Assembly: GCA_027064165.1 (NCBI GenBank)
Contig: JAMOQE010000023.1
Coordinates: 1 to 57,578, forward strand
Direction: 5' to 3'
DNA from: Thermodesulfatator sp.
GTDB lineage: Bacteria; Desulfobacterota; Thermodesulfobacteria; Thermodesulfobacteriales; Thermodesulfobacteriaceae
Length of the DNA stretch: 57,578 nt
Shown here: piece by piece, positions 1 to 57,578 of the stretch
Layout: each line of letters opens with the position of its first letter
How positions within the stretch are numbered: the stretch's first letter is position 1
The notes under the pieces: model-generated
What the model was told of the DNA's origin: nothing
The model's database searches: none
The model's input: only the letters and a program-made list of their open reading frames with translations
Made by a program: the position numbers and the translations under genes

Positions 1-2
1 TG

Positions 3-1742
3 GTGCTCATAAGCAGAGGAAATCCCTTAAAGAGTGATCTTACAGGCACAGTGGTTAAAGTAACTCCCCACTCCTTGATAGTTGCTTTTGAAAACAAGCC
101 TCCTGCCTGGGTTTATAAAAAAGGAGTAAGAATAGATCTTTACATAAACGATATACCCTTTAAAAGAATGCTTGAAACACTTGAAGAAATCCGCCATGCT
201 CAGGGAAGGTTGAAAGAACTGAGAAATATTATTCTTGGCTTAAGGAAGCCAGCTCTTCCTGAAAAAACTAAAATAGAAAAGTTTTTTGATGAGAGGCTAA
301 ATAAAAGGCAAAGGGAGGCAATAAGCCTTGCCCTGGGTTCAGCAGATTTTTTCCTGGTGCACGGGCCTCCTGGCACAGGAAAAACAAGCACCCTTACTGA
401 AATTATCGTGCAGCTCGTTAAAACCGGGCACAAGGTTCTTGCCACTGCAGACTCAAACATTGCTGTTGACAACCTGGTGCTTAATCTTTCTAAATATCCA
501 TTTCTAAAACTTGTAAGAATCGGACACCCTGCAAGGGTTATGGAAGAGCTTGAAAGGTTTTCTATCTATGCCCTGTTTGAAGAGGAGGAAAAGGGAAAGC
601 AGGTAAAAGCAGGCTGGGAGGAAATAAAAAGGCTTATGGAGCAGAGGGACAAATTTACTAAGCCCACACCTGCCTTAAGAAGGGGGCTTTCAGACGAAGA
701 AGTCCTTTCTCTCTCAGCAAGAGGAAAAGGGGCAAGAGGGGTGAAAAGAGAAGTTATCCGCTCCATGGCAAGATGGATTAGTTTAAATCAGGAGATTGAA
801 AATAGGGTATCAGCCCTTAAAGAGCTTGAAGCAGAAGTTTTCAAAAGAATCATCTCCCAGGCAGATGTTGTGCTTTCCACAAATTCCATGGCAAAGTCTG
901 AGTTTCTTGAGGGCTTTGAGTTTGATGTGGCAGTAATAGACGAAGGAAGTCAGCAGGTTGAGCCATCAACCCTTATTGCCATATCCAGGGCAAAGAGATT
1001 TTTTCTGGCAGGGGACCACAAACAGCTTCCTCCCACCATTTTAAGTGAAGAGGCAAAAGAGCTTGAAAAGACCCTTTTTGAAAAGCTCATTGAAAGATTC
1101 CCCGGGCATTCAATTATGCTTGAAGTGCAGTATAGAATGAACGAAAAAATTATGGAGTTCCCCAACAGAGAGTTTTACGAAGGAAAACTTATTGCTGCAC
1201 CTGAAGTAAAAGAAAGGCTTCTTAAGGACCTCGGGGTAAAAGAGCCTCAAAAGTTTAAAAATGTGCTTTCTCCCTGTCATGCACTTGGCTTTATAGAGAC
1301 TTCAAGAATTAATGCTCTGGAATTTCAGCCAGAAGGCTCAACTTCTTATGAAAACTTTGAGGAAGCAAAGATCTGCCTTGAGCTGGTAGAGGAACTTTTA
1401 AAAATGGGGGTAAAAAAGGAGGACATAGGAGTTATCACTCCTTATGCAGCCCAGGTTAAGCTTTTAAAAGAGCTCTTTGCAGAAAAAGGACTCAAGGTAG
1501 AAATAAATTCCGTGGATGGATTTCAGGGAAGGGAAAAAGAAGTGATTATTATTTCGTTTGTGCGTTCAAATGAGGATGGAGAAATAGGATTCCTTCGGGA
1601 CCTGAGGAGGCTCAATGTTGCCATCACCAGGCCCCGAAGAAAGCTTATCTGCATCGGGAACTCTGCCACTCTAAAAATCCAGCCAGTATATGAAAGATTT
1701 TTAAACTACATCAGGGAGCAGGGTCAGTGGGAGGTGCTGTAG
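3..1742 (+). CDS. IGHMBP2/UPF1-like superfamily 1 helicase (5' truncated)
   Basis: A superfamily 1B DNA/RNA helicase, presumably an ATP-driven 5'-3' unwinding enzyme like IGHMBP2/SMUBP-2. Visible motifs are Walker A GPPGTGKTST near residue 120, Walker B as VIDEGSQQ (family norm DEASQ), motif III GDHKQLPPT, motif IV QYRMN, motif V VDGFQGREKE and motif VI NVAITRPRR. All motor motifs are intact. The open frame begins at the window edge with a GTG. Walker A lies earlier than in full-length relatives, so part of the N-terminal region is probably missing upstream and the GTG is probably internal. The 3' end overlaps the convergent aminomutase gene by 19 bases. The family is clear; the biological role in bacteria is poorly known. 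Confidence 0.88.
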   Translation: MLISRGNPLKSDLTGTVVKVTPHSLIVAFENKPPAWVYKKGVRIDLYINDIPFKRMLETLEEIRHAQGRLKELRNIILGLRKPALPEKTKIEKFFDERLNKRQREAISLALGSADFFLVHGPPGTGKTSTLTEIIVQLVKTGHKVLATADSNIAVDNLVLNLSKYPFLKLVRIGHPARVMEELERFSIYALFEEEEKGKQVKAGWEEIKRLMEQRDKFTKPTPALRRGLSDEEVLSLSARGKGARGVKREVIRSMARWISLNQEIENRVSALKELEAEVFKRIISQADVVLSTNSMAKSEFLEGFEFDVAVIDEGSQQVEPSTLIAISRAKRFFLAGDHKQLPPTILSEEAKELEKTLFEKLIERFPGHSIMLEVQYRMNEKIMEFPNREFYEGKLIAAPEVKERLLKDLGVKEPQKFKNVLSPCHALGFIETSRINALEFQPEGSTSYENFEEAKICLELVEELLKMGVKKEDIGVITPYAAQVKLLKELFAEKGLKVEINSVDGFQGREKEVIIISFVRSNEDGEIGFLRDLRRLNVAITRPRRKLICIGNSATLKIQPVYERFLNYIREQGQWEVL

Positions 1743-2863
1743 TTTTTTAGCACTTCTTCAGCAGGATCTCCTGGAAGGGGTGGAAAATCATCAAGCCACC
1801 CACCATTTTCCACAACCGGCCTCTTAAAAAGCACACCTACTTTTTCGGGATCTTTGCACTGGTGATATCTGAAATATATGTATCCATCAAGCACTCCCAC
1901 TATTTCTATCTTGCCTGTGCGATGTGACATGGCATATTTAAACCTCTTGGCATGGCCGTCAAGTTTTTGTTTGGCAGCCTCCACAATGGAATATCCCTCA
2001 ACAAGGGGCACCTGAAAATGGGCTTTAACCCTTTTTACCGGACGGCACTGAAACACATAATAGGGCACAACTCCTGTTGAAACAAGGCTTTTCATAAGCT
2101 CTGCCAAGGTCTCTGGATTATCATTCACGCCTTTAAGCAGCACTGTCTGATTGCTTACAATTACTTTATGGCTGAGCAGGGCATCAATAGCCTTTTTTGC
2201 CTCTGGTGTAAGTTCTTTTGGATGATTGAAATGAGTTACGAGATAAACTCTTCTTTCCGGTGTGGAATAAGTGGCAAAGAGTTCAAGGAGCTTTGGATCT
2301 TCATAAATGCGCATGGGATAGAACACTGGCACCCTGCTTCCAAAGCGAATAAAGCGGAGATGGGAAATCCGAGAAAGCTCCTTTAAAAAGTGCTCAATCA
2401 CCTCGGTTTTAAGCACGAGGGGATCTCCACCAGAGATAAGGACATTTGTAACCTCTGGATGCTCCTTAATGTATTTTACTGCCTCGTCAAAAATCTGAAG
2501 AGTCTCCTTAGTGGAAATCCCCACCATCCTTTTTCTAAAGCAATGTCTGCAATACCCAGCACACCTATTGGTAGCAAGAAGAAGCACAGTTTCTCTATAT
2601 TTGTGCTGAAGGCCAGTAAGCACAGTATTTTCCATTTCTCCAGATGTGTCATAGGAGCCTGAGGCATCAAGCTCTTCCACAGAGGGAAAGACAATTTTTT
2701 TCAGGGGATCTTCAGGATCTGTCCAGTCAATAAGTCCTGCATAATAGGTAGGGATATACATGGGGTGGACTTTTAGCACTTCTTTCAAGCTTTCTTTTTC
2801 AGGAAATTGTATTTCAAATTCATTTTCTATTGCGTCAATAGTAGCATAACCAGGGATTCTCAT
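1724..2863 (-). CDS. KamA-family radical SAM aminomutase (lysine 2,3-aminomutase-like)
   Basis: A radical S-adenosylmethionine, PLP-dependent aminomutase of the KamA/EpmB superfamily. The cluster motif CxxxCxxC is present as CAGYCRHC near residue 100, in the usual TNRCAGYCRHCFRKR context. A C-terminal SHRTGKIEI segment probably carries the PLP lysine. The length (379 aa) is shorter than clostridial KamA (about 416) and longer than EpmB. No EF-P or EpmA gene is adjacent, so lysine 2,3-aminomutase and a relative with another substrate remain equally possible. A strong AAAGGAGGGG ribosome site precedes the ATG. The gene is transcribed alone, away from the signalling block. Confidence 0.85.
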   Translation of the reverse strand: MRIPGYATIDAIENEFEIQFPEKESLKEVLKVHPMYIPTYYAGLIDWTDPEDPLKKIVFPSVEELDASGSYDTSGEMENTVLTGLQHKYRETVLLLATNRCAGYCRHCFRKRMVGISTKETLQIFDEAVKYIKEHPEVTNVLISGGDPLVLKTEVIEHFLKELSRISHLRFIRFGSRVPVFYPMRIYEDPKLLELFATYSTPERRVYLVTHFNHPKELTPEAKKAIDALLSHKVIVSNQTVLLKGVNDNPETLAELMKSLVSTGVVPYYVFQCRPVKRVKAHFQVPLVEGYSIVEAAKQKLDGHAKRFKYAMSHRTGKIEIVGVLDGYIYFRYHQCKDPEKVGVLFKRPVVENGGWLDDFPPLPGDPAEEVLKNYSTSH

Positions 2864-3069
2864 ATTCTCCCCTCCTTTTTTAAGGATATTAAGGCCTCTC
2901 AGTTATTTAAAAATTGAAACTCACGAATACACTAAGTACTATATTTGTAGAATAAATTTTTTTATGTAAAATAACTTAACTTTTCAAAAAAGTCAAGTTC
3001 TGATGTAAAAATCCAAGATAAAATTGTCTTTATAGTAATTATCCTTTAAGTTTTATATCAATTTCAAAC

Positions 3070-3098
3070 TTGTCTAAAAATAAAATGTGTTTTATAAA
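3070..3098 (+). promoter_or_regulatory. Sigma-70-type promoter of the signalling block
   Basis: TTGTCT (3070-3075), 17-base spacer, TATAAA (3093-3098). It lies in a 269-base AT-rich gap and would start transcription near 3105, about 28 bases before the GTG of the first sensor gene. The rest of the gap holds no gene that I can see. Confidence 0.5.
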
Positions 3099-3132
3099 AT
3101 AAGTAAGGAAGAAAACATAAAAAAGGAGGCAT

Positions 3133-5148
3133 GTGCGTACACGACTGTCGCTTAAAAATAGGTTTTTTTTGTTGATTTTTCTCGTATCATTTGCATTTAT
3201 GGGAGTTCTTGTCCCATATTTGGGAAGTATTTATCAAATTTATAAATTTTATAACAGAGAATACAAAGGACTTTTAGAAAGTGAAAAGTGTTTTTCACTA
3301 CTTACAGCTTTACTTTCTCAAAATCCAGAGAAAATTTCAAAATCCGTGGAAGTTTTAAACGACCTTCTCACCCGTAACGAAAACCCACCTGAAATCTGGC
3401 AATACTGGGAAATGACAAAAGAATGCATTCAAAATTTTCTTAATAAAAAGGTCCACAGAAAAGAGGAACTTCTTTATTGTGCTTCTGAACTTTTTAAAAT
3501 GGAAGAAGCAATATCTCAATATTCAGGAGCTATAGCAGATCCAGATAAAGCTGTAGAAAATCTTTTAATAGCGCATTACAGTGACTTCCCTCCCTTAATT
3601 TCTTTTTATATAAAAAATGCCTTTCTTTCTCCTTTAATCTTATCTAATTATCTAAAACATTTAAAATATGCTCTGAAATTTAAGCCTGAGCTCAAGCATG
3701 TCCTTTCAAATATAAATAAGCTTCATTCTTACGAAGTTACTTTAAGTGATTTGCTATCCATAGATAAAAAAGTATTAAACTGGGCCAAAACTTATACTTT
3801 ACACCGGAAAAGAAAAACCCTTGTAAAATTATATTTAAGTCTATTTATTGTTTGTATAACCCTGGCTTCTGTTTTAGGAACTGTACATTCTCTAATTACC
3901 ACACTCAATAAAAGCCTTACCCATCTTAAATCCATTGCACGGGCTATAAAACACGGAGACTACAAAGCTATTGAAAAAATTTCTCTTTCTGCAGAAGAAT
4001 GTCACGAAGAATGCTTTAAAAGCATGCAGAAACTTATAGAAGCTTTAAAATTTCAGGGAGAAAATTTAAGAACCCTTCAGATAGCCATAAAAAACATCTC
4101 GGAAGGCAAAATTGTGCCTCTTATTTATCCAGAAACTTCAGGACTTTTATCGGAACTTTATGCTGCAGAAACAGAAGTAGCTTTACAGCTTAATACCCTT
4201 AAAAGCCAGCTCTTTGAACTCGTTTATCACTTAAAAAGAAAACATTTTAAAACTTTGAAATTAAAAGGGCTAAAAGGGGAGTGGAAGCTATGGGCATATC
4301 TTTATAATAACGAAATTAAAAATCTCCAAAATTTTTTCAATTCGTTCAATCAAAAGTGTAACCTTCTAAAAGAAGGAAAAATAAAAGAAATTTTAATTTC
4401 CTGCCCGGAAGAGTGTGGAGCGTGGAGTGACTATATTCTTTCCTTCAAAAAAAGCGTAAATCCTTTTTTTCTTCTCTATGAAGATTTAAAAAATCTTTCA
4501 ATTCAGATTAAAAAAGGAAAATTTCAAATAGAAGAAACTGTTGTGCAAAAAAAACATTTTAAAAATGATTTAAACCAGATTTATAATCTCGTAATAGATA
4601 TTATACAAATTTATTCAAAAAAGCTGGAATCACTAAAAAATAAACTCAAAGAGGAAGAAGAGCTAAACATATTTAAAAATACTATAGACGATGACATTTC
4701 TCTGGAAGCCTCGTATCAAAGGATAAAAAAACTTCTTCAGAACAAATTTAAAATAAAATTATTTACCTGGATGAAATTTGACAACGCAAGGAAAAAATTT
4801 ATATTAAGTAATCTGTCTTCAGTAAAACAGCCCCTTTGTAACCCAAAAGTTTTAGATTATCCAGAATATTGTAGAGCCAAAAGACTCAAAACAATAGTGA
4901 TAGGAAATGAAGAAAAATGGGGTAAAGTATGTGCCATGTATAATGGCCCTGGAACGATGTATATCTGTATTCCTTTTTTATTAGAAGGCGAAGTAAAATG
5001 TGTTCTTCATATCTCTTGCCTTACCCAAGAAAACTTTGAAAAAGTGCAAAATGAAATGCCAAACATCTTAAAATACCTGGAAAGGATTATACCGATCCTT
5101 CATACCAAAGAAATTCTAAAAAAATGTGGATATTTAGAAAATCTGTAA
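3133..5148 (+). CDS. Membrane sensor protein with four-cysteine GAF-like domain and no output domain
   Basis: A two-membrane-segment sensor. TM1 is at about residues 10-32. A helical extracytoplasmic region of about 200 residues follows, then TM2 at about 233-258. Next comes a long helical cytoplasmic region that looks like HAMP repeats and coiled coil, and a C-terminal GAF-like domain (about 520-660). That domain has cysteines near residues 569, 580, 600 and 612 in the pattern C-x10-C-R-A ... W-G-x-x-C ... Y-I-C-I-P-F. No kinase, cyclase or methyl-accepting module is present. The next gene overlaps by 25 bases and has the same domain ahead of GGDEF, so the two products may work together. GTG is the only sensible start; its ribosome site AGGAGG is unusually close (3 bases). 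The sensed signal is unknown. Confidence 0.7.
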   Translation: MRTRLSLKNRFFLLIFLVSFAFMGVLVPYLGSIYQIYKFYNREYKGLLESEKCFSLLTALLSQNPEKISKSVEVLNDLLTRNENPPEIWQYWEMTKECIQNFLNKKVHRKEELLYCASELFKMEEAISQYSGAIADPDKAVENLLIAHYSDFPPLISFYIKNAFLSPLILSNYLKHLKYALKFKPELKHVLSNINKLHSYEVTLSDLLSIDKKVLNWAKTYTLHRKRKTLVKLYLSLFIVCITLASVLGTVHSLITTLNKSLTHLKSIARAIKHGDYKAIEKISLSAEECHEECFKSMQKLIEALKFQGENLRTLQIAIKNISEGKIVPLIYPETSGLLSELYAAETEVALQLNTLKSQLFELVYHLKRKHFKTLKLKGLKGEWKLWAYLYNNEIKNLQNFFNSFNQKCNLLKEGKIKEILISCPEECGAWSDYILSFKKSVNPFFLLYEDLKNLSIQIKKGKFQIEETVVQKKHFKNDLNQIYNLVIDIIQIYSKKLESLKNKLKEEEELNIFKNTIDDDISLEASYQRIKKLLQNKFKIKLFTWMKFDNARKKFILSNLSSVKQPLCNPKVLDYPEYCRAKRLKTIVIGNEEKWGKVCAMYNGPGTMYICIPFLLEGEVKCVLHISCLTQENFEKVQNEMPNILKYLERIIPILHTKEILKKCGYLENL

Positions 5149-7958
5149 AATTTCGCTTCTTTTTTATTATTCTTATAATAATTTTTCTTATAGCTTTAAT
5201 ACACATTCTTACTGCCTTTGAGACGATAAAAAGTTTAAGCCACTTTTTTTCGGAAAATTATAAAAATGTCGTAGTTAATGACAAAAAAAATGAATTAAAA
5301 ACAGCTATCCAAATAGCGCAAAATACAATTCAAATTTTTTATGAAAAAAGCCTAAAAGTAATGGTAAAAGAAACGGCTAAAAAAAAGGTAAAATATTTAT
5401 CTGATTTAATGATACATATTATAAAAACATATTATCAGGAAGAAAAAGAAAAAATCCCGGAATCCCAGCTTAAACAAAGAATTTTAACCCTTATAAAACA
5501 AGCTAATTATGGAGGGGGGGAAGGATATTTTTTTGTATTAAATGACAAAGGGATACTACTTGAACATCCCTACCATCCAGAGCTTATAGGGAAAAATATT
5601 CTAAGTCTTAGAGATGTAAAAGGAAAAAAATTTATACCAGAATTCTTAAAAGTGGCTAAAGAAAAAGGTGGAGGATGGGTAGAATATTACTGGCCCAGGC
5701 CAGGTAAAACTCTACCACACTTCAAAATTTCCTATGTGGTTTTCTTTAAACCTTTTAAATGGATTATTGGCACAGGGGTTTATCCTTCAGAGTATATAGA
5801 AGAATTTAAATCTTTTGCCCAAAAACAAGCATTGGAAACTTTAAAGCACATGAGGTATGGAGAAGGAGGAAGTGGATATTTCTGGGTAATGGATGAAACC
5901 GGGAAGATATTAATGCACCCTATTTTTCCACAATTGATAGGGAAACGCACCAAAATTTCAACTGCGATTATAGAACAAATGGGAAACAGACCTTCTGCTT
6001 TTGTCACTTATAAATGGGTTAAGCCCGGGGAAAAAATTTCCAGCATTAAAATCTCCTATGTAGTAAGATTTGCTCCATGGGGATGGATCATTGGCACAGG
6101 AATGTATATGAAAGATCTTGAACACAAAGAAGCTCTTTTAAACAATCATCTGGAAAGCGTGATTAAAACATGGTTTGTAAAAGTTACTTTTATTACAATT
6201 TTAATAGCTATCATTACTTTAATCGTATTAAAAAAATTTTCTGAAAATGTCATTTTTAAAAGGCTTAATAAACTGAACAACCACTTATCTCAAATGGCAG
6301 AAGGCAAATTAACTTTTCTTAAAGAACCTATCCCTGAAGATGAAATCGGCCAAATAGAAAGAAATATAAACCAAAGTATTCTGTTCGTTAAAACAATACA
6401 TACAAATTTAATACAAATTATCAATGCTGTAAGAGAGGGATTACCTTACGATGTTGAAATAGAAAATGTAAAAGGGGAATTTAAAATTATTTTAGAGTTA
6501 CTTCATAATTTTTATAGTGAAATTTTTAAAGCTCTGGGAGTGATAAAAGATTTTTCCTATTCCCTAGAACAGGGAGATCTTAAAGAAATTATTGTTTCTG
6601 AAGAGATTCCCCCTATATTTAACAGGATTCTCCAAAGATTGGACACTGCGAGAAAAAATTTGTTAAATATTCTAAAAGAAATCACAAATATATTAATAAA
6701 AATTGAAGAAGGCAATTTTGATGTAAAAATTGAACAGGAAGGTCAAGGAGTTTATAGAGAAATTCTGAAAGGTTTGGAAAAAATTGTTGAAAATTTTAAA
6801 AATGTTTTAAAAGAAATTAAAATCGTCTCTCAAGAAGTTTTAAAAGGTAATTTACAGGTTCAAATAGATGAAAATAAGTTTAAAGGTAATTATAAAGAGG
6901 TAATTCACTATCTTAATGAGATAATTTTTCAGCTAAAAGAAGAACTTAAAAAAAGAGAAAATCTTTACAGAAGAGAAAGAGAACTGCTGGAATTAAGAAG
7001 ACTCGTAGAGGAAGACTCTACCCTTGAAGAAATTTACCAAAGAATCGCACAATTGATAGAAAAAAGGTTTGGGATAAAAAAATACGCCTTTTATGAAATG
7101 GATCAGGAGCCAGCAAGAATACTTCTGCCCTTTAAAAATAAACAAAGATATTGCAAACCAGAAATTTTTGAAAATCCATCTCTTTGCCGGGCTAACAGAC
7201 TGGGGAAAGAAGTAAAAGGATTTATACATGACTGGGGAACAGAGTGTGAATACTTTTCTCTCCAGGATAAAAATTATATATGTATCCCTTTCATTTTCGG
7301 AGAAAAGACAAAATATGTCCTTCAGATAATAGTGGATCCCAATGATAATCTGGAAGAAATTTTTTGTCGTGTAAAAGAACTCTGTAAATATCTTAATACT
7401 ATTTTACCTATTGTAGAGGTAAAAAAGCTTTTAAAAATCCTTGAAGAAAGGAGTGTAAAAGACAGCTTAACAGGGCTTTATAATAGGCACTTCCTAAACG
7501 AATATCTTATTAAAGCTTCGGAACTTGCTTTAAGACATGGGCACACCCTGGGAATTTTAATGATAGACATTGACTTTTTTAAGAAAGTCAATGACGAATT
7601 TGGCCACGATGTAGGAGATATAGTATTGCAGCAAATTACAGAAATTCTCAAGTCCCGTTTCAGGAAAGCCGATGTAGTAGTAAGATATGGAGGAGAAGAA
7701 TTTTTAGTACTTCTCCACGATGTAGAGGAAAATAAGCTTATAGAAATTGCAGAACAGATAAGGATTGCAGTAGAAAACACGCCTTTTCAAACTCCTCAAG
7801 GGCCAATAAAAAAGACTATCAGCATAGGAGTTGCTGTATATCCAATAGATTCTAAAGATATTTGGCAAGTAATAAAGTTTGCAGATATAGCTCTTTATCA
7901 TGCTAAAAAAACAGGAAGAAATAAAGTGGTAAGGTTTACAAAAGATCTTATTCAATAA
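5124..7958 (+). CDS. Tandem-Cache / HAMP / four-cysteine GAF-like / GGDEF diguanylate cyclase
   Basis: A membrane-bound diguanylate cyclase that makes c-di-GMP. In order: TM1 (about 10-30); two sCache_2-type sensor domains, each containing GYF-V/W and FKW/WGWIIGTG (about 120-230 and 240-340); TM2 (about 355-375); HAMP and repeated helical linkers; a GAF-like domain with cysteines near 677 and 690 and two more in WGTEC and YICIPF; and a C-terminal GGDEF domain (about 775-940). The active-site signature is RYGGEEF. An upstream RKAD sits five residues before it and is a product-inhibition I-site (RxxD). DSLTGLYNRHF marks the domain start. The ATG lies inside the preceding gene with no clear ribosome site, so translation is probably coupled. 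Confidence 0.88.
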   Translation: MWIFRKSVKFRFFFIILIIIFLIALIHILTAFETIKSLSHFFSENYKNVVVNDKKNELKTAIQIAQNTIQIFYEKSLKVMVKETAKKKVKYLSDLMIHIIKTYYQEEKEKIPESQLKQRILTLIKQANYGGGEGYFFVLNDKGILLEHPYHPELIGKNILSLRDVKGKKFIPEFLKVAKEKGGGWVEYYWPRPGKTLPHFKISYVVFFKPFKWIIGTGVYPSEYIEEFKSFAQKQALETLKHMRYGEGGSGYFWVMDETGKILMHPIFPQLIGKRTKISTAIIEQMGNRPSAFVTYKWVKPGEKISSIKISYVVRFAPWGWIIGTGMYMKDLEHKEALLNNHLESVIKTWFVKVTFITILIAIITLIVLKKFSENVIFKRLNKLNNHLSQMAEGKLTFLKEPIPEDEIGQIERNINQSILFVKTIHTNLIQIINAVREGLPYDVEIENVKGEFKIILELLHNFYSEIFKALGVIKDFSYSLEQGDLKEIIVSEEIPPIFNRILQRLDTARKNLLNILKEITNILIKIEEGNFDVKIEQEGQGVYREILKGLEKIVENFKNVLKEIKIVSQEVLKGNLQVQIDENKFKGNYKEVIHYLNEIIFQLKEELKKRENLYRRERELLELRRLVEEDSTLEEIYQRIAQLIEKRFGIKKYAFYEMDQEPARILLPFKNKQRYCKPEIFENPSLCRANRLGKEVKGFIHDWGTECEYFSLQDKNYICIPFIFGEKTKYVLQIIVDPNDNLEEIFCRVKELCKYLNTILPIVEVKKLLKILEERSVKDSLTGLYNRHFLNEYLIKASELALRHGHTLGILMIDIDFFKKVNDEFGHDVGDIVLQQITEILKSRFRKADVVVRYGGEEFLVLLHDVEENKLIEIAEQIRIAVENTPFQTPQGPIKKTISIGVAVYPIDSKDIWQVIKFADIALYHAKKTGRNKVVRFTKDLIQ

Positions 7959-7984
7959 CCTCCCTTGATGGGTAGAGTACTTTC

Positions 7985-8041
7985 TTGATAAAAATTTTTA
8001 GTTTAAAATATATTATAATAATCGCTCAATTTACTAAATTG
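7985..8041 (+). promoter_or_regulatory. Possible promoter plus small palindrome before the binding-protein gene
   Basis: TTGATA (7985-7990), 18-base spacer, TATATT (8009-8014), followed by the perfect interrupted palindrome CAATTT-ACT-AAATTG (8027-8041). The palindrome would lie just downstream of the transcription start, where an operator could act. Both elements are AT-rich and could be chance. Confidence 0.3.
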
Positions 8042-8066
8042 GCCTAAAAGTTGGTAAAGTTATTTT

Positions 8067-9269
8067 ATGAAAATGTTCAACATTTGTTTATCTATCTGTT
8101 TAATTATTTTTTCTTTAAATTTTAAAATTCAGCAAGGTTATCCTGCGAAAATTCAATCCACTCTTAAATTTGGCATGTCAACCGTGCTTTCCGGTCCCAA
8201 TGCAGAGTTAGGGAAAGAGTTCTCTTTTGGAGTAAAAACTGCTTTCAAAAAAGCAAACAGAGAAGGGGGAATTCAGGGAAAAAGGCTTAAGCTCGTCGTT
8301 CTTGATGATGGTTATAATCCTTCCCGAACAATTAAAAACATGCACAGGCTTATTGAAAATGAACTTGTGCTCGGAATTATAGGCAATGTGGGAACTCCTA
8401 CCGGAGTTGTAGCCATGCCAATTGCTATAAAAAATAAAGTGCTCTTTTTTGCTCCCTTTACAGGTGCAAAGGCATTAAGGCCCAATCCTCCCAATCCCTA
8501 TGTCTTTCACTACAGGGCAAGTTATTATGAAGAGATAAAATTTCTTCTAACCCATCTTCTCAAGGCAAAGGGCATTAAGCCCTCGGAAGTGGCTTTTTTT
8601 ACCCAAAACGATGCTTACGGAGACGAAATTTTTAAGTCTGGATTAAAAGTCCTTAAAAGTCTTGGTTTGCAAGAGGAAGAAGAAGTAATACATGTGCGCT
8701 ATCCCAGAAATACGCTTTATGTACACAGTGCTGCAGCAAGACTTTTAAGGGTAGAGCCTCATCCAAAGGTAATAGTGCTGGGTGGTACTTATAGTGCCTG
8801 TGCTGAGTTTATAAAAGTGCTCAGGGAGCATGGTTATAAAGGATACTTTGTTTCGGTGTCTTTTATTGGTGCTGAGGCCCTTGCCAGAATTGCTCAAAAA
8901 GAACCTATTGCAGGGGAAGGGGTAATTATTTCAGAAGTTGTACCACCTCTGGATAAAAAGCTTCCTATAATAAAAGAGTACCTTTCTGAAATAAAAAAGC
9001 TTGATCCTGAAAAAAAACCGAGCCTTGTGTCTCTTGAGGGCTATATTGCGGGAAAGATCCTTATAGAGGCTTTAAAGAAGATCAAAGGAGATATTACAAG
9101 GGAAAGTATTGTAAAAGCAATGACAGAACTTGGCGAATTTGACATAGGACTTGGTGTCCCTTTAAGGCTTGATAAAACACATCATCAGGCAAGCCATTAT
9201 GTCTGGATTGTAAAAATTAAAAAGGGGCAAATAGTTTCAATTAATTTAAAAAGGAGAAGATGCCATTAA
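8067..9269 (+). CDS. LivK-like periplasmic substrate-binding protein (PBP type 1)
   Basis: A periplasmic binding protein of the branched-chain amino acid ABC family (Peripla_BP_6 fold). An N-terminal signal peptide (about residues 1-25) is followed by the typical start FGMSTVLSGPNAELGKE. Later hallmarks include GGIQGKRLKL and LDDGYNP, and VPLRLDKTHHQ near the C-terminus. No lipobox is visible, so the protein is probably soluble in the periplasm. No LivFGMH transporter genes are nearby. Instead the gene runs directly into a hybrid sensor kinase (overlap about 5 bases), so the protein may present a ligand to the kinase rather than feed a transporter, as LuxP does for LuxQ. The ligand cannot be inferred beyond an amino-acid-like or amide-like small molecule. 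Confidence 0.85.
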   Translation: MKMFNICLSICLIIFSLNFKIQQGYPAKIQSTLKFGMSTVLSGPNAELGKEFSFGVKTAFKKANREGGIQGKRLKLVVLDDGYNPSRTIKNMHRLIENELVLGIIGNVGTPTGVVAMPIAIKNKVLFFAPFTGAKALRPNPPNPYVFHYRASYYEEIKFLLTHLLKAKGIKPSEVAFFTQNDAYGDEIFKSGLKVLKSLGLQEEEEVIHVRYPRNTLYVHSAAARLLRVEPHPKVIVLGGTYSACAEFIKVLREHGYKGYFVSVSFIGAEALARIAQKEPIAGEGVIISEVVPPLDKKLPIIKEYLSEIKKLDPEKKPSLVSLEGYIAGKILIEALKKIKGDITRESIVKAMTELGEFDIGLGVPLRLDKTHHQASHYVWIVKIKKGQIVSINLKRRRCH

Positions 9270-12200
9270 TAGAACCATTAATTTAAAAAAGCTCTTTAAA
9301 GAAAAAGTAGTAATATTAGTAGTAATTCTTGCTGTTCTTGGCTTGCTCTCTGGTCTTGTAATCATTGGAATTAGCGGGATAAATTTTTATTCTCTTTATA
9401 AAAAACTCCTCGGCTTAAAGTCCCAAACAGAATATCTTTATCGTACTCAAGTGTTTTTTCAAAATTTTGTAGAAATGGTCCAAAAGGACTTTGAAACATT
9501 TTTTAATCTTCAAAACTTTTCTCTAAAAGAATTAAAGCAGCCGTTATGGATAACAAAAAAGGAAACTTTGGTTACGCTACTTTCAGAAAAACCTGAATTT
9601 GAAAAAATTGCAAAAGACTTTAAAAAAGAAGAAAAAGCACTTTTCAATCTGAGAAAGAGGACATTTGAATGGAAAAAGAGCTATATAGAGCTTCAAAAAC
9701 AAAATAAAGCACTTTTACAAAAAATAGAACAGTCTTCTCAGGATTTTAGGGAATTTTTAGAAGACCTCCAGGGAAGACTTGAATTAAAAAAACTTGAAAA
9801 ATTAAAAAAAGATCCGAAAAATTTTGTCAGTTTTTATACTAATAGAGATCTGGTGAAACTGGAACTTTCTCTTTCTAAGCTGAAAAATTTAATCAGTATT
9901 ATTTCTTATCGGATAGAAAAAGCTTCCCATCTTCATAAACAAGCTCAAATAATAAATCTTGATAAAAACTACATAACTCCCTGCTTTGTAGAAGGTAATC
10001 TTTATGTCAAACTTGCTGTAAAAAGCTGTGCTCAATTTAATTTGGGATGCGGAAAAGATCTTAAGATAAAGTATCAACAAATTGAAACCTATGTAAAAAA
10101 ATCCTTAGTTCTTTCTAATAAGCGCATTCTATTAGAACTGGAAGGGAAGAAATTATATACAGAAGCTAAAAGGCTTGTAGCTCAGTTAGTATCCTTAAAA
10201 AATGAGTTCAATTTCGCCATAAAAACAGAAATAGAAAGAATTTCTAAAATTACTCGCGGTTTATTTGTAAGGAGTGTAAGCATAGTAATAGGTTTTGCCC
10301 TTTTAACAGGGTCGATTTTCGTTGCAATAGCCTCTCAAATAATTAAAGCAATAAAACGGGAAATAGCTTTGAGGACAAGAGCAGAGAGCGAGAGAGAGTT
10401 GGTGGAAACAATTATTGAAAATCTTCCTATGGGAGTGGCTTTGATATCTCCGGAGACACAGAAAATAATAAACATAAATAAAGAAACCGAGAAGATCACG
10501 GGTTACAAAAGAGAAGAAGTGGTTGGAGAAAGTTGTAGGCTTATCTGTTCTTCAAAGGCTGGGGAGTGTCCAATCCTTGATCTTGGAGAGAAGGTTTATG
10601 AAAAGGAAGTCTGGCTTTTTAAAAAGGATGGGAGTAGAGTGCCGGTACTTAAAAGTGTGATTCCGCTTTATCTTCATGGGAAAGATGTGCTTCTTGAGGC
10701 ATTTGTGGATATTACTGACCAGATTAGAGCAAGGGAAGAGGCTGAAAGGCTTGCCAGGGCAAAAAGTGAATTCGTTGCTAATATGAGCCACGAGATCAGA
10801 ACCCCTCTTAACGGAATTATTGGAATGCTCCAGATTCTTTTAGACACCGGACTTGATCCCCAGCAAAAAGAATACGCTGAAACGGCAATGCGCTGCGGAC
10901 ACCATCTTATTGAAATAGTCAATAACATTCTTGATTTCTCCAAGCTTGAGTCTGGAAAAGTTGAGCTTGAAAGTATTCCTTTTAATATTCGTCAGCTTGT
11001 TGAGGATGTTATGGAAATGTTTGCAGAAAAGGCAGAGAAGAAGGGCATTGAGCTTGGGTGCCTTGTGGAAGCAGAGGTGCCAGAGATTGTAATTGGAGAT
11101 CCGGGAAGAATCCGTCAGGTGCTTATAAATCTTGTGGGAAATGCTGTAAAGTTTACTGAAAAAGGAGGGGTTTACTCTTTTGTAAGATTAAAAGAGGAGC
11201 TAAATGGAGATGTAAATCTTCTTTTTGAGGTAAAAGACACGGGTATCGGAATTCCAGAAGAGGCAAGGAAAAGGCTTTTTCAGCCCTTTGAACAGGTTGA
11301 TGCTTCAACCACCAGACGCTTTGGTGGAACCGGGCTTGGTCTTGCAATCTGTAAACACCTGATAGAACTTATGGGCGGGAAAATTGATTTTGAAAGCGAA
11401 GTTGGGAAAGGCACAAAATTTTTCTTTACCATTCCCCTGCATAAAGGAAAGCCTGAGAAATTTACTCCCAGGTATAATCTTGAGGGTTTGCGGGTGCTTA
11501 TTGTAGAGGACAATGCGGTGAACAGAGAGATTCTTGAGTATTATTTAAAAAGCTGGGCAATGGTGTGTAAAACTGCAGAAAGTGCAAAAGAAGCATTTGA
11601 AAAAGCTGTTTCTGCCTATCACAGAGGAGAGCCCTTTGATGTGGCAATTGTGGACTATACGCTGCCAGATGAGGACGGATTTTCCTTTGCCAGAAAGTTT
11701 AAAGCTCAGGAAGCCACAGCAGGAATTCGTTTGGTACTTTTAACCCCTCTTACCAGGCGTGAAGTGGCAAAGAAAAGCAAAGAAGCAGGATTTGCAGGAT
11801 TTCTTACCAAGCCAGTGCGGCAGTCCCATCTTTACGACTGTATTGCCATGGTAATGGGATTAAAAGAAGAAAAAATTTTAATAACAAAGCATGTAATAGA
11901 TAAAGCCAAAAAAGAAGAAAAGAAAAAAAGAAAAAAAGTGTTACTTGTAGAGGATAATCCAGTTAATCAAAGGGTAGGTGCAATTATACTTGAAAAAATG
12001 GGATTTAGTGTTGACATAGCAAACAATGGAAAGGAAGCAATTGAGGCAGTAAAAGAAAAAGACTATGATTTGATTCTTATGGATTGTCAGATGCCAGAGA
12101 TAGATGGATATGAAGCAACAAGGAGGATTCGTGAGCTTGGAGGAAAAAAGGCAAGGGTGCCAATTATTGCTATGACTGCTCACGCCCTTGAAGGAGATAG

Positions 12201-12318
12201 AGAAAAATGTCTTGCCGCAGGAATGAATGATTACATTTCAAAGCCAGTGAAAAAGGAAAAGCTTGAAGAAGTAATAAAAAAGTGGTTGAATCAGGAGGAA
12301 GAGAAAGAAAAGTTCTAA
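9265..12318 (+). CDS. Hybrid sensor histidine kinase with PAS and two receiver domains; probable AUU start
   Basis: A membrane hybrid kinase. TM1 lies at the N-terminus. A helical periplasmic region of about 270 residues follows, then TM2 and a PAS domain. HisKA carries the phospho-acceptor in MSHEIRTPLNG. HATPase_c has DTGIGIP and GGTGLGLAI. Receiver 1 has its aspartate in IVDYTLP and receiver 2 in LMDCQMPEIDG. No HPt domain is attached; a free HPt protein is encoded 0.9 kb downstream. Start choice: an in-frame stop lies at 9247-9249, and no ATG or GTG occurs before a TTG at 9343 that would cut into TM1. AAGGAGA (9251-9257) sits 7 bases before an ATT at 9265, so AUU initiation is proposed. 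If the TTG is used, the CDS is 9343-12318. Confidence 0.88.
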   Translation: MNRTINLKKLFKEKVVILVVILAVLGLLSGLVIIGISGINFYSLYKKLLGLKSQTEYLYRTQVFFQNFVEMVQKDFETFFNLQNFSLKELKQPLWITKKETLVTLLSEKPEFEKIAKDFKKEEKALFNLRKRTFEWKKSYIELQKQNKALLQKIEQSSQDFREFLEDLQGRLELKKLEKLKKDPKNFVSFYTNRDLVKLELSLSKLKNLISIISYRIEKASHLHKQAQIINLDKNYITPCFVEGNLYVKLAVKSCAQFNLGCGKDLKIKYQQIETYVKKSLVLSNKRILLELEGKKLYTEAKRLVAQLVSLKNEFNFAIKTEIERISKITRGLFVRSVSIVIGFALLTGSIFVAIASQIIKAIKREIALRTRAESERELVETIIENLPMGVALISPETQKIININKETEKITGYKREEVVGESCRLICSSKAGECPILDLGEKVYEKEVWLFKKDGSRVPVLKSVIPLYLHGKDVLLEAFVDITDQIRAREEAERLARAKSEFVANMSHEIRTPLNGIIGMLQILLDTGLDPQQKEYAETAMRCGHHLIEIVNNILDFSKLESGKVELESIPFNIRQLVEDVMEMFAEKAEKKGIELGCLVEAEVPEIVIGDPGRIRQVLINLVGNAVKFTEKGGVYSFVRLKEELNGDVNLLFEVKDTGIGIPEEARKRLFQPFEQVDASTTRRFGGTGLGLAICKHLIELMGGKIDFESEVGKGTKFFFTIPLHKGKPEKFTPRYNLEGLRVLIVEDNAVNREILEYYLKSWAMVCKTAESAKEAFEKAVSAYHRGEPFDVAIVDYTLPDEDGFSFARKFKAQEATAGIRLVLLTPLTRREVAKKSKEAGFAGFLTKPVRQSHLYDCIAMVMGLKEEKILITKHVIDKAKKEEKKKRKKVLLVEDNPVNQRVGAIILEKMGFSVDIANNGKEAIEAVKEKDYDLILMDCQMPEIDGYEATRRIRELGGKKARVPIIAMTAHALEGDREKCLAAGMNDYISKPVKKEKLEEVIKKWLNQEEEKEKF

Positions 12319-12345
12319 ATTAGAAAGAGGACCGGGGCAGGAGCA

Positions 12346-13218
12346 ATGGAAAAGATTTTTGTAAAAGATGTAATGACTGTAGAGCCAATTACTATTTCTC
12401 CAGATAAAGCAATAACTTCGGTAATTGAACTTATGAGCTCTCTTGAAATAGGTAGTGTGATTGTAGAAAATCAGGGGAAAGTAGTGGACATAATTACTCA
12501 AAGAGATGTAATTTATGCCCTTTCACATAATTGCGAAAAACTAAAAATAAAGGAATTTATAGAAAAGTGTAAGCCCAAAAGGGAATTAAAGATAATTTCT
12601 ACTACCGCAACTGTGTATGAAGCTATGGAAATTATGGAAAAGGAGAAAATAAAGCATCTTCCAGTGGTGGATGAGAGGGGAAATATTGTTGGTATTATTA
12701 CTGCTACTGATATCTTACACAGGGTTACTCATGTAGCCCTTGTTGATCCCTTAACAAAGATTTATAACAGACGCTATTTAGATGTACTTCTTTTTAAATT
12801 AAGGAAGAGGCTTGGTTTTTCAATCTTAATGCTTGACATAGACGATTTTAAAAAAATAAATGATAATTATGGGCATACTTTTGGGGATAAAGTGCTTATT
12901 AATTTAGGAAAAGTCCTTCTTAGTTGCATAAGAAACTATGACGATGCTATCAGGTATGGAGGGGAAGAATTTCTGGTAGTGCTTTACAGGGCAGGGCTTC
13001 AAGATGCAAAGCAGGTAGCAGAAAGAATAAGAACTAAATTCTATGAAAGCAAGTATGAAGAGGTTCCGGGATTAAAGATCAGTGTGAGTATAGGGATTGC
13101 CTGTGGAGTAAATGGAGATAATTTATGGGATGTGATAAAAAAGGCAGATAAAGCCCTTTATCAGGCGAAGAGGAAGGGAAAAAATAGGAGCGAAGTATAT
13201 TGCGAAGAAAAAGTTTAA
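12346..13218 (+). CDS. CBS-pair GGDEF diguanylate cyclase
   Basis: A soluble cytoplasmic protein with two CBS motifs (residues about 5-125; VKDVMTVEPITISPD and a second copy ending GIITATDIL) followed by a GGDEF domain (about 130-285). The signature is RYGGEEF. The RNYD five residues before it is an I-site, so the enzyme is predicted to be active and feedback-inhibited. CBS pairs usually bind adenosine nucleotides or SAM, so synthesis of c-di-GMP may respond to energy or methyl-donor state. It lies 27 bases after the hybrid kinase and 16 bases before the HPt gene, on the same strand, and is probably co-transcribed. Confidence 0.88.
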   Translation: MEKIFVKDVMTVEPITISPDKAITSVIELMSSLEIGSVIVENQGKVVDIITQRDVIYALSHNCEKLKIKEFIEKCKPKRELKIISTTATVYEAMEIMEKEKIKHLPVVDERGNIVGIITATDILHRVTHVALVDPLTKIYNRRYLDVLLFKLRKRLGFSILMLDIDDFKKINDNYGHTFGDKVLINLGKVLLSCIRNYDDAIRYGGEEFLVVLYRAGLQDAKQVAERIRTKFYESKYEEVPGLKISVSIGIACGVNGDNLWDVIKKADKALYQAKRKGKNRSEVYCEEKV

Positions 13219-13234
13219 GGGGCGAAAGATAGCT

Positions 13235-13549
13235 TTGATAGAGAAAATCAAGACTTACTTAATGAATGAACTTGGCGTAGGAGAGGAGGAGATAGAGGGG
13301 CTGATAGAGGTGGCCAAGGGAAGTCTTGCAAAAAATTTTGAAAAGCTGGAAAGACATCTTTCAGCAGGAGAAATGGATGAGTTTGCCCGAGTCGCTCATA
13401 CTATAAAAGGTGTCCTTTTAAACTTAGGGCTTGAAAAAGAGGCGGCTTTATCCAAGGAAATTGAGCTTAAAGCAAAAGAGGGTGAGTCAAAGGAAAGTCT
13501 TTCTCAGATGGTAGAAAATTTAAAAAAATCTCTTGCAGGACTTATTTAA
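13235..13549 (+). CDS. Stand-alone HPt phosphotransfer protein
   Basis: A 104-residue all-helical histidine phosphotransfer protein. The phospho-acceptor is His55 in ARVAHTIKGVLLNLG, matching the HPt consensus AHxLKG. It should accept phosphate from a receiver of the hybrid kinase upstream and pass it to a response regulator. The receiver-GGDEF protein encoded 1.3 kb downstream is the obvious candidate. The start is TTG, with AAGGGGCG about 10 bases upstream; no ATG or GTG gives a full HPt fold. Confidence 0.85.
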   Translation: MIEKIKTYLMNELGVGEEEIEGLIEVAKGSLAKNFEKLERHLSAGEMDEFARVAHTIKGVLLNLGLEKEAALSKEIELKAKEGESKESLSQMVENLKKSLAGLI

Positions 13550-13614
13550 AGGAATTATTATTTAAAAAGATTTTAAAAAGAAAAAGGATTTTAAATTAAG
13601 GAGACGCAAAATAA

Positions 13615-14886
13615 ATGAAGATTGCAATAGATCCTATTACTCACCTTCCCCTTGCTTGCGAATTAAAAGAAATTTGGCCTAATCTTTCGGAAAAGAGAAA
13701 AACTTGCGCATATATTCTTCTTGATTTTAATGGGCTCTTTCTCATTAATGCCTTTTTTGGATATAAAACAGGAGATCAACTTTTAAAACATTTTGCCAAG
13801 CTTTTAAAAGATTCCTTTCAAGAAGGTGTCTCATTTCCTTTAGTTTATCGTTTAGCAAACGATAGTTTTGTAGCACTTGTTTTAGGAACAGCTTCAGATG
13901 CTTTTAAAAAGCTTATTTCTTTTAAACAGATTTGTGCTACTCATCCTTTTATAGTTTCTGGAGAAACTCAAGAAAAAGTTCTTTACCCTTCTTTTGCAGC
14001 AGTTATTCTTGAAATTGAACCTTCTAAAATCCCAGCAGAAGAGGTATTGTGGGCGGCAGAAAGGGCTCTCATAGAGTTAAAGAAAGTAACAAAAGAAGGA
14101 ATAGAGATTGTAAGCAATGAATGGCTTGAAAGAATTCTTAAAAAGAAGAAGAACCTGGCACTATTCCTTGAAGCTCTTGAAAAAGACCAAATTACTTTTG
14201 CTCTTCAGAAGATAGTGGATATAAATACAGGAAAAATTTTTGCTTATGAAGTGCTTGCAAGGATTAAGCTTCCTGAGGGAAGGGTTGTTCCTGCAGGGAT
14301 GTTTATAGATGATTTAGCTCATCTTGGTCTGGACATGGTTCTTGATGAAGAGGTAATAGATAAAGCACTTTTTTATAAGAAAAAATTAGGGATAAAAGAA
14401 AAGCTGTCTTTAAATTTTTCCAACAAGTTTTTTGACCAGAAGCTTATTCTTTTTAAAGATCTCGTATTCCACTACAAAATTCCTCCACGGGAGCTTATTA
14501 TAGAACTTACAGAAAGAGAAGATTTTGAAAGGATCACCTCCTTTGAAGAAAAATTTGGTGAATTAAAAAATGAAGGCTTTTTAATTTTCCTTGATGATTT
14601 CGGGATTGGATATTCCAACTTTCATCTTCTTGAAAGATATCCATTTGATGGAATAAAAATTGACGGCAGATTTATTAAAAATCTTCTTACCAACTGGATG
14701 GACAGAAAATTTGTAGAATTTATTTTAGAAATAAGCAAGCGGTTAGAAGTAAATGTAGTAGCAGAATTTGTGGAGGAGGAAAAGGTACTGGAGTTTTTTA
14801 GAAAGAGCTTTGATTCTCAAAATACCATAGACTTTTTAGCTCAGGGATATCTTCTGGGTAAACCTGAGGTCCTGGAGCTAAAGTAA
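13615..14886 (+). CDS. Degenerate GGDEF plus EAL protein, probable c-di-GMP phosphodiesterase
   Basis: The N-terminal half (about 1-170) keeps the GGDEF fold, but the signature is RLANDSF in place of RYGGDEF, so it cannot make c-di-GMP and may be regulatory. The C-terminal EAL domain (about 180-420) starts with EVLAR (about residue 212) in place of EALLR. It retains the residues expected for metal and substrate binding: the asparagine in LSLNFS, ELTERED, FLDDFGIGYSNF, IKIDGRF, AEFVEEE and QGYLLGKP. Hydrolysis of c-di-GMP to pGpG is therefore likely. A GGAGACGC site precedes the ATG. It is the only c-di-GMP-degrading gene in the block, and the next gene starts on the base after its stop. Confidence 0.85.
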   Translation: MKIAIDPITHLPLACELKEIWPNLSEKRKTCAYILLDFNGLFLINAFFGYKTGDQLLKHFAKLLKDSFQEGVSFPLVYRLANDSFVALVLGTASDAFKKLISFKQICATHPFIVSGETQEKVLYPSFAAVILEIEPSKIPAEEVLWAAERALIELKKVTKEGIEIVSNEWLERILKKKKNLALFLEALEKDQITFALQKIVDINTGKIFAYEVLARIKLPEGRVVPAGMFIDDLAHLGLDMVLDEEVIDKALFYKKKLGIKEKLSLNFSNKFFDQKLILFKDLVFHYKIPPRELIIELTEREDFERITSFEEKFGELKNEGFLIFLDDFGIGYSNFHLLERYPFDGIKIDGRFIKNLLTNWMDRKFVEFILEISKRLEVNVVAEFVEEEKVLEFFRKSFDSQNTIDFLAQGYLLGKPEVLELK

Positions 14887-15888
14887 ATGGATTATAAAAA
14901 ACTGAACGAATTGGTTAATAAGGTAGCACAAAGTCTCAAAGTTTTACTTGCAGAAGACAATGTTTTTTTAAGAAAGAAGACCTGTTCTTTACTTACCAAA
15001 AATGGTTTTCATGTTATAGAGGCTAAAAATGGAAAAGAGGCATGGGAGAAGTTTAAAGAAAATTATGATGAAATAGGAGTTGTTGTTCTTGATTGGGTAA
15101 TGCCGGAGATGGATGGTCTTGAGGTGTGTCGTCTTATAAGAAGTACAAATATAGGCCACTATACCTACATAATTTTTCTTTCTGGAGTTGAAGATAGGGA
15201 AAAGATTGCAAAGTGTTTGGAGGTGGGGGCAGATGATTACATAATGAAGCCCATACACCAGAAGGAGTTCCTTGCAAGGATAAAAGCAGGTTTAAGGATT
15301 ATAGCACTTGAAAAGCTATTGATGGAGGCGAATGAAAAGCTTGAGAGGCTTGCCACTATAGATGAGTTAACAGGAGTGTTCAATAGAAGGGCTCTTTTTA
15401 ATGAGTTAAAAAAGAGTGCCCATTTTGCGATTCGTGCCAAAAAAAAGCTTTATATTGTAATGATTGATATAGACCATTTTAAAAAAATAAACGATACCTA
15501 TGGGCATCAGGTAGGAGATCTTGTTTTAAAGGAGCTTGCCCAGAGGCTTCGTTCTGAACTCAGGCCTTATGACATAATTGGGAGATATGGAGGAGAGGAA
15601 TTTCTGGTAGCATTTGTAAATAAACAGGAGAGAGAGGCAGCAGAAATAGGGGAGCGGCTTAGACAGGCAGTAAAAACCAATCCCTTCCAGATTGATGAAG
15701 AACTTTTTATTACTGTGACAATCAGTGCAGGGATTGGCATATTTGATCCTGCTCAATGTAATATAGAAGGAACAATTTCAGAGGAAGACTTAATGCAGGA
15801 GCTTTCAAAGGTAATTGAAAGGGCAGACAAGGCCCTTTATGAGGCAAAAGTTAAAGGCAGAGATAGAATAATAATGAGTAAAATTTAA
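14887..15888 (+). CDS. Response regulator with receiver and GGDEF domains (PleD/WspR-like)
   Basis: The receiver domain (about residues 15-135) has acidic residues AEDN, the phospho-acceptor Asp69 in VVLDWVMPEMDG and the conserved lysine in YIMKPI. The GGDEF domain (about 155-330) has DELTGVFNRRA, the active signature RYGGEEF and an RPYD I-site five residues earlier. Phosphorylation should promote dimerisation and c-di-GMP synthesis. As the only response regulator in the block without an attached kinase, it is the natural end of the kinase/HPt relay. It starts immediately after the EAL gene stop codon. Confidence 0.9.
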   Translation: MDYKKLNELVNKVAQSLKVLLAEDNVFLRKKTCSLLTKNGFHVIEAKNGKEAWEKFKENYDEIGVVVLDWVMPEMDGLEVCRLIRSTNIGHYTYIIFLSGVEDREKIAKCLEVGADDYIMKPIHQKEFLARIKAGLRIIALEKLLMEANEKLERLATIDELTGVFNRRALFNELKKSAHFAIRAKKKLYIVMIDIDHFKKINDTYGHQVGDLVLKELAQRLRSELRPYDIIGRYGGEEFLVAFVNKQEREAAEIGERLRQAVKTNPFQIDEELFITVTISAGIGIFDPAQCNIEGTISEEDLMQELSKVIERADKALYEAKVKGRDRIIMSKI

Positions 15889-15895
15889 AGGCATT

Positions 15896-16963
15896 TTAAA
15901 ATAAGTCCTTTATTACATGCCATAACAGCCTGCTCTGGGGACGGACCCTTCCGGTAAGGGGATTATAAAAAAGCACATTTTCCTCTATCAAAAACTTTAA
16001 CACTCTACCTTCAATCAAATGTTCTTCCACTTCTTCTCTTTCTTTAAAAAACTGTAAGGCACTCATTATTTTTTCTACAGGTGGACCGGGCTTTTCTCCA
16101 TCTTTTAAAAGCCTGAGCTTCCACTTTAACCTTCCTCTCTCACTTGCAACCAACAATTTAAGAGCTTCTTCTATGCCTATGCCTCTTTTTAATTCTTCAA
16201 AAAGGCTTACTATGTCTCCTGGTTTCCCTCCTACATACTCCCAAATAAGTTCTTTCTCTTTAAAACCAAAACCCTCATACACTTTAAAAGCATCTTCCTT
16301 GGATAGGTCATCCACGAGCACATATTTTGCCCTTCCCTCAAGTCTGGCATTGGAATAAATTTCTTCTATAAACAAACAATCACTTGTTGCACAAAGACAG
16401 TGACAAAGATGAGTCTCCTTTGTCATTCGCACAAAAAAGTTAAATAGCCTTGCAAGTAAAGGCATTCCCGTAGCATTTATTTCATCCTTTATCACCTGTA
16501 ATTCGTCAAATATAAGCACCGGTTTAAATCCCTTCTCCTTAAATCTCTTCATCACCTCCTCTAAATAATTAAACACATCTACCTTATTCTCATCTACATC
16601 TCCTACCTGAAGACACCTAATAAACTCTGCAGGAAGCACTATCCCTGTATTTATTTTCTTTGTAAGCCTTTCCACATATTCCACTCCTGCAGAAATAATA
16701 TCCAGTTTTTCACGAAGTTTCTTCCACAGGCTATCATCACCTACTTTAAATATCACTCTGGTAAATTTTCTATACCCTCCTTCAAATCCCCTAAAGTTGA
16801 TATAAAACACCCGATAATCTTCCGGAAGCTCCTCTATTACTTGCATGAGAAGTGCTGTTTTTCCGCTATTAATTGGCCCATATACAAACCAGACTACATT
16901 TGGCTCTCCCGAAAGAATAGCTTTTATTTCCTTTATTTCTTTCTCCCTGTTAAAAAAAGGCAC
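15896..16963 (-). CDS. STAND-like archaeal-type ATPase, copy 1
   Basis: A P-loop ATPase resembling the ATPase_2 family common in archaea. It starts with NREKEIKEIKAIL, then Walker A GPINSGKT (residues 29-36) and Walker B as LIFDELQ near residue 170. A cysteine-rich stretch [11 protein letters not shown] follows at about 210, then a C-terminal winged-helix-like region. The function is unknown. A closely related copy lies at 23990-25078; the two share near-identical blocks around [13 protein letters not shown] and [17 protein letters not shown]. The GTG start overlaps the DAHP synthase stop (TAGTG), with AGGAGGC inside the end of that gene, so the two are translationally coupled. Confidence 0.75.
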   Translation of the reverse strand: MPFFNREKEIKEIKAILSGEPNVVWFVYGPINSGKTALLMQVIEELPEDYRVFYINFRGFEGGYRKFTRVIFKVGDDSLWKKLREKLDIISAGVEYVERLTKKINTGIVLPAEFIRCLQVGDVDENKVDVFNYLEEVMKRFKEKGFKPVLIFDELQVIKDEINATGMPLLARLFNFFVRMTKETHLCHCLCATSDCLFIEEIYSNARLEGRAKYVLVDDLSKEDAFKVYEGFGFKEKELIWEYVGGKPGDIVSLFEELKRGIGIEEALKLLVASERGRLKWKLRLLKDGEKPGPPVEKIMSALQFFKEREEVEEHLIEGRVLKFLIEENVLFYNPLTGRVRPQSRLLWHVIKDLF

Positions 16964-18072
16964 TACTTTGCCTCCTGAACCATTTTCTTAAGCTCTAAAT
17001 AAGTTTCTCTAACTTTATTCACATATTTAAGATAAAGGGGAAGTTCTTCTATAGGAATGGCCTGAGGGCCGTCACAAAGGGCTTTTTCAGGAGCAGGATG
17101 AAACTCAACAAGCACGGCATTTGCTCCTGCGATTACTCCCTGAGCAGTTGCATGATAAATATCCTTTATTCCATCTGGATCTTCTGCCCTTGAACCTATA
17201 GGATGAGACGGATCTATACAAACTGGAAGCCTTGTAAGCCTTTTTACCACAGGTACATGGGCAAAGTCAACCAGATTTCTGTGAGGATCTCCTAAGTGGG
17301 TTCTCACCCCTCTTAAGCAAAAAATTATTTTTGTATTTCCTTCAGAAGCAATATATTCTGCAGCATTTAAGCTTTCTTCAAGAGTTAATCCATAGCCTCT
17401 TTTATAAAGCACAGGGAATTCTTTTTGTCTCCCCACTTCCTTAAGAAGCTCAAAATTCTGGGCATTTCTTGTGCCTATTTGCAGAATCACGCCACAGGGA
17501 TTACCAGCCTCCTCCAAACTTTGCTTTATTTCTTCTATATGGCGACCAGCAAGGACCTCCATTACGATAATCTTTATATCGTATTTTCCAGCAAGTTCAA
17601 AGAGCCAGGGAAGACACTTTTTCCCCCAGCCCTGAAAATCATAAGGAGAAGTCCTGGGTTTATAAGCTCCCATTCTGGCACAGGAAATTCCATTCTCCTT
17701 TAGAGCTTTAAATATAGCCTCTGCATTTTCATAAGTATCTACTGCACAGAGCCCCACAAAAAGATGAAAACTGTGCTGATCAAATTTAAGCCCTTTATAT
17801 TCAAAACCTATTTCATCAAGTTCTCCGTGTCTTCCTATAAGACGATACTTTGAAGTAACCCTTACTGCTCTTTCCACCCCTGGAAGGCTTTCTATTTCGT
17901 GAGAAGATACCATGTAGTCCTCTCCTATAAGATGCACTTCAAGAAGGGACCTCGTTACCCCTTTACTTTCAAGCACTTTTACCTTGAGATGAGGAAATCG
18001 TTCAAGATACTCCATTAAAATCTTAAATTCTTTGCTTTCTTTAGTAACATGGGGCTCCATAATAATAATCAT
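16963..18072 (-). CDS. aroF: 3-deoxy-7-phosphoheptulonate (DAHP) synthase
   Basis: Condenses phosphoenolpyruvate and erythrose-4-phosphate, the first step of the shikimate pathway. This is the short AroA-beta/Bacillus-type enzyme with an N-terminal ferredoxin-like regulatory domain (about 1-85) ahead of the barrel. The barrel shows VGLCAVDTYENAEA, then KPRTSPYDFQG, a GTRNAQNF segment, RGVRTH, CIDPSHPIGSR and EFHPAPEKALCDGPQAI. The start chosen is the ATG at 18072, 6 bases after AAAGGGAGG; an in-frame TTG at 18078 is less likely because it abuts the ribosome site. No other aromatic pathway gene is adjacent. The downstream partner is the ATPase, overlapping by one base. Confidence 0.9.
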   Translation of the reverse strand: MIIIMEPHVTKESKEFKILMEYLERFPHLKVKVLESKGVTRSLLEVHLIGEDYMVSSHEIESLPGVERAVRVTSKYRLIGRHGELDEIGFEYKGLKFDQHSFHLFVGLCAVDTYENAEAIFKALKENGISCARMGAYKPRTSPYDFQGWGKKCLPWLFELAGKYDIKIIVMEVLAGRHIEEIKQSLEEAGNPCGVILQIGTRNAQNFELLKEVGRQKEFPVLYKRGYGLTLEESLNAAEYIASEGNTKIIFCLRGVRTHLGDPHRNLVDFAHVPVVKRLTRLPVCIDPSHPIGSRAEDPDGIKDIYHATAQGVIAGANAVLVEFHPAPEKALCDGPQAIPIEELPLYLKYVNKVRETYLELKKMVQEAK

Positions 18073-18119
18073 AACCAACCTCCCTTTTTTAAAAATTTTG
18101 GATAGATTTTTTTAATTTA

Positions 18120-18830
18120 TCACTTTCTTTCCACTTTTTCAATCTTTCCTTTTAAAGAACCAAGTAAAGGCAAATGGCCTTTTATAAGCAGGGGATATCT
18201 CATTTTTTCGTTGAGATAAATTTCTACTTTTTTTGAACGCTTAAGAAGTTCGCTTTTCTGGGGAAGATTAACCTGTAAAAAGAAACACTTTTCTCTACCT
18301 GAACCAGGTCCTGTCCCGGGACAGGGGAGCTCTTTTTTGAACATTACCTTTACAAAACACCTTTGCTTTTTTATTAAAAGAGGAAAAGTCCAGACTTTCT
18401 TTTTTTGATAGTCCAAATAAAAACTGTTAATAAAAGCAGAAAGTTCATCATAAAGTGGATAAGTGGCGTTTACTACCTCTGGTTTTTCTATTTTAGGCAG
18501 CACCTTTTGATAAATTACTTTACTGCTTTTCTTTTCAAAACTTACAACTTTTTTTCTTTCTTTTTTTGCATGCTTTGAGTAGATTTCACTCCTTACAGGC
18601 ATTCCTTGTTTATCTACAATAGTTGTCCACTCTGCGTAATAAGGATAAAAAAAGTTCCCCAGTCCCACAGTATACGCAATTGCCTTATAAAAGTTTTCCC
18701 TAATTTCTATTCTTGCTACACCTATTTTGAAAAATCCCCAATAAATGTAGTAAGTAAGAATGGTGTCCCCAAGACTTACATTACTTGTAATCAACAAAAG
18801 TAAGGTAAACAAGAAAAGTATCCTCTTCAC
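18120..18830 (-). CDS. DUF3108 family exported protein
   Basis: A 236-residue protein with a cleavable signal peptide (about 1-21, ending SLGD). It then has the DUF3108 pattern: YYIYWGFFKIGVARIEI, a GLGNFFYPYYAEWTT segment and basic stretches such as KHAKKERKKVVSFE. Predicted periplasmic or outer-membrane-facing beta-rich protein. Function is not established; relatives often occur near cell-envelope genes. The start is GTG, after AAGGGGGAAAG. It lies 47 bases upstream of aroF on the same strand, so co-transcription is possible. Confidence 0.75.
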   Translation of the reverse strand: MKRILFLFTLLLLITSNVSLGDTILTYYIYWGFFKIGVARIEIRENFYKAIAYTVGLGNFFYPYYAEWTTIVDKQGMPVRSEIYSKHAKKERKKVVSFEKKSSKVIYQKVLPKIEKPEVVNATYPLYDELSAFINSFYLDYQKKKVWTFPLLIKKQRCFVKVMFKKELPCPGTGPGSGREKCFFLQVNLPQKSELLKRSKKVEIYLNEKMRYPLLIKGHLPLLGSLKGKIEKVERK

Positions 18831-18901
18831 AAGCTTTCCCCCTTAGTGTGCTTTTTTTTATTTTAATTTAATAAAAATCATTTTGCATATTTACTTTAGA
18901 T

Positions 18902-18929
18902 TTTACTTTTTTAAAATTTGTAGTATGAT
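18902..18929 (+). promoter_or_regulatory. Promoter upstream of hypB
   Basis: TTTACT (18902-18907), 16-base spacer, TATGAT (18924-18929). It would give a leader of about 225 bases to the hyp operon, running through the degenerate region. Confidence 0.4.
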
Positions 18930-18966
18930 AAGCAAAAAGGGATAGAAACAATGCTGGTGAGATTTT

Positions 18967-19063
18967 GTGGAGTTTCTTGACAGAGAAGGAGAGAACCCAG
19001 GAGGACGAAACATCTTAAGTTTTTTTAAGCTTGATAAAATGGAAAGGGAGAAAGAGCTCTGAA
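18967..19063 (+). pseudogene. Possible relic of a third STAND-like ATPase gene
   Basis: The bases from 18967 translate as VEFLDREGEN, close to the [11 protein letters not shown] start of the ATPase at 23990-25078. A second in-frame-like fragment near 19038 reads MERERE-like (M-E-R-E-K-E-L-stop). The frame breaks soon after both. The match is short, so this could be chance, but the same family has two intact copies within 7 kb. Confidence 0.35.
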
Positions 19064-19162
19064 AGGTGCTAAGTCTTTTTGTGAGAAGAAGAGGAAGAAG
19101 TGAACCCCCATGAGGGCTTTATTTCAAAGGCAACTAAAAAATTTTTATAAAAGGAGAGGGCT

Positions 19163-19873
19163 ATGTGTAAAGAATGTGGTTGTGGACTTCCAGAGGGAGC
19201 TTCAAAAGAGGTGGTTGAAGTTTTTGAAAATATATTGAAACATAACGAAGAATACGCAAAACACAATAGAGAACACTTTGAAAAGCATGGAATCTTTGCC
19301 GTAAATCTTATGAGTGCTCCTGGAGCAGGGAAAACTACCCTTCTTGAAACTACTCTTGAAGCCTTAAAAGATGAATACAAAATAGGAGTAATTGAAGGAG
19401 ATCTTGAAACGGAAAGAGATGCAGAAAGAATAAGAAAAAAAGGCATCCCTGTCTATCAGATTACCACAGGAAGTGCCTGTCATTTGGATGCAGCACTTGT
19501 GCACAAAGCCATGCATCATCTTCCCCTTGAAGAACTTGACATTCTCTTTGTGGAAAACATTGGAAACCTTGTCTGTCCTGCAAATTATGACCTTGGCACA
19601 CATTTAAATGTTACCCTTCTTTCAGTACCAGAGGGAGAAGACAAACCTGAAAAGTATCCTCTTATTTTTAAAACCTCCGAACTCGTTTTAATTACAAAAA
19701 TTGATCTTTTACCTTACTTTGACTTTGACCTTGAAAAAGTAAAGGAGCAGATAAAACGAATTAACCCTCAAGCTCAAATAATTGCCCTTTCTGCTAAAAC
19801 CGGACAAGGCTTTGAGGAGTGGATTAATTTTTTGAAAAATCAATTAAATTCTAATAAAAACAAGGAAAAGTAA
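19163..19873 (+). CDS. hypB: Hydrogenase/urease nickel incorporation GTPase HypB
   Basis: Delivers nickel to the [NiFe]-hydrogenase large subunit in a GTP-dependent step with HypA. The N-terminus has the CKECGCG high-affinity metal site. The GTPase core has the P-loop SAPGAGKTT (about residue 53), EGDLETERDAERI, the switch metal site TTGSACHLD and the NIGNLVCPA and TKIDL base-recognition segments. It is 236 aa, typical for the family. An AAAGGAGAGGG ribosome site precedes the ATG. It begins a four-gene + strand cluster with hypE and hypA; hypC, hypD and hypF are not in the window. Confidence 0.95.
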   Translation: MCKECGCGLPEGASKEVVEVFENILKHNEEYAKHNREHFEKHGIFAVNLMSAPGAGKTTLLETTLEALKDEYKIGVIEGDLETERDAERIRKKGIPVYQITTGSACHLDAALVHKAMHHLPLEELDILFVENIGNLVCPANYDLGTHLNVTLLSVPEGEDKPEKYPLIFKTSELVLITKIDLLPYFDFDLEKVKEQIKRINPQAQIIALSAKTGQGFEEWINFLKNQLNSNKNKEK

Positions 19874-19875
19874 AA

Positions 19876-20283
19876 ATGGGAACAAGGCAAGAGTTTGAAA
19901 TGGATCCTCAGTTGCTTAGTACCATTGAGGAATTGGTAAGCAAAATTGTGGCTCAATATGTGCAAGAAAATGAACTAAAAATGAAAGAAATTTCTCTTGT
20001 AGAGAGACTTATTCGGGTTGAAGAGGAGTTAAAAGCTCTTAGAGAAATTCAGATGGCTCAATTTGAAGCTATGGAAAAACGCTTTGAAGCACTTCAAAAA
20101 GAAATCGCTACCATAGAAAAGGCTAATCAACAACGCTTTGAGGCTATGGAAAAACGCTTTGAAGCTATAGAAAAGCGTTTTGAGGCTATGGAAAAACGAC
20201 TGAATTTTATGCAATGGTTCATGGGATTAGGCTTTACTTTTTTAACATTTCTTATAACTCTTTTTTATTTTTTAAAAGGCTAA
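19876..20283 (+). CDS. Small coiled-coil protein with C-terminal membrane anchor
   Basis: A 135-residue protein of unknown function. An acidic N-terminal region is followed by a long coiled coil with heptads FEAMEKR, FEALQKE, FEAMEKR, FEAIEKR, FEAMEKR (about 63-108). A single C-terminal transmembrane segment, MGLGFTFLTFLITLFYFL, follows. It is predicted to be tail-anchored, with the coil in the cytoplasm. It starts two bases after the hypB stop and ends 15 bases before hypE, so it is embedded in the hyp operon, but nothing in it resembles a maturation factor. Confidence 0.7.
   Translation: MGTRQEFEMDPQLLSTIEELVSKIVAQYVQENELKMKEISLVERLIRVEEELKALREIQMAQFEAMEKRFEALQKEIATIEKANQQRFEAMEKRFEAIEKRFEAMEKRLNFMQWFMGLGFTFLTFLITLFYFLKG
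20062..20202 (+). repeat. Heptad (21-base) repeats inside the coiled-coil gene
   Basis: Near-identical 21-base units encoding FEA-M/I-EKR occur in register, interrupted by a less regular stretch (IATIEKANQQR). The last three are contiguous and could expand or contract by slippage. Confidence 0.7.
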
Positions 20284-20298
20284 AAAGTAGAGGGAACT

Positions 20299-21303
20299 AT
20301 GCAGGAAAAAAAGCTGCTTCTTGCACATGGAGGTGGAGGGGAGGAAACCTTAGAGCTAATAAGCAAGGTAATCCTCAAATACTTTGGGAATCCTGTGCTT
20401 AATAACTTAGAAGACGCAGGTATCTTTACCTCTCAGGCAAAAAAATTTGCCTTTACCATTGATGGTTTTACAGTAAAGCCAATTTTTTTTAAAGGTGGAG
20501 ACATAGGAAAGCTCTCTATTACCGGTACGGCAAATGACCTTGCTGTAATGGGTGCAAAGCCGCTTTACATAAGTGTCAGCCTTATGATAGAAGAAGGCTT
20601 TGCCCTTTCCGATCTTGAAAGAATTCTCTCCAGTATGAGAAAAGAGCTTGAAGAGAACAGGCTTCAGGTGCTTGCAGGAGACACCAAAATAGTGCCCAAA
20701 GGCGAAGTGGATGGAATTTTTATTTCCACTTCAGGCATAGGAGAGATTGTATATCCCGGAATTTCCTGTAAAAACTTAAAGCCAGGAGATGTAATTATTG
20801 TCTCAGGCTCCATAGGAGATCACGGTGCCTGCATCTTAGCTGAAAGGGAGGGTATAAAACTTGAGGTGGAACTTGAAAGTGATTGTGCAAGTCTTTATCC
20901 CCTTCTTGAGCCTCTTTTCAATTCTAATATTGAGCTTCATGCCTTGAGGGATCCCACAAGAGGTGGGCTTGCTGCAACCCTTTACGAATGGGCTTATTCC
21001 TCTGGAGTTGGTATAACTGTGGAGGAAGAAAAAATTCCTGTGAAAGAAACAGTACAGGCATTTTGTGAGGCACTTGGCTTTGAGCCATATCACCTGCCCT
21101 GTGAGGGAAGAGTGGTAATTGCCCTGCCAGAAAAAGAGGCTGAAAAAGCCCTCTCCATTCTGCAAAACCACCCCCTTGGCAAAGAAGCAAAAATCATAGG
21201 TAAAGTAGATGAAGGGGAGCCAAAAGTTGTGATAAAAACGCTTTATGGCACCCTCCGAGTAATGGAAAATACCTCTGGAGAACTTCTTCCAAGGATCTGC
21301 TAA
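20299..21303 (+). CDS. hypE: Hydrogenase expression/formation protein HypE
   Basis: An AIR synthase-like ATPase that dehydrates a carbamoylated C-terminal cysteine to thiocyanate, which supplies the cyanide ligands of the NiFe active site. Visible features: LLAHGGGGEETLELI at the N-terminus, the FTIDGFTVKPIFFKGGDIGKL segment in two parts, ATP-site residues in AVMGAKPLYIS and LAGDTKIVPKGEVD, SGSIGDHGA, and RDPTRGGLA. It ends in PRIC, so the catalytic C-terminal cysteine is present. It is 334 aa, as expected. Its stop is followed at once by hypA (the end and start overlap by one base). Confidence 0.95.
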   Translation: MQEKKLLLAHGGGGEETLELISKVILKYFGNPVLNNLEDAGIFTSQAKKFAFTIDGFTVKPIFFKGGDIGKLSITGTANDLAVMGAKPLYISVSLMIEEGFALSDLERILSSMRKELEENRLQVLAGDTKIVPKGEVDGIFISTSGIGEIVYPGISCKNLKPGDVIIVSGSIGDHGACILAEREGIKLEVELESDCASLYPLLEPLFNSNIELHALRDPTRGGLAATLYEWAYSSGVGITVEEEKIPVKETVQAFCEALGFEPYHLPCEGRVVIALPEKEAEKALSILQNHPLGKEAKIIGKVDEGEPKVVIKTLYGTLRVMENTSGELLPRIC

Positions 21304-21650
21304 TGCATGAATTTTATGTGGTGCAAAATATTATAAAAAGCGTGGAAGAATGCCTTCAAAATTATCCCGGAAAAAAAGTCTCCAAAGTAGTACTCCTTAT
21401 TGGCAAATTTTCAGGTGTTGAGCCAGACCTTCTTAAAACTGCCCTTGACTTTTTCAAAAAAGGGAGTGTCCTTGAGGAAGCAGAAGTGGTGCTTGAGATA
21501 GAAGAATTAAAGCTCAGGTGCCTTGAGTGCGGAGAAGAATTTATTAAAGAAAAGTGGGACTTAACCTGTCCCAAATGCGGATCCCTTCGTACAGAAGTAA
21601 TTTCAGGAGATCAAATGCTTCTTAAAAGCCTTGAGCTGGAAGAGGTCTAA
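21303..21650 (+). CDS. hypA: Hydrogenase nickel incorporation protein HypA
   Basis: Nickel metallochaperone that works with HypB. The N-terminal MHEF supplies the His2 nickel ligand. A zinc-ribbon is formed by CLEC and CPKC pairs (about residues 73-92). Full length at 115 aa. Besides hydrogenase, HypA/HypB could also affect other nickel enzymes, and a nickel CO dehydrogenase gene lies 7 kb away. The last four bases overlap the convergent maturation protease gene. Confidence 0.93.
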   Translation: MHEFYVVQNIIKSVEECLQNYPGKKVSKVVLLIGKFSGVEPDLLKTALDFFKKGSVLEEAEVVLEIEELKLRCLECGEEFIKEKWDLTCPKCGSLRTEVISGDQMLLKSLELEEV

Positions 21651-22129
21651 GAAACTCTTTTTCTTACTTCTACTCCCCACTTTCTCAATTGAGAAAGAAC
21701 AAGGTTTATTAATTCCGGCAATTTCTTTTTTGCGACTTCTGTAAGCTCTCCTCCCCATTCAAGGCTTGCTGGTTCCATTCCGATAAGTTTTACCTCCTCT
21801 GGAAGGCATCCCTTTAGCCTTGCCAGCTGAAGCACATCAAGAAGACTTACCTCGTGAAGAGAAAGCTTCTCTGCAACTGTCTGAGGAAGCTCCTCAAGGG
21901 AAAAGCTGTAAATAGTTCCTGGCTCTTTTCCTCCTGAAATAGCATCAATAATAAGAAGCTTATCTACGCCTTCAAACTCAGAAAGCAGAAAAAGCCCTCC
22001 AGTTCCTCCATCAATAAGTTCTATCTCCGGGGAAAATTCATATCTATCTCTGAGCTCCCATAGGGCATGAACTCCAAGCCCTTCGTCTGAAAGCAAAATA
22101 TTCCCCAAGCCAAGCACTTTAATAGGCAT
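21647..22129 (-). CDS. Hydrogenase maturation protease (HycI/HybD family)
   Basis: An endopeptidase that removes the C-terminal tail of a [NiFe]-hydrogenase large subunit after nickel insertion. It starts with the family motif VLGLGNILLSDEGLGV; the glutamate is the first metal ligand. The second ligand is in IIDAISGGKEPG and the third in SLHEVSLLD. The ATG at 22129 follows GGAAGG; an ATG at 22141 is in frame and would add four residues. It overlaps the GltB3 gene upstream and lies tail to tail with hypA. The cognate hydrogenase is outside the window. Confidence 0.88.
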   Translation of the reverse strand: MPIKVLGLGNILLSDEGLGVHALWELRDRYEFSPEIELIDGGTGGLFLLSEFEGVDKLLIIDAISGGKEPGTIYSFSLEELPQTVAEKLSLHEVSLLDVLQLARLKGCLPEEVKLIGMEPASLEWGGELTEVAKKKLPELINLVLSQLRKWGVEVRKRVS

Positions 22130-22862
22130 AAAGCCTTCCATAGGGCCTGTGAGTATAGGGTACTACCTTTACAAAATCCTCTTTAAAAAACTCTGAAGGA
22201 TCAAGCCCGAAGTCTCGCGCATAGTCTTTAAGAAGCTCCTCAAGAAGCTTTTCATCCTCTGACTCAAGTGCATAGGGCTTAAGCCCTAAGCCAAGCTGAG
22301 ACTCCTTCACCTTCCCCCTTATGTAAATTGTGCCTCCATGCATACCAGTGCCTAAAAATAAACCTGCTATTGGACGCTCTGGATAGCGAGAAAACATACC
22401 AAGAAGCACTATCACCCCACCTGCCATATATTCTCCTAAGAAATCTCCTGCCTTTCCACCTATAATAAGCACTGGCACCTTGTCCATATAAGCCTTCATG
22501 TGAATACCTACTCTGTAGCCCACATCCTCTTTTATGTGGATTTTACCTCCTCTCATAGCATACCCTACTACATCTCCTGCCATCCCATGGATAATTATTT
22601 TCCCCTCGTCCATGGTATTTCCTGCACCATCCTGAGCATTTCCATACACATTTATTACAGGACCCCTCATAAACGCTCCAAGATCAAGCCCGGGAATACC
22701 ATAAATATCTATTTTTACATTGGCTGAAACTCCTGCAGCCAGATAGCGATGCCCATTTACCCCTTTAAGCACTATTTCTTTTTCTCCCTCTAAAATAGCC
22801 TCTCTCAAAAGCCTGTTAACCTTACTATAATGCAGGGTGCTTACATCTAATTCCAAGCTCAT
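22119..22862 (-). CDS. Glutamate synthase domain 3 (GXGXG) subunit, archaeal type
   Basis: A free-standing version of the C-terminal beta-helix domain of the glutamate synthase large subunit. The repeating pattern [34 protein letters not shown] and [13 protein letters not shown] matches the GXGXG fold. In the fused enzyme this domain holds the structure between the amidotransferase and FMN domains. It overlaps the GltB1 gene by 38 bases and the maturation protease by 11. Together with the other two split subunits it should rebuild a GltB-like enzyme. Confidence 0.88.
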
Positions 22863-24009
22863 GCTCTTCTACCTCCCTTGGTCTTGGCTTGAGGTAACTT
22901 TTTTGATTCGGGATGCTGCCTGGTTTCATCTCAACTATTACTGGCTCTCCAGCCTTTGGCGCCCATACCTCCTCTGGATCAGGACAAACCACCCTTATAG
23001 CAGCCTCCTCACTTGCCATGTAATACACATCTCCTTTCCTTGCTGCATAAAGAGGCCTGAGCTTTACCCTGTCATTAAGCCCAACCAGCCCCCCATTATA
23101 GGCAAAAAGAATGGCAAAAGGCCCATTAAGCATTGCTCCACCATAAACCATCCTCAGAGCAGTAAGAAGTTCCTTTTCTTCAGGAGGTGCCTCATCTATC
23201 TCCATCCAGAAAGGTGGAGCCATAACCTTGCAGGCAACCTGTATTGGAAGCCCGTGTTTTCTTATAAGAAGATCAAGAATATAAGCCACTACCTCTGTAT
23301 CTGTAAGCAAAGTACACTTATACCCAAAAAGCTCAAGATACCTCCTGTTTGTTCCATAGCTTGAGATTTCTCCATTGTGCACAATTGACCAGTCAAGAAT
23401 GGTAAAAGGATGTGCTCCTCCCCACCAGCCAGGAGTATTTGTGGGAAATCTATTGTGAGCTGTCCAGATATAAGCTTTGTACTCGTCTATGCGGAAAAAT
23501 TCTGCAATCTCATCGGGATACCCCACTCCCTTAAATGCTCCCATGTTCTTTCCAGAAGAAACTACATAAGCCCCCTCTATCTTTTCGTTTATCTCCATAA
23601 CCAAGTTTACTATGTAATCATCCTCAAAGTCTTCACAGGCCTCAGCAAGTTCTCCTTCAAACTTGGGTTTAACGAAATAGCGTTTAAACAAAGGAGGATT
23701 TTTAATGGTCTTCACCTTTCTTGTAGGAATAGGCTCCTGATAACCAAGAAATGTCCTGTGAGAAAGAAAGTCTTCCACCCTTTCAAGTGCCTCTTTACTC
23801 TCTGCCATTATGTGAAAGGCATAAAAGTCTTTATACTCTGGATAAATGCCGTAGGCAGCAAACCCTGCTCCAAGCCCGTTTCCTCTCTCTTCCTGAAGAC
23901 AAATGGATTTTATTATAAGCTCACCAGGAAGAAGCTCACCTTTTGTGTGTATAATCCCTGCAAGGCCACATCCTGACATTTCTTTATTCTTAAGCACAAG
24001 ATGCCACAT
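22825..24009 (-). CDS. Glutamate synthase glutaminase subunit (class II amidotransferase), archaeal type
   Basis: Hydrolyses glutamine to release ammonia for glutamate synthesis. The nucleophile cysteine is in [10 protein letters not shown]. Other family segments are [38 protein letters not shown] and [11 protein letters not shown]. Mature class II enzymes need this cysteine at the N-terminus, but the longest frame starts 10 residues before MSGC ([10 protein letters not shown]). Either a leader is removed or translation starts at the ATG at 23979. The upstream ATG is preceded by GGGAGG inside the ATPase gene, with which it overlaps by 20 bases. Confidence 0.88.
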
Positions 24010-25078
24010 TGCCCTCTTCCTCCCTTATCTCCCTTTTTATAGCTTTCCAGATTATTCTTCCCTGAGGTCTTACTTCTCCTCTTACAGGATCATAAAAAAG
24101 CACATTTTCTCTTATCCAGAAAGTTCCCTTCTTTAAAACTTTTTCTGCCTCTTTTCCCCTGCAAACCTCCTTCTCACAGAAAATCTTCAGCACCTCCCAG
24201 ATCTCTTCCCTCATTTCTGTATCAGCAAGTCTAAAAAGCTTTAGATGCTTGAGCCTTCCAGCCTCTATCCTTACCATCTCCTCTACTGCTTCCCTCTCAC
24301 TATACCCGCGCCTCTTGTAGCTCAAAACACCCAGGATGTCTCCAAACTTCCCTCCTACATAATTCCACACAAGCTCCTTATCCTCTATGCCAAGCTCTTC
24401 ATAGACTTTATACGCCCTTTCTCTGTCCAAATCATCCACAAGCACATACCTTGCCCTTCCCTCAAGCCGGGCATTGCTGTAAATTTTCTCTATAAATAAA
24501 CAATCACTCGTTGCACAAAGGCAATGACATAAATGCGTTTCCTTTGTCATTCCTATTAGAAAATTAAATAAATCAGAAAGAAGATAGCCGTTCTTTTTAA
24601 CATCTCTTAGCATCTGAAGCTCATCAAGCACAAGAACAGGCTTTTTTTCCTTCTTTACAAGCTCACCCATTAAAATCTCAAGGTATCTAAAAACATCTCT
24701 TTCCTTCTCTCCAGGCTTGAAAAATTCTCTTATTACCCTGCTTGGAAGTTCAAATCTGAAATTCACTTTCTCAAGGAGTTTTTCTGCGTACTCAAGAGCA
24801 GCTTTTATTAGGTCTACCCTCTTCGCAAACTTCTCCCAGAAACTCTCATCTCTTGGCTGAAACATTGCTCGCACAAAATCTTCATATTTCCTCGTCTCAA
24901 CTCTGCGAAAATTTATGTAAAATATTCTGTAGTCTTCTGGAAGTTCCTCAAAAATCTGCATAAGAAGCGCTGTCTTTCCACTGTTTATAGGCCCATACAC
25001 AAAGTATACTACATCTGGCTCACCACTTAAAATAGCTTTAAGCTCTCTCTTTTCCTTCTCCCTATCAAGAAACTTCAC
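23990..25078 (-). CDS. STAND-like archaeal-type ATPase, copy 2
   Basis: Paralogue of the ATPase at 15896-16963. It begins [15 protein letters not shown], has Walker A GPINSGKT and Walker [10 protein letters not shown], then the cysteine-rich [17 protein letters not shown], and a C-terminal winged-helix-like region. Function is unknown. It starts with GTG four bases after the GltB2 stop and runs 20 bases into GltB1, so it sits inside the split glutamate synthase operon as if it belonged there. The C-terminal third differs most from copy 1. Confidence 0.75.
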
Positions 25079-25081
25079 TTT

Positions 25082-26608
25082 TTATTCTCCTGCGTGCTTT
25101 ACCTCAAGAATCTCCATCTCCTCCTTGGTTAAGCCAACAGCCCTAAGTTTGTCTCTATTGCCTTTTAAGCTCTCAATAGAATTAAGCCCCATTGCACCAA
25201 GCATCTCCTTTATCTCATGTGCCCAGGCCCTTACCAGATTGTATATTTTTTCAAAAGCCACCTCTGGTGGAAGCCTCTTTATAAGCTCTGGATTGTTAGT
25301 TGCTATACCCCAGGGGCACTTTCCTGTATAGCACTTCTGACACATGGTGCAACCACAGGCTATAAGTGCAGCTGTCCCTATATAAACTGCATCTGCACCA
25401 AGGGCTATAGCCTTTACCACATCAGCACTGCACCTTATCCCCCCAGATGCAATAATGCTTACCCTGTGACGAATACCCTCCTCTCTCAGCCTCTTATCCA
25501 CTGCAGAAATTGCAAGCTCAATGGGAATTCCAATGTAATCTCTAAACATAGTTGGAGCAGCACCTGTCCCTCCCTTAAGACCATCAATCACTATTGCATC
25601 AGCCCCTGCCCTTGCTATCCCTGAAGCAATCGCTGCTACATTGTGCACCGCTGCAATCTTTACAAAAACAAGCTTTTTGTATTCTGTAGCCTCTTTGAGG
25701 GCATAAATAAGCCCTCTTAAGTCCTCTATGGAGTAAATGTCATGATGTGGGGCAGGAGATATGGCATCAGAGCCAACAGGAATCATCCTTGTCTTGGAGA
25801 TTTCCTCAGTTACCTTTTCTCCAGGGAGATGCCCGCCAATTCCTGGCTTTGCTCCCTGACCTATTTTTATTTCTATAGCAACCCCGGCATTGAGATAGTC
25901 CACATGCAGGCCAAATCTTCCAGAGGCACACTGCACAATGGTGTTTGAGCCGTACTCATAAAGAGAGGCGTGAAGCCCTCCCTCACCGGTATTGTAAAGG
26001 GTGCCAAGTTCTTTGGCAGCCCTTGCAAGGCCATGATGCACATGAAGGCTTAAAGCACCAAAAGACATAGCTGCAAACATAATGGGCACTTCAAGCTGTA
26101 TGTTTCTCGGGAGAGGTTTCTTAAGCCTGAACTTTCCGTTTTCTCCCTCCTCCACTTCCACAAGAGAGGGCTTGGGACCTATAAAAGTCCTGAGCTCCAT
26201 TGGCTCACGAAGAGGATCAATAGGAGGATTTGTCACCTGACAGGCATCAAGCACTAAGTGATCAAAATAGTTTTTAAAAGGCTGAGCACAACCTGTTGCC
26301 GTAAGAAGCACCCCGCCCTGGTCTGCCTGTTTATAAATGTTCTTTATAAACCAGGGAGTCCAGTTGGCATGCTCTCTGAAAGCTGAAGGATGCTTTTTTA
26401 TAATTATCGCCCCAGTAGGACAGGTTGCCTCACACCTGTGACACCCCACACACTTTGAGTGATCTTCTTTGAGAATCTTCTTTTTCTCATCCCAGATGTG
26501 CGCCCCATAAGTGCACTCTCTTATACATTTCTTGCACTTAATACACTTATCAAGATCTCTTTCTATGTAAAAGTCTGGATAAAATTTGGCAAATTGAGGT
26601 GTAGCCAT
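25082..26608 (-). CDS. Glutamate synthase FMN/Fe-S subunit (domain 2), archaeal type
   Basis: Forms glutamate from 2-oxoglutarate and ammonia on an FMN barrel. An N-terminal 2[4Fe-4S] ferredoxin module (CIKCKKCIREC and CVGCHRCEATCP) probably accepts electrons directly, replacing the GltD subunit. The FMN domain shows MSFGALSLHVHHGLA, NTGEGG, GQGAKPGIGGHLPG, DGLKGGTGAAP and GGIRCSADVVKAIALGADAV. The cluster cysteines are in CTMCQKCYTGKCPWG. A GAGGAGGG site lies 8 bases before the ATG. It opens the glutamate synthase gene set, 74 bases after nadE, and no GltD-like gene follows. Confidence 0.92.
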   Translation of the reverse strand: MATPQFAKFYPDFYIERDLDKCIKCKKCIRECTYGAHIWDEKKKILKEDHSKCVGCHRCEATCPTGAIIIKKHPSAFREHANWTPWFIKNIYKQADQGGVLLTATGCAQPFKNYFDHLVLDACQVTNPPIDPLREPMELRTFIGPKPSLVEVEEGENGKFRLKKPLPRNIQLEVPIMFAAMSFGALSLHVHHGLARAAKELGTLYNTGEGGLHASLYEYGSNTIVQCASGRFGLHVDYLNAGVAIEIKIGQGAKPGIGGHLPGEKVTEEISKTRMIPVGSDAISPAPHHDIYSIEDLRGLIYALKEATEYKKLVFVKIAAVHNVAAIASGIARAGADAIVIDGLKGGTGAAPTMFRDYIGIPIELAISAVDKRLREEGIRHRVSIIASGGIRCSADVVKAIALGADAVYIGTAALIACGCTMCQKCYTGKCPWGIATNNPELIKRLPPEVAFEKIYNLVRAWAHEIKEMLGAMGLNSIESLKGNRDKLRAVGLTKEEMEILEVKHAGE

Positions 26609-26682
26609 TTCAAAAACCCTCCTCTAAAACCTGGTTGGAAAAAGTTATTATAACGGATTTTTTGCTCTTTTGCTACCCTTTT

Positions 26683-28389
26683 TTAACTTTTGTTTGTAAT
26701 GGGATAGCGCCAGTCCTTACCAAAAGCCCTTTTCGTCACCTTTATTCCCATTGGAGCCTGTTTCCTTTTATACTCAGCCTTTTTAAGCATTTTAAGAACT
26801 TTTTTAACTGCTTCCTCCTCAAAACTCTGCCTGCAAATATCCTCCTCGGATAAGCCTTCTTCTATGTAAAGCCTGAGTATTTCGTCAAGTACCTCATAAG
26901 GAGGAAGGGTATCCTGATCTGTTTGATTGGGTCTTAGTTCTGCAGAAGGGGGCTTGGTAAAAAGCCTCTCTGGAAAAACAGGAGAGATGGAATTTCTATA
27001 GCGTGCAAGCCTATAAACCCAGGTTTTATAAACATCTTTAAGCGGAGCAAAACCTCCTGCCATGTCTCCGTAAATAGTGGTATATCCCACAGCACACTCA
27101 CTTTTATTTGAGGTGGAAATTACAAGATAGCCCTCCCTGTTTGAGAGGTAAAAAAGAAGATTTGCCCTTATCCTTGCCTGAAGGTTTTCTTCTGCCACAT
27201 GAAAGTCCTGATAACCAAGTTTTTCCTGAACTACACTTCTATAAGCAGAAAAGAGAGAGTCAATGGACACTTCTTTTAAAGGCACTTCCAGATTTTTGGC
27301 CACTTCCCTTGCATCTTCATAACTTTCCCTTGAAGTAAACTCAGAGGGCATAAAAAGAAGGTGCACTTTGTCTTTTCCTAAGGCATCAACTGCAAGGGCT
27401 GCGACTAAAGCAGAATCTATACCTCCAGAAAGCCCAAGAATGGCTGCTTTAAAGCCATTCTTGTAAAAATAGTCTCTTAGCCCGAGAACAAGGGCTCTGT
27501 AAACCTCTTCCTCTGCCTGTGGAGAGGGATAAACCACTGGCTTAAAATATGGAAGCTCCCTTTTATCCTCAAAAGTAATGTATTTAAAAAAGTGTTCCTG
27601 AGGAAGATTTTCGTCCCTCAGTCTGCTATCAAGGAGACGCAATCTTTTTATTCTCTCCACATTAATAGAAACTGTCTGCACATCTTCTTCAAATGCCTTG
27701 GCCCTGAGAAGAAGCTCTCCCTCCGGCCCAATTACAAGGGATCTTCCGTCAAAAACAAGCTCATCCTGCCCGCCAACCAGGTTCACATACACAAGATACG
27801 CAAGGTTGTCCTCTGCCCGTGCCTTTAAAAAAGCCTCTTTAAACTCATACTTTCCTGCATAATAAGGAGAAGCACTTATATTTAAAAGCACTGAAACTCC
27901 GTTTGACGCATAAAGCCTCTCTCTGTAAAAAGGGTGCCAGATGTCTTCACAAATGGAAAGCCCAATTCTTATGCCATTTATCTCCAAGATAAGTGGGGCA
28001 TTTTGGGCTTTGAAGTATCTTTTTTCATCAAATACTGAATAGTTAGGAAGATAGGCTTTGGTGTAAACTCCTAAGATTTTGCCTCTTCCTATTATGCAGA
28101 GGGCATTATAAACATCGTTTTCTCTCCAAGGAAGTCCAATTATAAGAAAAGAAGAAAGCTCTTTTGAAAGCTGCGCTAAGGTCTGAACAGCTTTTTTAAT
28201 ATCTTCAAGAAATCTTGAGCTTAAAAGCAGATCTTCTGGAGGATAACCAGTTAAGAAAAGTTCAGGGAAAACCACAAGGTGGGAGAGAGGATCTGCCTCT
28301 CTCCACACCTTAAGCACCTCATTTAGGTTTCCCTCAATATCCCCTACACAGGCATTTTTCTGAGCTATAGTTATGTTTAAATACTCCAT
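26683..28389 (-). CDS. nadE: Glutamine-dependent NAD+ synthetase
   Basis: Last step of NAD synthesis, amidating deamido-NAD with ammonia from glutamine. The N-terminal nitrilase domain (about 1-270) has the E-K-C triad in FPELFLTGYP, YTKAYLPNY and SICEDIWHP. The C-terminal synthetase (about 290-560) has the PP-loop LSGGIDSAL. Full length at 568 aa. It precedes the glutamate synthase genes on the same strand, so glutamine-using enzymes are grouped. I see no strong ribosome site; TATTAT lies 5 bases before the ATG, so a leaderless start is possible. Confidence 0.95.
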   Translation of the reverse strand: MEYLNITIAQKNACVGDIEGNLNEVLKVWREADPLSHLVVFPELFLTGYPPEDLLLSSRFLEDIKKAVQTLAQLSKELSSFLIIGLPWRENDVYNALCIIGRGKILGVYTKAYLPNYSVFDEKRYFKAQNAPLILEINGIRIGLSICEDIWHPFYRERLYASNGVSVLLNISASPYYAGKYEFKEAFLKARAEDNLAYLVYVNLVGGQDELVFDGRSLVIGPEGELLLRAKAFEEDVQTVSINVERIKRLRLLDSRLRDENLPQEHFFKYITFEDKRELPYFKPVVYPSPQAEEEVYRALVLGLRDYFYKNGFKAAILGLSGGIDSALVAALAVDALGKDKVHLLFMPSEFTSRESYEDAREVAKNLEVPLKEVSIDSLFSAYRSVVQEKLGYQDFHVAEENLQARIRANLLFYLSNREGYLVISTSNKSECAVGYTTIYGDMAGGFAPLKDVYKTWVYRLARYRNSISPVFPERLFTKPPSAELRPNQTDQDTLPPYEVLDEILRLYIEEGLSEEDICRQSFEEEAVKKVLKMLKKAEYKRKQAPMGIKVTKRAFGKDWRYPITNKS

Positions 28390-28435
28390 TAAGCATAATA
28401 TTAACCACTTAATAGAAACTCTGCAACCATTCTCT

Positions 28436-30247
28436 TTAAACTTTCAGCCCAAGGCCCTTCCTCTTTTCCAAAATGTGCTTTTCCATTATTTCTGCAGTCT
28501 TTACTGCATCTTTTTCTACAAGGAGCCTTCCTCCTGTAATTTGTGGAAGTTCTTCTGTAAGCACCTTGGTTACAAGTTTGGAGCCGCTTACAAAGGGATC
28601 AGGGTATACATGGAGGAGAAATCCACAATCAAGGGCAAAGGCTCCGTCTCCAAGTGCCTGCTCTTCAAGCCATTGCGGAGCAGATACAACCACTGGAAGA
28701 TCTGGCAGGTCCACCCCAAGCTTTTCTGCCACCATCTCTGCTACAGTAACAATCCTTGCCACACACATACAGATTCCAAAGTCCCATACAGGAGGAAGAT
28801 TTAAAGCTTCGCACACTGCCTTAAGCCCATCTCCTGCATAGGAAAGAGCTTCTTCACTCATAAATCCTAAGCCCTGAAGGGCATAAGCAGTGCATCCAGC
28901 TGTCCATACAAGAATGTCTCTCTTTAAAAGCTCAATTGTTAGGTCTCTTATGAGTACATCATGTCCGCAGCTTACAAGATTTGAGCATCCAACAACTGCT
29001 GCAATTCCCTTTACCTTACCTTCTGCAAGCACCTTCAAAATAGTTTCCATATTTTCTTCTACAAATCTTTCACTGAATCCAATCTTTGCTTTTTTAACAG
29101 AGCCTATTTTTCCTCCTTTTTTCCGTTCCTTAAAGGCTTCTATTGCTTTTTCTATTACTTTTCTTGCTACCTCTTCTGCTTTTTCCGGGCTCCAGGAGAG
29201 AAGCTCTGCTCCTTCAATAAAAGCCACATCATCCACTGCAAGAAGCCTGATCTTTTCTTTTTTGGCAATTTCTGTAAGCCCTGGAAATGTGCAATTAAAT
29301 TCTGAAACCACTGCATCAATAAGACCACTTGCTGCAAGGGGCTCTGTGCCAAAATTATTTGCACACTGTCCTATAAAGCAGGGAGGCTGAAGTCTTGCCT
29401 GAAGATCCTGTCCCACACAGGTTGCACCAACAATAGCCACTCCCTTTGCTCCTGCCTGCCTTGCAAGTGCCTGAATTTCCTCCTTTCCTGCAAGCTCAAT
29501 CACCTTTTGCTGAAGTGCTGTCTGATGCCCTGTGGTCATTATGTTTACATACTCAGGATCAATTGCACCAACACCAGTTTCCACCTCCCTAAGCTCCGGC
29601 ACCCCAAAAAGTATGTCATTCATCCAGATGTTCATTCTAAGAGCAGTATATCCCATAACCAATCCTAAACGAAGACAGTGAAGAAGCATATCAGTTATAT
29701 TTGCATTGAGATTGGTGGAAGTTTTTACAAGGGCATCAACAATTTCAGATTTTGCTCCACCTGGGATAATTCCAAGCTTTTTGTAAACTTCAAGCCTCTT
29801 TTTGGGAGCAAGTTTTAAAACAATTTCACTTTCCTGCCAGCGAGGCTTGTTCATATCTTTTATTACAAACTCTGCAAGAGCCTCTGGCTTTTTCTCCACT
29901 CCAAGCTTTTCACATACTTCATTAAAAGTTCTTTCATCCTTAACCTCTCCATTCATAAGTGCCCTTGCAGTGTTTTCACATACATGCACATAACAGGCAA
30001 CTCCTCCTGCAACATGCCTTAAAAAGTTTTTAGCAACTATTTGATCAGCAGTAAGCCCACACACACCATAGGGATGTTTTTCTGTAATCCTGCAAGGACC
30101 TTCTGAACACACATTACAACAAAGCCCTTTTTTCCCGATTTCACAGATAGAAGCTTTTTCTCTTCTTGTATGAGGAGTTTCAAGCCCTTTTTCTTTGGCA
30201 AGCTCAACAAGAGCTTTTACTTCTTCACTTGCAATGGCAATAGCCAT
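28436..30247 (-). CDS. cooS: Anaerobic nickel CO dehydrogenase, catalytic subunit
   Basis: Oxidises CO to CO2 at a [Ni-4Fe-5S] C-cluster, passing electrons through B and D clusters. The N-terminal cluster cysteines are in CEIGKKGLCCNVCSEGPC. C-cluster ligands are visible as the histidine in GHQTALQQK and cysteines in GATCVGQ, FNCTFPG, VGCSN, TAGCTAY and ICMCVARI. It is 603 aa, matching the monofunctional CooS/CODH type. The ATG at 30247 is preceded by AAAGGAGGTG at good spacing; an upstream ATG in frame lies before the ribosome site and is rejected. No CooF, CooC or acetyl-CoA synthase gene is adjacent. Confidence 0.95.
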   Translation of the reverse strand: MAIAIASEEVKALVELAKEKGLETPHTRREKASICEIGKKGLCCNVCSEGPCRITEKHPYGVCGLTADQIVAKNFLRHVAGGVACYVHVCENTARALMNGEVKDERTFNEVCEKLGVEKKPEALAEFVIKDMNKPRWQESEIVLKLAPKKRLEVYKKLGIIPGGAKSEIVDALVKTSTNLNANITDMLLHCLRLGLVMGYTALRMNIWMNDILFGVPELREVETGVGAIDPEYVNIMTTGHQTALQQKVIELAGKEEIQALARQAGAKGVAIVGATCVGQDLQARLQPPCFIGQCANNFGTEPLAASGLIDAVVSEFNCTFPGLTEIAKKEKIRLLAVDDVAFIEGAELLSWSPEKAEEVARKVIEKAIEAFKERKKGGKIGSVKKAKIGFSERFVEENMETILKVLAEGKVKGIAAVVGCSNLVSCGHDVLIRDLTIELLKRDILVWTAGCTAYALQGLGFMSEEALSYAGDGLKAVCEALNLPPVWDFGICMCVARIVTVAEMVAEKLGVDLPDLPVVVSAPQWLEEQALGDGAFALDCGFLLHVYPDPFVSGSKLVTKVLTEELPQITGGRLLVEKDAVKTAEIMEKHILEKRKGLGLKV

Positions 30248-30282
30248 AGACCCACCTCCTTTTTTTGACATATTTTATAATA

Positions 30283-30311
30283 AATATAATATAAGAATAG
30301 ATACAATTCAA
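30283..30311 (-). promoter_or_regulatory. Promoter of cooS
   Basis: On the - strand: TTGAAT (30306-30311), 17-base spacer, TATATT (30283-30288). Transcription would start about 30 bases before the ATG. The region is very AT-rich, so other registers are possible. Confidence 0.35.
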
Positions 30312-30333
30312 GAAAACATTTAAAAATTTAAAA

Positions 30334-31737
30334 TTAATCTGCGCCGCCGCCAAGGGCAGCATAGAGAGCTATACGATTTGCATATTTCGTCATGATAAGA
30401 TTGGTAAGTGTCTGCTTAGCCTGAAGTAATTGTCTTTTTGCATCAAGCACTGCAAAATAACTATCTATCCCCTGCTTATACCTTTTTAAAGCAAGTTCAT
30501 AGGTCCTCTCAAGAGAACGAACAAGTTCTCTTTGAGCCTTTATTTGTTCATCAATGGTCGCCTTAATCGTCAGTTTATCCAGCACTTCTTTAAATGCGTT
30601 TTGAATCGTCCTTTCGTACTGAGTTAAGAGAATCTTCCTTTGCACTTTACTGAGCTTATAAGCAGCCCAGATCCTTGAATCAAACACTGGAAGTGCTCCT
30701 GCAAGATTAAAATTCCAGGTACGTGCCGAGCCTTCAAAAAGATTGGATAGTTCGTCACTTACCGTACCAATTGCACTGGTTAAAGATATAGAGGGGAAAA
30801 AGGCTGCCCTTGCTGCACCAATCCTTGCATAGGCTGCCTTTAATTTGTGCTCTACAGCCATAACATCTGGCCTGTTCAACAATACATAGGAAGATATACC
30901 TGGTTTTACTTCCTCAAAAGGACTCCTTTCTGGTAATCCCTTTGGCAGCAGTTTATCATCAACACGTGTACCCACCAGAAAGTTTAGCGTATTTATGTCC
31001 AGATTTATCAATTGTTTTAGTTTAACCACATCCACCCTTACTGTCTCCACCTCGGTTCTGGCCCTGTTTAAATCAATCTCGGTTGCCACACCGGCATCAT
31101 ACTGACTCTTTACGAGTTTAAAATTTTCTTCTGCAGTTCTTAATAATCCCTCGGCAATCTTTAAATTTTCTATATCAGCACAGAGCCTAAGATAGGCCCG
31201 GGATACTTCTGTAATCAGGGTTATTTGAGCAGCACGCCGGTTTTCTTCTGCTGCCAGAAAATTTTCCCAGGCCTCCTTTTTTAAAGAACGAATCTTCCCA
31301 AAAAAGTCTATCTCCCACTCTGCAAGCCCAAAGTTAACGCTATAACGCTTTTCTGTATAAGCTTTTTTGGTAAACGATATATCATCCGGAATCCTCCGTT
31401 TTTCTATAGCAGAATTCACATACAAAGAAGGATATAACTCCGCTGACTTAATTCCATATTGAGCCCTTGCCTGTTCCACATTTAATATAGCAAGCCGGAG
31501 ATCCCTATTGTTTTTTAAGGCAAGCTTTACAATCTCCTTTAACTTAGGATCCTTTATAAAGTCCTGCCACTTTATCTTTGAAATATTAGTCTCATTTCCA
31601 AAAGAAATATTTTTATATACACCTTTTTCAGGAAACTTTTTTTCAACGGGTATTGCAGGCCTTTTATATTTAGGAATAAAAGAACAACTACATAAAACAG
31701 CTAAACTTATGATTGTTACTCCTATATTTCTTCTCAT
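30334..31737 (-). CDS. Outer-membrane efflux lipoprotein (TolC/OprM, NodT family)
   Basis: The outer-membrane channel of a tripartite RND pump. A short signal peptide ends in LCSC, probably a lipobox with the modified cysteine at residue 18. Two OEP repeats follow, each with the NNRDLRLA-type helix start and coiled-coil periplasmic barrel helices. RPDVMAVEHKLKAAYARIG is the family hallmark in the second half. It is 467 aa, normal for OprM-type proteins. It is the last gene of a - strand operon, one base from the RND pump gene. Confidence 0.92.
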   Translation of the reverse strand: MRRNIGVTIISLAVLCSCSFIPKYKRPAIPVEKKFPEKGVYKNISFGNETNISKIKWQDFIKDPKLKEIVKLALKNNRDLRLAILNVEQARAQYGIKSAELYPSLYVNSAIEKRRIPDDISFTKKAYTEKRYSVNFGLAEWEIDFFGKIRSLKKEAWENFLAAEENRRAAQITLITEVSRAYLRLCADIENLKIAEGLLRTAEENFKLVKSQYDAGVATEIDLNRARTEVETVRVDVVKLKQLINLDINTLNFLVGTRVDDKLLPKGLPERSPFEEVKPGISSYVLLNRPDVMAVEHKLKAAYARIGAARAAFFPSISLTSAIGTVSDELSNLFEGSARTWNFNLAGALPVFDSRIWAAYKLSKVQRKILLTQYERTIQNAFKEVLDKLTIKATIDEQIKAQRELVRSLERTYELALKRYKQGIDSYFAVLDAKRQLLQAKQTLTNLIMTKYANRIALYAALGGGAD

Positions 31738-34700
31738 TTACGCGGCTCCTTCCTGATCTACCATACTGTGTCTTATTTCCACCTCTTTTCTGCGTTTCCC
31801 AAATAACTTATAAATAATTACATAAAACAACGGAATAAAAATTGTGGCAATAAATGTAGAGGCAATTGTACCACCAACCACCACTGTTCCTATATCGTTT
31901 TCAGCTCCGGAACCCGGTCCATGGGCTATAGCAAGAGGAAGTGTGCCCATACCAAATGCAAAAGAAGTCATAAGTATCGGCCTAAGCCTTAGTCTGCAGG
32001 CCTCAAGGGTAGCCTTTATTAAATCATATCCAGCATCTATCCTTTCCCTTGCAAATTGAACAATCAAGATTGCGTTTTTGGTTGTAAGACCAAGCACTGT
32101 TACAAGGCCAATCTGGAAATATATGTCATTATCAAATCCTCTCCAACTGGAAGCAATTATTCCACCAATTACACCAAGTGGCATGGAAAGAAGTATTGCA
32201 ATTGGAATTACCCAGCTCTCATACAGAGCAGCAAGGACCAAAAATATGACAAAAACTGCAAAGGCATAAACCAGAGGCCCCTGTTTTGTTGCCATCTTTT
32301 CCTGATAAGATAAACCTGTCCAGGCATAGCCAAAATCTTTTGGCAGCTTACTTGCAAGCTCCTCCATTACCTTCATTGCGTCACCTGTACTATAACCAGG
32401 TGCAGGCTCTCCCCAGATTTCTATTGACGGAAAACCATTATATCTCTCTAACTGCTGAGGGCCATAAATCCACCTGCCCTTTGCAATAGCGGAAAAGGGG
32501 ACCAGTTTCCCTTCCAGATTCCTTATATAAATTTTCCTTAAATCCCTCGGCATCATCCTGTATGGAGCATCAAACTGGACATACACGGTTTTTACTCTTC
32601 CATTTTTCACAAAGTCATTTACATAAGCTGAACCAATTGCTGCAGCAAGAGTGTTGTGAATGGAAGTAATTGGTAATTTCAGAGCCCCTGCCTTCTCCCA
32701 GTCTATATCTATCTTGTATTGCACCACAGGATTCATTCCATTTGGCCTTACACGAATAAGCCTCGGGTCCTTAGATGCCATGTAAAGCAACTGATTTCTT
32801 GCCTCAATCAATTTTTGATAACCCACTCCACTATAATCCAGCAATTCAAAATCAAATCCTGCAGCATTTCCAAGCTCAATAATGGCAGGGGGCATAAATG
32901 CAAAGACCATGGCATCATTGTATTTTGAAAATTCCCTGTTAAGCCTGTTAACTATTGCCTCAGCTGAGAGGGACTTGTCCTTTCTCAAGCTCCAATCTTT
33001 AAGTTTAACGAACCCAACTCCCACATTGGGAGCACGCCCTGCAAAGGAATAACCAGCAACATAGGCCGTAGATTCAACAGCTTTTTGTTCATGTGTGCGA
33101 ATGTATTTTTCAGCGCGCTTCAGAACTTTTACAGTTTCATCCAAGGTTGAACCAGAAGGCAAAATTACCTGAAAAAGCAAAATTCCGCGGTCCTCATTGG
33201 GAAGATATCCCGTTTTCATATTTAAAAATAAATAACCGGTTATACTTACAATTATCACATAGATAATAACAAACCTGATTTTCCTGGCCAGTGTATATCC
33301 AACCACTGAAAGATATAACTTTCTTCCTTTCTTTAATACCCTATCAAAAACTTTTAAAAACGGCCTAAAGATGAAAAAAGTCTTTTCATAAATGGGGGTC
33401 CCTTTGGGATATGGTTTTAGAAAAGTAGCACATAAAACAGGAGTAAAGACAAGTGCCACCACAAGAGAAAGTAACATTGCTGCTGCGATTGTCACTGAAA
33501 ATTGTCTGTAAATAATTCCGGTAGAGCCCGGGAAAAAGGCCATTGGCAAAAACACAGCAGACAACACCAGTGCAATCCCAATCAGGGCTCCCGTTATTTC
33601 ATCCATTGACTTGGCAGCTGCCTCCCTGGGAGGCAAGCCTTCTTCTTCCATGATTCTGTCCACATTCTCCACAACCACAATAGCATCATCCACTAAGAGT
33701 CCTATGGCAAGAACCATTGCAAACATGGTCAAAACATTTATAGAAAACCCAAGCACCCAGATTACGCCAAATGTTCCGAGAATAACAATAGGAACTGTTA
33801 AGGTGGGAATTATAGTTGCCCTGAAGTTTCCCAAAAATACGAACATAACGATAAATACAAGTATAACTGCCTCATATAGGGCCTTTATAACTTCATGGAT
33901 GGCTGCCTTGGTAAAGAGAGTGGTGTCATAAGGATATACCACCTTAACTCCCGGTGGAAAATGTTTGCTCATTTCTTTTAATTTCTTTTTTACACGCTCG
34001 GCCACTTTCAGAGCATTTGCTCCGGCCATCTTTCTGATTGCCAGGCCAGCGGCAGGCTTCCCATTGTACGCATCTTCAATATCATAAAACTCTGTTCCAA
34101 TCTCAACTCGCCCAACATCCTTGATAAGCACCCTGGAACCATCTTCATTTATTTTTATAGGAATCCTGGAAAATTCCTCTGGAGTCTTTAAATAGTGCTG
34201 CACAATAATCGCTGCATTAAACTTTTGCCCTTTAACTACCGGAGCTCCACCAAATTGCCCTGCTGAAACCTCTACATTGTATCTTTTGAGTGCAGCAATT
34301 ACATCTTCTACAGTCAGGTTGTATTTTATTAATTTGTCCGGGTCTAACCAGATTCTCATGGAATATTCTGTTCCCCAGGTCATCACCTCACCAACACCCG
34401 GAATCCTTGCCAGAACTTTCTCAATATTTGACTTTGCATAATCTCTTAAATCAATACCACTATATCTACCATCGGTTGATATAAGAGAAACAACAAGCAA
34501 ATAGTTCTTGGTAGTCTTGCTCACCTTTACTCCATGCCTTCGGACAGGTTCAGGCAATTTGGCAAGGGCAAGCTGAACTTTATTTTGTACCTTGGACCAG
34601 GCAATATCAGGATCAGTCCCCGGGGCAAATGTAAGATCAATCCTGCATTCCCCCGAAGAGCTTGATCTGGCACTCATATACCAGAGGCCGTCCAGTCCGG

Positions 34701-34911
34701 TTAATTTTTGCTCCAAAACCTGAGTCACGGTATTCTCAACTGTTTCAGCAGAGGCTCCAGGATACATTGCCTCCACTGAAATTACAGGAGGCGCAAGTTC
34801 CGGATGTTCGGAAACCGGCAAAAATTTAAGCCCGAGTAGTCCAAAGCTTACAATTGCTATAGCTATCACCCAGGCAAAAACCGGCCTCTCCAAAAAATAA
34901 CGGGATATCAT
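31738..34911 (-). CDS. RND multidrug efflux transporter (HAE1, AcrB-like)
   Basis: Inner-membrane proton-driven drug exporter, 1057 aa. It starts ISRYFLERPVFAWV and has 12 membrane segments in two halves, each followed by a large periplasmic loop. The proton-relay aspartates are in LLVDDAIVVVEN (about residue 405), and the partner lysine is in TTKNAILIVQFA. The pattern MTSFAFGMGTLPLAIA is typical of AcrB/MexB. It overlaps the adaptor gene by four bases. The substrate is unknown; hydrophobic antimicrobials are usual for this family. Confidence 0.95.
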   Translation of the reverse strand: MISRYFLERPVFAWVIAIAIVSFGLLGLKFLPVSEHPELAPPVISVEAMYPGASAETVENTVTQVLEQKLTGLDGLWYMSARSSSSGECRIDLTFAPGTDPDIAWSKVQNKVQLALAKLPEPVRRHGVKVSKTTKNYLLVVSLISTDGRYSGIDLRDYAKSNIEKVLARIPGVGEVMTWGTEYSMRIWLDPDKLIKYNLTVEDVIAALKRYNVEVSAGQFGGAPVVKGQKFNAAIIVQHYLKTPEEFSRIPIKINEDGSRVLIKDVGRVEIGTEFYDIEDAYNGKPAAGLAIRKMAGANALKVAERVKKKLKEMSKHFPPGVKVVYPYDTTLFTKAAIHEVIKALYEAVILVFIVMFVFLGNFRATIIPTLTVPIVILGTFGVIWVLGFSINVLTMFAMVLAIGLLVDDAIVVVENVDRIMEEEGLPPREAAAKSMDEITGALIGIALVLSAVFLPMAFFPGSTGIIYRQFSVTIAAAMLLSLVVALVFTPVLCATFLKPYPKGTPIYEKTFFIFRPFLKVFDRVLKKGRKLYLSVVGYTLARKIRFVIIYVIIVSITGYLFLNMKTGYLPNEDRGILLFQVILPSGSTLDETVKVLKRAEKYIRTHEQKAVESTAYVAGYSFAGRAPNVGVGFVKLKDWSLRKDKSLSAEAIVNRLNREFSKYNDAMVFAFMPPAIIELGNAAGFDFELLDYSGVGYQKLIEARNQLLYMASKDPRLIRVRPNGMNPVVQYKIDIDWEKAGALKLPITSIHNTLAAAIGSAYVNDFVKNGRVKTVYVQFDAPYRMMPRDLRKIYIRNLEGKLVPFSAIAKGRWIYGPQQLERYNGFPSIEIWGEPAPGYSTGDAMKVMEELASKLPKDFGYAWTGLSYQEKMATKQGPLVYAFAVFVIFLVLAALYESWVIPIAILLSMPLGVIGGIIASSWRGFDNDIYFQIGLVTVLGLTTKNAILIVQFARERIDAGYDLIKATLEACRLRLRPILMTSFAFGMGTLPLAIAHGPGSGAENDIGTVVVGGTIASTFIATIFIPLFYVIIYKLFGKRRKEVEIRHSMVDQEGAA

Positions 34912-36065
34912 CTACTTCCTCCTTGAGGATGCTCTAAAACCGGTTTTACTGGAACGCCAGGTCTTATATATTGAAAACCTTTTACTATGACTCTATCGTT
35001 TTCCTTAAGGCCTGATGTAACCAGCCACTTATTACCAATACTCCTTTCAATGGTAATCGGCCTTATAACTGCCCTATTTTGCTCATCCACCACAAATACA
35101 TAGGGATCTCCTTTTCTATCAAATTTTACTGCCTCTTCAGGAATCAAAATTGCGTTTTTCATCATACCCTCAATAATTTTTACCCTTACAAACATATGAG
35201 GAAGAAGCACCTTATTTTTATTCGGGAATTTGATTCTCAGAACAACCGAGTCTGTAGTCTTATCTACAGTGACTTCATTAAATTGCAAAATCCCCTTTTC
35301 AGGATAAATAGAACCATCTTCCAGAATAAGCTGGACATTTTTATCCATATCTGGAGTATATTCCAACAATTTTGAAGCCCTCTTTTTTCTTAATTCATAC
35401 AATTCCTCTGTAGAAATTGTGGCATCCACATAAACTGGGTCAAAATTTTGAATTATTGCCAGAGGATTGGGTTGATATGCATAAACCACCTGTCCTTCAG
35501 TAATATATGAACGCCCTATTATCCCATTTATAGGCGCTTTAATATAACAATAATCCAGATTTATCTTTGCAGACTTTATCTGTGCTTTATAGAGTTTTAT
35601 TTGTGCTTTCAATTGATCCAGAGCAGCCTTGGTATCATCATACACCTGCCTGCTGATAGAATGAGTCCTTACCAGCCTTGCATACCTTCTGACCTTCCTT
35701 GAAAGTGCAGGAAGCTGGGCTTCTGCTGCCTTTAATGCTGCTTCAGCCCTTTCAAGCGCTGCCTCATACGGTTTTGGATCAATAATATACAAAAGCTCTC
35801 CTTCCTTTACATAAGACCCCTCTTTAAAAACCCTTTTTAATATCACTCCACTTACCTGTGGAATGATTCTGGCTGTTTTATAGGCTGCAACCCTTCCCGG
35901 TAATTCTTTCGTCAAAACAACCTTTTGTGGCTTCACTACTATATAGGAGACTACCGGAAGCCTTGCCTGCCTCATTTGCATTTCAGCCGAACCTTTGTTT
36001 TTCTTACACCCTGCTAAAAAGCACATAAACATAAATAGAAATAAAAAAGCATATATTCTTTTCAT
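34908..36065 (-). CDS. RND efflux periplasmic adaptor (AcrA-like lipoprotein)
   Basis: Membrane-fusion protein joining the RND pump to the outer-membrane channel. The lipobox FLAGC places the acylated cysteine at residue 20. The lipoyl half-motifs RVFKEGSYVKEGELLYIIDP and YCYIKAPINGIIG flank an alpha-helical hairpin, followed by beta-barrel and membrane-proximal domains. It is 385 aa. It is the second gene of the tetR-adaptor-pump-channel operon, 24 bases after the regulator. Confidence 0.93.
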   Translation of the reverse strand: MKRIYAFLFLFMFMCFLAGCKKNKGSAEMQMRQARLPVVSYIVVKPQKVVLTKELPGRVAAYKTARIIPQVSGVILKRVFKEGSYVKEGELLYIIDPKPYEAALERAEAALKAAEAQLPALSRKVRRYARLVRTHSISRQVYDDTKAALDQLKAQIKLYKAQIKSAKINLDYCYIKAPINGIIGRSYITEGQVVYAYQPNPLAIIQNFDPVYVDATISTEELYELRKKRASKLLEYTPDMDKNVQLILEDGSIYPEKGILQFNEVTVDKTTDSVVLRIKFPNKNKVLLPHMFVRVKIIEGMMKNAILIPEEAVKFDRKGDPYVFVVDEQNRAVIRPITIERSIGNKWLVTSGLKENDRVIVKGFQYIRPGVPVKPVLEHPQGGSR

Positions 36066-36089
36066 AAAACACCCTCCCTAAACTTTTAC

Positions 36090-36668
36090 CTATTTTATTG
36101 AATTCAAAACCATGCCTACATAAGACGAAAGGACATGTTCAAGCTCCATCGTGGAAATATTCTTTCTTAACAAAATTTCATTTGTCAAAAATAGGTCAAA
36201 TATCATTCCCCTGAATCCCATAGCCACAATTTTCAAGTCTGCTGTTCTGTTATTATCTCTGTGCTTAGAAAAAATTTTCACCAATAAATCGTCTATTTCA
36301 TTTATTAACTTTTGATAAACATTTATAACCTTTTCTGAATATTGATTTACTTCTGAAAGAGTTATCATTATAAATCTCTTTTTTGCCACCAGGGTGGAAT
36401 AGATTTTTTTTGCTAAGGAATACAACAAATCCTTTAACTCACGATGATCCAGTTCGTTAAGCATAGCAACCAGGTCAGGAATAATAGATTTAGCCTTTAA
36501 GACTTCTTCAAATAAAGCTTCCTTTGTCCCAAATATTCTAAATAAAGTTACCTCTGAAACTGAAGCAGCCCGGGCAATTTCCCTGGTAGTGGTGCCATGA
36601 TATCCTCTTTCTGAAAACAGTTTATAAGCAGCTTCTATTATCCTGTCTCTGGCACTTAACTTTTCCAT
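36090..36668 (-). CDS. TetR/AcrR-family repressor of the efflux operon
   Basis: The N-terminal helix-turn-helix reads RIIEAAYKLFSERGYHGTTT, then REIARAASVSEVTLFRIFGTKEALFEEVL in two parts, the TetR consensus. The C-terminal ligand domain is variable, so the inducer is unknown. The ATG at 36668 is preferred (product MEKLSARDR...); the longer frame starts at a TTG (36683) next to the palindrome and without a ribosome site. A strong promoter and a palindrome lie immediately upstream, so autoregulation together with the pump genes is likely. Confidence 0.88.
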   Translation of the reverse strand: MEKLSARDRIIEAAYKLFSERGYHGTTTREIARAASVSEVTLFRIFGTKEALFEEVLKAKSIIPDLVAMLNELDHRELKDLLYSLAKKIYSTLVAKKRFIMITLSEVNQYSEKVINVYQKLINEIDDLLVKIFSKHRDNNRTADLKIVAMGFRGMIFDLFLTNEILLRKNISTMELEHVLSSYVGMVLNSIK

Positions 36669-36691
36669 AATGTTTTCACGCAAGCAAGCAC

Positions 36692-36703
36692 TTACTTAAG
36701 TAA
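36692..36703. promoter_or_regulatory. Probable TetR operator
   Basis: Perfect 12-base palindrome TTACTTAAGTAA, lying at about +1 to +12 of the transcript predicted from the tetR promoter. Flanking direct repeats TAATAACACGA and TAATAACGCGA (36702-36723) adjoin it. Confidence 0.55.
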
Positions 36704-36710
36704 TAACACG

Positions 36711-36738
36711 ATAATAACGCGATTCTAAAAAATGTCAA
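36711..36738 (-). promoter_or_regulatory. Promoter of the tetR-efflux operon
   Basis: On the - strand: TTGACA (36733-36738), 16-base spacer, TATTAT (36711-36716). It is a near-consensus promoter whose start site falls beside the palindrome. Confidence 0.6.
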
Positions 36739-36762
36739 GTATAAAAGAAAAGCTATCTGGGG

Positions 36763-36787
36763 TAAAAAAGGAGGGGAAAACCCCTCC
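36763..36787 (-). terminator. Intrinsic terminator of glnA
   Basis: On the - strand the hairpin GGAGGGG-TTTT-CCCCTCC (36770-36787) is followed at once by a run of six T. It lies 14 bases after the glnA stop codon and separates glnA from the tetR operon. Confidence 0.85.
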
Positions 36788-36800
36788 GTCAGCTAAAAAA

Positions 36801-38135
36801 TTAAAGAATGGGAAGGTATTTTTTTAACTCGTACTCGGTAACCTGAATTCTATACTCGTCCCACTCAGCTTTTTTAAGTGCAAGAAGCTCGTTATAAACA
36901 TGCTCTCCAAGCACTTCTCTTAAAAGCTCGCTCTTTTTAGCATACTCTATTGCCTCTGCAAGGCTTCCGGGAAGACTATCAATCCCGAGTTCCTGCCTTT
37001 CTCTTTCCGTAAGGGCATAAATGTTTTTTTCAATAGGTGCGGGAAGTTCATAACCCTCTTTAATTCCCTTAAGCCCTGCACCAAGCATGCAGGCAAAGGC
37101 AAGATAAGGATTGCATGCTGGATCCGGGCTTCTGAGCTCTACACGAGTGGCTTTTTCTTTTCCGGGCTTGTAAAGCGGCACCCTGATAAGGGCAGAACGA
37201 TTCTTCCTTGCCCAGGCAATATAAACCGGTGCCTCGTACCCTGGAACAAGCCTCTTGTAAGAATTTACCCACTGATTGAGCACAAGGGTAATTTCCTTTA
37301 CATGCTTGAGAAGCCCTGCAATGTACTTCTTGGCAATGTCAGAAAGATAATACTCTTCATTAGGATCAAAAAAAGTATTCTCTTCACCCTTAAAGAGGGA
37401 TTGATGCACATGCATTCCGCTCCCATTTTCTCCAAAAATGGGTTTGGGCATAAAAGTGGCATAGCATCCATATTTTCTGGCAACCTCTTTTACCACCACC
37501 CGGTAAGTCATTACCATGTCTGCCATCTCAAGGGCATCTGCATACCTTAAGTCAATCTCATGCTGAGAAGGAGCAACCTCATGGTGAGAATATTCCACCC
37601 TAATCCCCATCTGCTCAAGACAAAAAATGGTCTCTCTTCTTAAGTCTTCTGCAGCATCTAAGGGGTAATCAAAATAGCCACCAATATCAAGAATCTCTGT
37701 GCTTTTTTCATTCTTAAAATAGAAAAACTCACATTCAGGGCCTACATAAAAGTTGGTAAAGCCCATTTCTTTCATCTTTTCAAGATTTCTTTTTAGCACA
37801 TACCTTGGATCTCCCTCGTAAGGCTTACCATCAGGCAGATAAATATCGCAGAAGACTCTTGCAACTGCCTTTTCTCTTGGTCTCCAGGGAAGAAGGGCAA
37901 AAGTTGTGGGATCAGGGATAGCAAGCATATCACTCTCTTCAATACCTGTGAAACCCTTGATTGAAGAGCCATCAAAACCCATTCCCTCTTCAAATGCTAC
38001 ATCAAGCTCTTCAACAGGAACAGCAAAACTTTTGAGCTGACCCAATACATCGGTAAACCAGAATCTTACAAACTTCACATCATACTTTTTAACAAGCTCC
38101 ATCATATCCTTCTTATCCCTCGGCTTCTCCACCAT
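36801..38135 (-). CDS. glnA: Glutamine synthetase type I (alpha subtype)
   Basis: ATP-dependent synthesis of glutamine from glutamate and ammonia. Visible are DGSSIKGF, the metal-site EPECEFF-like GPECEFFYF, GENGSGMHVHQSL, the ATP-site KPIFGENG and RVPLYKPGKEKATRVELR in parts. At 444 aa, with the C-terminal NIYALTERERQELGIDSLP region and no NxxLY adenylylation site, it is the GSI-alpha type of Bacillus and Thermotoga. That type is not adenylylated and is often feedback-inhibited. An AGGAGGTAG site precedes the ATG. Transcription starts from a clear sigma-54 promoter and ends at a hairpin. Confidence 0.95.
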   Translation of the reverse strand: MVEKPRDKKDMMELVKKYDVKFVRFWFTDVLGQLKSFAVPVEELDVAFEEGMGFDGSSIKGFTGIEESDMLAIPDPTTFALLPWRPREKAVARVFCDIYLPDGKPYEGDPRYVLKRNLEKMKEMGFTNFYVGPECEFFYFKNEKSTEILDIGGYFDYPLDAAEDLRRETIFCLEQMGIRVEYSHHEVAPSQHEIDLRYADALEMADMVMTYRVVVKEVARKYGCYATFMPKPIFGENGSGMHVHQSLFKGEENTFFDPNEEYYLSDIAKKYIAGLLKHVKEITLVLNQWVNSYKRLVPGYEAPVYIAWARKNRSALIRVPLYKPGKEKATRVELRSPDPACNPYLAFACMLGAGLKGIKEGYELPAPIEKNIYALTERERQELGIDSLPGSLAEAIEYAKKSELLREVLGEHVYNELLALKKAEWDEYRIQVTEYELKKYLPIL

Positions 38136-38171
38136 AAACTACCTCCTCCAATAAATTTTTTGCAAAATTGT

Positions 38172-38187
38172 AGCAATGTTTATGCCA
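38172..38187 (-). promoter_or_regulatory. Sigma-54 promoter of glnA
   Basis: On the - strand TGGCATAAACATTGCT matches the -24/-12 consensus TGGCAYRNNNNTTGCW at every defined position. The predicted start is about 38161, giving a leader of about 26 bases to glnA. A sigma-54 activator gene is divergent, 100 bases away. Confidence 0.88.
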
Positions 38188-38227
38188 ATTTTTCCTTTTA
38201 ATTCTTCAGGTTTTCCGAAAAAGGAAT

Positions 38228-38272
38228 TTTACAAAATTGTACACTTTGTACACAGGTGCACAATTTTGTAAA
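38228..38272. promoter_or_regulatory. Long palindrome, probable activator-binding site (UAS)
   Basis: Two 17-base arms, TTTACAAAATTGTACAC (38228-38244) and GTGCACAATTTTGTAAA (38256-38272), match as an inverted repeat at 16 of 17 positions around an 11-base spacer. The spacer repeats TTGTACAC. It lies 41-85 bases upstream of the -24 element of glnA and just before the -10 of the divergent activator gene. Confidence 0.75.
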
Positions 38273-38277
38273 GGTGT

Positions 38278-38283
38278 TATAAT
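38278..38283 (+). promoter_or_regulatory. -10 element of the sigma-54 activator gene
   Basis: TATAAT with the first ATG six bases later and no ribosome site. No good -35 box is visible because that position is occupied by the palindrome arm. The transcript may be leaderless, or translation may begin at the later ATG at 38302. Confidence 0.4.
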
Positions 38284-38289
38284 AAGCTA

Positions 38290-39837
38290 ATGATGCAGGT
38301 TATGGATAGGAAGCAGGCAGAGCTTGAAGCACTTTTAAAGGTAAGTGCTGTTCTGAGTTCCTCTTTTGAGCTTTTTGAAAATCTTCAGCAGGCTATGAAA
38401 ATCCTTTCAGACTTTCTTGATATGCGAAGAGGGACAATTACCCTTTTTGACAGAGCTACTGGAGAGCTGAAAATAGTTGTAGCTCATGGACTTACTCCAG
38501 AGCAAATAGCAAGGGGAAGATACAAAATAGGTGAGGGCATAGTAGGTAAGGTGGTTAAGACAGGTGAACCAATAGTTGTGCCAGATATAGGAAAAGAGCC
38601 CCTTTTTCTTAACCGCACAGGTGCACGAATTGAAAAGGAAAACATCTCCTTTCTCTGCGTGCCCATAAAAATCAAAGACGAAATCCTTGGTGTGCTTTCA
38701 GTGGACAGAATCTTTGATGAAAGTATTTCTTTTGAAGAGGATTTAAGGGTGTTAAGGATAGTTGCCACGCTTATAGGGCAGGCTATAAAACTTTATCAGG
38801 CTTTCTGGGAGGAAAAGACCCGCAGAGAAGAGCTTGAGATTGAGCTTCAGAAAAGATACAGGTTTCACAACATAGTGTATGCTTCGGAGAAAATGCGGGA
38901 GGTAATAAAAACATGTTTAAAGATTGCCGGGACCAAAGCTCCTGTTCTCATAAGAGGGGAGTCTGGCACAGGAAAGGAGCTTGTGGCAAAGGCAATTCAT
39001 TATAATAGCCCAAGGGCAAAGGCGCCTTTTGTGGCTATAAATTGCGCAGCCATACCAGAAAATCTGCTTGAGGCAGAACTTTTTGGGTATGAAAAAGGCG
39101 CATTTTCAGGGGCTTACACCTCAAAAAAAGGGAAATTTGAACTCGCAAACGGTGGAACGCTTTTCCTTGACGAAATAGGAGACATGCCACTTTCCCTCCA
39201 GGCAAAGCTACTCAGAGTGCTCCAGGAACAGAGCTTTGAAAGACTTGGGGGCACAGAAACCCTAAAAGTGGATGTAAGAATTATTGCTGCCACCCACAGG
39301 GACCTTGAGGCTATGATAAAAGAAGGGCTTTTCAGGGAAGATTTATATTACAGACTGAATGTGGTGCCCATTTTTCTTCCGCCTTTGAGGAAAAGGCCTG
39401 AGGATATACCGGTTCTTATTGAACACTTCCTTGAGAAATTTAACAGGGAGTATGGAAAGTCTATAAAGTTTTCTCCAAGGGCTGTGAAGGTGCTTCTTGG
39501 TTATAGCTGGCCTGGAAATGTAAGGGAGCTTGAAAATCTGGTTGAAAGGATTGTGCTGCTTTCTGAAAGAGAGGAAGTCTCTGAGGAGGAAGTGTCTTTG
39601 TATCTAAAAGAACAAAAGGATCCAGAGAAAAAAGGACTTGTCAAGGAGATTTCAGAGCTTGAAAAAGAGAGAATTATTGAGGCTTTAAAGGCCTGTAATT
39701 TTAATCAGACAAAAGCTGCAAGGCTTCTCGGGCTTACAAGAAGACAGCTTGGCTACAGAATTAAAAAATACGGCATTAAAAAAGATGAATACAGTCCCCT
39801 GAGAGCACCTCTCTCATATTCCCCTCCTCATCTATAA
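38290..39837 (+). CDS. NifA-like sigma-54-dependent activator (GAF-AAA+-Fis)
   Basis: Enhancer-binding protein for sigma-54 RNA polymerase. An N-terminal GAF domain (about 20-165) senses an unknown signal. The AAA+ domain (about 195-430) has Walker A GESGTGKE, the sigma-54 contact loop as GAFSGA (consensus GAFTGA), Walker B GGTLFLDEIGDM and the arginine-finger region FREDLYYRLNV. A Fis-type HTH follows, NQTKAARLLGLTRRQLGYRI. There is no receiver domain, so no phosphorylation control. Divergence from glnA and the palindrome between them make glnA the likely target. The last 62 bases overlap the convergent birA. The start may instead be the ATG at 38302. Confidence 0.9.
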   Translation: MMQVMDRKQAELEALLKVSAVLSSSFELFENLQQAMKILSDFLDMRRGTITLFDRATGELKIVVAHGLTPEQIARGRYKIGEGIVGKVVKTGEPIVVPDIGKEPLFLNRTGARIEKENISFLCVPIKIKDEILGVLSVDRIFDESISFEEDLRVLRIVATLIGQAIKLYQAFWEEKTRREELEIELQKRYRFHNIVYASEKMREVIKTCLKIAGTKAPVLIRGESGTGKELVAKAIHYNSPRAKAPFVAINCAAIPENLLEAELFGYEKGAFSGAYTSKKGKFELANGGTLFLDEIGDMPLSLQAKLLRVLQEQSFERLGGTETLKVDVRIIAATHRDLEAMIKEGLFREDLYYRLNVVPIFLPPLRKRPEDIPVLIEHFLEKFNREYGKSIKFSPRAVKVLLGYSWPGNVRELENLVERIVLLSEREEVSEEEVSLYLKEQKDPEKKGLVKEISELEKERIIEALKACNFNQTKAARLLGLTRRQLGYRIKKYGIKKDEYSPLRAPLSYSPPHL

Positions 39838-40498
39838 TTAAAAGCCCTCCTTTTTGGGAAAGGCCCTTAGCTATCCCTATAATTTCACCCTGAGGGATTA
39901 AAACCCTTACCTTTTTCCCAATTGTGGAACACCTACTCTCCCAGAGAGTAATAAGTTCTTTTCTGCTTTTGGAGAGTAGCTCCTTTACCATTTTAAGAAG
40001 CTCTGTAAGCAGGGAAAGCCTATCTACTTCTTTCCCCAAAATTTCCCTTAAAGATATTGCTCTCTTTTCTTCAGGTGGGGGGAGATTGTTAACATTTATG
40101 CCTATTCCCAGCACTGCGTAATTTAGCCTGTTTTCTTTTATACTTGTCTCAAGGAGAATGCCTGCAAGTTTTTTATTCTGAAAAAGAAGATCATTTGGCC
40201 ATTTAATAAAGGGCTTTATGCCTGAAGATTTCTCTATAGCAAAACAAGCAGCAAGAGAAGCTAAATATGGAAGAAGAGAAACCTGTTCTGAGTAGACATC
40301 CCGCACAAGGGAAATGCTTAACCAGAGACCTCCTTTGGGAGAGAGCCACCTTCTTCCAAGCCTTCCCCTTCCTGCCTTCTGGGTTTCAGCTACTACGGCT
40401 ACCTCTCTCCCTTTTAAAGCAAACTCTCTTGCAATTTCCATTGTGGAAGAAACTTCCTCAAACCAGTAGATTTCAAAAAAGTTCTTCACTTTTTTCAC
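39776..40498 (-). CDS. birA: Biotin-[acetyl-CoA-carboxylase] ligase
   Basis: Attaches biotin to carrier proteins through biotinyl-AMP. The catalytic domain shows SSTMEIA, the GRGRLGRRW biotin/AMP loop, KWPNDLLFQNKKLAGIL and GIGINVNN. The small C-terminal domain is present. There is no N-terminal HTH domain, so it is a ligase only and not a repressor. Starts are GTG: 40498, or 40489 with AAGGG at better spacing. The 3' end overlaps the sigma-54 activator by 62 bases tail to tail. Confidence 0.92.
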   Translation of the reverse strand: MKKVKNFFEIYWFEEVSSTMEIAREFALKGREVAVVAETQKAGRGRLGRRWLSPKGGLWLSISLVRDVYSEQVSLLPYLASLAACFAIEKSSGIKPFIKWPNDLLFQNKKLAGILLETSIKENRLNYAVLGIGINVNNLPPPEEKRAISLREILGKEVDRLSLLTELLKMVKELLSKSRKELITLWESRCSTIGKKVRVLIPQGEIIGIAKGLSQKGGLLIIDEEGNMREVLSGDCIHLF

Positions 40499-40521
40499 CC
40501 TTATGGTACTATTTGGTAGCC

Positions 40522-41331
40522 ATGTCAGTATTACTACAACTCTTTTTAGCTTACACTCTTATCCTTTTGCTGGCAACTTTTTCTTATAAAGAAAAACTTG
40601 CCCAGGAAAGGGAAATTTTTATTACAAGCATAAGATGCGCCATTCAGCTTTTAATTCTTGGTTATACTTTAAGATACATTTTTTCTCTTAGAGCCTGGTA
40701 CTGGCTTATTTTAATCCTTGGAGTAATGACCTGTGCTGCAGCTTTTATTGGAGCTGAAAGATTAAAATTAAAGGCATCCAGAATTTTTTTAGTGAAAGTA
40801 TGTTTTCTGAGTCTGTTCCTATCTACATCTATTGTATTCTTCCCTCTTCTTGCTCTGGGTGTAATAAAGGCAACCTTTAGAGAGGTGCTTACTTTGTGGG
40901 GTCTTGTTTTGGGACAGGCGGTAAATAGTTTAAACCTTGCACAGGAGAGGCTTGCTTCTGAGGCAATCAATAGAAAAGATGAAATTGAAGCCAAGGTAGC
41001 CCTTGGAGCAACCCTTAAAGAAGCCCTTAAAGACTGCATAAAAAATGCAATCTCTGCCTCCCTTATCCCTAAGTACAATAGTCTGAAAGCCGTAGGAATT
41101 GTATTTATACCTGGGATAACTGCAGGAATGATTATTGCAGGAGCTGATCCCTTAAAGGCTATTGTGTATCAAATTTTGGTCATGTATCTTATCTTAGGAG
41201 TAAGCTTGTTTTGTGCATATTTTATTTTGCATCTTACCTATCCTCTTGTGTTTTCTTCCTTACAAAGCAGGACGAATTTATTTAAGAAAAAACGGAGGAG
41301 GCGGGATTCGAACCCGCGAAGGGAGGAGTAA
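40522..41331 (+). CDS. FetB/UPF0014-type ABC permease
   Basis: An inner-membrane permease of the UPF0014 family; FetB of Escherichia coli exports iron with the ATPase FetA. Six or seven hydrophobic segments and the family block GATLKEALKDCIKNAISASLIP then PGITAGMIIAGADPL support this. No FetA-like ATPase is adjacent. The ATG at 40522 gives 269 aa with a normal N-terminal membrane segment; the open frame extends further upstream only as antisense to birA. The 3' end runs 39 bases into the opposite-strand tRNA-Ser, so the last residues (RRRRDSNPRREE) are translated from antisense tRNA sequence. Confidence 0.82.
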   Translation: MSVLLQLFLAYTLILLLATFSYKEKLAQEREIFITSIRCAIQLLILGYTLRYIFSLRAWYWLILILGVMTCAAAFIGAERLKLKASRIFLVKVCFLSLFLSTSIVFFPLLALGVIKATFREVLTLWGLVLGQAVNSLNLAQERLASEAINRKDEIEAKVALGATLKEALKDCIKNAISASLIPKYNSLKAVGIVFIPGITAGMIIAGADPLKAIVYQILVMYLILGVSLFCAYFILHLTYPLVFSSLQSRTNLFKKKRRRRDSNPRREE

Positions 41332-41385
41332 TCCTCCCTTAGCCGATTTCGAGTCGGCCCCCTTCGTCCACTCGGGCACTCCTCC
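41293..41385 (-). tRNA. tRNA-Ser (anticodon CGA)
   Basis: Class II tRNA with acceptor GGAGGAG/CTCCTCC and discriminator G. The anticodon stem GCCGA/TCGGC encloses loop CTCGAAA (anticodon CGA). The long variable arm is a GGGAGGA...TCCTCCC hairpin, and the T-arm contains GGTTCGAATCC. CCA is not encoded. Its 5' base is also the last base of the stop codon of the preceding - strand gene; a T run follows on the 3' side. Confidence 0.96.
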
Positions 41386-42257
41386 TAAATCATTATACTC
41401 AGCTCATAAGACCATACATAAGCTATGCCCTTCTCCTTTAAAAAGGCCTCCATCTTGGGATGGAAGTCATAAGCTACCAAAACAGGAAAATATGTTAAGC
41501 CTTCTTTTTCTGCTATCTTTTTAGCATACTTTTCAAATCGCTGTATTTCTCTTTTTGAAAACCTGGTCTTACACTCGCCCAAAATAAGCACCCGCTCCCC
41601 ATTCTTTTTGCCATAGCCAAAAAGATTTATCTGAATTTCTTTTTTGCCCACAGATACATACCTTCTTATAAGTCTTCCTTCAACTTCTATTCCAAATCTT
41701 TCCTTTAAAATCCTCGGCAGGGAAACATACGCCCTGTCCTCAAGCACATAACCCACCGTATTTGAAAGCCCTTCAAGTCTCTCTTCAACAAGCCTCATTC
41801 TTTTATTAAGACAGGCTACCTCTTCTTCAGTCTTCTTCTGGGCCTCCGCAAGCTCATTAACCCTCTCTTCAGTCTTCCTCTGGGCCTCCGCAAGCTCATT
41901 AACCCTCTCTTCAGTCTTCTTCTGAGCCTCCGCAAGCTCATTAACCCTCTCTTCAGTCTTCCTCTGGGCCTCCGCAAGAGATCTCACTATCTCCTTTAAC
42001 TCTTTCACCTCTTCTTCAGTCTTCTTCTGAGCCTCCGCAAGCTCATTAACCCTCTCTTCAGTCTTCCTCTGGGCCTCCGCAAGCTCATTAACAGTTTTAG
42101 CAAGTCTTTTTAAAATCTCTTTTATCTCTTTAAATTCATCCTTTGTTACACTCTCCTCCCTTTGTCTTTCAATCTCTTCTATAAGACTGAGCAATACTTC
42201 ACGCAAAGAAGGTTCTATATTCTGAAGTTTTCTTATAAATCTCGCACTAAGCCTCAT
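41385..42257 (-). CDS. Coiled-coil 14-residue-repeat protein with PD-(D/E)XK nuclease-like domain
   Basis: 290 aa. The N-terminal helical region is followed by a 91-residue array of NELAEAQ-R/K-KTEE-R/E-V units, predicted to be a long coiled coil. The C-terminal domain (about 185-290) resembles the DUF3782-type PD-(D/E)XK nuclease fold: EGRLIRRYV, EIQINLFG, LILGECKTR. The ExK pair is present in ECK. The usual upstream aspartate is replaced by asparagine (QINLFG), so catalysis is uncertain. The gene has a consensus promoter 8 bases before the ATG, no ribosome site, and ends on the first base of tRNA-Ser. Confidence 0.7.
   Translation of the reverse strand: MRLSARFIRKLQNIEPSLREVLLSLIEEIERQREESVTKDEFKEIKEILKRLAKTVNELAEAQRKTEERVNELAEAQKKTEEEVKELKEIVRSLAEAQRKTEERVNELAEAQKKTEERVNELAEAQRKTEERVNELAEAQKKTEEEVACLNKRMRLVEERLEGLSNTVGYVLEDRAYVSLPRILKERFGIEVEGRLIRRYVSVGKKEIQINLFGYGKKNGERVLILGECKTRFSKREIQRFEKYAKKIAEKEGLTYFPVLVAYDFHPKMEAFLKEKGIAYVWSYELSIMI
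41817..42089 (-). repeat. 42-base tandem repeats (14-residue coiled-coil units)
   Basis: Six units; five are 14 residues and one has a 7-residue insertion (KELKEIV). Units alternate QRKTEE and QKKTEE, and the DNA shows the same alternation, suggesting an 84-base higher-order unit. Near-identity at silent sites suggests recent duplication or conversion. Confidence 0.9.
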
Positions 42258-42265
42258 AGTTTTGT

Positions 42266-42293
42266 ATTATAATACTTTTTATTTCTTAAACAA
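42266..42293 (-). promoter_or_regulatory. Promoter with leaderless-type start
   Basis: On the - strand: TTGTTT (42288-42293), 16-base spacer, TATAAT (42266-42271), then 8 bases to the ATG at 42257. Transcription should start at or within two bases of the start codon. Confidence 0.6.
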
Positions 42294-42316
42294 GCTATTG
42301 TTTCAGACAAAAAAGA

Positions 42317-42784
42317 TTAGTGTCTTTTCTGAAGAAAAAATTTCTTTAGAAGTCCTGCTGCTTCCTTCTGAAAAAGACCAGACCTTACCTTTATCCTGTG
42401 ATTAAATGTTTTATAATTAAGAAGATTAAGCACACTCCCGCAGGCACCTGTTTTGGGATCAGAAGCGGCAAAGATTACTTCCTCAACCCTTGCAAGCACC
42501 ATTGCATAGGCACACATAGCACAGGGCTCAAGAGTAACATAAATCCTGCATCCAATAAGTCTGTAATTTCCAAGAGCTTTTGCTGCCTCTCTCAAAGCCA
42601 GGATTTCCGCATGGGCTGTGGGATCAAGGAGCTGAATCATCCTGTTTCTACCCCTACCTATCACCTCTCCCTCAGGAGAAACCACCACTGCTCCCACAGG
42701 CACTTCATCTTCTTCATAGGCCTTTTTTGCTTCCTCAAGAGCAAGCCTCATAAATTCGCAATCTTTTTCACTAAAACCATGCAT
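42317..42784 (-). CDS. tadA: tRNA adenosine(34) deaminase
   Basis: Converts the wobble adenosine of tRNA-Arg(ACG) to inosine. The zinc-dependent deaminase motifs are HAEILALREA (catalytic glutamate) and PCAMCAYAMVLARV (zinc cysteines). EVPVGAVVV and NYRLIGCRIYVTLEPC are typical. The ATG at 42784 gives 155 aa; a GTG three codons upstream is an alternative. It overlaps the end of the IspH-fusion gene, so it is probably translated from the same message. Confidence 0.94.
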   Translation of the reverse strand: MHGFSEKDCEFMRLALEEAKKAYEEDEVPVGAVVVSPEGEVIGRGRNRMIQLLDPTAHAEILALREAAKALGNYRLIGCRIYVTLEPCAMCAYAMVLARVEEVIFAASDPKTGACGSVLNLLNYKTFNHRIKVRSGLFQKEAAGLLKKFFLQKRH

Positions 42785-44405
42785 ATGCCACACTCAACAG
42801 AAAAAATAAAAAAGGAGGGACAAGGGCGAGGTTTTCCAGATAAATAATCTGCCCAAGGGGGCGTTTTCTCAAAAATTGAAAAAGAAGATAGGAAACCAGC
42901 CATAACCCAAGCATCCCTGCAAACAAAAATGGTTTCTTATAAAAGAATAAAGCCATTCCTATGCCCAGGAAAACAAAAATTTTAAGAAGTTTCATAAACC
43001 CTCTTTCTTCAAAATTAAAAATAGAAATAAAAAAATCCTGAGGTAAAAAACCATCTGTCTGAAAATATACTATTTCAAAATAGAGCTTAACAAACAAAAG
43101 CAAAACAAAGGCCTCCAGAAAAATAAAAGTAAAATTAGCATTCCAGAAAGGATAAAGATAAAGGATAAGGCCTATAAAAAAAAGAGGCTCCACCAAAAAG
43201 CTCAAAGGTTTTCCTTTTAAAAACTCTGCTAAAAAGAAAATAGCTATGGCAAGACTTATAATTCTGGGATTAAAAAGAATACCCGCAACAAGAGAAAATA
43301 ATGCAGAAATTATTATCAAAAATATAACGAGCTTTTTGTGTTTTTGTATAACTCTGCCTTTTATGGGATAATAATATGCAAATTTTTTAATAGTGCGGAG
43401 GTTTTGAAAATTATAAAGAAATAAAAGAAAAAAGAAGGCAAAAGGAAGTATCCAAAAGACTTTTTGCATTTTAATAGAAAGAAAATTCAAAAAGCCAGCG
43501 AGTATAAAAGAAAAAACAAGAGATTGAAGAAAGCCAAGAAAAGAAAAAGCCTTTAAAGCTCTATAAAAAGGCAGAGTACTTTTAAGCCTGTCCACCACTT
43601 CGTTTATGAGCCAGTTAGGAGTTGAAGCACCGGCAGTAACTCCCACACTGGATATCCCTTTTAGCTCATTCAAATCTATATCTTCGGGAGTCTCAGCAAA
43701 AATGGTTTTTAGTCCTTCTTCCCGTGCTATTTTGGCAAGCCTTTGAGTATTTGCACTAAATCTCCCTCCTATCACTACAATGGCCTCACATTCTTTAGAA
43801 AGCCGCCTTACCTCTGCCTGCCTTATGTGAGTGGCATTGCAGATGGTATTTATTACCTTAACTTCGGGAAATCTTGCTTTTGCTTCATCTGCAATTTTTT
43901 TAAAAACCTGTGGATCCTGAGTGGTCTGGGAAAGAACCACCCAGCTTTTATGAGGGGGCAGGTGCTTTACTTCTGCCGGACTTCCCACCACATAGCCTTT
44001 CCCTTTACAATACCCCAGAATTCCTTTTACTTCTGCGTGATTTTTATCTCCCACAATAAGCACTGCTTTCCCTTCTTTTGCGGCCTTTCTGGCAAGTGCC
44101 TGTACCTTAAGCACCCTGGGACAGGTGCCATCTATAACCCGATGCCTCCTGGCAAGCTTTTCTTTCTCTTCTGGAGGTACTCCATGTGCCCTTATCACAC
44201 AGCTTCCTGAAGGCACCTCTTCTTCTGGATCCTTCAAAATCTTTACTCCCAGCTTCTCAAGAAGCCTCAAAGTCTGGGGATTGTGAATAAGTGGCCCATA
44301 GGTATAAATAGGCTTAACTCCCTTCCCTATGGCAGAAAGCACAAGGTTTACAGCCCTTCTTACCCCCATGCAAAAACCAGCCTTTTTGGCAATCCTTACT
44401 TTCAT
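42771..44405 (-). CDS. ispH: IspH (HMBPP reductase) fused to a polytopic membrane domain
   Basis: Residues 1-285 are a complete 4-hydroxy-3-methylbut-2-enyl diphosphate reductase, the last step of the MEP isoprenoid pathway. Cluster cysteines are in AGFCMGVRR, DGTCPRV and TICNATHIRQ. Substrate residues are in LIHNPQ, RAHGVP, NHAEVKG, SQTTQ and TAGASTPNW. Residues about 290-544 add eight or so membrane helices, which ordinary IspH lacks (normal length about 290-320). The segment YNFQNLRTIKKFAYYYPIKGR between helices loosely recalls UbiA prenyltransferase loops, without the aspartate motifs. The ATG overlaps the radC stop by four bases. Confidence 0.9.
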   Translation of the reverse strand: MKVRIAKKAGFCMGVRRAVNLVLSAIGKGVKPIYTYGPLIHNPQTLRLLEKLGVKILKDPEEEVPSGSCVIRAHGVPPEEKEKLARRHRVIDGTCPRVLKVQALARKAAKEGKAVLIVGDKNHAEVKGILGYCKGKGYVVGSPAEVKHLPPHKSWVVLSQTTQDPQVFKKIADEAKARFPEVKVINTICNATHIRQAEVRRLSKECEAIVVIGGRFSANTQRLAKIAREEGLKTIFAETPEDIDLNELKGISSVGVTAGASTPNWLINEVVDRLKSTLPFYRALKAFSFLGFLQSLVFSFILAGFLNFLSIKMQKVFWILPFAFFFLLFLYNFQNLRTIKKFAYYYPIKGRVIQKHKKLVIFLIIISALFSLVAGILFNPRIISLAIAIFFLAEFLKGKPLSFLVEPLFFIGLILYLYPFWNANFTFIFLEAFVLLLFVKLYFEIVYFQTDGFLPQDFFISIFNFEERGFMKLLKIFVFLGIGMALFFYKKPFLFAGMLGLWLVSYLLFQFLRKRPLGQIIYLENLALVPPFLFFLLSVAYAWF

Positions 44406-45151
44406 AGTTTGCTCTCAACCTCCTTAATTAGCCTTTCAATATCTCCCTCTTCAGCCATACTATAATAGCCTTCCTCTCCAATAATTAAATGATCAAGCAC
44501 CTTAAAACCGAGAAGCTTCCCTGCAAGAATAAGCCTTTTTGTGAGTTTTAAATCTGCAACAGAGGGATTTGGTTTCCCGGAAGGATGATTGTGGGCAAAA
44601 ATCAGTGCATAGGCTTTGTATTTTACAGCCCTTGCAAAGATTTCTCTTGGATAAACTGCACTTTCATTTATTGTCCCTGCAAATAACTCTTCAACTTCTA
44701 TCACCCTATTATGAGTGTCTAAAAAGATAACCACAAACACTTCTCTTGCACTATTTTTAAAACGATAAAGAAGATAGTTATAAACTTCTTCAGGAGACCT
44801 GAGAATGTCTTTTTCTTTAACACGGGTTCTAAGATATCTACGAGCTACCTCCTGAACCACTTTTAGTGGCAAAATACCTGCTTCTCCCAGTCCTTTAACC
44901 TTAAGCAGCTCCTCCACCGGGGCATCAATCACGAAATCTATTCTACCTCCAAAGGTCTTAAGTAGCTCTCTGGCAATGCCCCTTGTGTCTCTTCTGGGGA
45001 TGCCAAAAAATAAAAGAAGCTCCAGCAGATCCTCTTCTGAGAAACTCTGAGGGCCTTCTTTCCAGAATCTTTCTCTTACCCTTGCCCTGTGCCCTTTGGC
45101 CTTGTTTTCAAATTTTTGGAGTCTTTTTAAAGCCTTCTCAAAGGAGGACAT
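44402..45151 (-). CDS. radC: RadC-family JAB/MPN domain protein
   Basis: The N-terminal helix-hairpin-helix region (FFGIPRRDTRGIA, EELLKVKGLGEA) is followed by a C-terminal JAB1/MPN-like metalloprotein domain. Metal residues are in AHNHPSGKPNPSVADL and the upstream catalytic glutamate is in TINESAVYPRE. It is 249 aa. The family is named for DNA repair, but its biochemical role is unresolved. It lies three bases after lptC and overlaps ispH by four bases in one - strand operon. Confidence 0.93.
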   Translation of the reverse strand: MSSFEKALKRLQKFENKAKGHRARVRERFWKEGPQSFSEEDLLELLLFFGIPRRDTRGIARELLKTFGGRIDFVIDAPVEELLKVKGLGEAGILPLKVVQEVARRYLRTRVKEKDILRSPEEVYNYLLYRFKNSAREVFVVIFLDTHNRVIEVEELFAGTINESAVYPREIFARAVKYKAYALIFAHNHPSGKPNPSVADLKLTKRLILAGKLLGFKVLDHLIIGEEGYYSMAEEGDIERLIKEVESKL

Positions 45152-45154
45152 AAA

Positions 45155-45628
45155 TTACATACTAAAAATGGCTTTCGTTCTACTTTTAAGCTTAAGTTCA
45201 TGTCTGTCAAGACGATACACAAACCCTCTTCCCTTCAGAATAGCCCCTTTCTGTTTCAAAATCACTTTTCTGTATCCTATTACCAGGTTCTTTTTCGGAA
45301 AAAAAATAAGTTCTGAGGTAAAAAGCTCTCCTTTTTTCCTGGTAAAAAGTTTAACTCTACCTTTTATTACAAACTTATCTTCCTTTTTATAATAAAATGC
45401 CCTATCCCCTTTTATCTTTAAGCCTTTATAAGGATTGGTAATTAAAACGCTTTCTCCATAGAAAAACTCTGGATTTTCCTGAGAAAAATACTTAGCTCTA
45501 AAAGTCCATTCAAGCCTTTCTTTTTTATAAAGTGAATATTCTATATTCGTGGCTTCTATCTGAGCTGCAAAAAGAAAAGCTGGCAAAAAAAAGGCAACTA
45601 ACAATAAAAAGAAAACATTTTTCTCCAT
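45155..45628 (-). CDS. lptC: LptC-like LPS export periplasmic protein
   Basis: A 157-residue protein with one N-terminal membrane anchor (FFLLLVAFFLPAFLFA) and a beta-rich periplasmic domain (FYGESVLITNPYKGLKIKGDR, IKGRVKLFTRKKGEL). This is the LptC pattern: it bridges the LptBFG extractor and LptA. The start is the ATG at 45628, inside the end of kdsC (overlap 31 bases); a longer frame with a cysteine-rich beginning is just kdsC read in another frame. Neighbouring kdsC-kdsA is the usual lptC context. Homology is weak, so the name rests partly on position. Confidence 0.75.
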   Translation of the reverse strand: MEKNVFFLLLVAFFLPAFLFAAQIEATNIEYSLYKKERLEWTFRAKYFSQENPEFFYGESVLITNPYKGLKIKGDRAFYYKKEDKFVIKGRVKLFTRKKGELFTSELIFFPKKNLVIGYRKVILKQKGAILKGRGFVYRLDRHELKLKSRTKAIFSM

Positions 45629-46131
45629 AATCCTTTTGCCTTGAGAATATGTTCGGCAACTTCCCTTACTGCTCCTTTCCCCCCAGGAGTTCTGGTTATG
45701 TAATGGGCATACTCCTTTACTGGAGGCCAGGCATTGGCGACAGCAACAGCCAAACCCACTCTTTTTAACACAGGAATATCCACCCAATCATCTCCTATAT
45801 AAGCCACTTCTTCTGGGCTGAGCCTTGTTTCTTCAAGCAATTTTTCAAATGCCTTAAGTTTTTCAAGCTCTCCCTGGATTACTCTTTTTATACCAAGCTC
45901 CTTTGCCCTTAGCTCTACAGGTTTGCTCTTTCTGCTTGAAAGAATAGCAACCTCCACTCCTGCTTTTTGAAGAAGCTTTATTCCCATACCATCAAGCACA
46001 GAAAAAATCTTAAGCTCATCCCCGGTTGAAGTAATGATAATCTCCCCACCTGTTAACACTCCATCTACATCAAGAAGTAAAAGTTTAACTTTTTTTGCCC
46101 TTTCAATAATAGATTCAGGCAGGTTTTCCAT
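45598..46131 (-). CDS. kdsC: 3-deoxy-D-manno-octulosonate 8-phosphate phosphatase
   Basis: A HAD-superfamily phosphatase releasing Kdo from Kdo-8-P. The catalytic motif I is LLLDVDGVLTGG; motif II is ILSSRKSKP; motif III/IV is YIGDDWVDIPVLKRVG. It lacks a cap domain and is 177 aa, as expected for tetrameric KdsC. The start overlaps the kdsA end by 17 bases. Together with kdsA it makes the inner-core LPS sugar Kdo. Confidence 0.94.
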   Translation of the reverse strand: MENLPESIIERAKKVKLLLLDVDGVLTGGEIIITSTGDELKIFSVLDGMGIKLLQKAGVEVAILSSRKSKPVELRAKELGIKRVIQGELEKLKAFEKLLEETRLSPEEVAYIGDDWVDIPVLKRVGLAVAVANAWPPVKEYAHYITRTPGGKGAVREVAEHILKAKGLWRKMFSFYC

Positions 46132-46906
46132 TAGAAAGAGCCTCTCTAAGTTTTTTGATTTGAGAGAGAAGTGGCTTTACTTCTTTTAAAGGCAGGGAAT
46201 TTGGCCCATCACAGAGCGCCTTTTCAGGTTCTGGATGCACCTCCATAAAAAGCCCGTCAACTCCCACAGCCACAGAAGCCCTTGCCAAATAAGGCACAAA
46301 TTCTCTTTCTCCAGCAGACTTTCCACCACCTCCACCAGGAAGCTGCACACTGTGCGTTGCATCAAAAATTACTCTATCTGCAAAGGCCTTCATAATAGGA
46401 ATGGATCTAAAATCCACCACCAGATTTCTATATCCGAAAGTAGTGCCCCTTTCTGTGAGCCATACTTCTGCCTCCCCATCTGCCTTAACCTTTTCCACGG
46501 CATACTTCATATCCCAGGGAGCCATAAACTGGCCTTTTTTTATATTAACCACTTTCGCAAAACGCCCTGCAGCTACCAGCAAATCTGTTTGCCTGCAAAG
46601 AAAGGCAGGGATCTGCACCACATCCACCACTTCAGAAACTGGCTTTACCTGCCAGGTCTCATGCACATCAGTAATCACTTTCACCCCTGCTTTATTTTTG
46701 ACTTCTTGCAGCATGGAAAGACCCTTTTCCAGGCCCGGGCCCCTATAAGAAGAAATAGATGTACGATTTGCCTTGTCAAAAGAAGCCTTAAAAATGTAAG
46801 AAAAACCCAGCTCTGCTGTGATTTTTTTTAGTTCCTCTGCAATAAAAAGGGCTGTTTCCAGATCCTCAAGCACACAGGGACCTGAAATTATCAAAAATTC
46901 TCTCAC
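46115..46906 (-). CDS. kdsA: Kdo-8-phosphate synthase
   Basis: Condenses phosphoenolpyruvate with arabinose-5-phosphate. Seen: IISGPCVLED, FKASFDKANRTS, SYRGPGLEKGL, TDVHETWQ, QIPAFLCRQTDLL, TERGTTFGYRNLVVDFR, FDATHSVQLPG, and EVHPEPEKALCDGPNSL. Cysteine in SGPC marks the metal-dependent class II enzyme, as in Aquifex, rather than the asparagine-containing E. coli type. The GTG start has AAGGAGC 8 bases upstream. First gene of the kdsA-kdsC-lptC-radC-ispH-tadA run. Confidence 0.95.
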   Translation of the reverse strand: MREFLIISGPCVLEDLETALFIAEELKKITAELGFSYIFKASFDKANRTSISSYRGPGLEKGLSMLQEVKNKAGVKVITDVHETWQVKPVSEVVDVVQIPAFLCRQTDLLVAAGRFAKVVNIKKGQFMAPWDMKYAVEKVKADGEAEVWLTERGTTFGYRNLVVDFRSIPIMKAFADRVIFDATHSVQLPGGGGGKSAGEREFVPYLARASVAVGVDGLFMEVHPEPEKALCDGPNSLPLKEVKPLLSQIKKLREALSNGKPA

Positions 46907-46968
46907 TTTACTTGCTCCTTATTTCTGGTTTAATCTTATTTTAATAAGTAAAAAAAGGTGTTGCAAGG

Positions 46969-48531
46969 GTGCAGCTGGATTATCTTAAATTTGAAAAAGG
47001 ATTTATTAAAAAACGCTGGCAGGATAGGCTAAGTATTGCCCTTGTCTTTCCCAATTCCTATCAGGTGGGAATGGCTAATCTCGGCTTTTTAAGCATCTAT
47101 CAAAGGCTTAATGCCTTTGAAGAAATAGTTTGTGAAAGGGTATTCTTGCCTGAAAAACCTTCTCTTCCAGTCTCCATAGAAAGTAAAAGGCCTCTTAAGG
47201 AGTTTGACATAATTATTTTTTCTATTTCTTTTGAGGTGGATTATCTGAATGTAGTTACTTTGCTTAAATGGTCACAAATACCTCTTTTGCCGGAAGAAAG
47301 AAGAGAATTAGTATTGGCAGGAGGGGTGGCAACCTGGCTAAATCCCTTACCCATTCTGAAATTTTTTGATGGCATCCTGCTGGGAGAATGGGAAGCAATG
47401 GAAGAAGTACTTATTTCTGAATTTTTAAAATTTTCGGAAAAAAAGAATTTATTAAAAGAACTTAAAGAGCAGCCTTTCTTTTTGTGTTCTGAAAAGCGGA
47501 ACACTTCTGTAAAAGTGCTCAAACAAAAAGAGCTCAAAACCCCTGCTTTTTCCAGGGTTATAAGTGAAAAAAGTAGCTTTGTCAATACATACTTAATTGA
47601 GGTTTCAAGGGGGTGCGGAAGAGGGTGTAGATTCTGTGCAGCAGGTTTTGTATATCGTCCTCCAAGAAGTTACTCTTACGAAGCTCTTAAACAGTGTATA
47701 GAGCAAATTCCTCCCTTTGCAAAACTTGGAGTGATAGGCCTTGAATTTATGGAAAAAGAGACAATTTTAAACTTGGGAAAAGAGCTCTTAAAGAAGAAAG
47801 TAACCCTGACCTTCTCTTCTCTCAGGCTTGATGCATTGAGCAGGGAATTTCTTGAGCTTTTTAAAACCACCCGCAGCATTGCCATTGCTCCAGAAACAGG
47901 TTCTCTAAAATTGAAAAAAGTCATAAACAAGTGTCTTACCGAAGAAATGATAATGGAGGCTTTAAAGCTATTTGAAGAAGAAGGGATAAAAAAAGTTAAA
48001 CTTTATTTTATGCTGGGGCTACCTTTTGAAGAAAAGGAAGACATAGAAGAAACTGCAAGGTTTATTCAAAAATTGCAGAACCTGAAACTTAAGTTAAAAC
48101 TGGTTTGCAGTGTATCTTTTTTTTCTCCTAAGCCCCATACCCCTTTCCAATGGATGCCCCTTTATGGCTTAAAAGAACTAAAAAAAAGGGGGCAGTTCCT
48201 TAAAAAACTCCTCAAAAATCCTCCCTGGATTAAAATGGATTCTCCCAGAGAAGCTTATCTTCAGGCTTTACTTGCAAGGTCAACAGAAAATGCTGCAGAT
48301 GTTCTGGCCAGCTATACTTCTGACAAAATGTCTTTAACCAATCTTTTAAAAGATTTAGAAAAAACTTCTATACTGAATCCTGAAGAAAAAGAGGATTTCA
48401 TTTTTCCCTGGGATTTTATAAAAACCGGCGTAAAGAAAACTTATCTTTTTGAGGAGTGGGAAAAGGCAAAGAGCGGCCAGTTAACACCTTTTTGTATTCC
48501 TGGAAAATGCAAAAGATGTGGGGCATGTTGA
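46969..48531 (+). CDS. Radical SAM protein (B12-binding-domain-like N-terminus)
   Basis: 520 aa. The N-terminal third resembles a cobalamin-binding-type Rossmann domain (VFPNSYQVGMANLGFLSIY, LAGGVATWLNPLPIL) but I see no DxHxxG motif. The radical SAM cluster motif CxxxCxxC is in SRGCGRGCRFCAAGF (about residue 215). The region around AIAPETGS and FMLGLPFEE is the typical barrel. The C-terminus ends in GKCKRCGAC, an extra CxxCxxC that may bind a second cluster or zinc. It is related to the TIGR03960-type family of unknown function. The GTG start follows AAAGGTG. It stands alone between divergent and convergent neighbours. Confidence 0.8.
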   Translation: MQLDYLKFEKGFIKKRWQDRLSIALVFPNSYQVGMANLGFLSIYQRLNAFEEIVCERVFLPEKPSLPVSIESKRPLKEFDIIIFSISFEVDYLNVVTLLKWSQIPLLPEERRELVLAGGVATWLNPLPILKFFDGILLGEWEAMEEVLISEFLKFSEKKNLLKELKEQPFFLCSEKRNTSVKVLKQKELKTPAFSRVISEKSSFVNTYLIEVSRGCGRGCRFCAAGFVYRPPRSYSYEALKQCIEQIPPFAKLGVIGLEFMEKETILNLGKELLKKKVTLTFSSLRLDALSREFLELFKTTRSIAIAPETGSLKLKKVINKCLTEEMIMEALKLFEEEGIKKVKLYFMLGLPFEEKEDIEETARFIQKLQNLKLKLKLVCSVSFFSPKPHTPFQWMPLYGLKELKKRGQFLKKLLKNPPWIKMDSPREAYLQALLARSTENAADVLASYTSDKMSLTNLLKDLEKTSILNPEEKEDFIFPWDFIKTGVKKTYLFEEWEKAKSGQLTPFCIPGKCKRCGAC

Positions 48532-48533
48532 GG

Positions 48534-49748
48534 TTATAAAATAGGAGCAGAACTTATAAGCTTGGAAATTAACAGCAAATAATCTCTTAAATGTCTTATA
48601 ATAAGAAATCTGTGTCTTACTCTTTCTATAGCATGATTCCCCATGGACTCTCTAAGTTCTGCATTGGCCAGAAGTTGTCTAATTCTCCAGGCTGCTCCTT
48701 CCACAGTATTTACAAGGTATCCAGTAACCCCATGAACAACCTGTCTTTTTATTCCACCTACATTTGAACCAACAACAGGTTTTCCCTTCCACATAGCCTC
48801 TGAAACAACAAGGCCGAAGCCCTCTCTCAATGACTTCTGTACAACCACAGTAGCAGCCCTTTGAAAGGCATTTACTTCTCTGTGACTGTCAGGAGGAAGA
48901 TTTAAAAGAAATATATCTTTATCTCCCTCTGCCTGTTCTTTAAGCTCCCTAAACACTTCTTCGCCTTCAGGGTCATCAGGGGCAAATCCTCCTAAAAGCA
49001 CAAGCTGAGACGCATATTTCTTTTTTACCATTCTATAAGCCCGCATCACTCCAAAAGGGTCTTTAAGCCTGTCAAATCTTGATACCTGCAAAATAATAGG
49101 CTTTTCTGGATCAACTCCAAAAACACTTACAATTTTTTTTATCTCTTCAGGAGAAAGGTCTACATTTTTGGGATGCAAAGGATCTATAGAAGGCCTGATG
49201 GTAAAAGTCGGAATTTTGATTTTTTCATAAACAAATTCCGGCATATGAAAGATGCAAGCATCGTAAGCATTGATAAATGTTTCTATAAACTTCCAGGCAG
49301 CAGGGTCAGGAGTGGAAGTGTCTACATGACACCTCCAGATCCACTTTTGGCCCTTGACTTTCTTAGCAATAAGCCCCATGGGCTGCGGATCGTGAATAAT
49401 TACCACATCGTAATTTTCTGTATCAATCCGCTCAAAGTTTTCATAAGTAATTTTTAAATAGTAAACCACCTCTTCGCTATCTATTTCAAACCTCCCCGGC
49501 ATGTGAAGAAGATTGTGAAGTTTTTTAGTAAAAGTAAAAAATTTCTTGTCTCCTTTAATTACCTTCCAGTCAGTTTTTACTCCCACTTCATTCATTAACA
49601 ATACCAAACGATGAAGAATTTCTGCAACTCCACCACCTTCTCTGGTAGAGTTTACATGAAGTACCTTTATTCCTTTTAGCCTTTTAGCAAGAATCTCTAT
49701 CTCTCTTATTACTGCTTCTTCTACAAAAGGTTTATAATCTCCTATCAT
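48534..49748 (-). CDS. treT: Trehalose glycosyltransferring synthase TreT (GT4)
   Basis: A GT-B retaining glycosyltransferase that joins nucleotide-glucose and glucose to trehalose, reversibly. Family features are VLHVNSTREGGGVAEIL near the N-terminus, WIWRCHVDTSTPDP, QVSRFDRLKDPFGVM and VVQKSLREGFGLVVSEAMWKGKPVVGS in two parts, with the donor-binding glutamates. It is 404 aa, like the Thermococcus and Thermoproteus enzymes. The start overlaps the DUF5752 gene end by four bases. It is the last gene of a trehalose operon that also encodes the OtsA-OtsB route. Confidence 0.88.
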   Translation of the reverse strand: MIGDYKPFVEEAVIREIEILAKRLKGIKVLHVNSTREGGGVAEILHRLVLLMNEVGVKTDWKVIKGDKKFFTFTKKLHNLLHMPGRFEIDSEEVVYYLKITYENFERIDTENYDVVIIHDPQPMGLIAKKVKGQKWIWRCHVDTSTPDPAAWKFIETFINAYDACIFHMPEFVYEKIKIPTFTIRPSIDPLHPKNVDLSPEEIKKIVSVFGVDPEKPIILQVSRFDRLKDPFGVMRAYRMVKKKYASQLVLLGGFAPDDPEGEEVFRELKEQAEGDKDIFLLNLPPDSHREVNAFQRAATVVVQKSLREGFGLVVSEAMWKGKPVVGSNVGGIKRQVVHGVTGYLVNTVEGAAWRIRQLLANAELRESMGNHAIERVRHRFLIIRHLRDYLLLISKLISSAPIL

Positions 49749-50362
49749 CCTTCCAGGATCCTGATAATCTTATCTTTTATTTCATAAAGGGTGTAATTAT
49801 ATATATCAAGTTGAGAAATAAGATTGGCCTTGGTAGTTTCTCCAATTGAAAGAAGCCAGGCAGAATAGTCATTCACTGGTGCCTTTTTTTGAATTTTAGA
49901 ACTGACAAGATGATAAAACAGAGAATTAATACTACTTTCTTTAATACCTTTTATAAACTCTTCCATATTTCTTGCTACGAAACCACAGTCAATAATTTCT
50001 CTTTCCGCCTTAACAAAGTAAAATGGGATTAACCTCTGTCCTGATTCTCCAGGATAATTTTCTTCCAAAATAAGTACAATTCTTTTCCTAATCTCTTCCA
50101 GATCAGATAGTTCAATAGGATCAATAGAAGATATTTTCTCTGCTAAAATTAAAAAATTATTTTTATACAACCAATAAGAAAAACTATTGGGATAATAAAC
50201 AGGCATATTATGGTAATTAAACATATTTATGCAAACATGATAAAATATTGATTCTATTTCTATAGTTCTCAAAGTTTCAATAAAATCTTTCAAGGTGTGC
50301 ACCTTAATCCCTGTATAAACCGGTATCCAGAGTTCTGTTTTAAATTTAAAAACTTTAGCCAT
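49745..50362 (-). CDS. DUF5752 family protein
   Basis: A 205-residue soluble, helical protein of unknown biochemical function. The repeated pattern LKDFIETLRTIEIESIFYHV and MEEFIKGIKESSINSLFYHLV indicates two similar halves of about 100 residues. DUF5752 proteins are commonly next to trehalose or alpha-glucan glycosyltransferases, and here the gene lies between otsA-otsB (five bases away) and treT (overlap four bases). A structural or regulatory partner of the trehalose enzymes is inferred. Confidence 0.7.
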   Translation of the reverse strand: MAKVFKFKTELWIPVYTGIKVHTLKDFIETLRTIEIESIFYHVCINMFNYHNMPVYYPNSFSYWLYKNNFLILAEKISSIDPIELSDLEEIRKRIVLILEENYPGESGQRLIPFYFVKAEREIIDCGFVARNMEEFIKGIKESSINSLFYHLVSSKIQKKAPVNDYSAWLLSIGETTKANLISQLDIYNYTLYEIKDKIIRILEG

Positions 50363-50366
50363 AATC

Positions 50367-52532
50367 CTAAAAAAAACTCCTTAGTAAGTTTCTTATTTCC
50401 TTATAAGAAGGAGCACTATACTTGGCAAATGACTTCCCTACGCCAACCTTAATGGTATGGGCTGTATCTGGAAGGGCTTTAAAAAGGTCTTCATCTGTTA
50501 CATCATCTCCGGCTCCCAGAATGAATTCAAATTCTTTTTGATGTAAAAAAAGTCTGGCAGTACTTCCTTTATCCACTCCCGCAGGTCTTACCTCCACAAT
50601 TTTATTACCCAGAAGTATATTTGCCTCTACATTTGCTGTAAAAAGCAAAAGCTCGTCTATAAGCTCTGCGACTCTTACACTGGCAAGTTCAGGATCTGCA
50701 TTTCTGTAATGAAAAACCAAGGAAAATTCTTTTTCTTCTATAAAAGACTGAGGAAGTCTATCCACATACATTTCCATAATATTTCTTACGCCCTGTTTTA
50801 TGTCTTCTGGAATAGGAACAGCTGCCTCCCAATCCTGGCCAGGCCTTTTAATTAAGGCACCATGTTCTGCTACCAGAGAAATACCCAAATCTCCAAACCA
50901 TGTATCCAGAAAGTCTTTTCGCCTTCCTGAAATAAGAACTATCTCTGTGTTTCTTAAAGTGGTAAGATGTTTTAACAGTTGTAAAAGCTCCTCATCAGGA
51001 ATTGCCAGAGAAGGTTTAGACGCTATTGGAACAAGGGTGCCATCATAATCAAAAAAGAATATTCTTGTTTTTGCCTTAAAAAAATCCTCTTTAATCCTCT
51101 TAATAAGCCTTGAATTAATAATTTTTGTCTTTAGTTTGTCTTTCTCTTTTTGCAGCTTTTCAAGGGTCGTAAAGAAGTCTTTTCCCCACTTTATAATATC
51201 ATAACGAATAAGTCTTTCCTGCATGGTGACTATTCTTTGGGCTTGTTCTTCTAAAGACATTTTCAAGGCACTTTCCATAGCCTCTCTTAAGTTTTCAATA
51301 GAATTAGGATTTACTATTATAGCCTCGCCCAACTCCTTAGCACTACCGGCAAATTCAGAAAGAATCAAAACTCCTTTTTTATCCCTCCGGCTTGCCACAA
51401 ATTCCTTAGCAATTAAATTCATTCCATCTTTAAGAGGTGTCACAAGAATTACATCACTTGCCACATAATGAGCTACAAGTTCATTAAAATCAAGGGATCT
51501 ATAATAATAATGCACCGGCGTCCAGTTAATAGTAGCAAATTTCCCGTTTATCTCACTTATCTTTTCCTCAAGCTGCTTTTTCATCCGCTGATATTGTTCT
51601 ACCCCTTCTCTTGAAGGCACCACCACCATAATCAAAACAACTTTTTCTCTAAACTCTTCGTTTTTCTTTAACAACTCTTCAAAAGCAAGTAACCTGTTAT
51701 ATATTCCTTTGGTATAATCCAGCCTATCAACGGAAAAAATGACTTTTTTGTCTTTTAACTGTTTTTTTATTTTATTTATCAAAGACTGTATTTTTTTCTG
51801 CTGAGAAGCCTTATAAAAAAGCTCAAAATCTATTCCCATAGGGAAAGTATCTGCTTTAATATACCTATTTTGAAAAAACAGAGTTCCCATTTTGTGCTCA
51901 AGGCCAAAAATTCGTGAAAGACTTCTAAGGAAATTGTTAGTATATTCATAAGCGTGGAATCCTATCAAATCGCAACCCAGAAGACCTTCAAGCAATTCTT
52001 TTCTCCAGGGCAGCTGCATAAAAAGCTCTGGAGGAGGGAAAGGTATGTGGAGAAAAAAACCTATCATAATATCAGGAAATCTTTCCCTTAAAAGGGCAGG
52101 GAGCAACATAAAATGATAGTCATGTACCCAAACAACGCTATCTTCTTTTATAAAACGAACAACTTCTTCGCAAAAAGTCTGGTTTACAGAAACATAAGCA
52201 TTCCAGAAAGTCTTATCATAATGGGCATAGCTTTGAAAGCCATGAAAAAGAGGCCATAAAGTCTTATTACAAAATCCATTATAAAATCTATCCAGTTCCT
52301 TTTTGGGAATAAAGACAGGATATGCCTTATGCCTTTGACACTTAGCCTGAACTTGAGAAAGTTTTCTCTTATCTATATCTTTTCCAGGCCAGCCTATCCA
52401 TTTATATTTTTTTATTTTAGCTTTTTTAAGAAAAGTCAAAAGTCCCGAAACCAGCCCACCCGGGCTTCTCTCAAAAGTCAAGTCTTTCTTTATTACAAAA
52501 GGCAATCTATTTGCTACAATTATGTACTCCAT
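50367..52532 (-). CDS. Bifunctional trehalose-6-phosphate synthase/phosphatase
   Basis: 721 aa. The N-terminal GT20 domain (about 1-460) makes trehalose-6-phosphate from a nucleotide-glucose and glucose-6-phosphate: VANRLPFVI, SPGGLVSGL, WIGWPG, WVHDYHFMLLP, GFFLHIPFPP, SVDRLDYTKGI, PLKDGMNLIAKEFVA. The C-terminal HAD phosphatase (about 490-721), with FFFDYDGTLVP, LISGRR, EHGALIK and GAGDDVTDEDLF, removes the phosphate. The ATG at 52532 matches the conserved start; a longer frame upstream reads through the promoter. A consensus promoter ends 7 bases before the ATG and there is no ribosome site. Confidence 0.94.
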   Translation of the reverse strand: MEYIIVANRLPFVIKKDLTFERSPGGLVSGLLTFLKKAKIKKYKWIGWPGKDIDKRKLSQVQAKCQRHKAYPVFIPKKELDRFYNGFCNKTLWPLFHGFQSYAHYDKTFWNAYVSVNQTFCEEVVRFIKEDSVVWVHDYHFMLLPALLRERFPDIMIGFFLHIPFPPPELFMQLPWRKELLEGLLGCDLIGFHAYEYTNNFLRSLSRIFGLEHKMGTLFFQNRYIKADTFPMGIDFELFYKASQQKKIQSLINKIKKQLKDKKVIFSVDRLDYTKGIYNRLLAFEELLKKNEEFREKVVLIMVVVPSREGVEQYQRMKKQLEEKISEINGKFATINWTPVHYYYRSLDFNELVAHYVASDVILVTPLKDGMNLIAKEFVASRRDKKGVLILSEFAGSAKELGEAIIVNPNSIENLREAMESALKMSLEEQAQRIVTMQERLIRYDIIKWGKDFFTTLEKLQKEKDKLKTKIINSRLIKRIKEDFFKAKTRIFFFDYDGTLVPIASKPSLAIPDEELLQLLKHLTTLRNTEIVLISGRRKDFLDTWFGDLGISLVAEHGALIKRPGQDWEAAVPIPEDIKQGVRNIMEMYVDRLPQSFIEEKEFSLVFHYRNADPELASVRVAELIDELLLFTANVEANILLGNKIVEVRPAGVDKGSTARLFLHQKEFEFILGAGDDVTDEDLFKALPDTAHTIKVGVGKSFAKYSAPSYKEIRNLLRSFF

Positions 52533-52539
52533 TAAAATT

Positions 52540-52568
52540 ATTATACTTATAACTTTAATTTTTGTAAA
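52540..52568 (-). promoter_or_regulatory. Promoter of the trehalose operon, leaderless type
   Basis: On the - strand: TTTACA (52563-52568), 17-base spacer, TATAAT (52540-52545), then 7 bases to the ATG. Transcription should begin on or next to the start codon. Confidence 0.65.
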
Positions 52569-52658
52569 GGCTTCTAAAAATTGAAAAATTTTCAAAAATA
52601 CTGGAAAATCAAAAAAAATGTTTTATAATAATAAAAAAATCTAAAATAAGGAGAAACA

Positions 52659-53252
52659 ATGGAAGGCTTAACAGAATTTCTTATTTTGTTATTAATAGTT
52701 GCAGCCATAGCATTTTTTATCCTTATTTTGAAGTTACACAAACTTATTGACAAAATTGAAACCAATTTAAACCCACTCCCTGAGATTTTAGCAAATTTGA
52801 AAACCACTTCTTCAAAACTTGAGACTACAATAAATGCAGCTGAAGATACACTTAAAAATACAAATGAGTTTGTGAGCAGTTTAAAAATTCTTCCAGAAGT
52901 GGTAGAGGAATTGAAAACATCTATAAAGGACTTTGAGGAATTTCTTAAAAATCAGATAGAAATTCTTTCTGACGAGGCCCAGGGAATTTCTCAAGAAACA
53001 AAGTACACTGTAACCAATTTAAGAGAAACTTCAGAAAAACTCAAAAAAATAGCAGGAAGTGTAGATCCTTTGGTAGAATCTGTGGGTGAATTTTCCAGAA
53101 CTACCAAAGTAATGCTGGACACTCTTAACGACCAGGTTAAAAATCTCTATATAGAGGTTAATGCTATTTTAGCAGGTGCTTTTGAATTTAGCAAAAGGGT
53201 CAAAAAGGCACTTCCTATGTCTTTAATTTTAAAAAATAAAAAGGAGGGATAA
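52659..53252 (+). CDS. DUF948-like membrane-anchored coiled-coil protein
   Basis: 197 aa. One N-terminal membrane helix (ILLLIVAAIAFFILILKL) is followed by a long amphipathic coiled coil (LKTTSSKLETTINAAEDTL, LRETSEKLKKIAG) resembling DUF948 and chemoreceptor stalks without any signalling tip. Role unknown; relatives occur beside YtxH-domain genes as general-stress or envelope proteins. It has TAAGGAG before the ATG and a TATAAT at 52624-52629. The next gene, a YtxH protein, starts two bases after its stop. Confidence 0.72.
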   Translation: MEGLTEFLILLLIVAAIAFFILILKLHKLIDKIETNLNPLPEILANLKTTSSKLETTINAAEDTLKNTNEFVSSLKILPEVVEELKTSIKDFEEFLKNQIEILSDEAQGISQETKYTVTNLRETSEKLKKIAGSVDPLVESVGEFSRTTKVMLDTLNDQVKNLYIEVNAILAGAFEFSKRVKKALPMSLILKNKKEG

Positions 53253-53253
53253 A

Positions 53254-53577
53254 ATGGGAGAAAAAAAAGCAAGTATCTGCATAGCCTTTTTGTCTGGTGT
53301 AATTGTTGGTGGAATAACAGCACTACTTCTTGCTCCTGCAAGTGGAGAAGAGGTAAGACAGAAAATTAAAGACGAGCTGGAGGAGGTAAAGGAAAAAATA
53401 AAAGAAGAAACCCAGGTGCTTAAATCAAAAGCTGAAGAACTCAGTGAAAAGGCTAAAGAAATTGTAGAGGAAAAAAAGAGTGTGCTCCAAGAAGCTGTAG
53501 AGAAAGGAAAAGAGGTTATTAAAGAAAAAAAAGAAGAGCTTTCTTCCAGGTTTCTTAAAAAAGAAGAAGAAATGTAA
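53254..53577 (+). CDS. YtxH-domain protein
   Basis: A 107-residue small membrane protein. The N-terminal glycine-rich helix AFLSGVIVGGITALLLAPASGEEVR is the YtxH signature (seen in two parts), followed by a charged lysine/glutamate coiled coil. Bacillus relatives belong to the general stress regulon; the molecular function is unknown. It has AAGGAGG before the ATG and lies directly after the DUF948-like gene. It ends two bases from the convergent NAD kinase. Confidence 0.82.
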   Translation: MGEKKASICIAFLSGVIVGGITALLLAPASGEEVRQKIKDELEEVKEKIKEETQVLKSKAEELSEKAKEIVEEKKSVLQEAVEKGKEVIKEKKEELSSRFLKKEEEM

Positions 53578-53579
53578 TC

Positions 53580-54374
53580 TTACCAATTGAATTTTTTCTT
53601 TAATTTTTTTAAATAATCTTTCTCAGGCAGAGAGAAAAATTTGATAGGTTTTGGAGCCCTGGTAATTTCCAGGGCCTCTCCTGTAGAAAAAGGCAAATTT
53701 ATCTGTCCATCTATTAAAATGTGAGCAACATCTCTGGGGCTGGTAAGAGTAACTTTTACTTTAAAAGTGTCTGGAATTACAAAAGGTTTAAGATTAATTT
53801 TAAAAGAGCAGATAGGTGTACATATAAGAACCGAGGCATCCTGGTGAATCACAGGTCCTCCTGCAGAAAGATTGTAAGCTGTTGAACCGATAGGAGTTGC
53901 CACAATTAAACCATCTCCATAAACCGTTGTTAAAACTTCTCCATTCAATTCTACCTGAAGATATATAATTTTTCCTTCAGGACCTTTTAAGATAGCCACT
54001 TCATTAAGTGCCGGGATCTTTTTTCCTTTAAAAGCTATTAAAATTCCATTTTTCTCTTTAATATAAGGCTTCTGCTTTTTTATAAGATCTACAACTTTGG
54101 GTAACTCTTCTGGAGAAATCTCTGTAAGAAAACCAAATTTACCTTTATTTATTCCCAGAATAGGAAGATCGTATTTATACGCAATTGGGATTGCCTTAAG
54201 AAGAGTTCCATCTCCTCCCAGAGTCATTATCCCCTCGGGCATAAGATGACCTTTTTCAACAAGGTTAAGTCCTTCTTTCAAAGGATAAAGCAAAATTTCT
54301 TTACAGTTTATAAGACTTTTTATAACTCCAGGAAGGGCAATCCTTTGTTTCTTCAATAGAAGAAAGTTAAGCAT
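53580..54374 (-). CDS. nadK: NAD kinase
   Basis: Phosphorylates NAD to NADP. The GGDGTLLKA motif (about residue 55), the LGINKGKFGFLTEI segment, NEVAILKG and the substrate loop TPIGSTAYNLSAGGPVIHQD are all present. At 264 aa it is the short bacterial form. It is convergent with the YtxH gene and has its own start near the tRNA-Lys region. Confidence 0.94.
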   Translation of the reverse strand: MLNFLLLKKQRIALPGVIKSLINCKEILLYPLKEGLNLVEKGHLMPEGIMTLGGDGTLLKAIPIAYKYDLPILGINKGKFGFLTEISPEELPKVVDLIKKQKPYIKEKNGILIAFKGKKIPALNEVAILKGPEGKIIYLQVELNGEVLTTVYGDGLIVATPIGSTAYNLSAGGPVIHQDASVLICTPICSFKINLKPFVIPDTFKVKVTLTSPRDVAHILIDGQINLPFSTGEALEITRAPKPIKFFSLPEKDYLKKLKKKFNW

Positions 54375-54496
54375 GCTTTCATTTTAACCTTTATATTTTC
54401 TTTGCAAAGTTGTTTTGAAGTTTAAAAGAAAATTTTTTTATTTAAAAATAAAAGCCTTTTGTTAAGGACTTTAAGCAGAATTTTAGTCAACTTTTC

Positions 54497-54524
54497 TTGA
54501 CATTTTTAAAAATGAGAGTACATT
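54497..54524 (+). promoter_or_regulatory. Promoter of tRNA-Lys
   Basis: TTGACA (54497-54502), 16-base spacer, TACATT (54519-54524), 18 bases before the tRNA 5' end. The -35 is consensus; the -10 is moderate. Confidence 0.45.
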
Positions 54525-54542
54525 TATAGATGGTCTTTAAAT

Positions 54543-54618
54543 GGGCCGTTAGCTCAACTGGTAGAGCAACGGACTCTTAATCCGTAGGTTGGAGGTTCGA
54601 GTCCTCCACGGCCCACCA
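54543..54618 (+). tRNA. tRNA-Lys (anticodon CTT), CCA encoded
   Basis: A 76-base cloverleaf: acceptor GGGCCGT/ACGGCCC, D-arm AGCTCAACTGGTAGAGCA, anticodon stem CGGA/TCCG region with loop CTCTTAA (anticodon CTT, codon AAG), T-arm GGAGGTTCGAGTCCTCC, discriminator A and encoded CCA. A hydrophobic-gene-free gap flanks it on both sides. Confidence 0.97.
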
Positions 54619-54652
54619 CTTATTCTCCTGCTAAAAGCTTTGCAAAGTTATG

Positions 54653-54680
54653 TTGTTTAAATACTGATAAGTGTTATACT
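54653..54680 (+). promoter_or_regulatory. Promoter of the rmuC-like gene
   Basis: TTGTTT (54653-54658), 16-base spacer, TATACT (54675-54680), then 9 bases to the ATG at 54690 with no ribosome site. Leader length is predicted to be zero to three bases. Confidence 0.55.
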
Positions 54681-54689
54681 TTCTTTTTA

Positions 54690-55490
54690 ATGCTTTATCT
54701 TGGCCTGGGAGTTTTTCTTTTTCTTGTTTTGATTTTTTTTATTATACTCTACTTTAAAATCTCAGGAAGTATTAACAGTTTTAAAGAACAATTTATCCTT
54801 TTGAGAGACTCCATTAAAGACTCACTTGAATTAAGACTGAATCACTCCGAGGCCCTAATAAAGCAGCTTGAAACCCGGGTGGCAAGTCTTGAAAGAATTT
54901 TTACATCAAGAGCATCTGGAGCTTCTGCTGAAAAAATTGCAGAAAACTGGCTTTCTCTTCTGCCTCCTGAAAGACTTGCCAGAAATGTAAGATTAGGGAA
55001 AGGGATCGTGGAATTTGCCTTAAAATTAAAAAATGGAGCTTATGTACCCATTGATTCAAAATTTTTCCATCTTGAAGCAGTAAAAAATCCTTCTGAAATT
55101 CTACAGAGAATAAGAGAAAGAGCTAAAGAAGTAGCTTCTTATTTAAAAGACGAAAAGGCAATAGGTCTCGGCCTCATGGTTGTACCTCAGGGAATTTTCC
55201 CTTTCCTTAAAACTTATCTTTTTGAAGAATTGGAAAAACAGGGGATCCTTATAGTAAGCTATGAAATGCTTTTGCCTGTTTCTCATCTGATTTATTATTT
55301 TTTTGAAAAAACTTATTTAGAAGAGACTCACATTTCAACCTTTATAACCATTTTAGAAAGAGAATTTTATCAACTTGAAAAAGCCACTTCTCAACTCCTT
55401 AAAGAAATTAAGGCCTCTGAAAACCTTACCCTTAAAATTAGAGAAATCCTTACTTACCTCCAGAAAGAACTTAAGCACGTAAGGCATTAA
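54690..55490 (+). CDS. RmuC-like protein (short form)
   Basis: 266 aa. An N-terminal membrane helix ([19 protein letters not shown]) is followed by a short coiled coil and an RmuC-type domain: [31 protein letters not shown], and [11 protein letters not shown]. RmuC proteins have a restriction-like fold and limit DNA rearrangements; IDSKF corresponds to the conserved DSKF motif. The protein is shorter than E. coli RmuC (475 aa) because the coiled-coil part is reduced. Its last 20 bases overlap the convergent chemoreceptor gene. Confidence 0.82.
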
Positions 55491-57381
55491 GATAGATCTG
55501 CTTAAGCCTCTCAAAATATTCATCTACTTTCTTGGCTATTGCTTCCTGTTTCATAAGAAGCTCCTTCAAGCTCTCCTGATCTCCTTCATTATAAGTTTTT
55601 ACTATCTGACTATTTAAAAGATGCGTTTCTCTATGTAACTCTTCAAATTCTTTAAAGAGTGGATCAGACTGAAATTGTTTCCCTTCCCCCTGATAATACC
55701 ACTTGCCATAGCTACAATTCTTATAATCTGCAAGCAGCTCAGGATCCAGAGTGGCCAGACCTTTTAAATGAGCTTTTACTCTTAATATAAGCCTGCTATG
55801 ATCGCCTTTGAATATATCAAAAAGAAGCTCCCTAAGTTTTTCTGTTCTTACAGAAGCTGCAGTATGCCTCAGGTCAGAAGAAATCAAGAGTACTTCGTAT
55901 GTCTCTTCTGCAAGTTCTTCTGTAAGTTCTTTTATCTGCTTTGCTATTTTGGCATTTTCGCTTATATTTTTGGTAATTTCCTCACTGGTTATGGATTGTT
56001 CTTCAGTAGCAGCAGCTATTTGACTGATGGCATCCTTTACTTTCTGAGTTCCAGCAGCAATTTCATCCAGTACATCTTTTACCTGATTTAATGTATGGAG
56101 GGCCTCTTCAACTTCTTTCGCAGTAGAATCCATATTTTCATAAGCTTCATGAGATTCATTTTGAATAGTTGAAACATTAGCTGCTATCTCTTCTGTTGCC
56201 TTAAGAGTTCTATCAGCAAGTTTTCTAATTTCTTCAGCTACAACAGCAAAGCTCCTTCCGTGTTCCCCTGCTCTTGCTGCTTCAATAGCCGCATTAAGAG
56301 CAAGTAAATTCGTTTGATCTGCAATATCTTTAATTAAATTAACAATATAATTTATTTGTTCCACTTTGGAATTAAGGTTTTCTATAGTCTCTCTCAAAGA
56401 TTGGGTGGATTGATTAGCCCTAACGATCACCTCCATTGCATTTTCAGAAAATTCTTTACCTTTTAAAGCAGCTTCCATACTCTCTTCAGAAAGCTTGGAA
56501 GCATTTGCTGTATTCTTGGCAATGTCTGTAATAGTAACCGTCATTTCTTCTGAAGCTGCAGCTATTTGACTTGCCTGATTAGCCTGATTTCCCACGCCTT
56601 CTAAAGTATGGTCTATTACTTTAAAAGTATGATCCAAAGTATCTGCAAGTCTAAAAGAATAGCTTAAAGACTTATTACTCAAGGTTTTAAATGACTCAAG
56701 CACATGTTCTATACTTCTTGCAATTTTACCTATGATATCTACTCTATCTGTAAAGCCAATCTTTATAGTAAGATCTCCCCGAGCCATTTCCTCAAGCTTG
56801 TTAGCCAAAACATAAAGGGGCCTACGAATAATAATATAGGTGATATAAACTATTATAGAGGCTGAAATAATTCCTAAAAATCCTAATACTGTATAAAGTA
56901 ATTGAATCTGGCGAACCTTTTTCATAAGAGATTGAATAGATGTTTTTATTGAAATTACACCCAAAACTTCTCCAGCATGAGCGTGGTGGCAGGAAAGACA
57001 GCTCTTTTTAGCTACAAGAGGGTATACCCCTATTATTACATTATCTTTTTTATAATACCCTGATTTTTTAGCATAAATCAGTTTAGTTACCTCAGGATCT
57101 TTTACATCTTCTGGTTTTAAAATTTTTATATTTGAATTATGTGACAAAAATTGTTCTTTCAATTTAGGATAATCGGGAGAGGACATGAAAGCAAAGACAA
57201 AAGATTTGGTGTTCTTATATAACTCCTGAATAGTATTCTGAGCAACTCCATCTAAAGCAAATTTATAGGTGGTATAGCCTGTAACAATAATTGTTGCAAT
57301 TACTCCAAAAGAGATAGCCAGGACCAGAGGGATAATAAGTTTCCAGCGGAGTCTAAGTCGTTTATCAAGTTCTCTCAACAT
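55471..57381 (-). CDS. Chemoreceptor with c-type heme (DUF3365-like) sensor and CZB zinc domain
   Basis: 636 aa. TM1 is at about 14-36. The periplasmic domain (about 37-160) resembles DUF3365/Tll0287 and contains the heme c motif CLSCH (Cys128, Cys131, His132) in [18 protein letters not shown]2 follows at about 160-185, then HAMP and the methyl-accepting signalling tip [34 protein letters not shown] (about 355-390, seen in two parts). The C-terminal CZB domain (about 545-636) has [15 protein letters not shown] and ELHRETH as probable zinc ligands. It may sense redox or gas at the heme and hypochlorite or zinc at the CZB. No che genes are in the window. Confidence 0.9.
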
Positions 57382-57422
57382 CTTCCTCCCTCCGTTTAAT
57401 TCTTTAATTTCTTTTACTATAT

Positions 57423-57450
57423 TTTATAGTTAAATTGAAAAAAATGTCAA
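57423..57450 (-). promoter_or_regulatory. Promoter of the chemoreceptor gene
   Basis: On the - strand: TTGACA (57445-57450), 16-base spacer, TATAAA (57423-57428), then about 40 bases to the ATG with CGGAGGGAGG as ribosome site. A vegetative rather than sigma-28 promoter is indicated. Confidence 0.55.
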
Positions 57451-57578
57451 TTCTGGAAAAGTAGAAATTTCTCTCTTCTTTATAAGAAATTGGCAAAATT
57501 TGAGAAAAGCCTTCTGTTTTAAAAAAGAAAAGTCATATTCCAAGCAGGACAAATAATGGCGTATTATCTCAGAAGACA

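Follow-up and report, generated by a model that had tools for sequence, protein, structure and literature searches.

IspH (4-hydroxy-3-methylbut-2-enyl diphosphate reductase, LytB) catalyses the final step of isoprenoid-precursor synthesis in bacteria; it is an essential and usually soluble protein that requires low-potential electrons and is an antibacterial target. The UbiA enzymes bind Mg and diphosphate through two aspartate motifs (N...D...D and D...D); their usual donors are long-chain, and the C5 products of IspH are not a typical donor. A fusion of the two has been known since 2015, when Rao et al. described 47 IspH-UbiA proteins (PT_UbiA_5), which they termed Rosetta-stone proteins, from sulfate reducers including Thermodesulfatator and Desulfobacca (PMC4746011). 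These authors reported two DXXXD repeats in the fused UbiA domain and suggested membrane localisation and product hand-over, but the full-length fusion could not be expressed (PMC4746011). Two other systems are comparable in part. In the IspH-RPS1 fusions a foreign domain also extends the C terminus of IspH in anaerobes, but there it consists of soluble RNA-binding S1 repeats, whereas the domain considered here is a membrane domain. UBIAD1 is a UbiA-fold protein that acts as a GGPP sensor while bound to HMG-CoA reductase (PMC9579336).

We analysed a stretch of 57,578 nucleotides from Thermodesulfatator sp., referred to here as the window, which encodes a protein with a UbiA-like domain in frame at the C terminus of IspH (Table 1). 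The gene is a single uninterrupted frame of 544 codons with no internal stop, and a genome-wide search found it to be the only IspH match in this genome. The coordinates given for it in a first-pass annotation were correct, as was the statement that the frame runs on into an overlap with the tadA-like gene.

Table 1. Positions in the window of the fusion gene, its two neighbours and the parts of the encoded protein
Feature	Position	Strand	Basis or remark
ispH::ubiA-like fusion gene, 544 aa	42771..44405	(-)	ATG at 44405, stop 42771-42773
tadA-like deaminase gene	42317..42793	(-)	Fusion-gene stop lies inside the tadA ORF; overlap of 23 bases
radC-like gene, directly upstream of the fusion gene	44402..45151	(-)	4-base overlap
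IspH domain, residues 1-275	43581..44405	(-)	PF02401, TIGR00216
Putative degenerate UbiA-fold membrane domain, residues ~279-544, nine predicted helices	42774..43571	(-)	hhalign, AlphaFold, Foldseek
Motif I remnant and following loop, residues ~334-356 (LYNFQNLRTIKKFAYYYPIKG...)	43338..43406	(-)	Alignment; N...D...D absent
Motif II remnant, residues 444-459 (EIVYFQTDGFLPQDFF)	43029..43076	(-)	Alignment; only D451 remains
Lineage-conserved predicted cytosolic loop 8-9, residues 515-528 (RPLGQIIYLENLAL)	42822..42863	(-)	Alignment

The tadA and radC genes flank the fusion gene through most of the order, and beyond it the neighbours vary (plsY, an lpxL-like gene, dus, rpsB and others). The neighbourhood comparison found no conserved functional neighbour across distant members, the neighbours being mutually unrelated. 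Because radC and tadA are conserved only inside the order and the neighbours differ elsewhere, the gene neighbourhood gives no hint of function. The same region of the window also encodes a 290-aa protein (41385-42257, minus strand) whose middle part is made of near-identical 14-residue coiled-coil repeats (RVNELAEAQKKTEE) and whose C-terminal domain, following the repeats, has weak similarity to DUF3782; the number of repeats may differ among strains.

The IspH part is a complete enzyme domain. PF02401 (IspH/LytB) matches residues 2-274 over 267/267 profile positions with an E value of 4.9e-90, and the cluster cysteines C12, C95 and C189 are invariant among the aligned relatives, as are the active-site residues E125, T162, S217 and N219, of which E125 and T162 are the equivalents of E126 and T167. 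A full-length LYTB domain, three cluster cysteines and the E/T active-site pair identify the protein as an IspH (LytB) reductase. The enzyme had earlier been described as complete by residue 285, and complete it is; its end lies about ten residues before that point because the TIGR00216 match stops at 275, next to the end of the PF02401 match at 274.

A frame of this kind could in principle be two genes run together by a frameshift or by faulty assembly. Among 60 relatives searched, all complete copies of the gene in the genus and family were fused frames of 542-552 aa; in two genus members it was cut at a contig end, with the tail on another contig. Because the stop-free fused frame recurs in many independent genomes, including four one-contig genomes of the family (G005, G010, G013 and G018), the fusion is not an artefact, and we rejected the error explanation, whose probability is negligible. 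The claim of a true fusion shared with relatives was thus upheld at the level of genus, family, order and phylum.

The fusion is also much more widespread than reported, as far as the literature searched shows. A search of the phylum with a profile of the tail gave matches in 154 of 395 sampled genomes and in 106 of 245 genera. Among the matches listed, every one uncut by a contig end belongs to a frame exceeding 550 aa, long enough for an IspH fusion, and no convincing free-standing tail domain was seen among the phylum matches; the one short-frame match inspected, in G308, runs off its contig. A scan of named genomes gave 80 loci with 73 complete fusions, those of Thermodesulfobacterium and Caldimicrobium being nearest to the window. 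Besides the genus, family and order of the window and many other Thermodesulfobacteriota families, fusions are also seen in bins that carry the name Nitrospirota (Thermodesulfovibrio with its relatives) or Planctomycetota (the anammox Candidatus Anammoxibacter). The loci L128, L129, L135, L147, L154 and L162 are the fusions found in these Planctomycetota and Nitrospirota bins, outside the sulfate reducers, to which such proteins had been described as restricted. In comparison with the fusions of Rao et al., those described here share the domain order, broadly the same bacteria, the UbiA fold and the presence of a separate UbiA/MenA in the genome, and differ in also having members in these two sets of bins.

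In a tree of the IspH part, most fused proteins cluster separately from most plain IspHs. The plain IspH L041 adjoins a fused Desulfocarbo protein, with moderate support and long branches, and this position suggests that L041 may have lost its tail secondarily. Another plain IspH, L194 (G050 contig 27, 1350-5177), lies between cytidylate-kinase-like and ribosomal-S1-like genes on the same strand; judged by eye from the translations, the order of these three separate genes matches that of the domains in CMK-IspH-RPS1 fusions known from other bacteria.

The tail following IspH is hydrophobic. It had been annotated as 255 residues with eight membrane helices; the membrane helices were borne out, and the length is rather about 265 residues and the number of helices in the AlphaFold model nine. 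By itself the tail has no match among Pfam, NCBIfam or PDB sequences, and PF01040 (UbiA) matches neither the window tail nor any of 17 tails of its lineage, whereas it matches all 11 fused tails at the order and phylum levels (best E 5.8e-16). The link is made by profile-profile comparison: with hhalign, the tails of the window lineage match those of the UbiA-bearing relatives at an E value of 5.5e-9, and the sister genera are linked to the same relatives at 7e-31.

The AlphaFold model of the whole protein, built with 48 sequences, has a mean pLDDT of 92.8 and a pTM of 0.87. In Foldseek searches its IspH part matches 3dnf (E 5e-21) and its tail matches the UbiA-fold structures 6m31, 7bpu, 4tq3, 4od5 and 4od4 with probability 1.0 and E values of 0.01-0.2; 6m31 and 7bpu are archaeal DGGGP synthase. 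TM scores by target length are 0.50-0.65 overall (0.65 for 4od4, 0.59 for 4tq3 and 0.51 for 7bpu). This support for a nine-helix UbiA fold is not independent of homology, because the homologues used for the model are themselves UbiA-like. The model of a Desulfobacca-type relative gives the same matches with stronger E values (2e-5 to 9e-4). Profiles and models together place the tail in the UbiA fold, with descent from the UbiA prenyltransferases, consistent with the UbiA-like character proposed at first.

It is in the active site that the tail departs from the UbiA prenyltransferases (PF01040; MqnP/MenA, DGGGP synthase, chlorophyll synthase). With these it shares the nine-helix fold, and its fused relatives score to PF01040 and have a second motif of the D.EGD...G..TLP type; in contrast, the window tail has no Pfam match, lacks motif I, half of motif II and loop 4-5, and is fused to IspH. 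The aspartate-poor character noticed in the first-pass annotation is thus real, D451 alone being left in motif II, and neither the N...D...D nor the D...D metal/diphosphate motif is intact in the tail. The same holds throughout the window lineage (Thermodesulfobacterium/Caldimicrobium), where one of the four aspartates remains. The alignment shows loop 4-5, which joins helices 4 and 5, to be deleted there as well; in relatives these roughly 18 residues contain a conserved stretch of the type Y..K...LK-IPG-K.

We scored the motifs in 117 distinct fused proteins, 19 from the window lineage, 8 from its sister group and 90 from the rest. The full set was found in only four (0/19, 0/8 and 4/90 respectively), all from one genus (the L036 type: L036, L060, L061 and L062). 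A sample of free-standing UbiAs from these relatives and from the window's genome served as the control, and in these the set was complete in 30 of 30. The losses differ by lineage: many Desulfobacterales have NN..G...D, Desulfobacca-type proteins have NH..D with A..GD, and the window's order has NR..D...L. With a complete set in just 4 of the 117 proteins, the statement of two DXXXD repeats fails for most of the fused proteins sampled; it fails for all 19 of the window lineage, and nearly all sampled members are motif-incomplete. That the aspartate motifs are rarely complete across the IspH-UbiA family is new, as far as the literature searched shows.

By these alignments the tail of the window lineage is a strongly degenerate UbiA that has lost nearly all catalytic residues, and without the Mg-diphosphate aspartates and loop 4-5 it would be unable to carry out the UbiA reaction. 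Within the literature searched, active-site loss in a fused UbiA domain had not been described, and we found no paper on UbiA pseudoenzymes. Under the published Rosetta-stone view of Rao et al., the tail would still be catalytically active as a prenyltransferase, with an atypical active site and with the IspH of the same chain as its supplier. The two DXXXD repeats reported in 2015 (PMC4746011) favour this, as do the four motif-complete proteins of one genus and the distant fused relatives in which motif II is largely preserved (D.QGD...GKETLP) along with some motif I aspartates. We consider it improbable nonetheless, given the single aspartate and deleted loop 4-5 of the window lineage, the complete motifs of the free-standing UbiAs and the mismatch between the C5 products of IspH and the usual long-chain donor. 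Channelling to a prenyltransferase reaction, as had been proposed earlier, is not supported for the window protein because the aspartate motifs and the conserved cytosolic loop are gone. These losses also weaken the case for prenyl-diphosphate sensing, the other role raised in the first-pass annotation.

The genome contains one other UbiA, a separate and motif-complete protein closest to the UbiA/MqnP group, so that the fused domain is not required for prenylating quinones. For this reason a role of the tail as menaquinone prenyltransferase was rejected.

With nearly all catalytic residues lost, the tail probably holds IspH at the membrane. The reading we favour, and consider probable, is that a dead UbiA domain has been retained to tether the only IspH of the cell to the membrane, or to act as its scaffold there. 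Enzyme and C-terminal domain form a single polypeptide, and in the window lineage this domain, nine helices derived from a UbiA, would no longer catalyse the UbiA reaction. Serving as an integral membrane tether or scaffold, it would hold the active site of IspH at the cytosolic surface of the membrane, which is where prenyl-chain and quinone enzymes would draw on its C5 products. The cytosolic orientation is predicted from UbiA topology and from loop 2-3, the most positively charged of the loops, as expected of a cytosolic loop. The anchoring of IspH at the membrane, suggested at the outset, is plausible.

A different use of the membrane would be to place IspH beside a membrane electron donor and so aid reduction of its [4Fe-4S] cluster. 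IspH does require low-potential electrons, and the carriers of the fusion are anaerobes (PMC4746011), but the tail has no visible redox motif and no conserved redox neighbour, and we regard such a role as very improbable.

Although degenerate, the tail is under purifying selection. Using the Nei-Gojobori method on genus-member pairs with measurable dS (one near-identical pair being uninformative), dN/dS of the tail came to 0.17-0.21; in the same genomes the IspH part had about 0.07-0.08 and the canonical UbiA 0.09-0.30. That the window-lineage tail appears to be a degenerate UbiA under purifying selection is likewise new within the literature searched. Most of the residues conserved in this lineage map to two loops predicted to be cytosolic, 6-7 (Q449, D451 and DGFLP) and 8-9 (RPLGQI-YLE and E524), which would lie on the same side of the membrane as IspH, and both D451, which is invariant or nearly so, and E524 are conserved through most of the whole family. 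Against a bare anchor there is a hint in these same residues, together with nine helices, which are more than an anchor needs; the conserved loops may mean that a ligand is bound there or that a particular contact is made.

Such a ligand would fit a tail that binds a prenyl diphosphate, a polyprenyl phosphate or a quinone without turnover and controls IspH, much like a UBIAD1 covalently linked to its target. The cytosolic-loop residues conserved despite the loss of the catalytic motifs are consistent with this, and so are the description of UBIAD1 as a GGPP sensor on HMG-CoA reductase (PMC9579336) and the Foldseek match of the Desulfobacca-type model to human UBIAD1 in the HMGCR complex (8djk, E 0.02). 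In both systems a UbiA-fold protein is attached to an isoprenoid-supply reductase at the membrane. However, UBIAD1 is an active enzyme on a separate chain and its target belongs to the mevalonate rather than the MEP pathway, so the parallel is one of fold and pathway position only, and the window lineage has lost the Mg-diphosphate aspartates together with loop 4-5. We consider a sensor in the window lineage possible but unlikely. Across the family as a whole the membrane domain may, for the most part, be a pseudo-prenyltransferase whose role is to sense a prenyl lipid from further down the pathway and to control IspH, a generalisation we hold to be a little less likely again; if true, it would be a one-chain bacterial counterpart of UBIAD1 and HMG-CoA reductase, arisen independently in the MEP pathway.

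With the tether as the favoured reading, these proteins represent a membrane-bound form of IspH kept across a phylum, with an attached domain that appears to have shed its catalytic site. This goes against the published view of both domains as sequential enzymes, at least for the window lineage. The aspartate-complete L036 type and the aspartate-poor Thermodesulfobacteriaceae provide two natural sets of variants for comparison. Taken together, the findings suggest that what selection maintains is where isoprenoid supply takes place, or how it is regulated, and not a second reaction.
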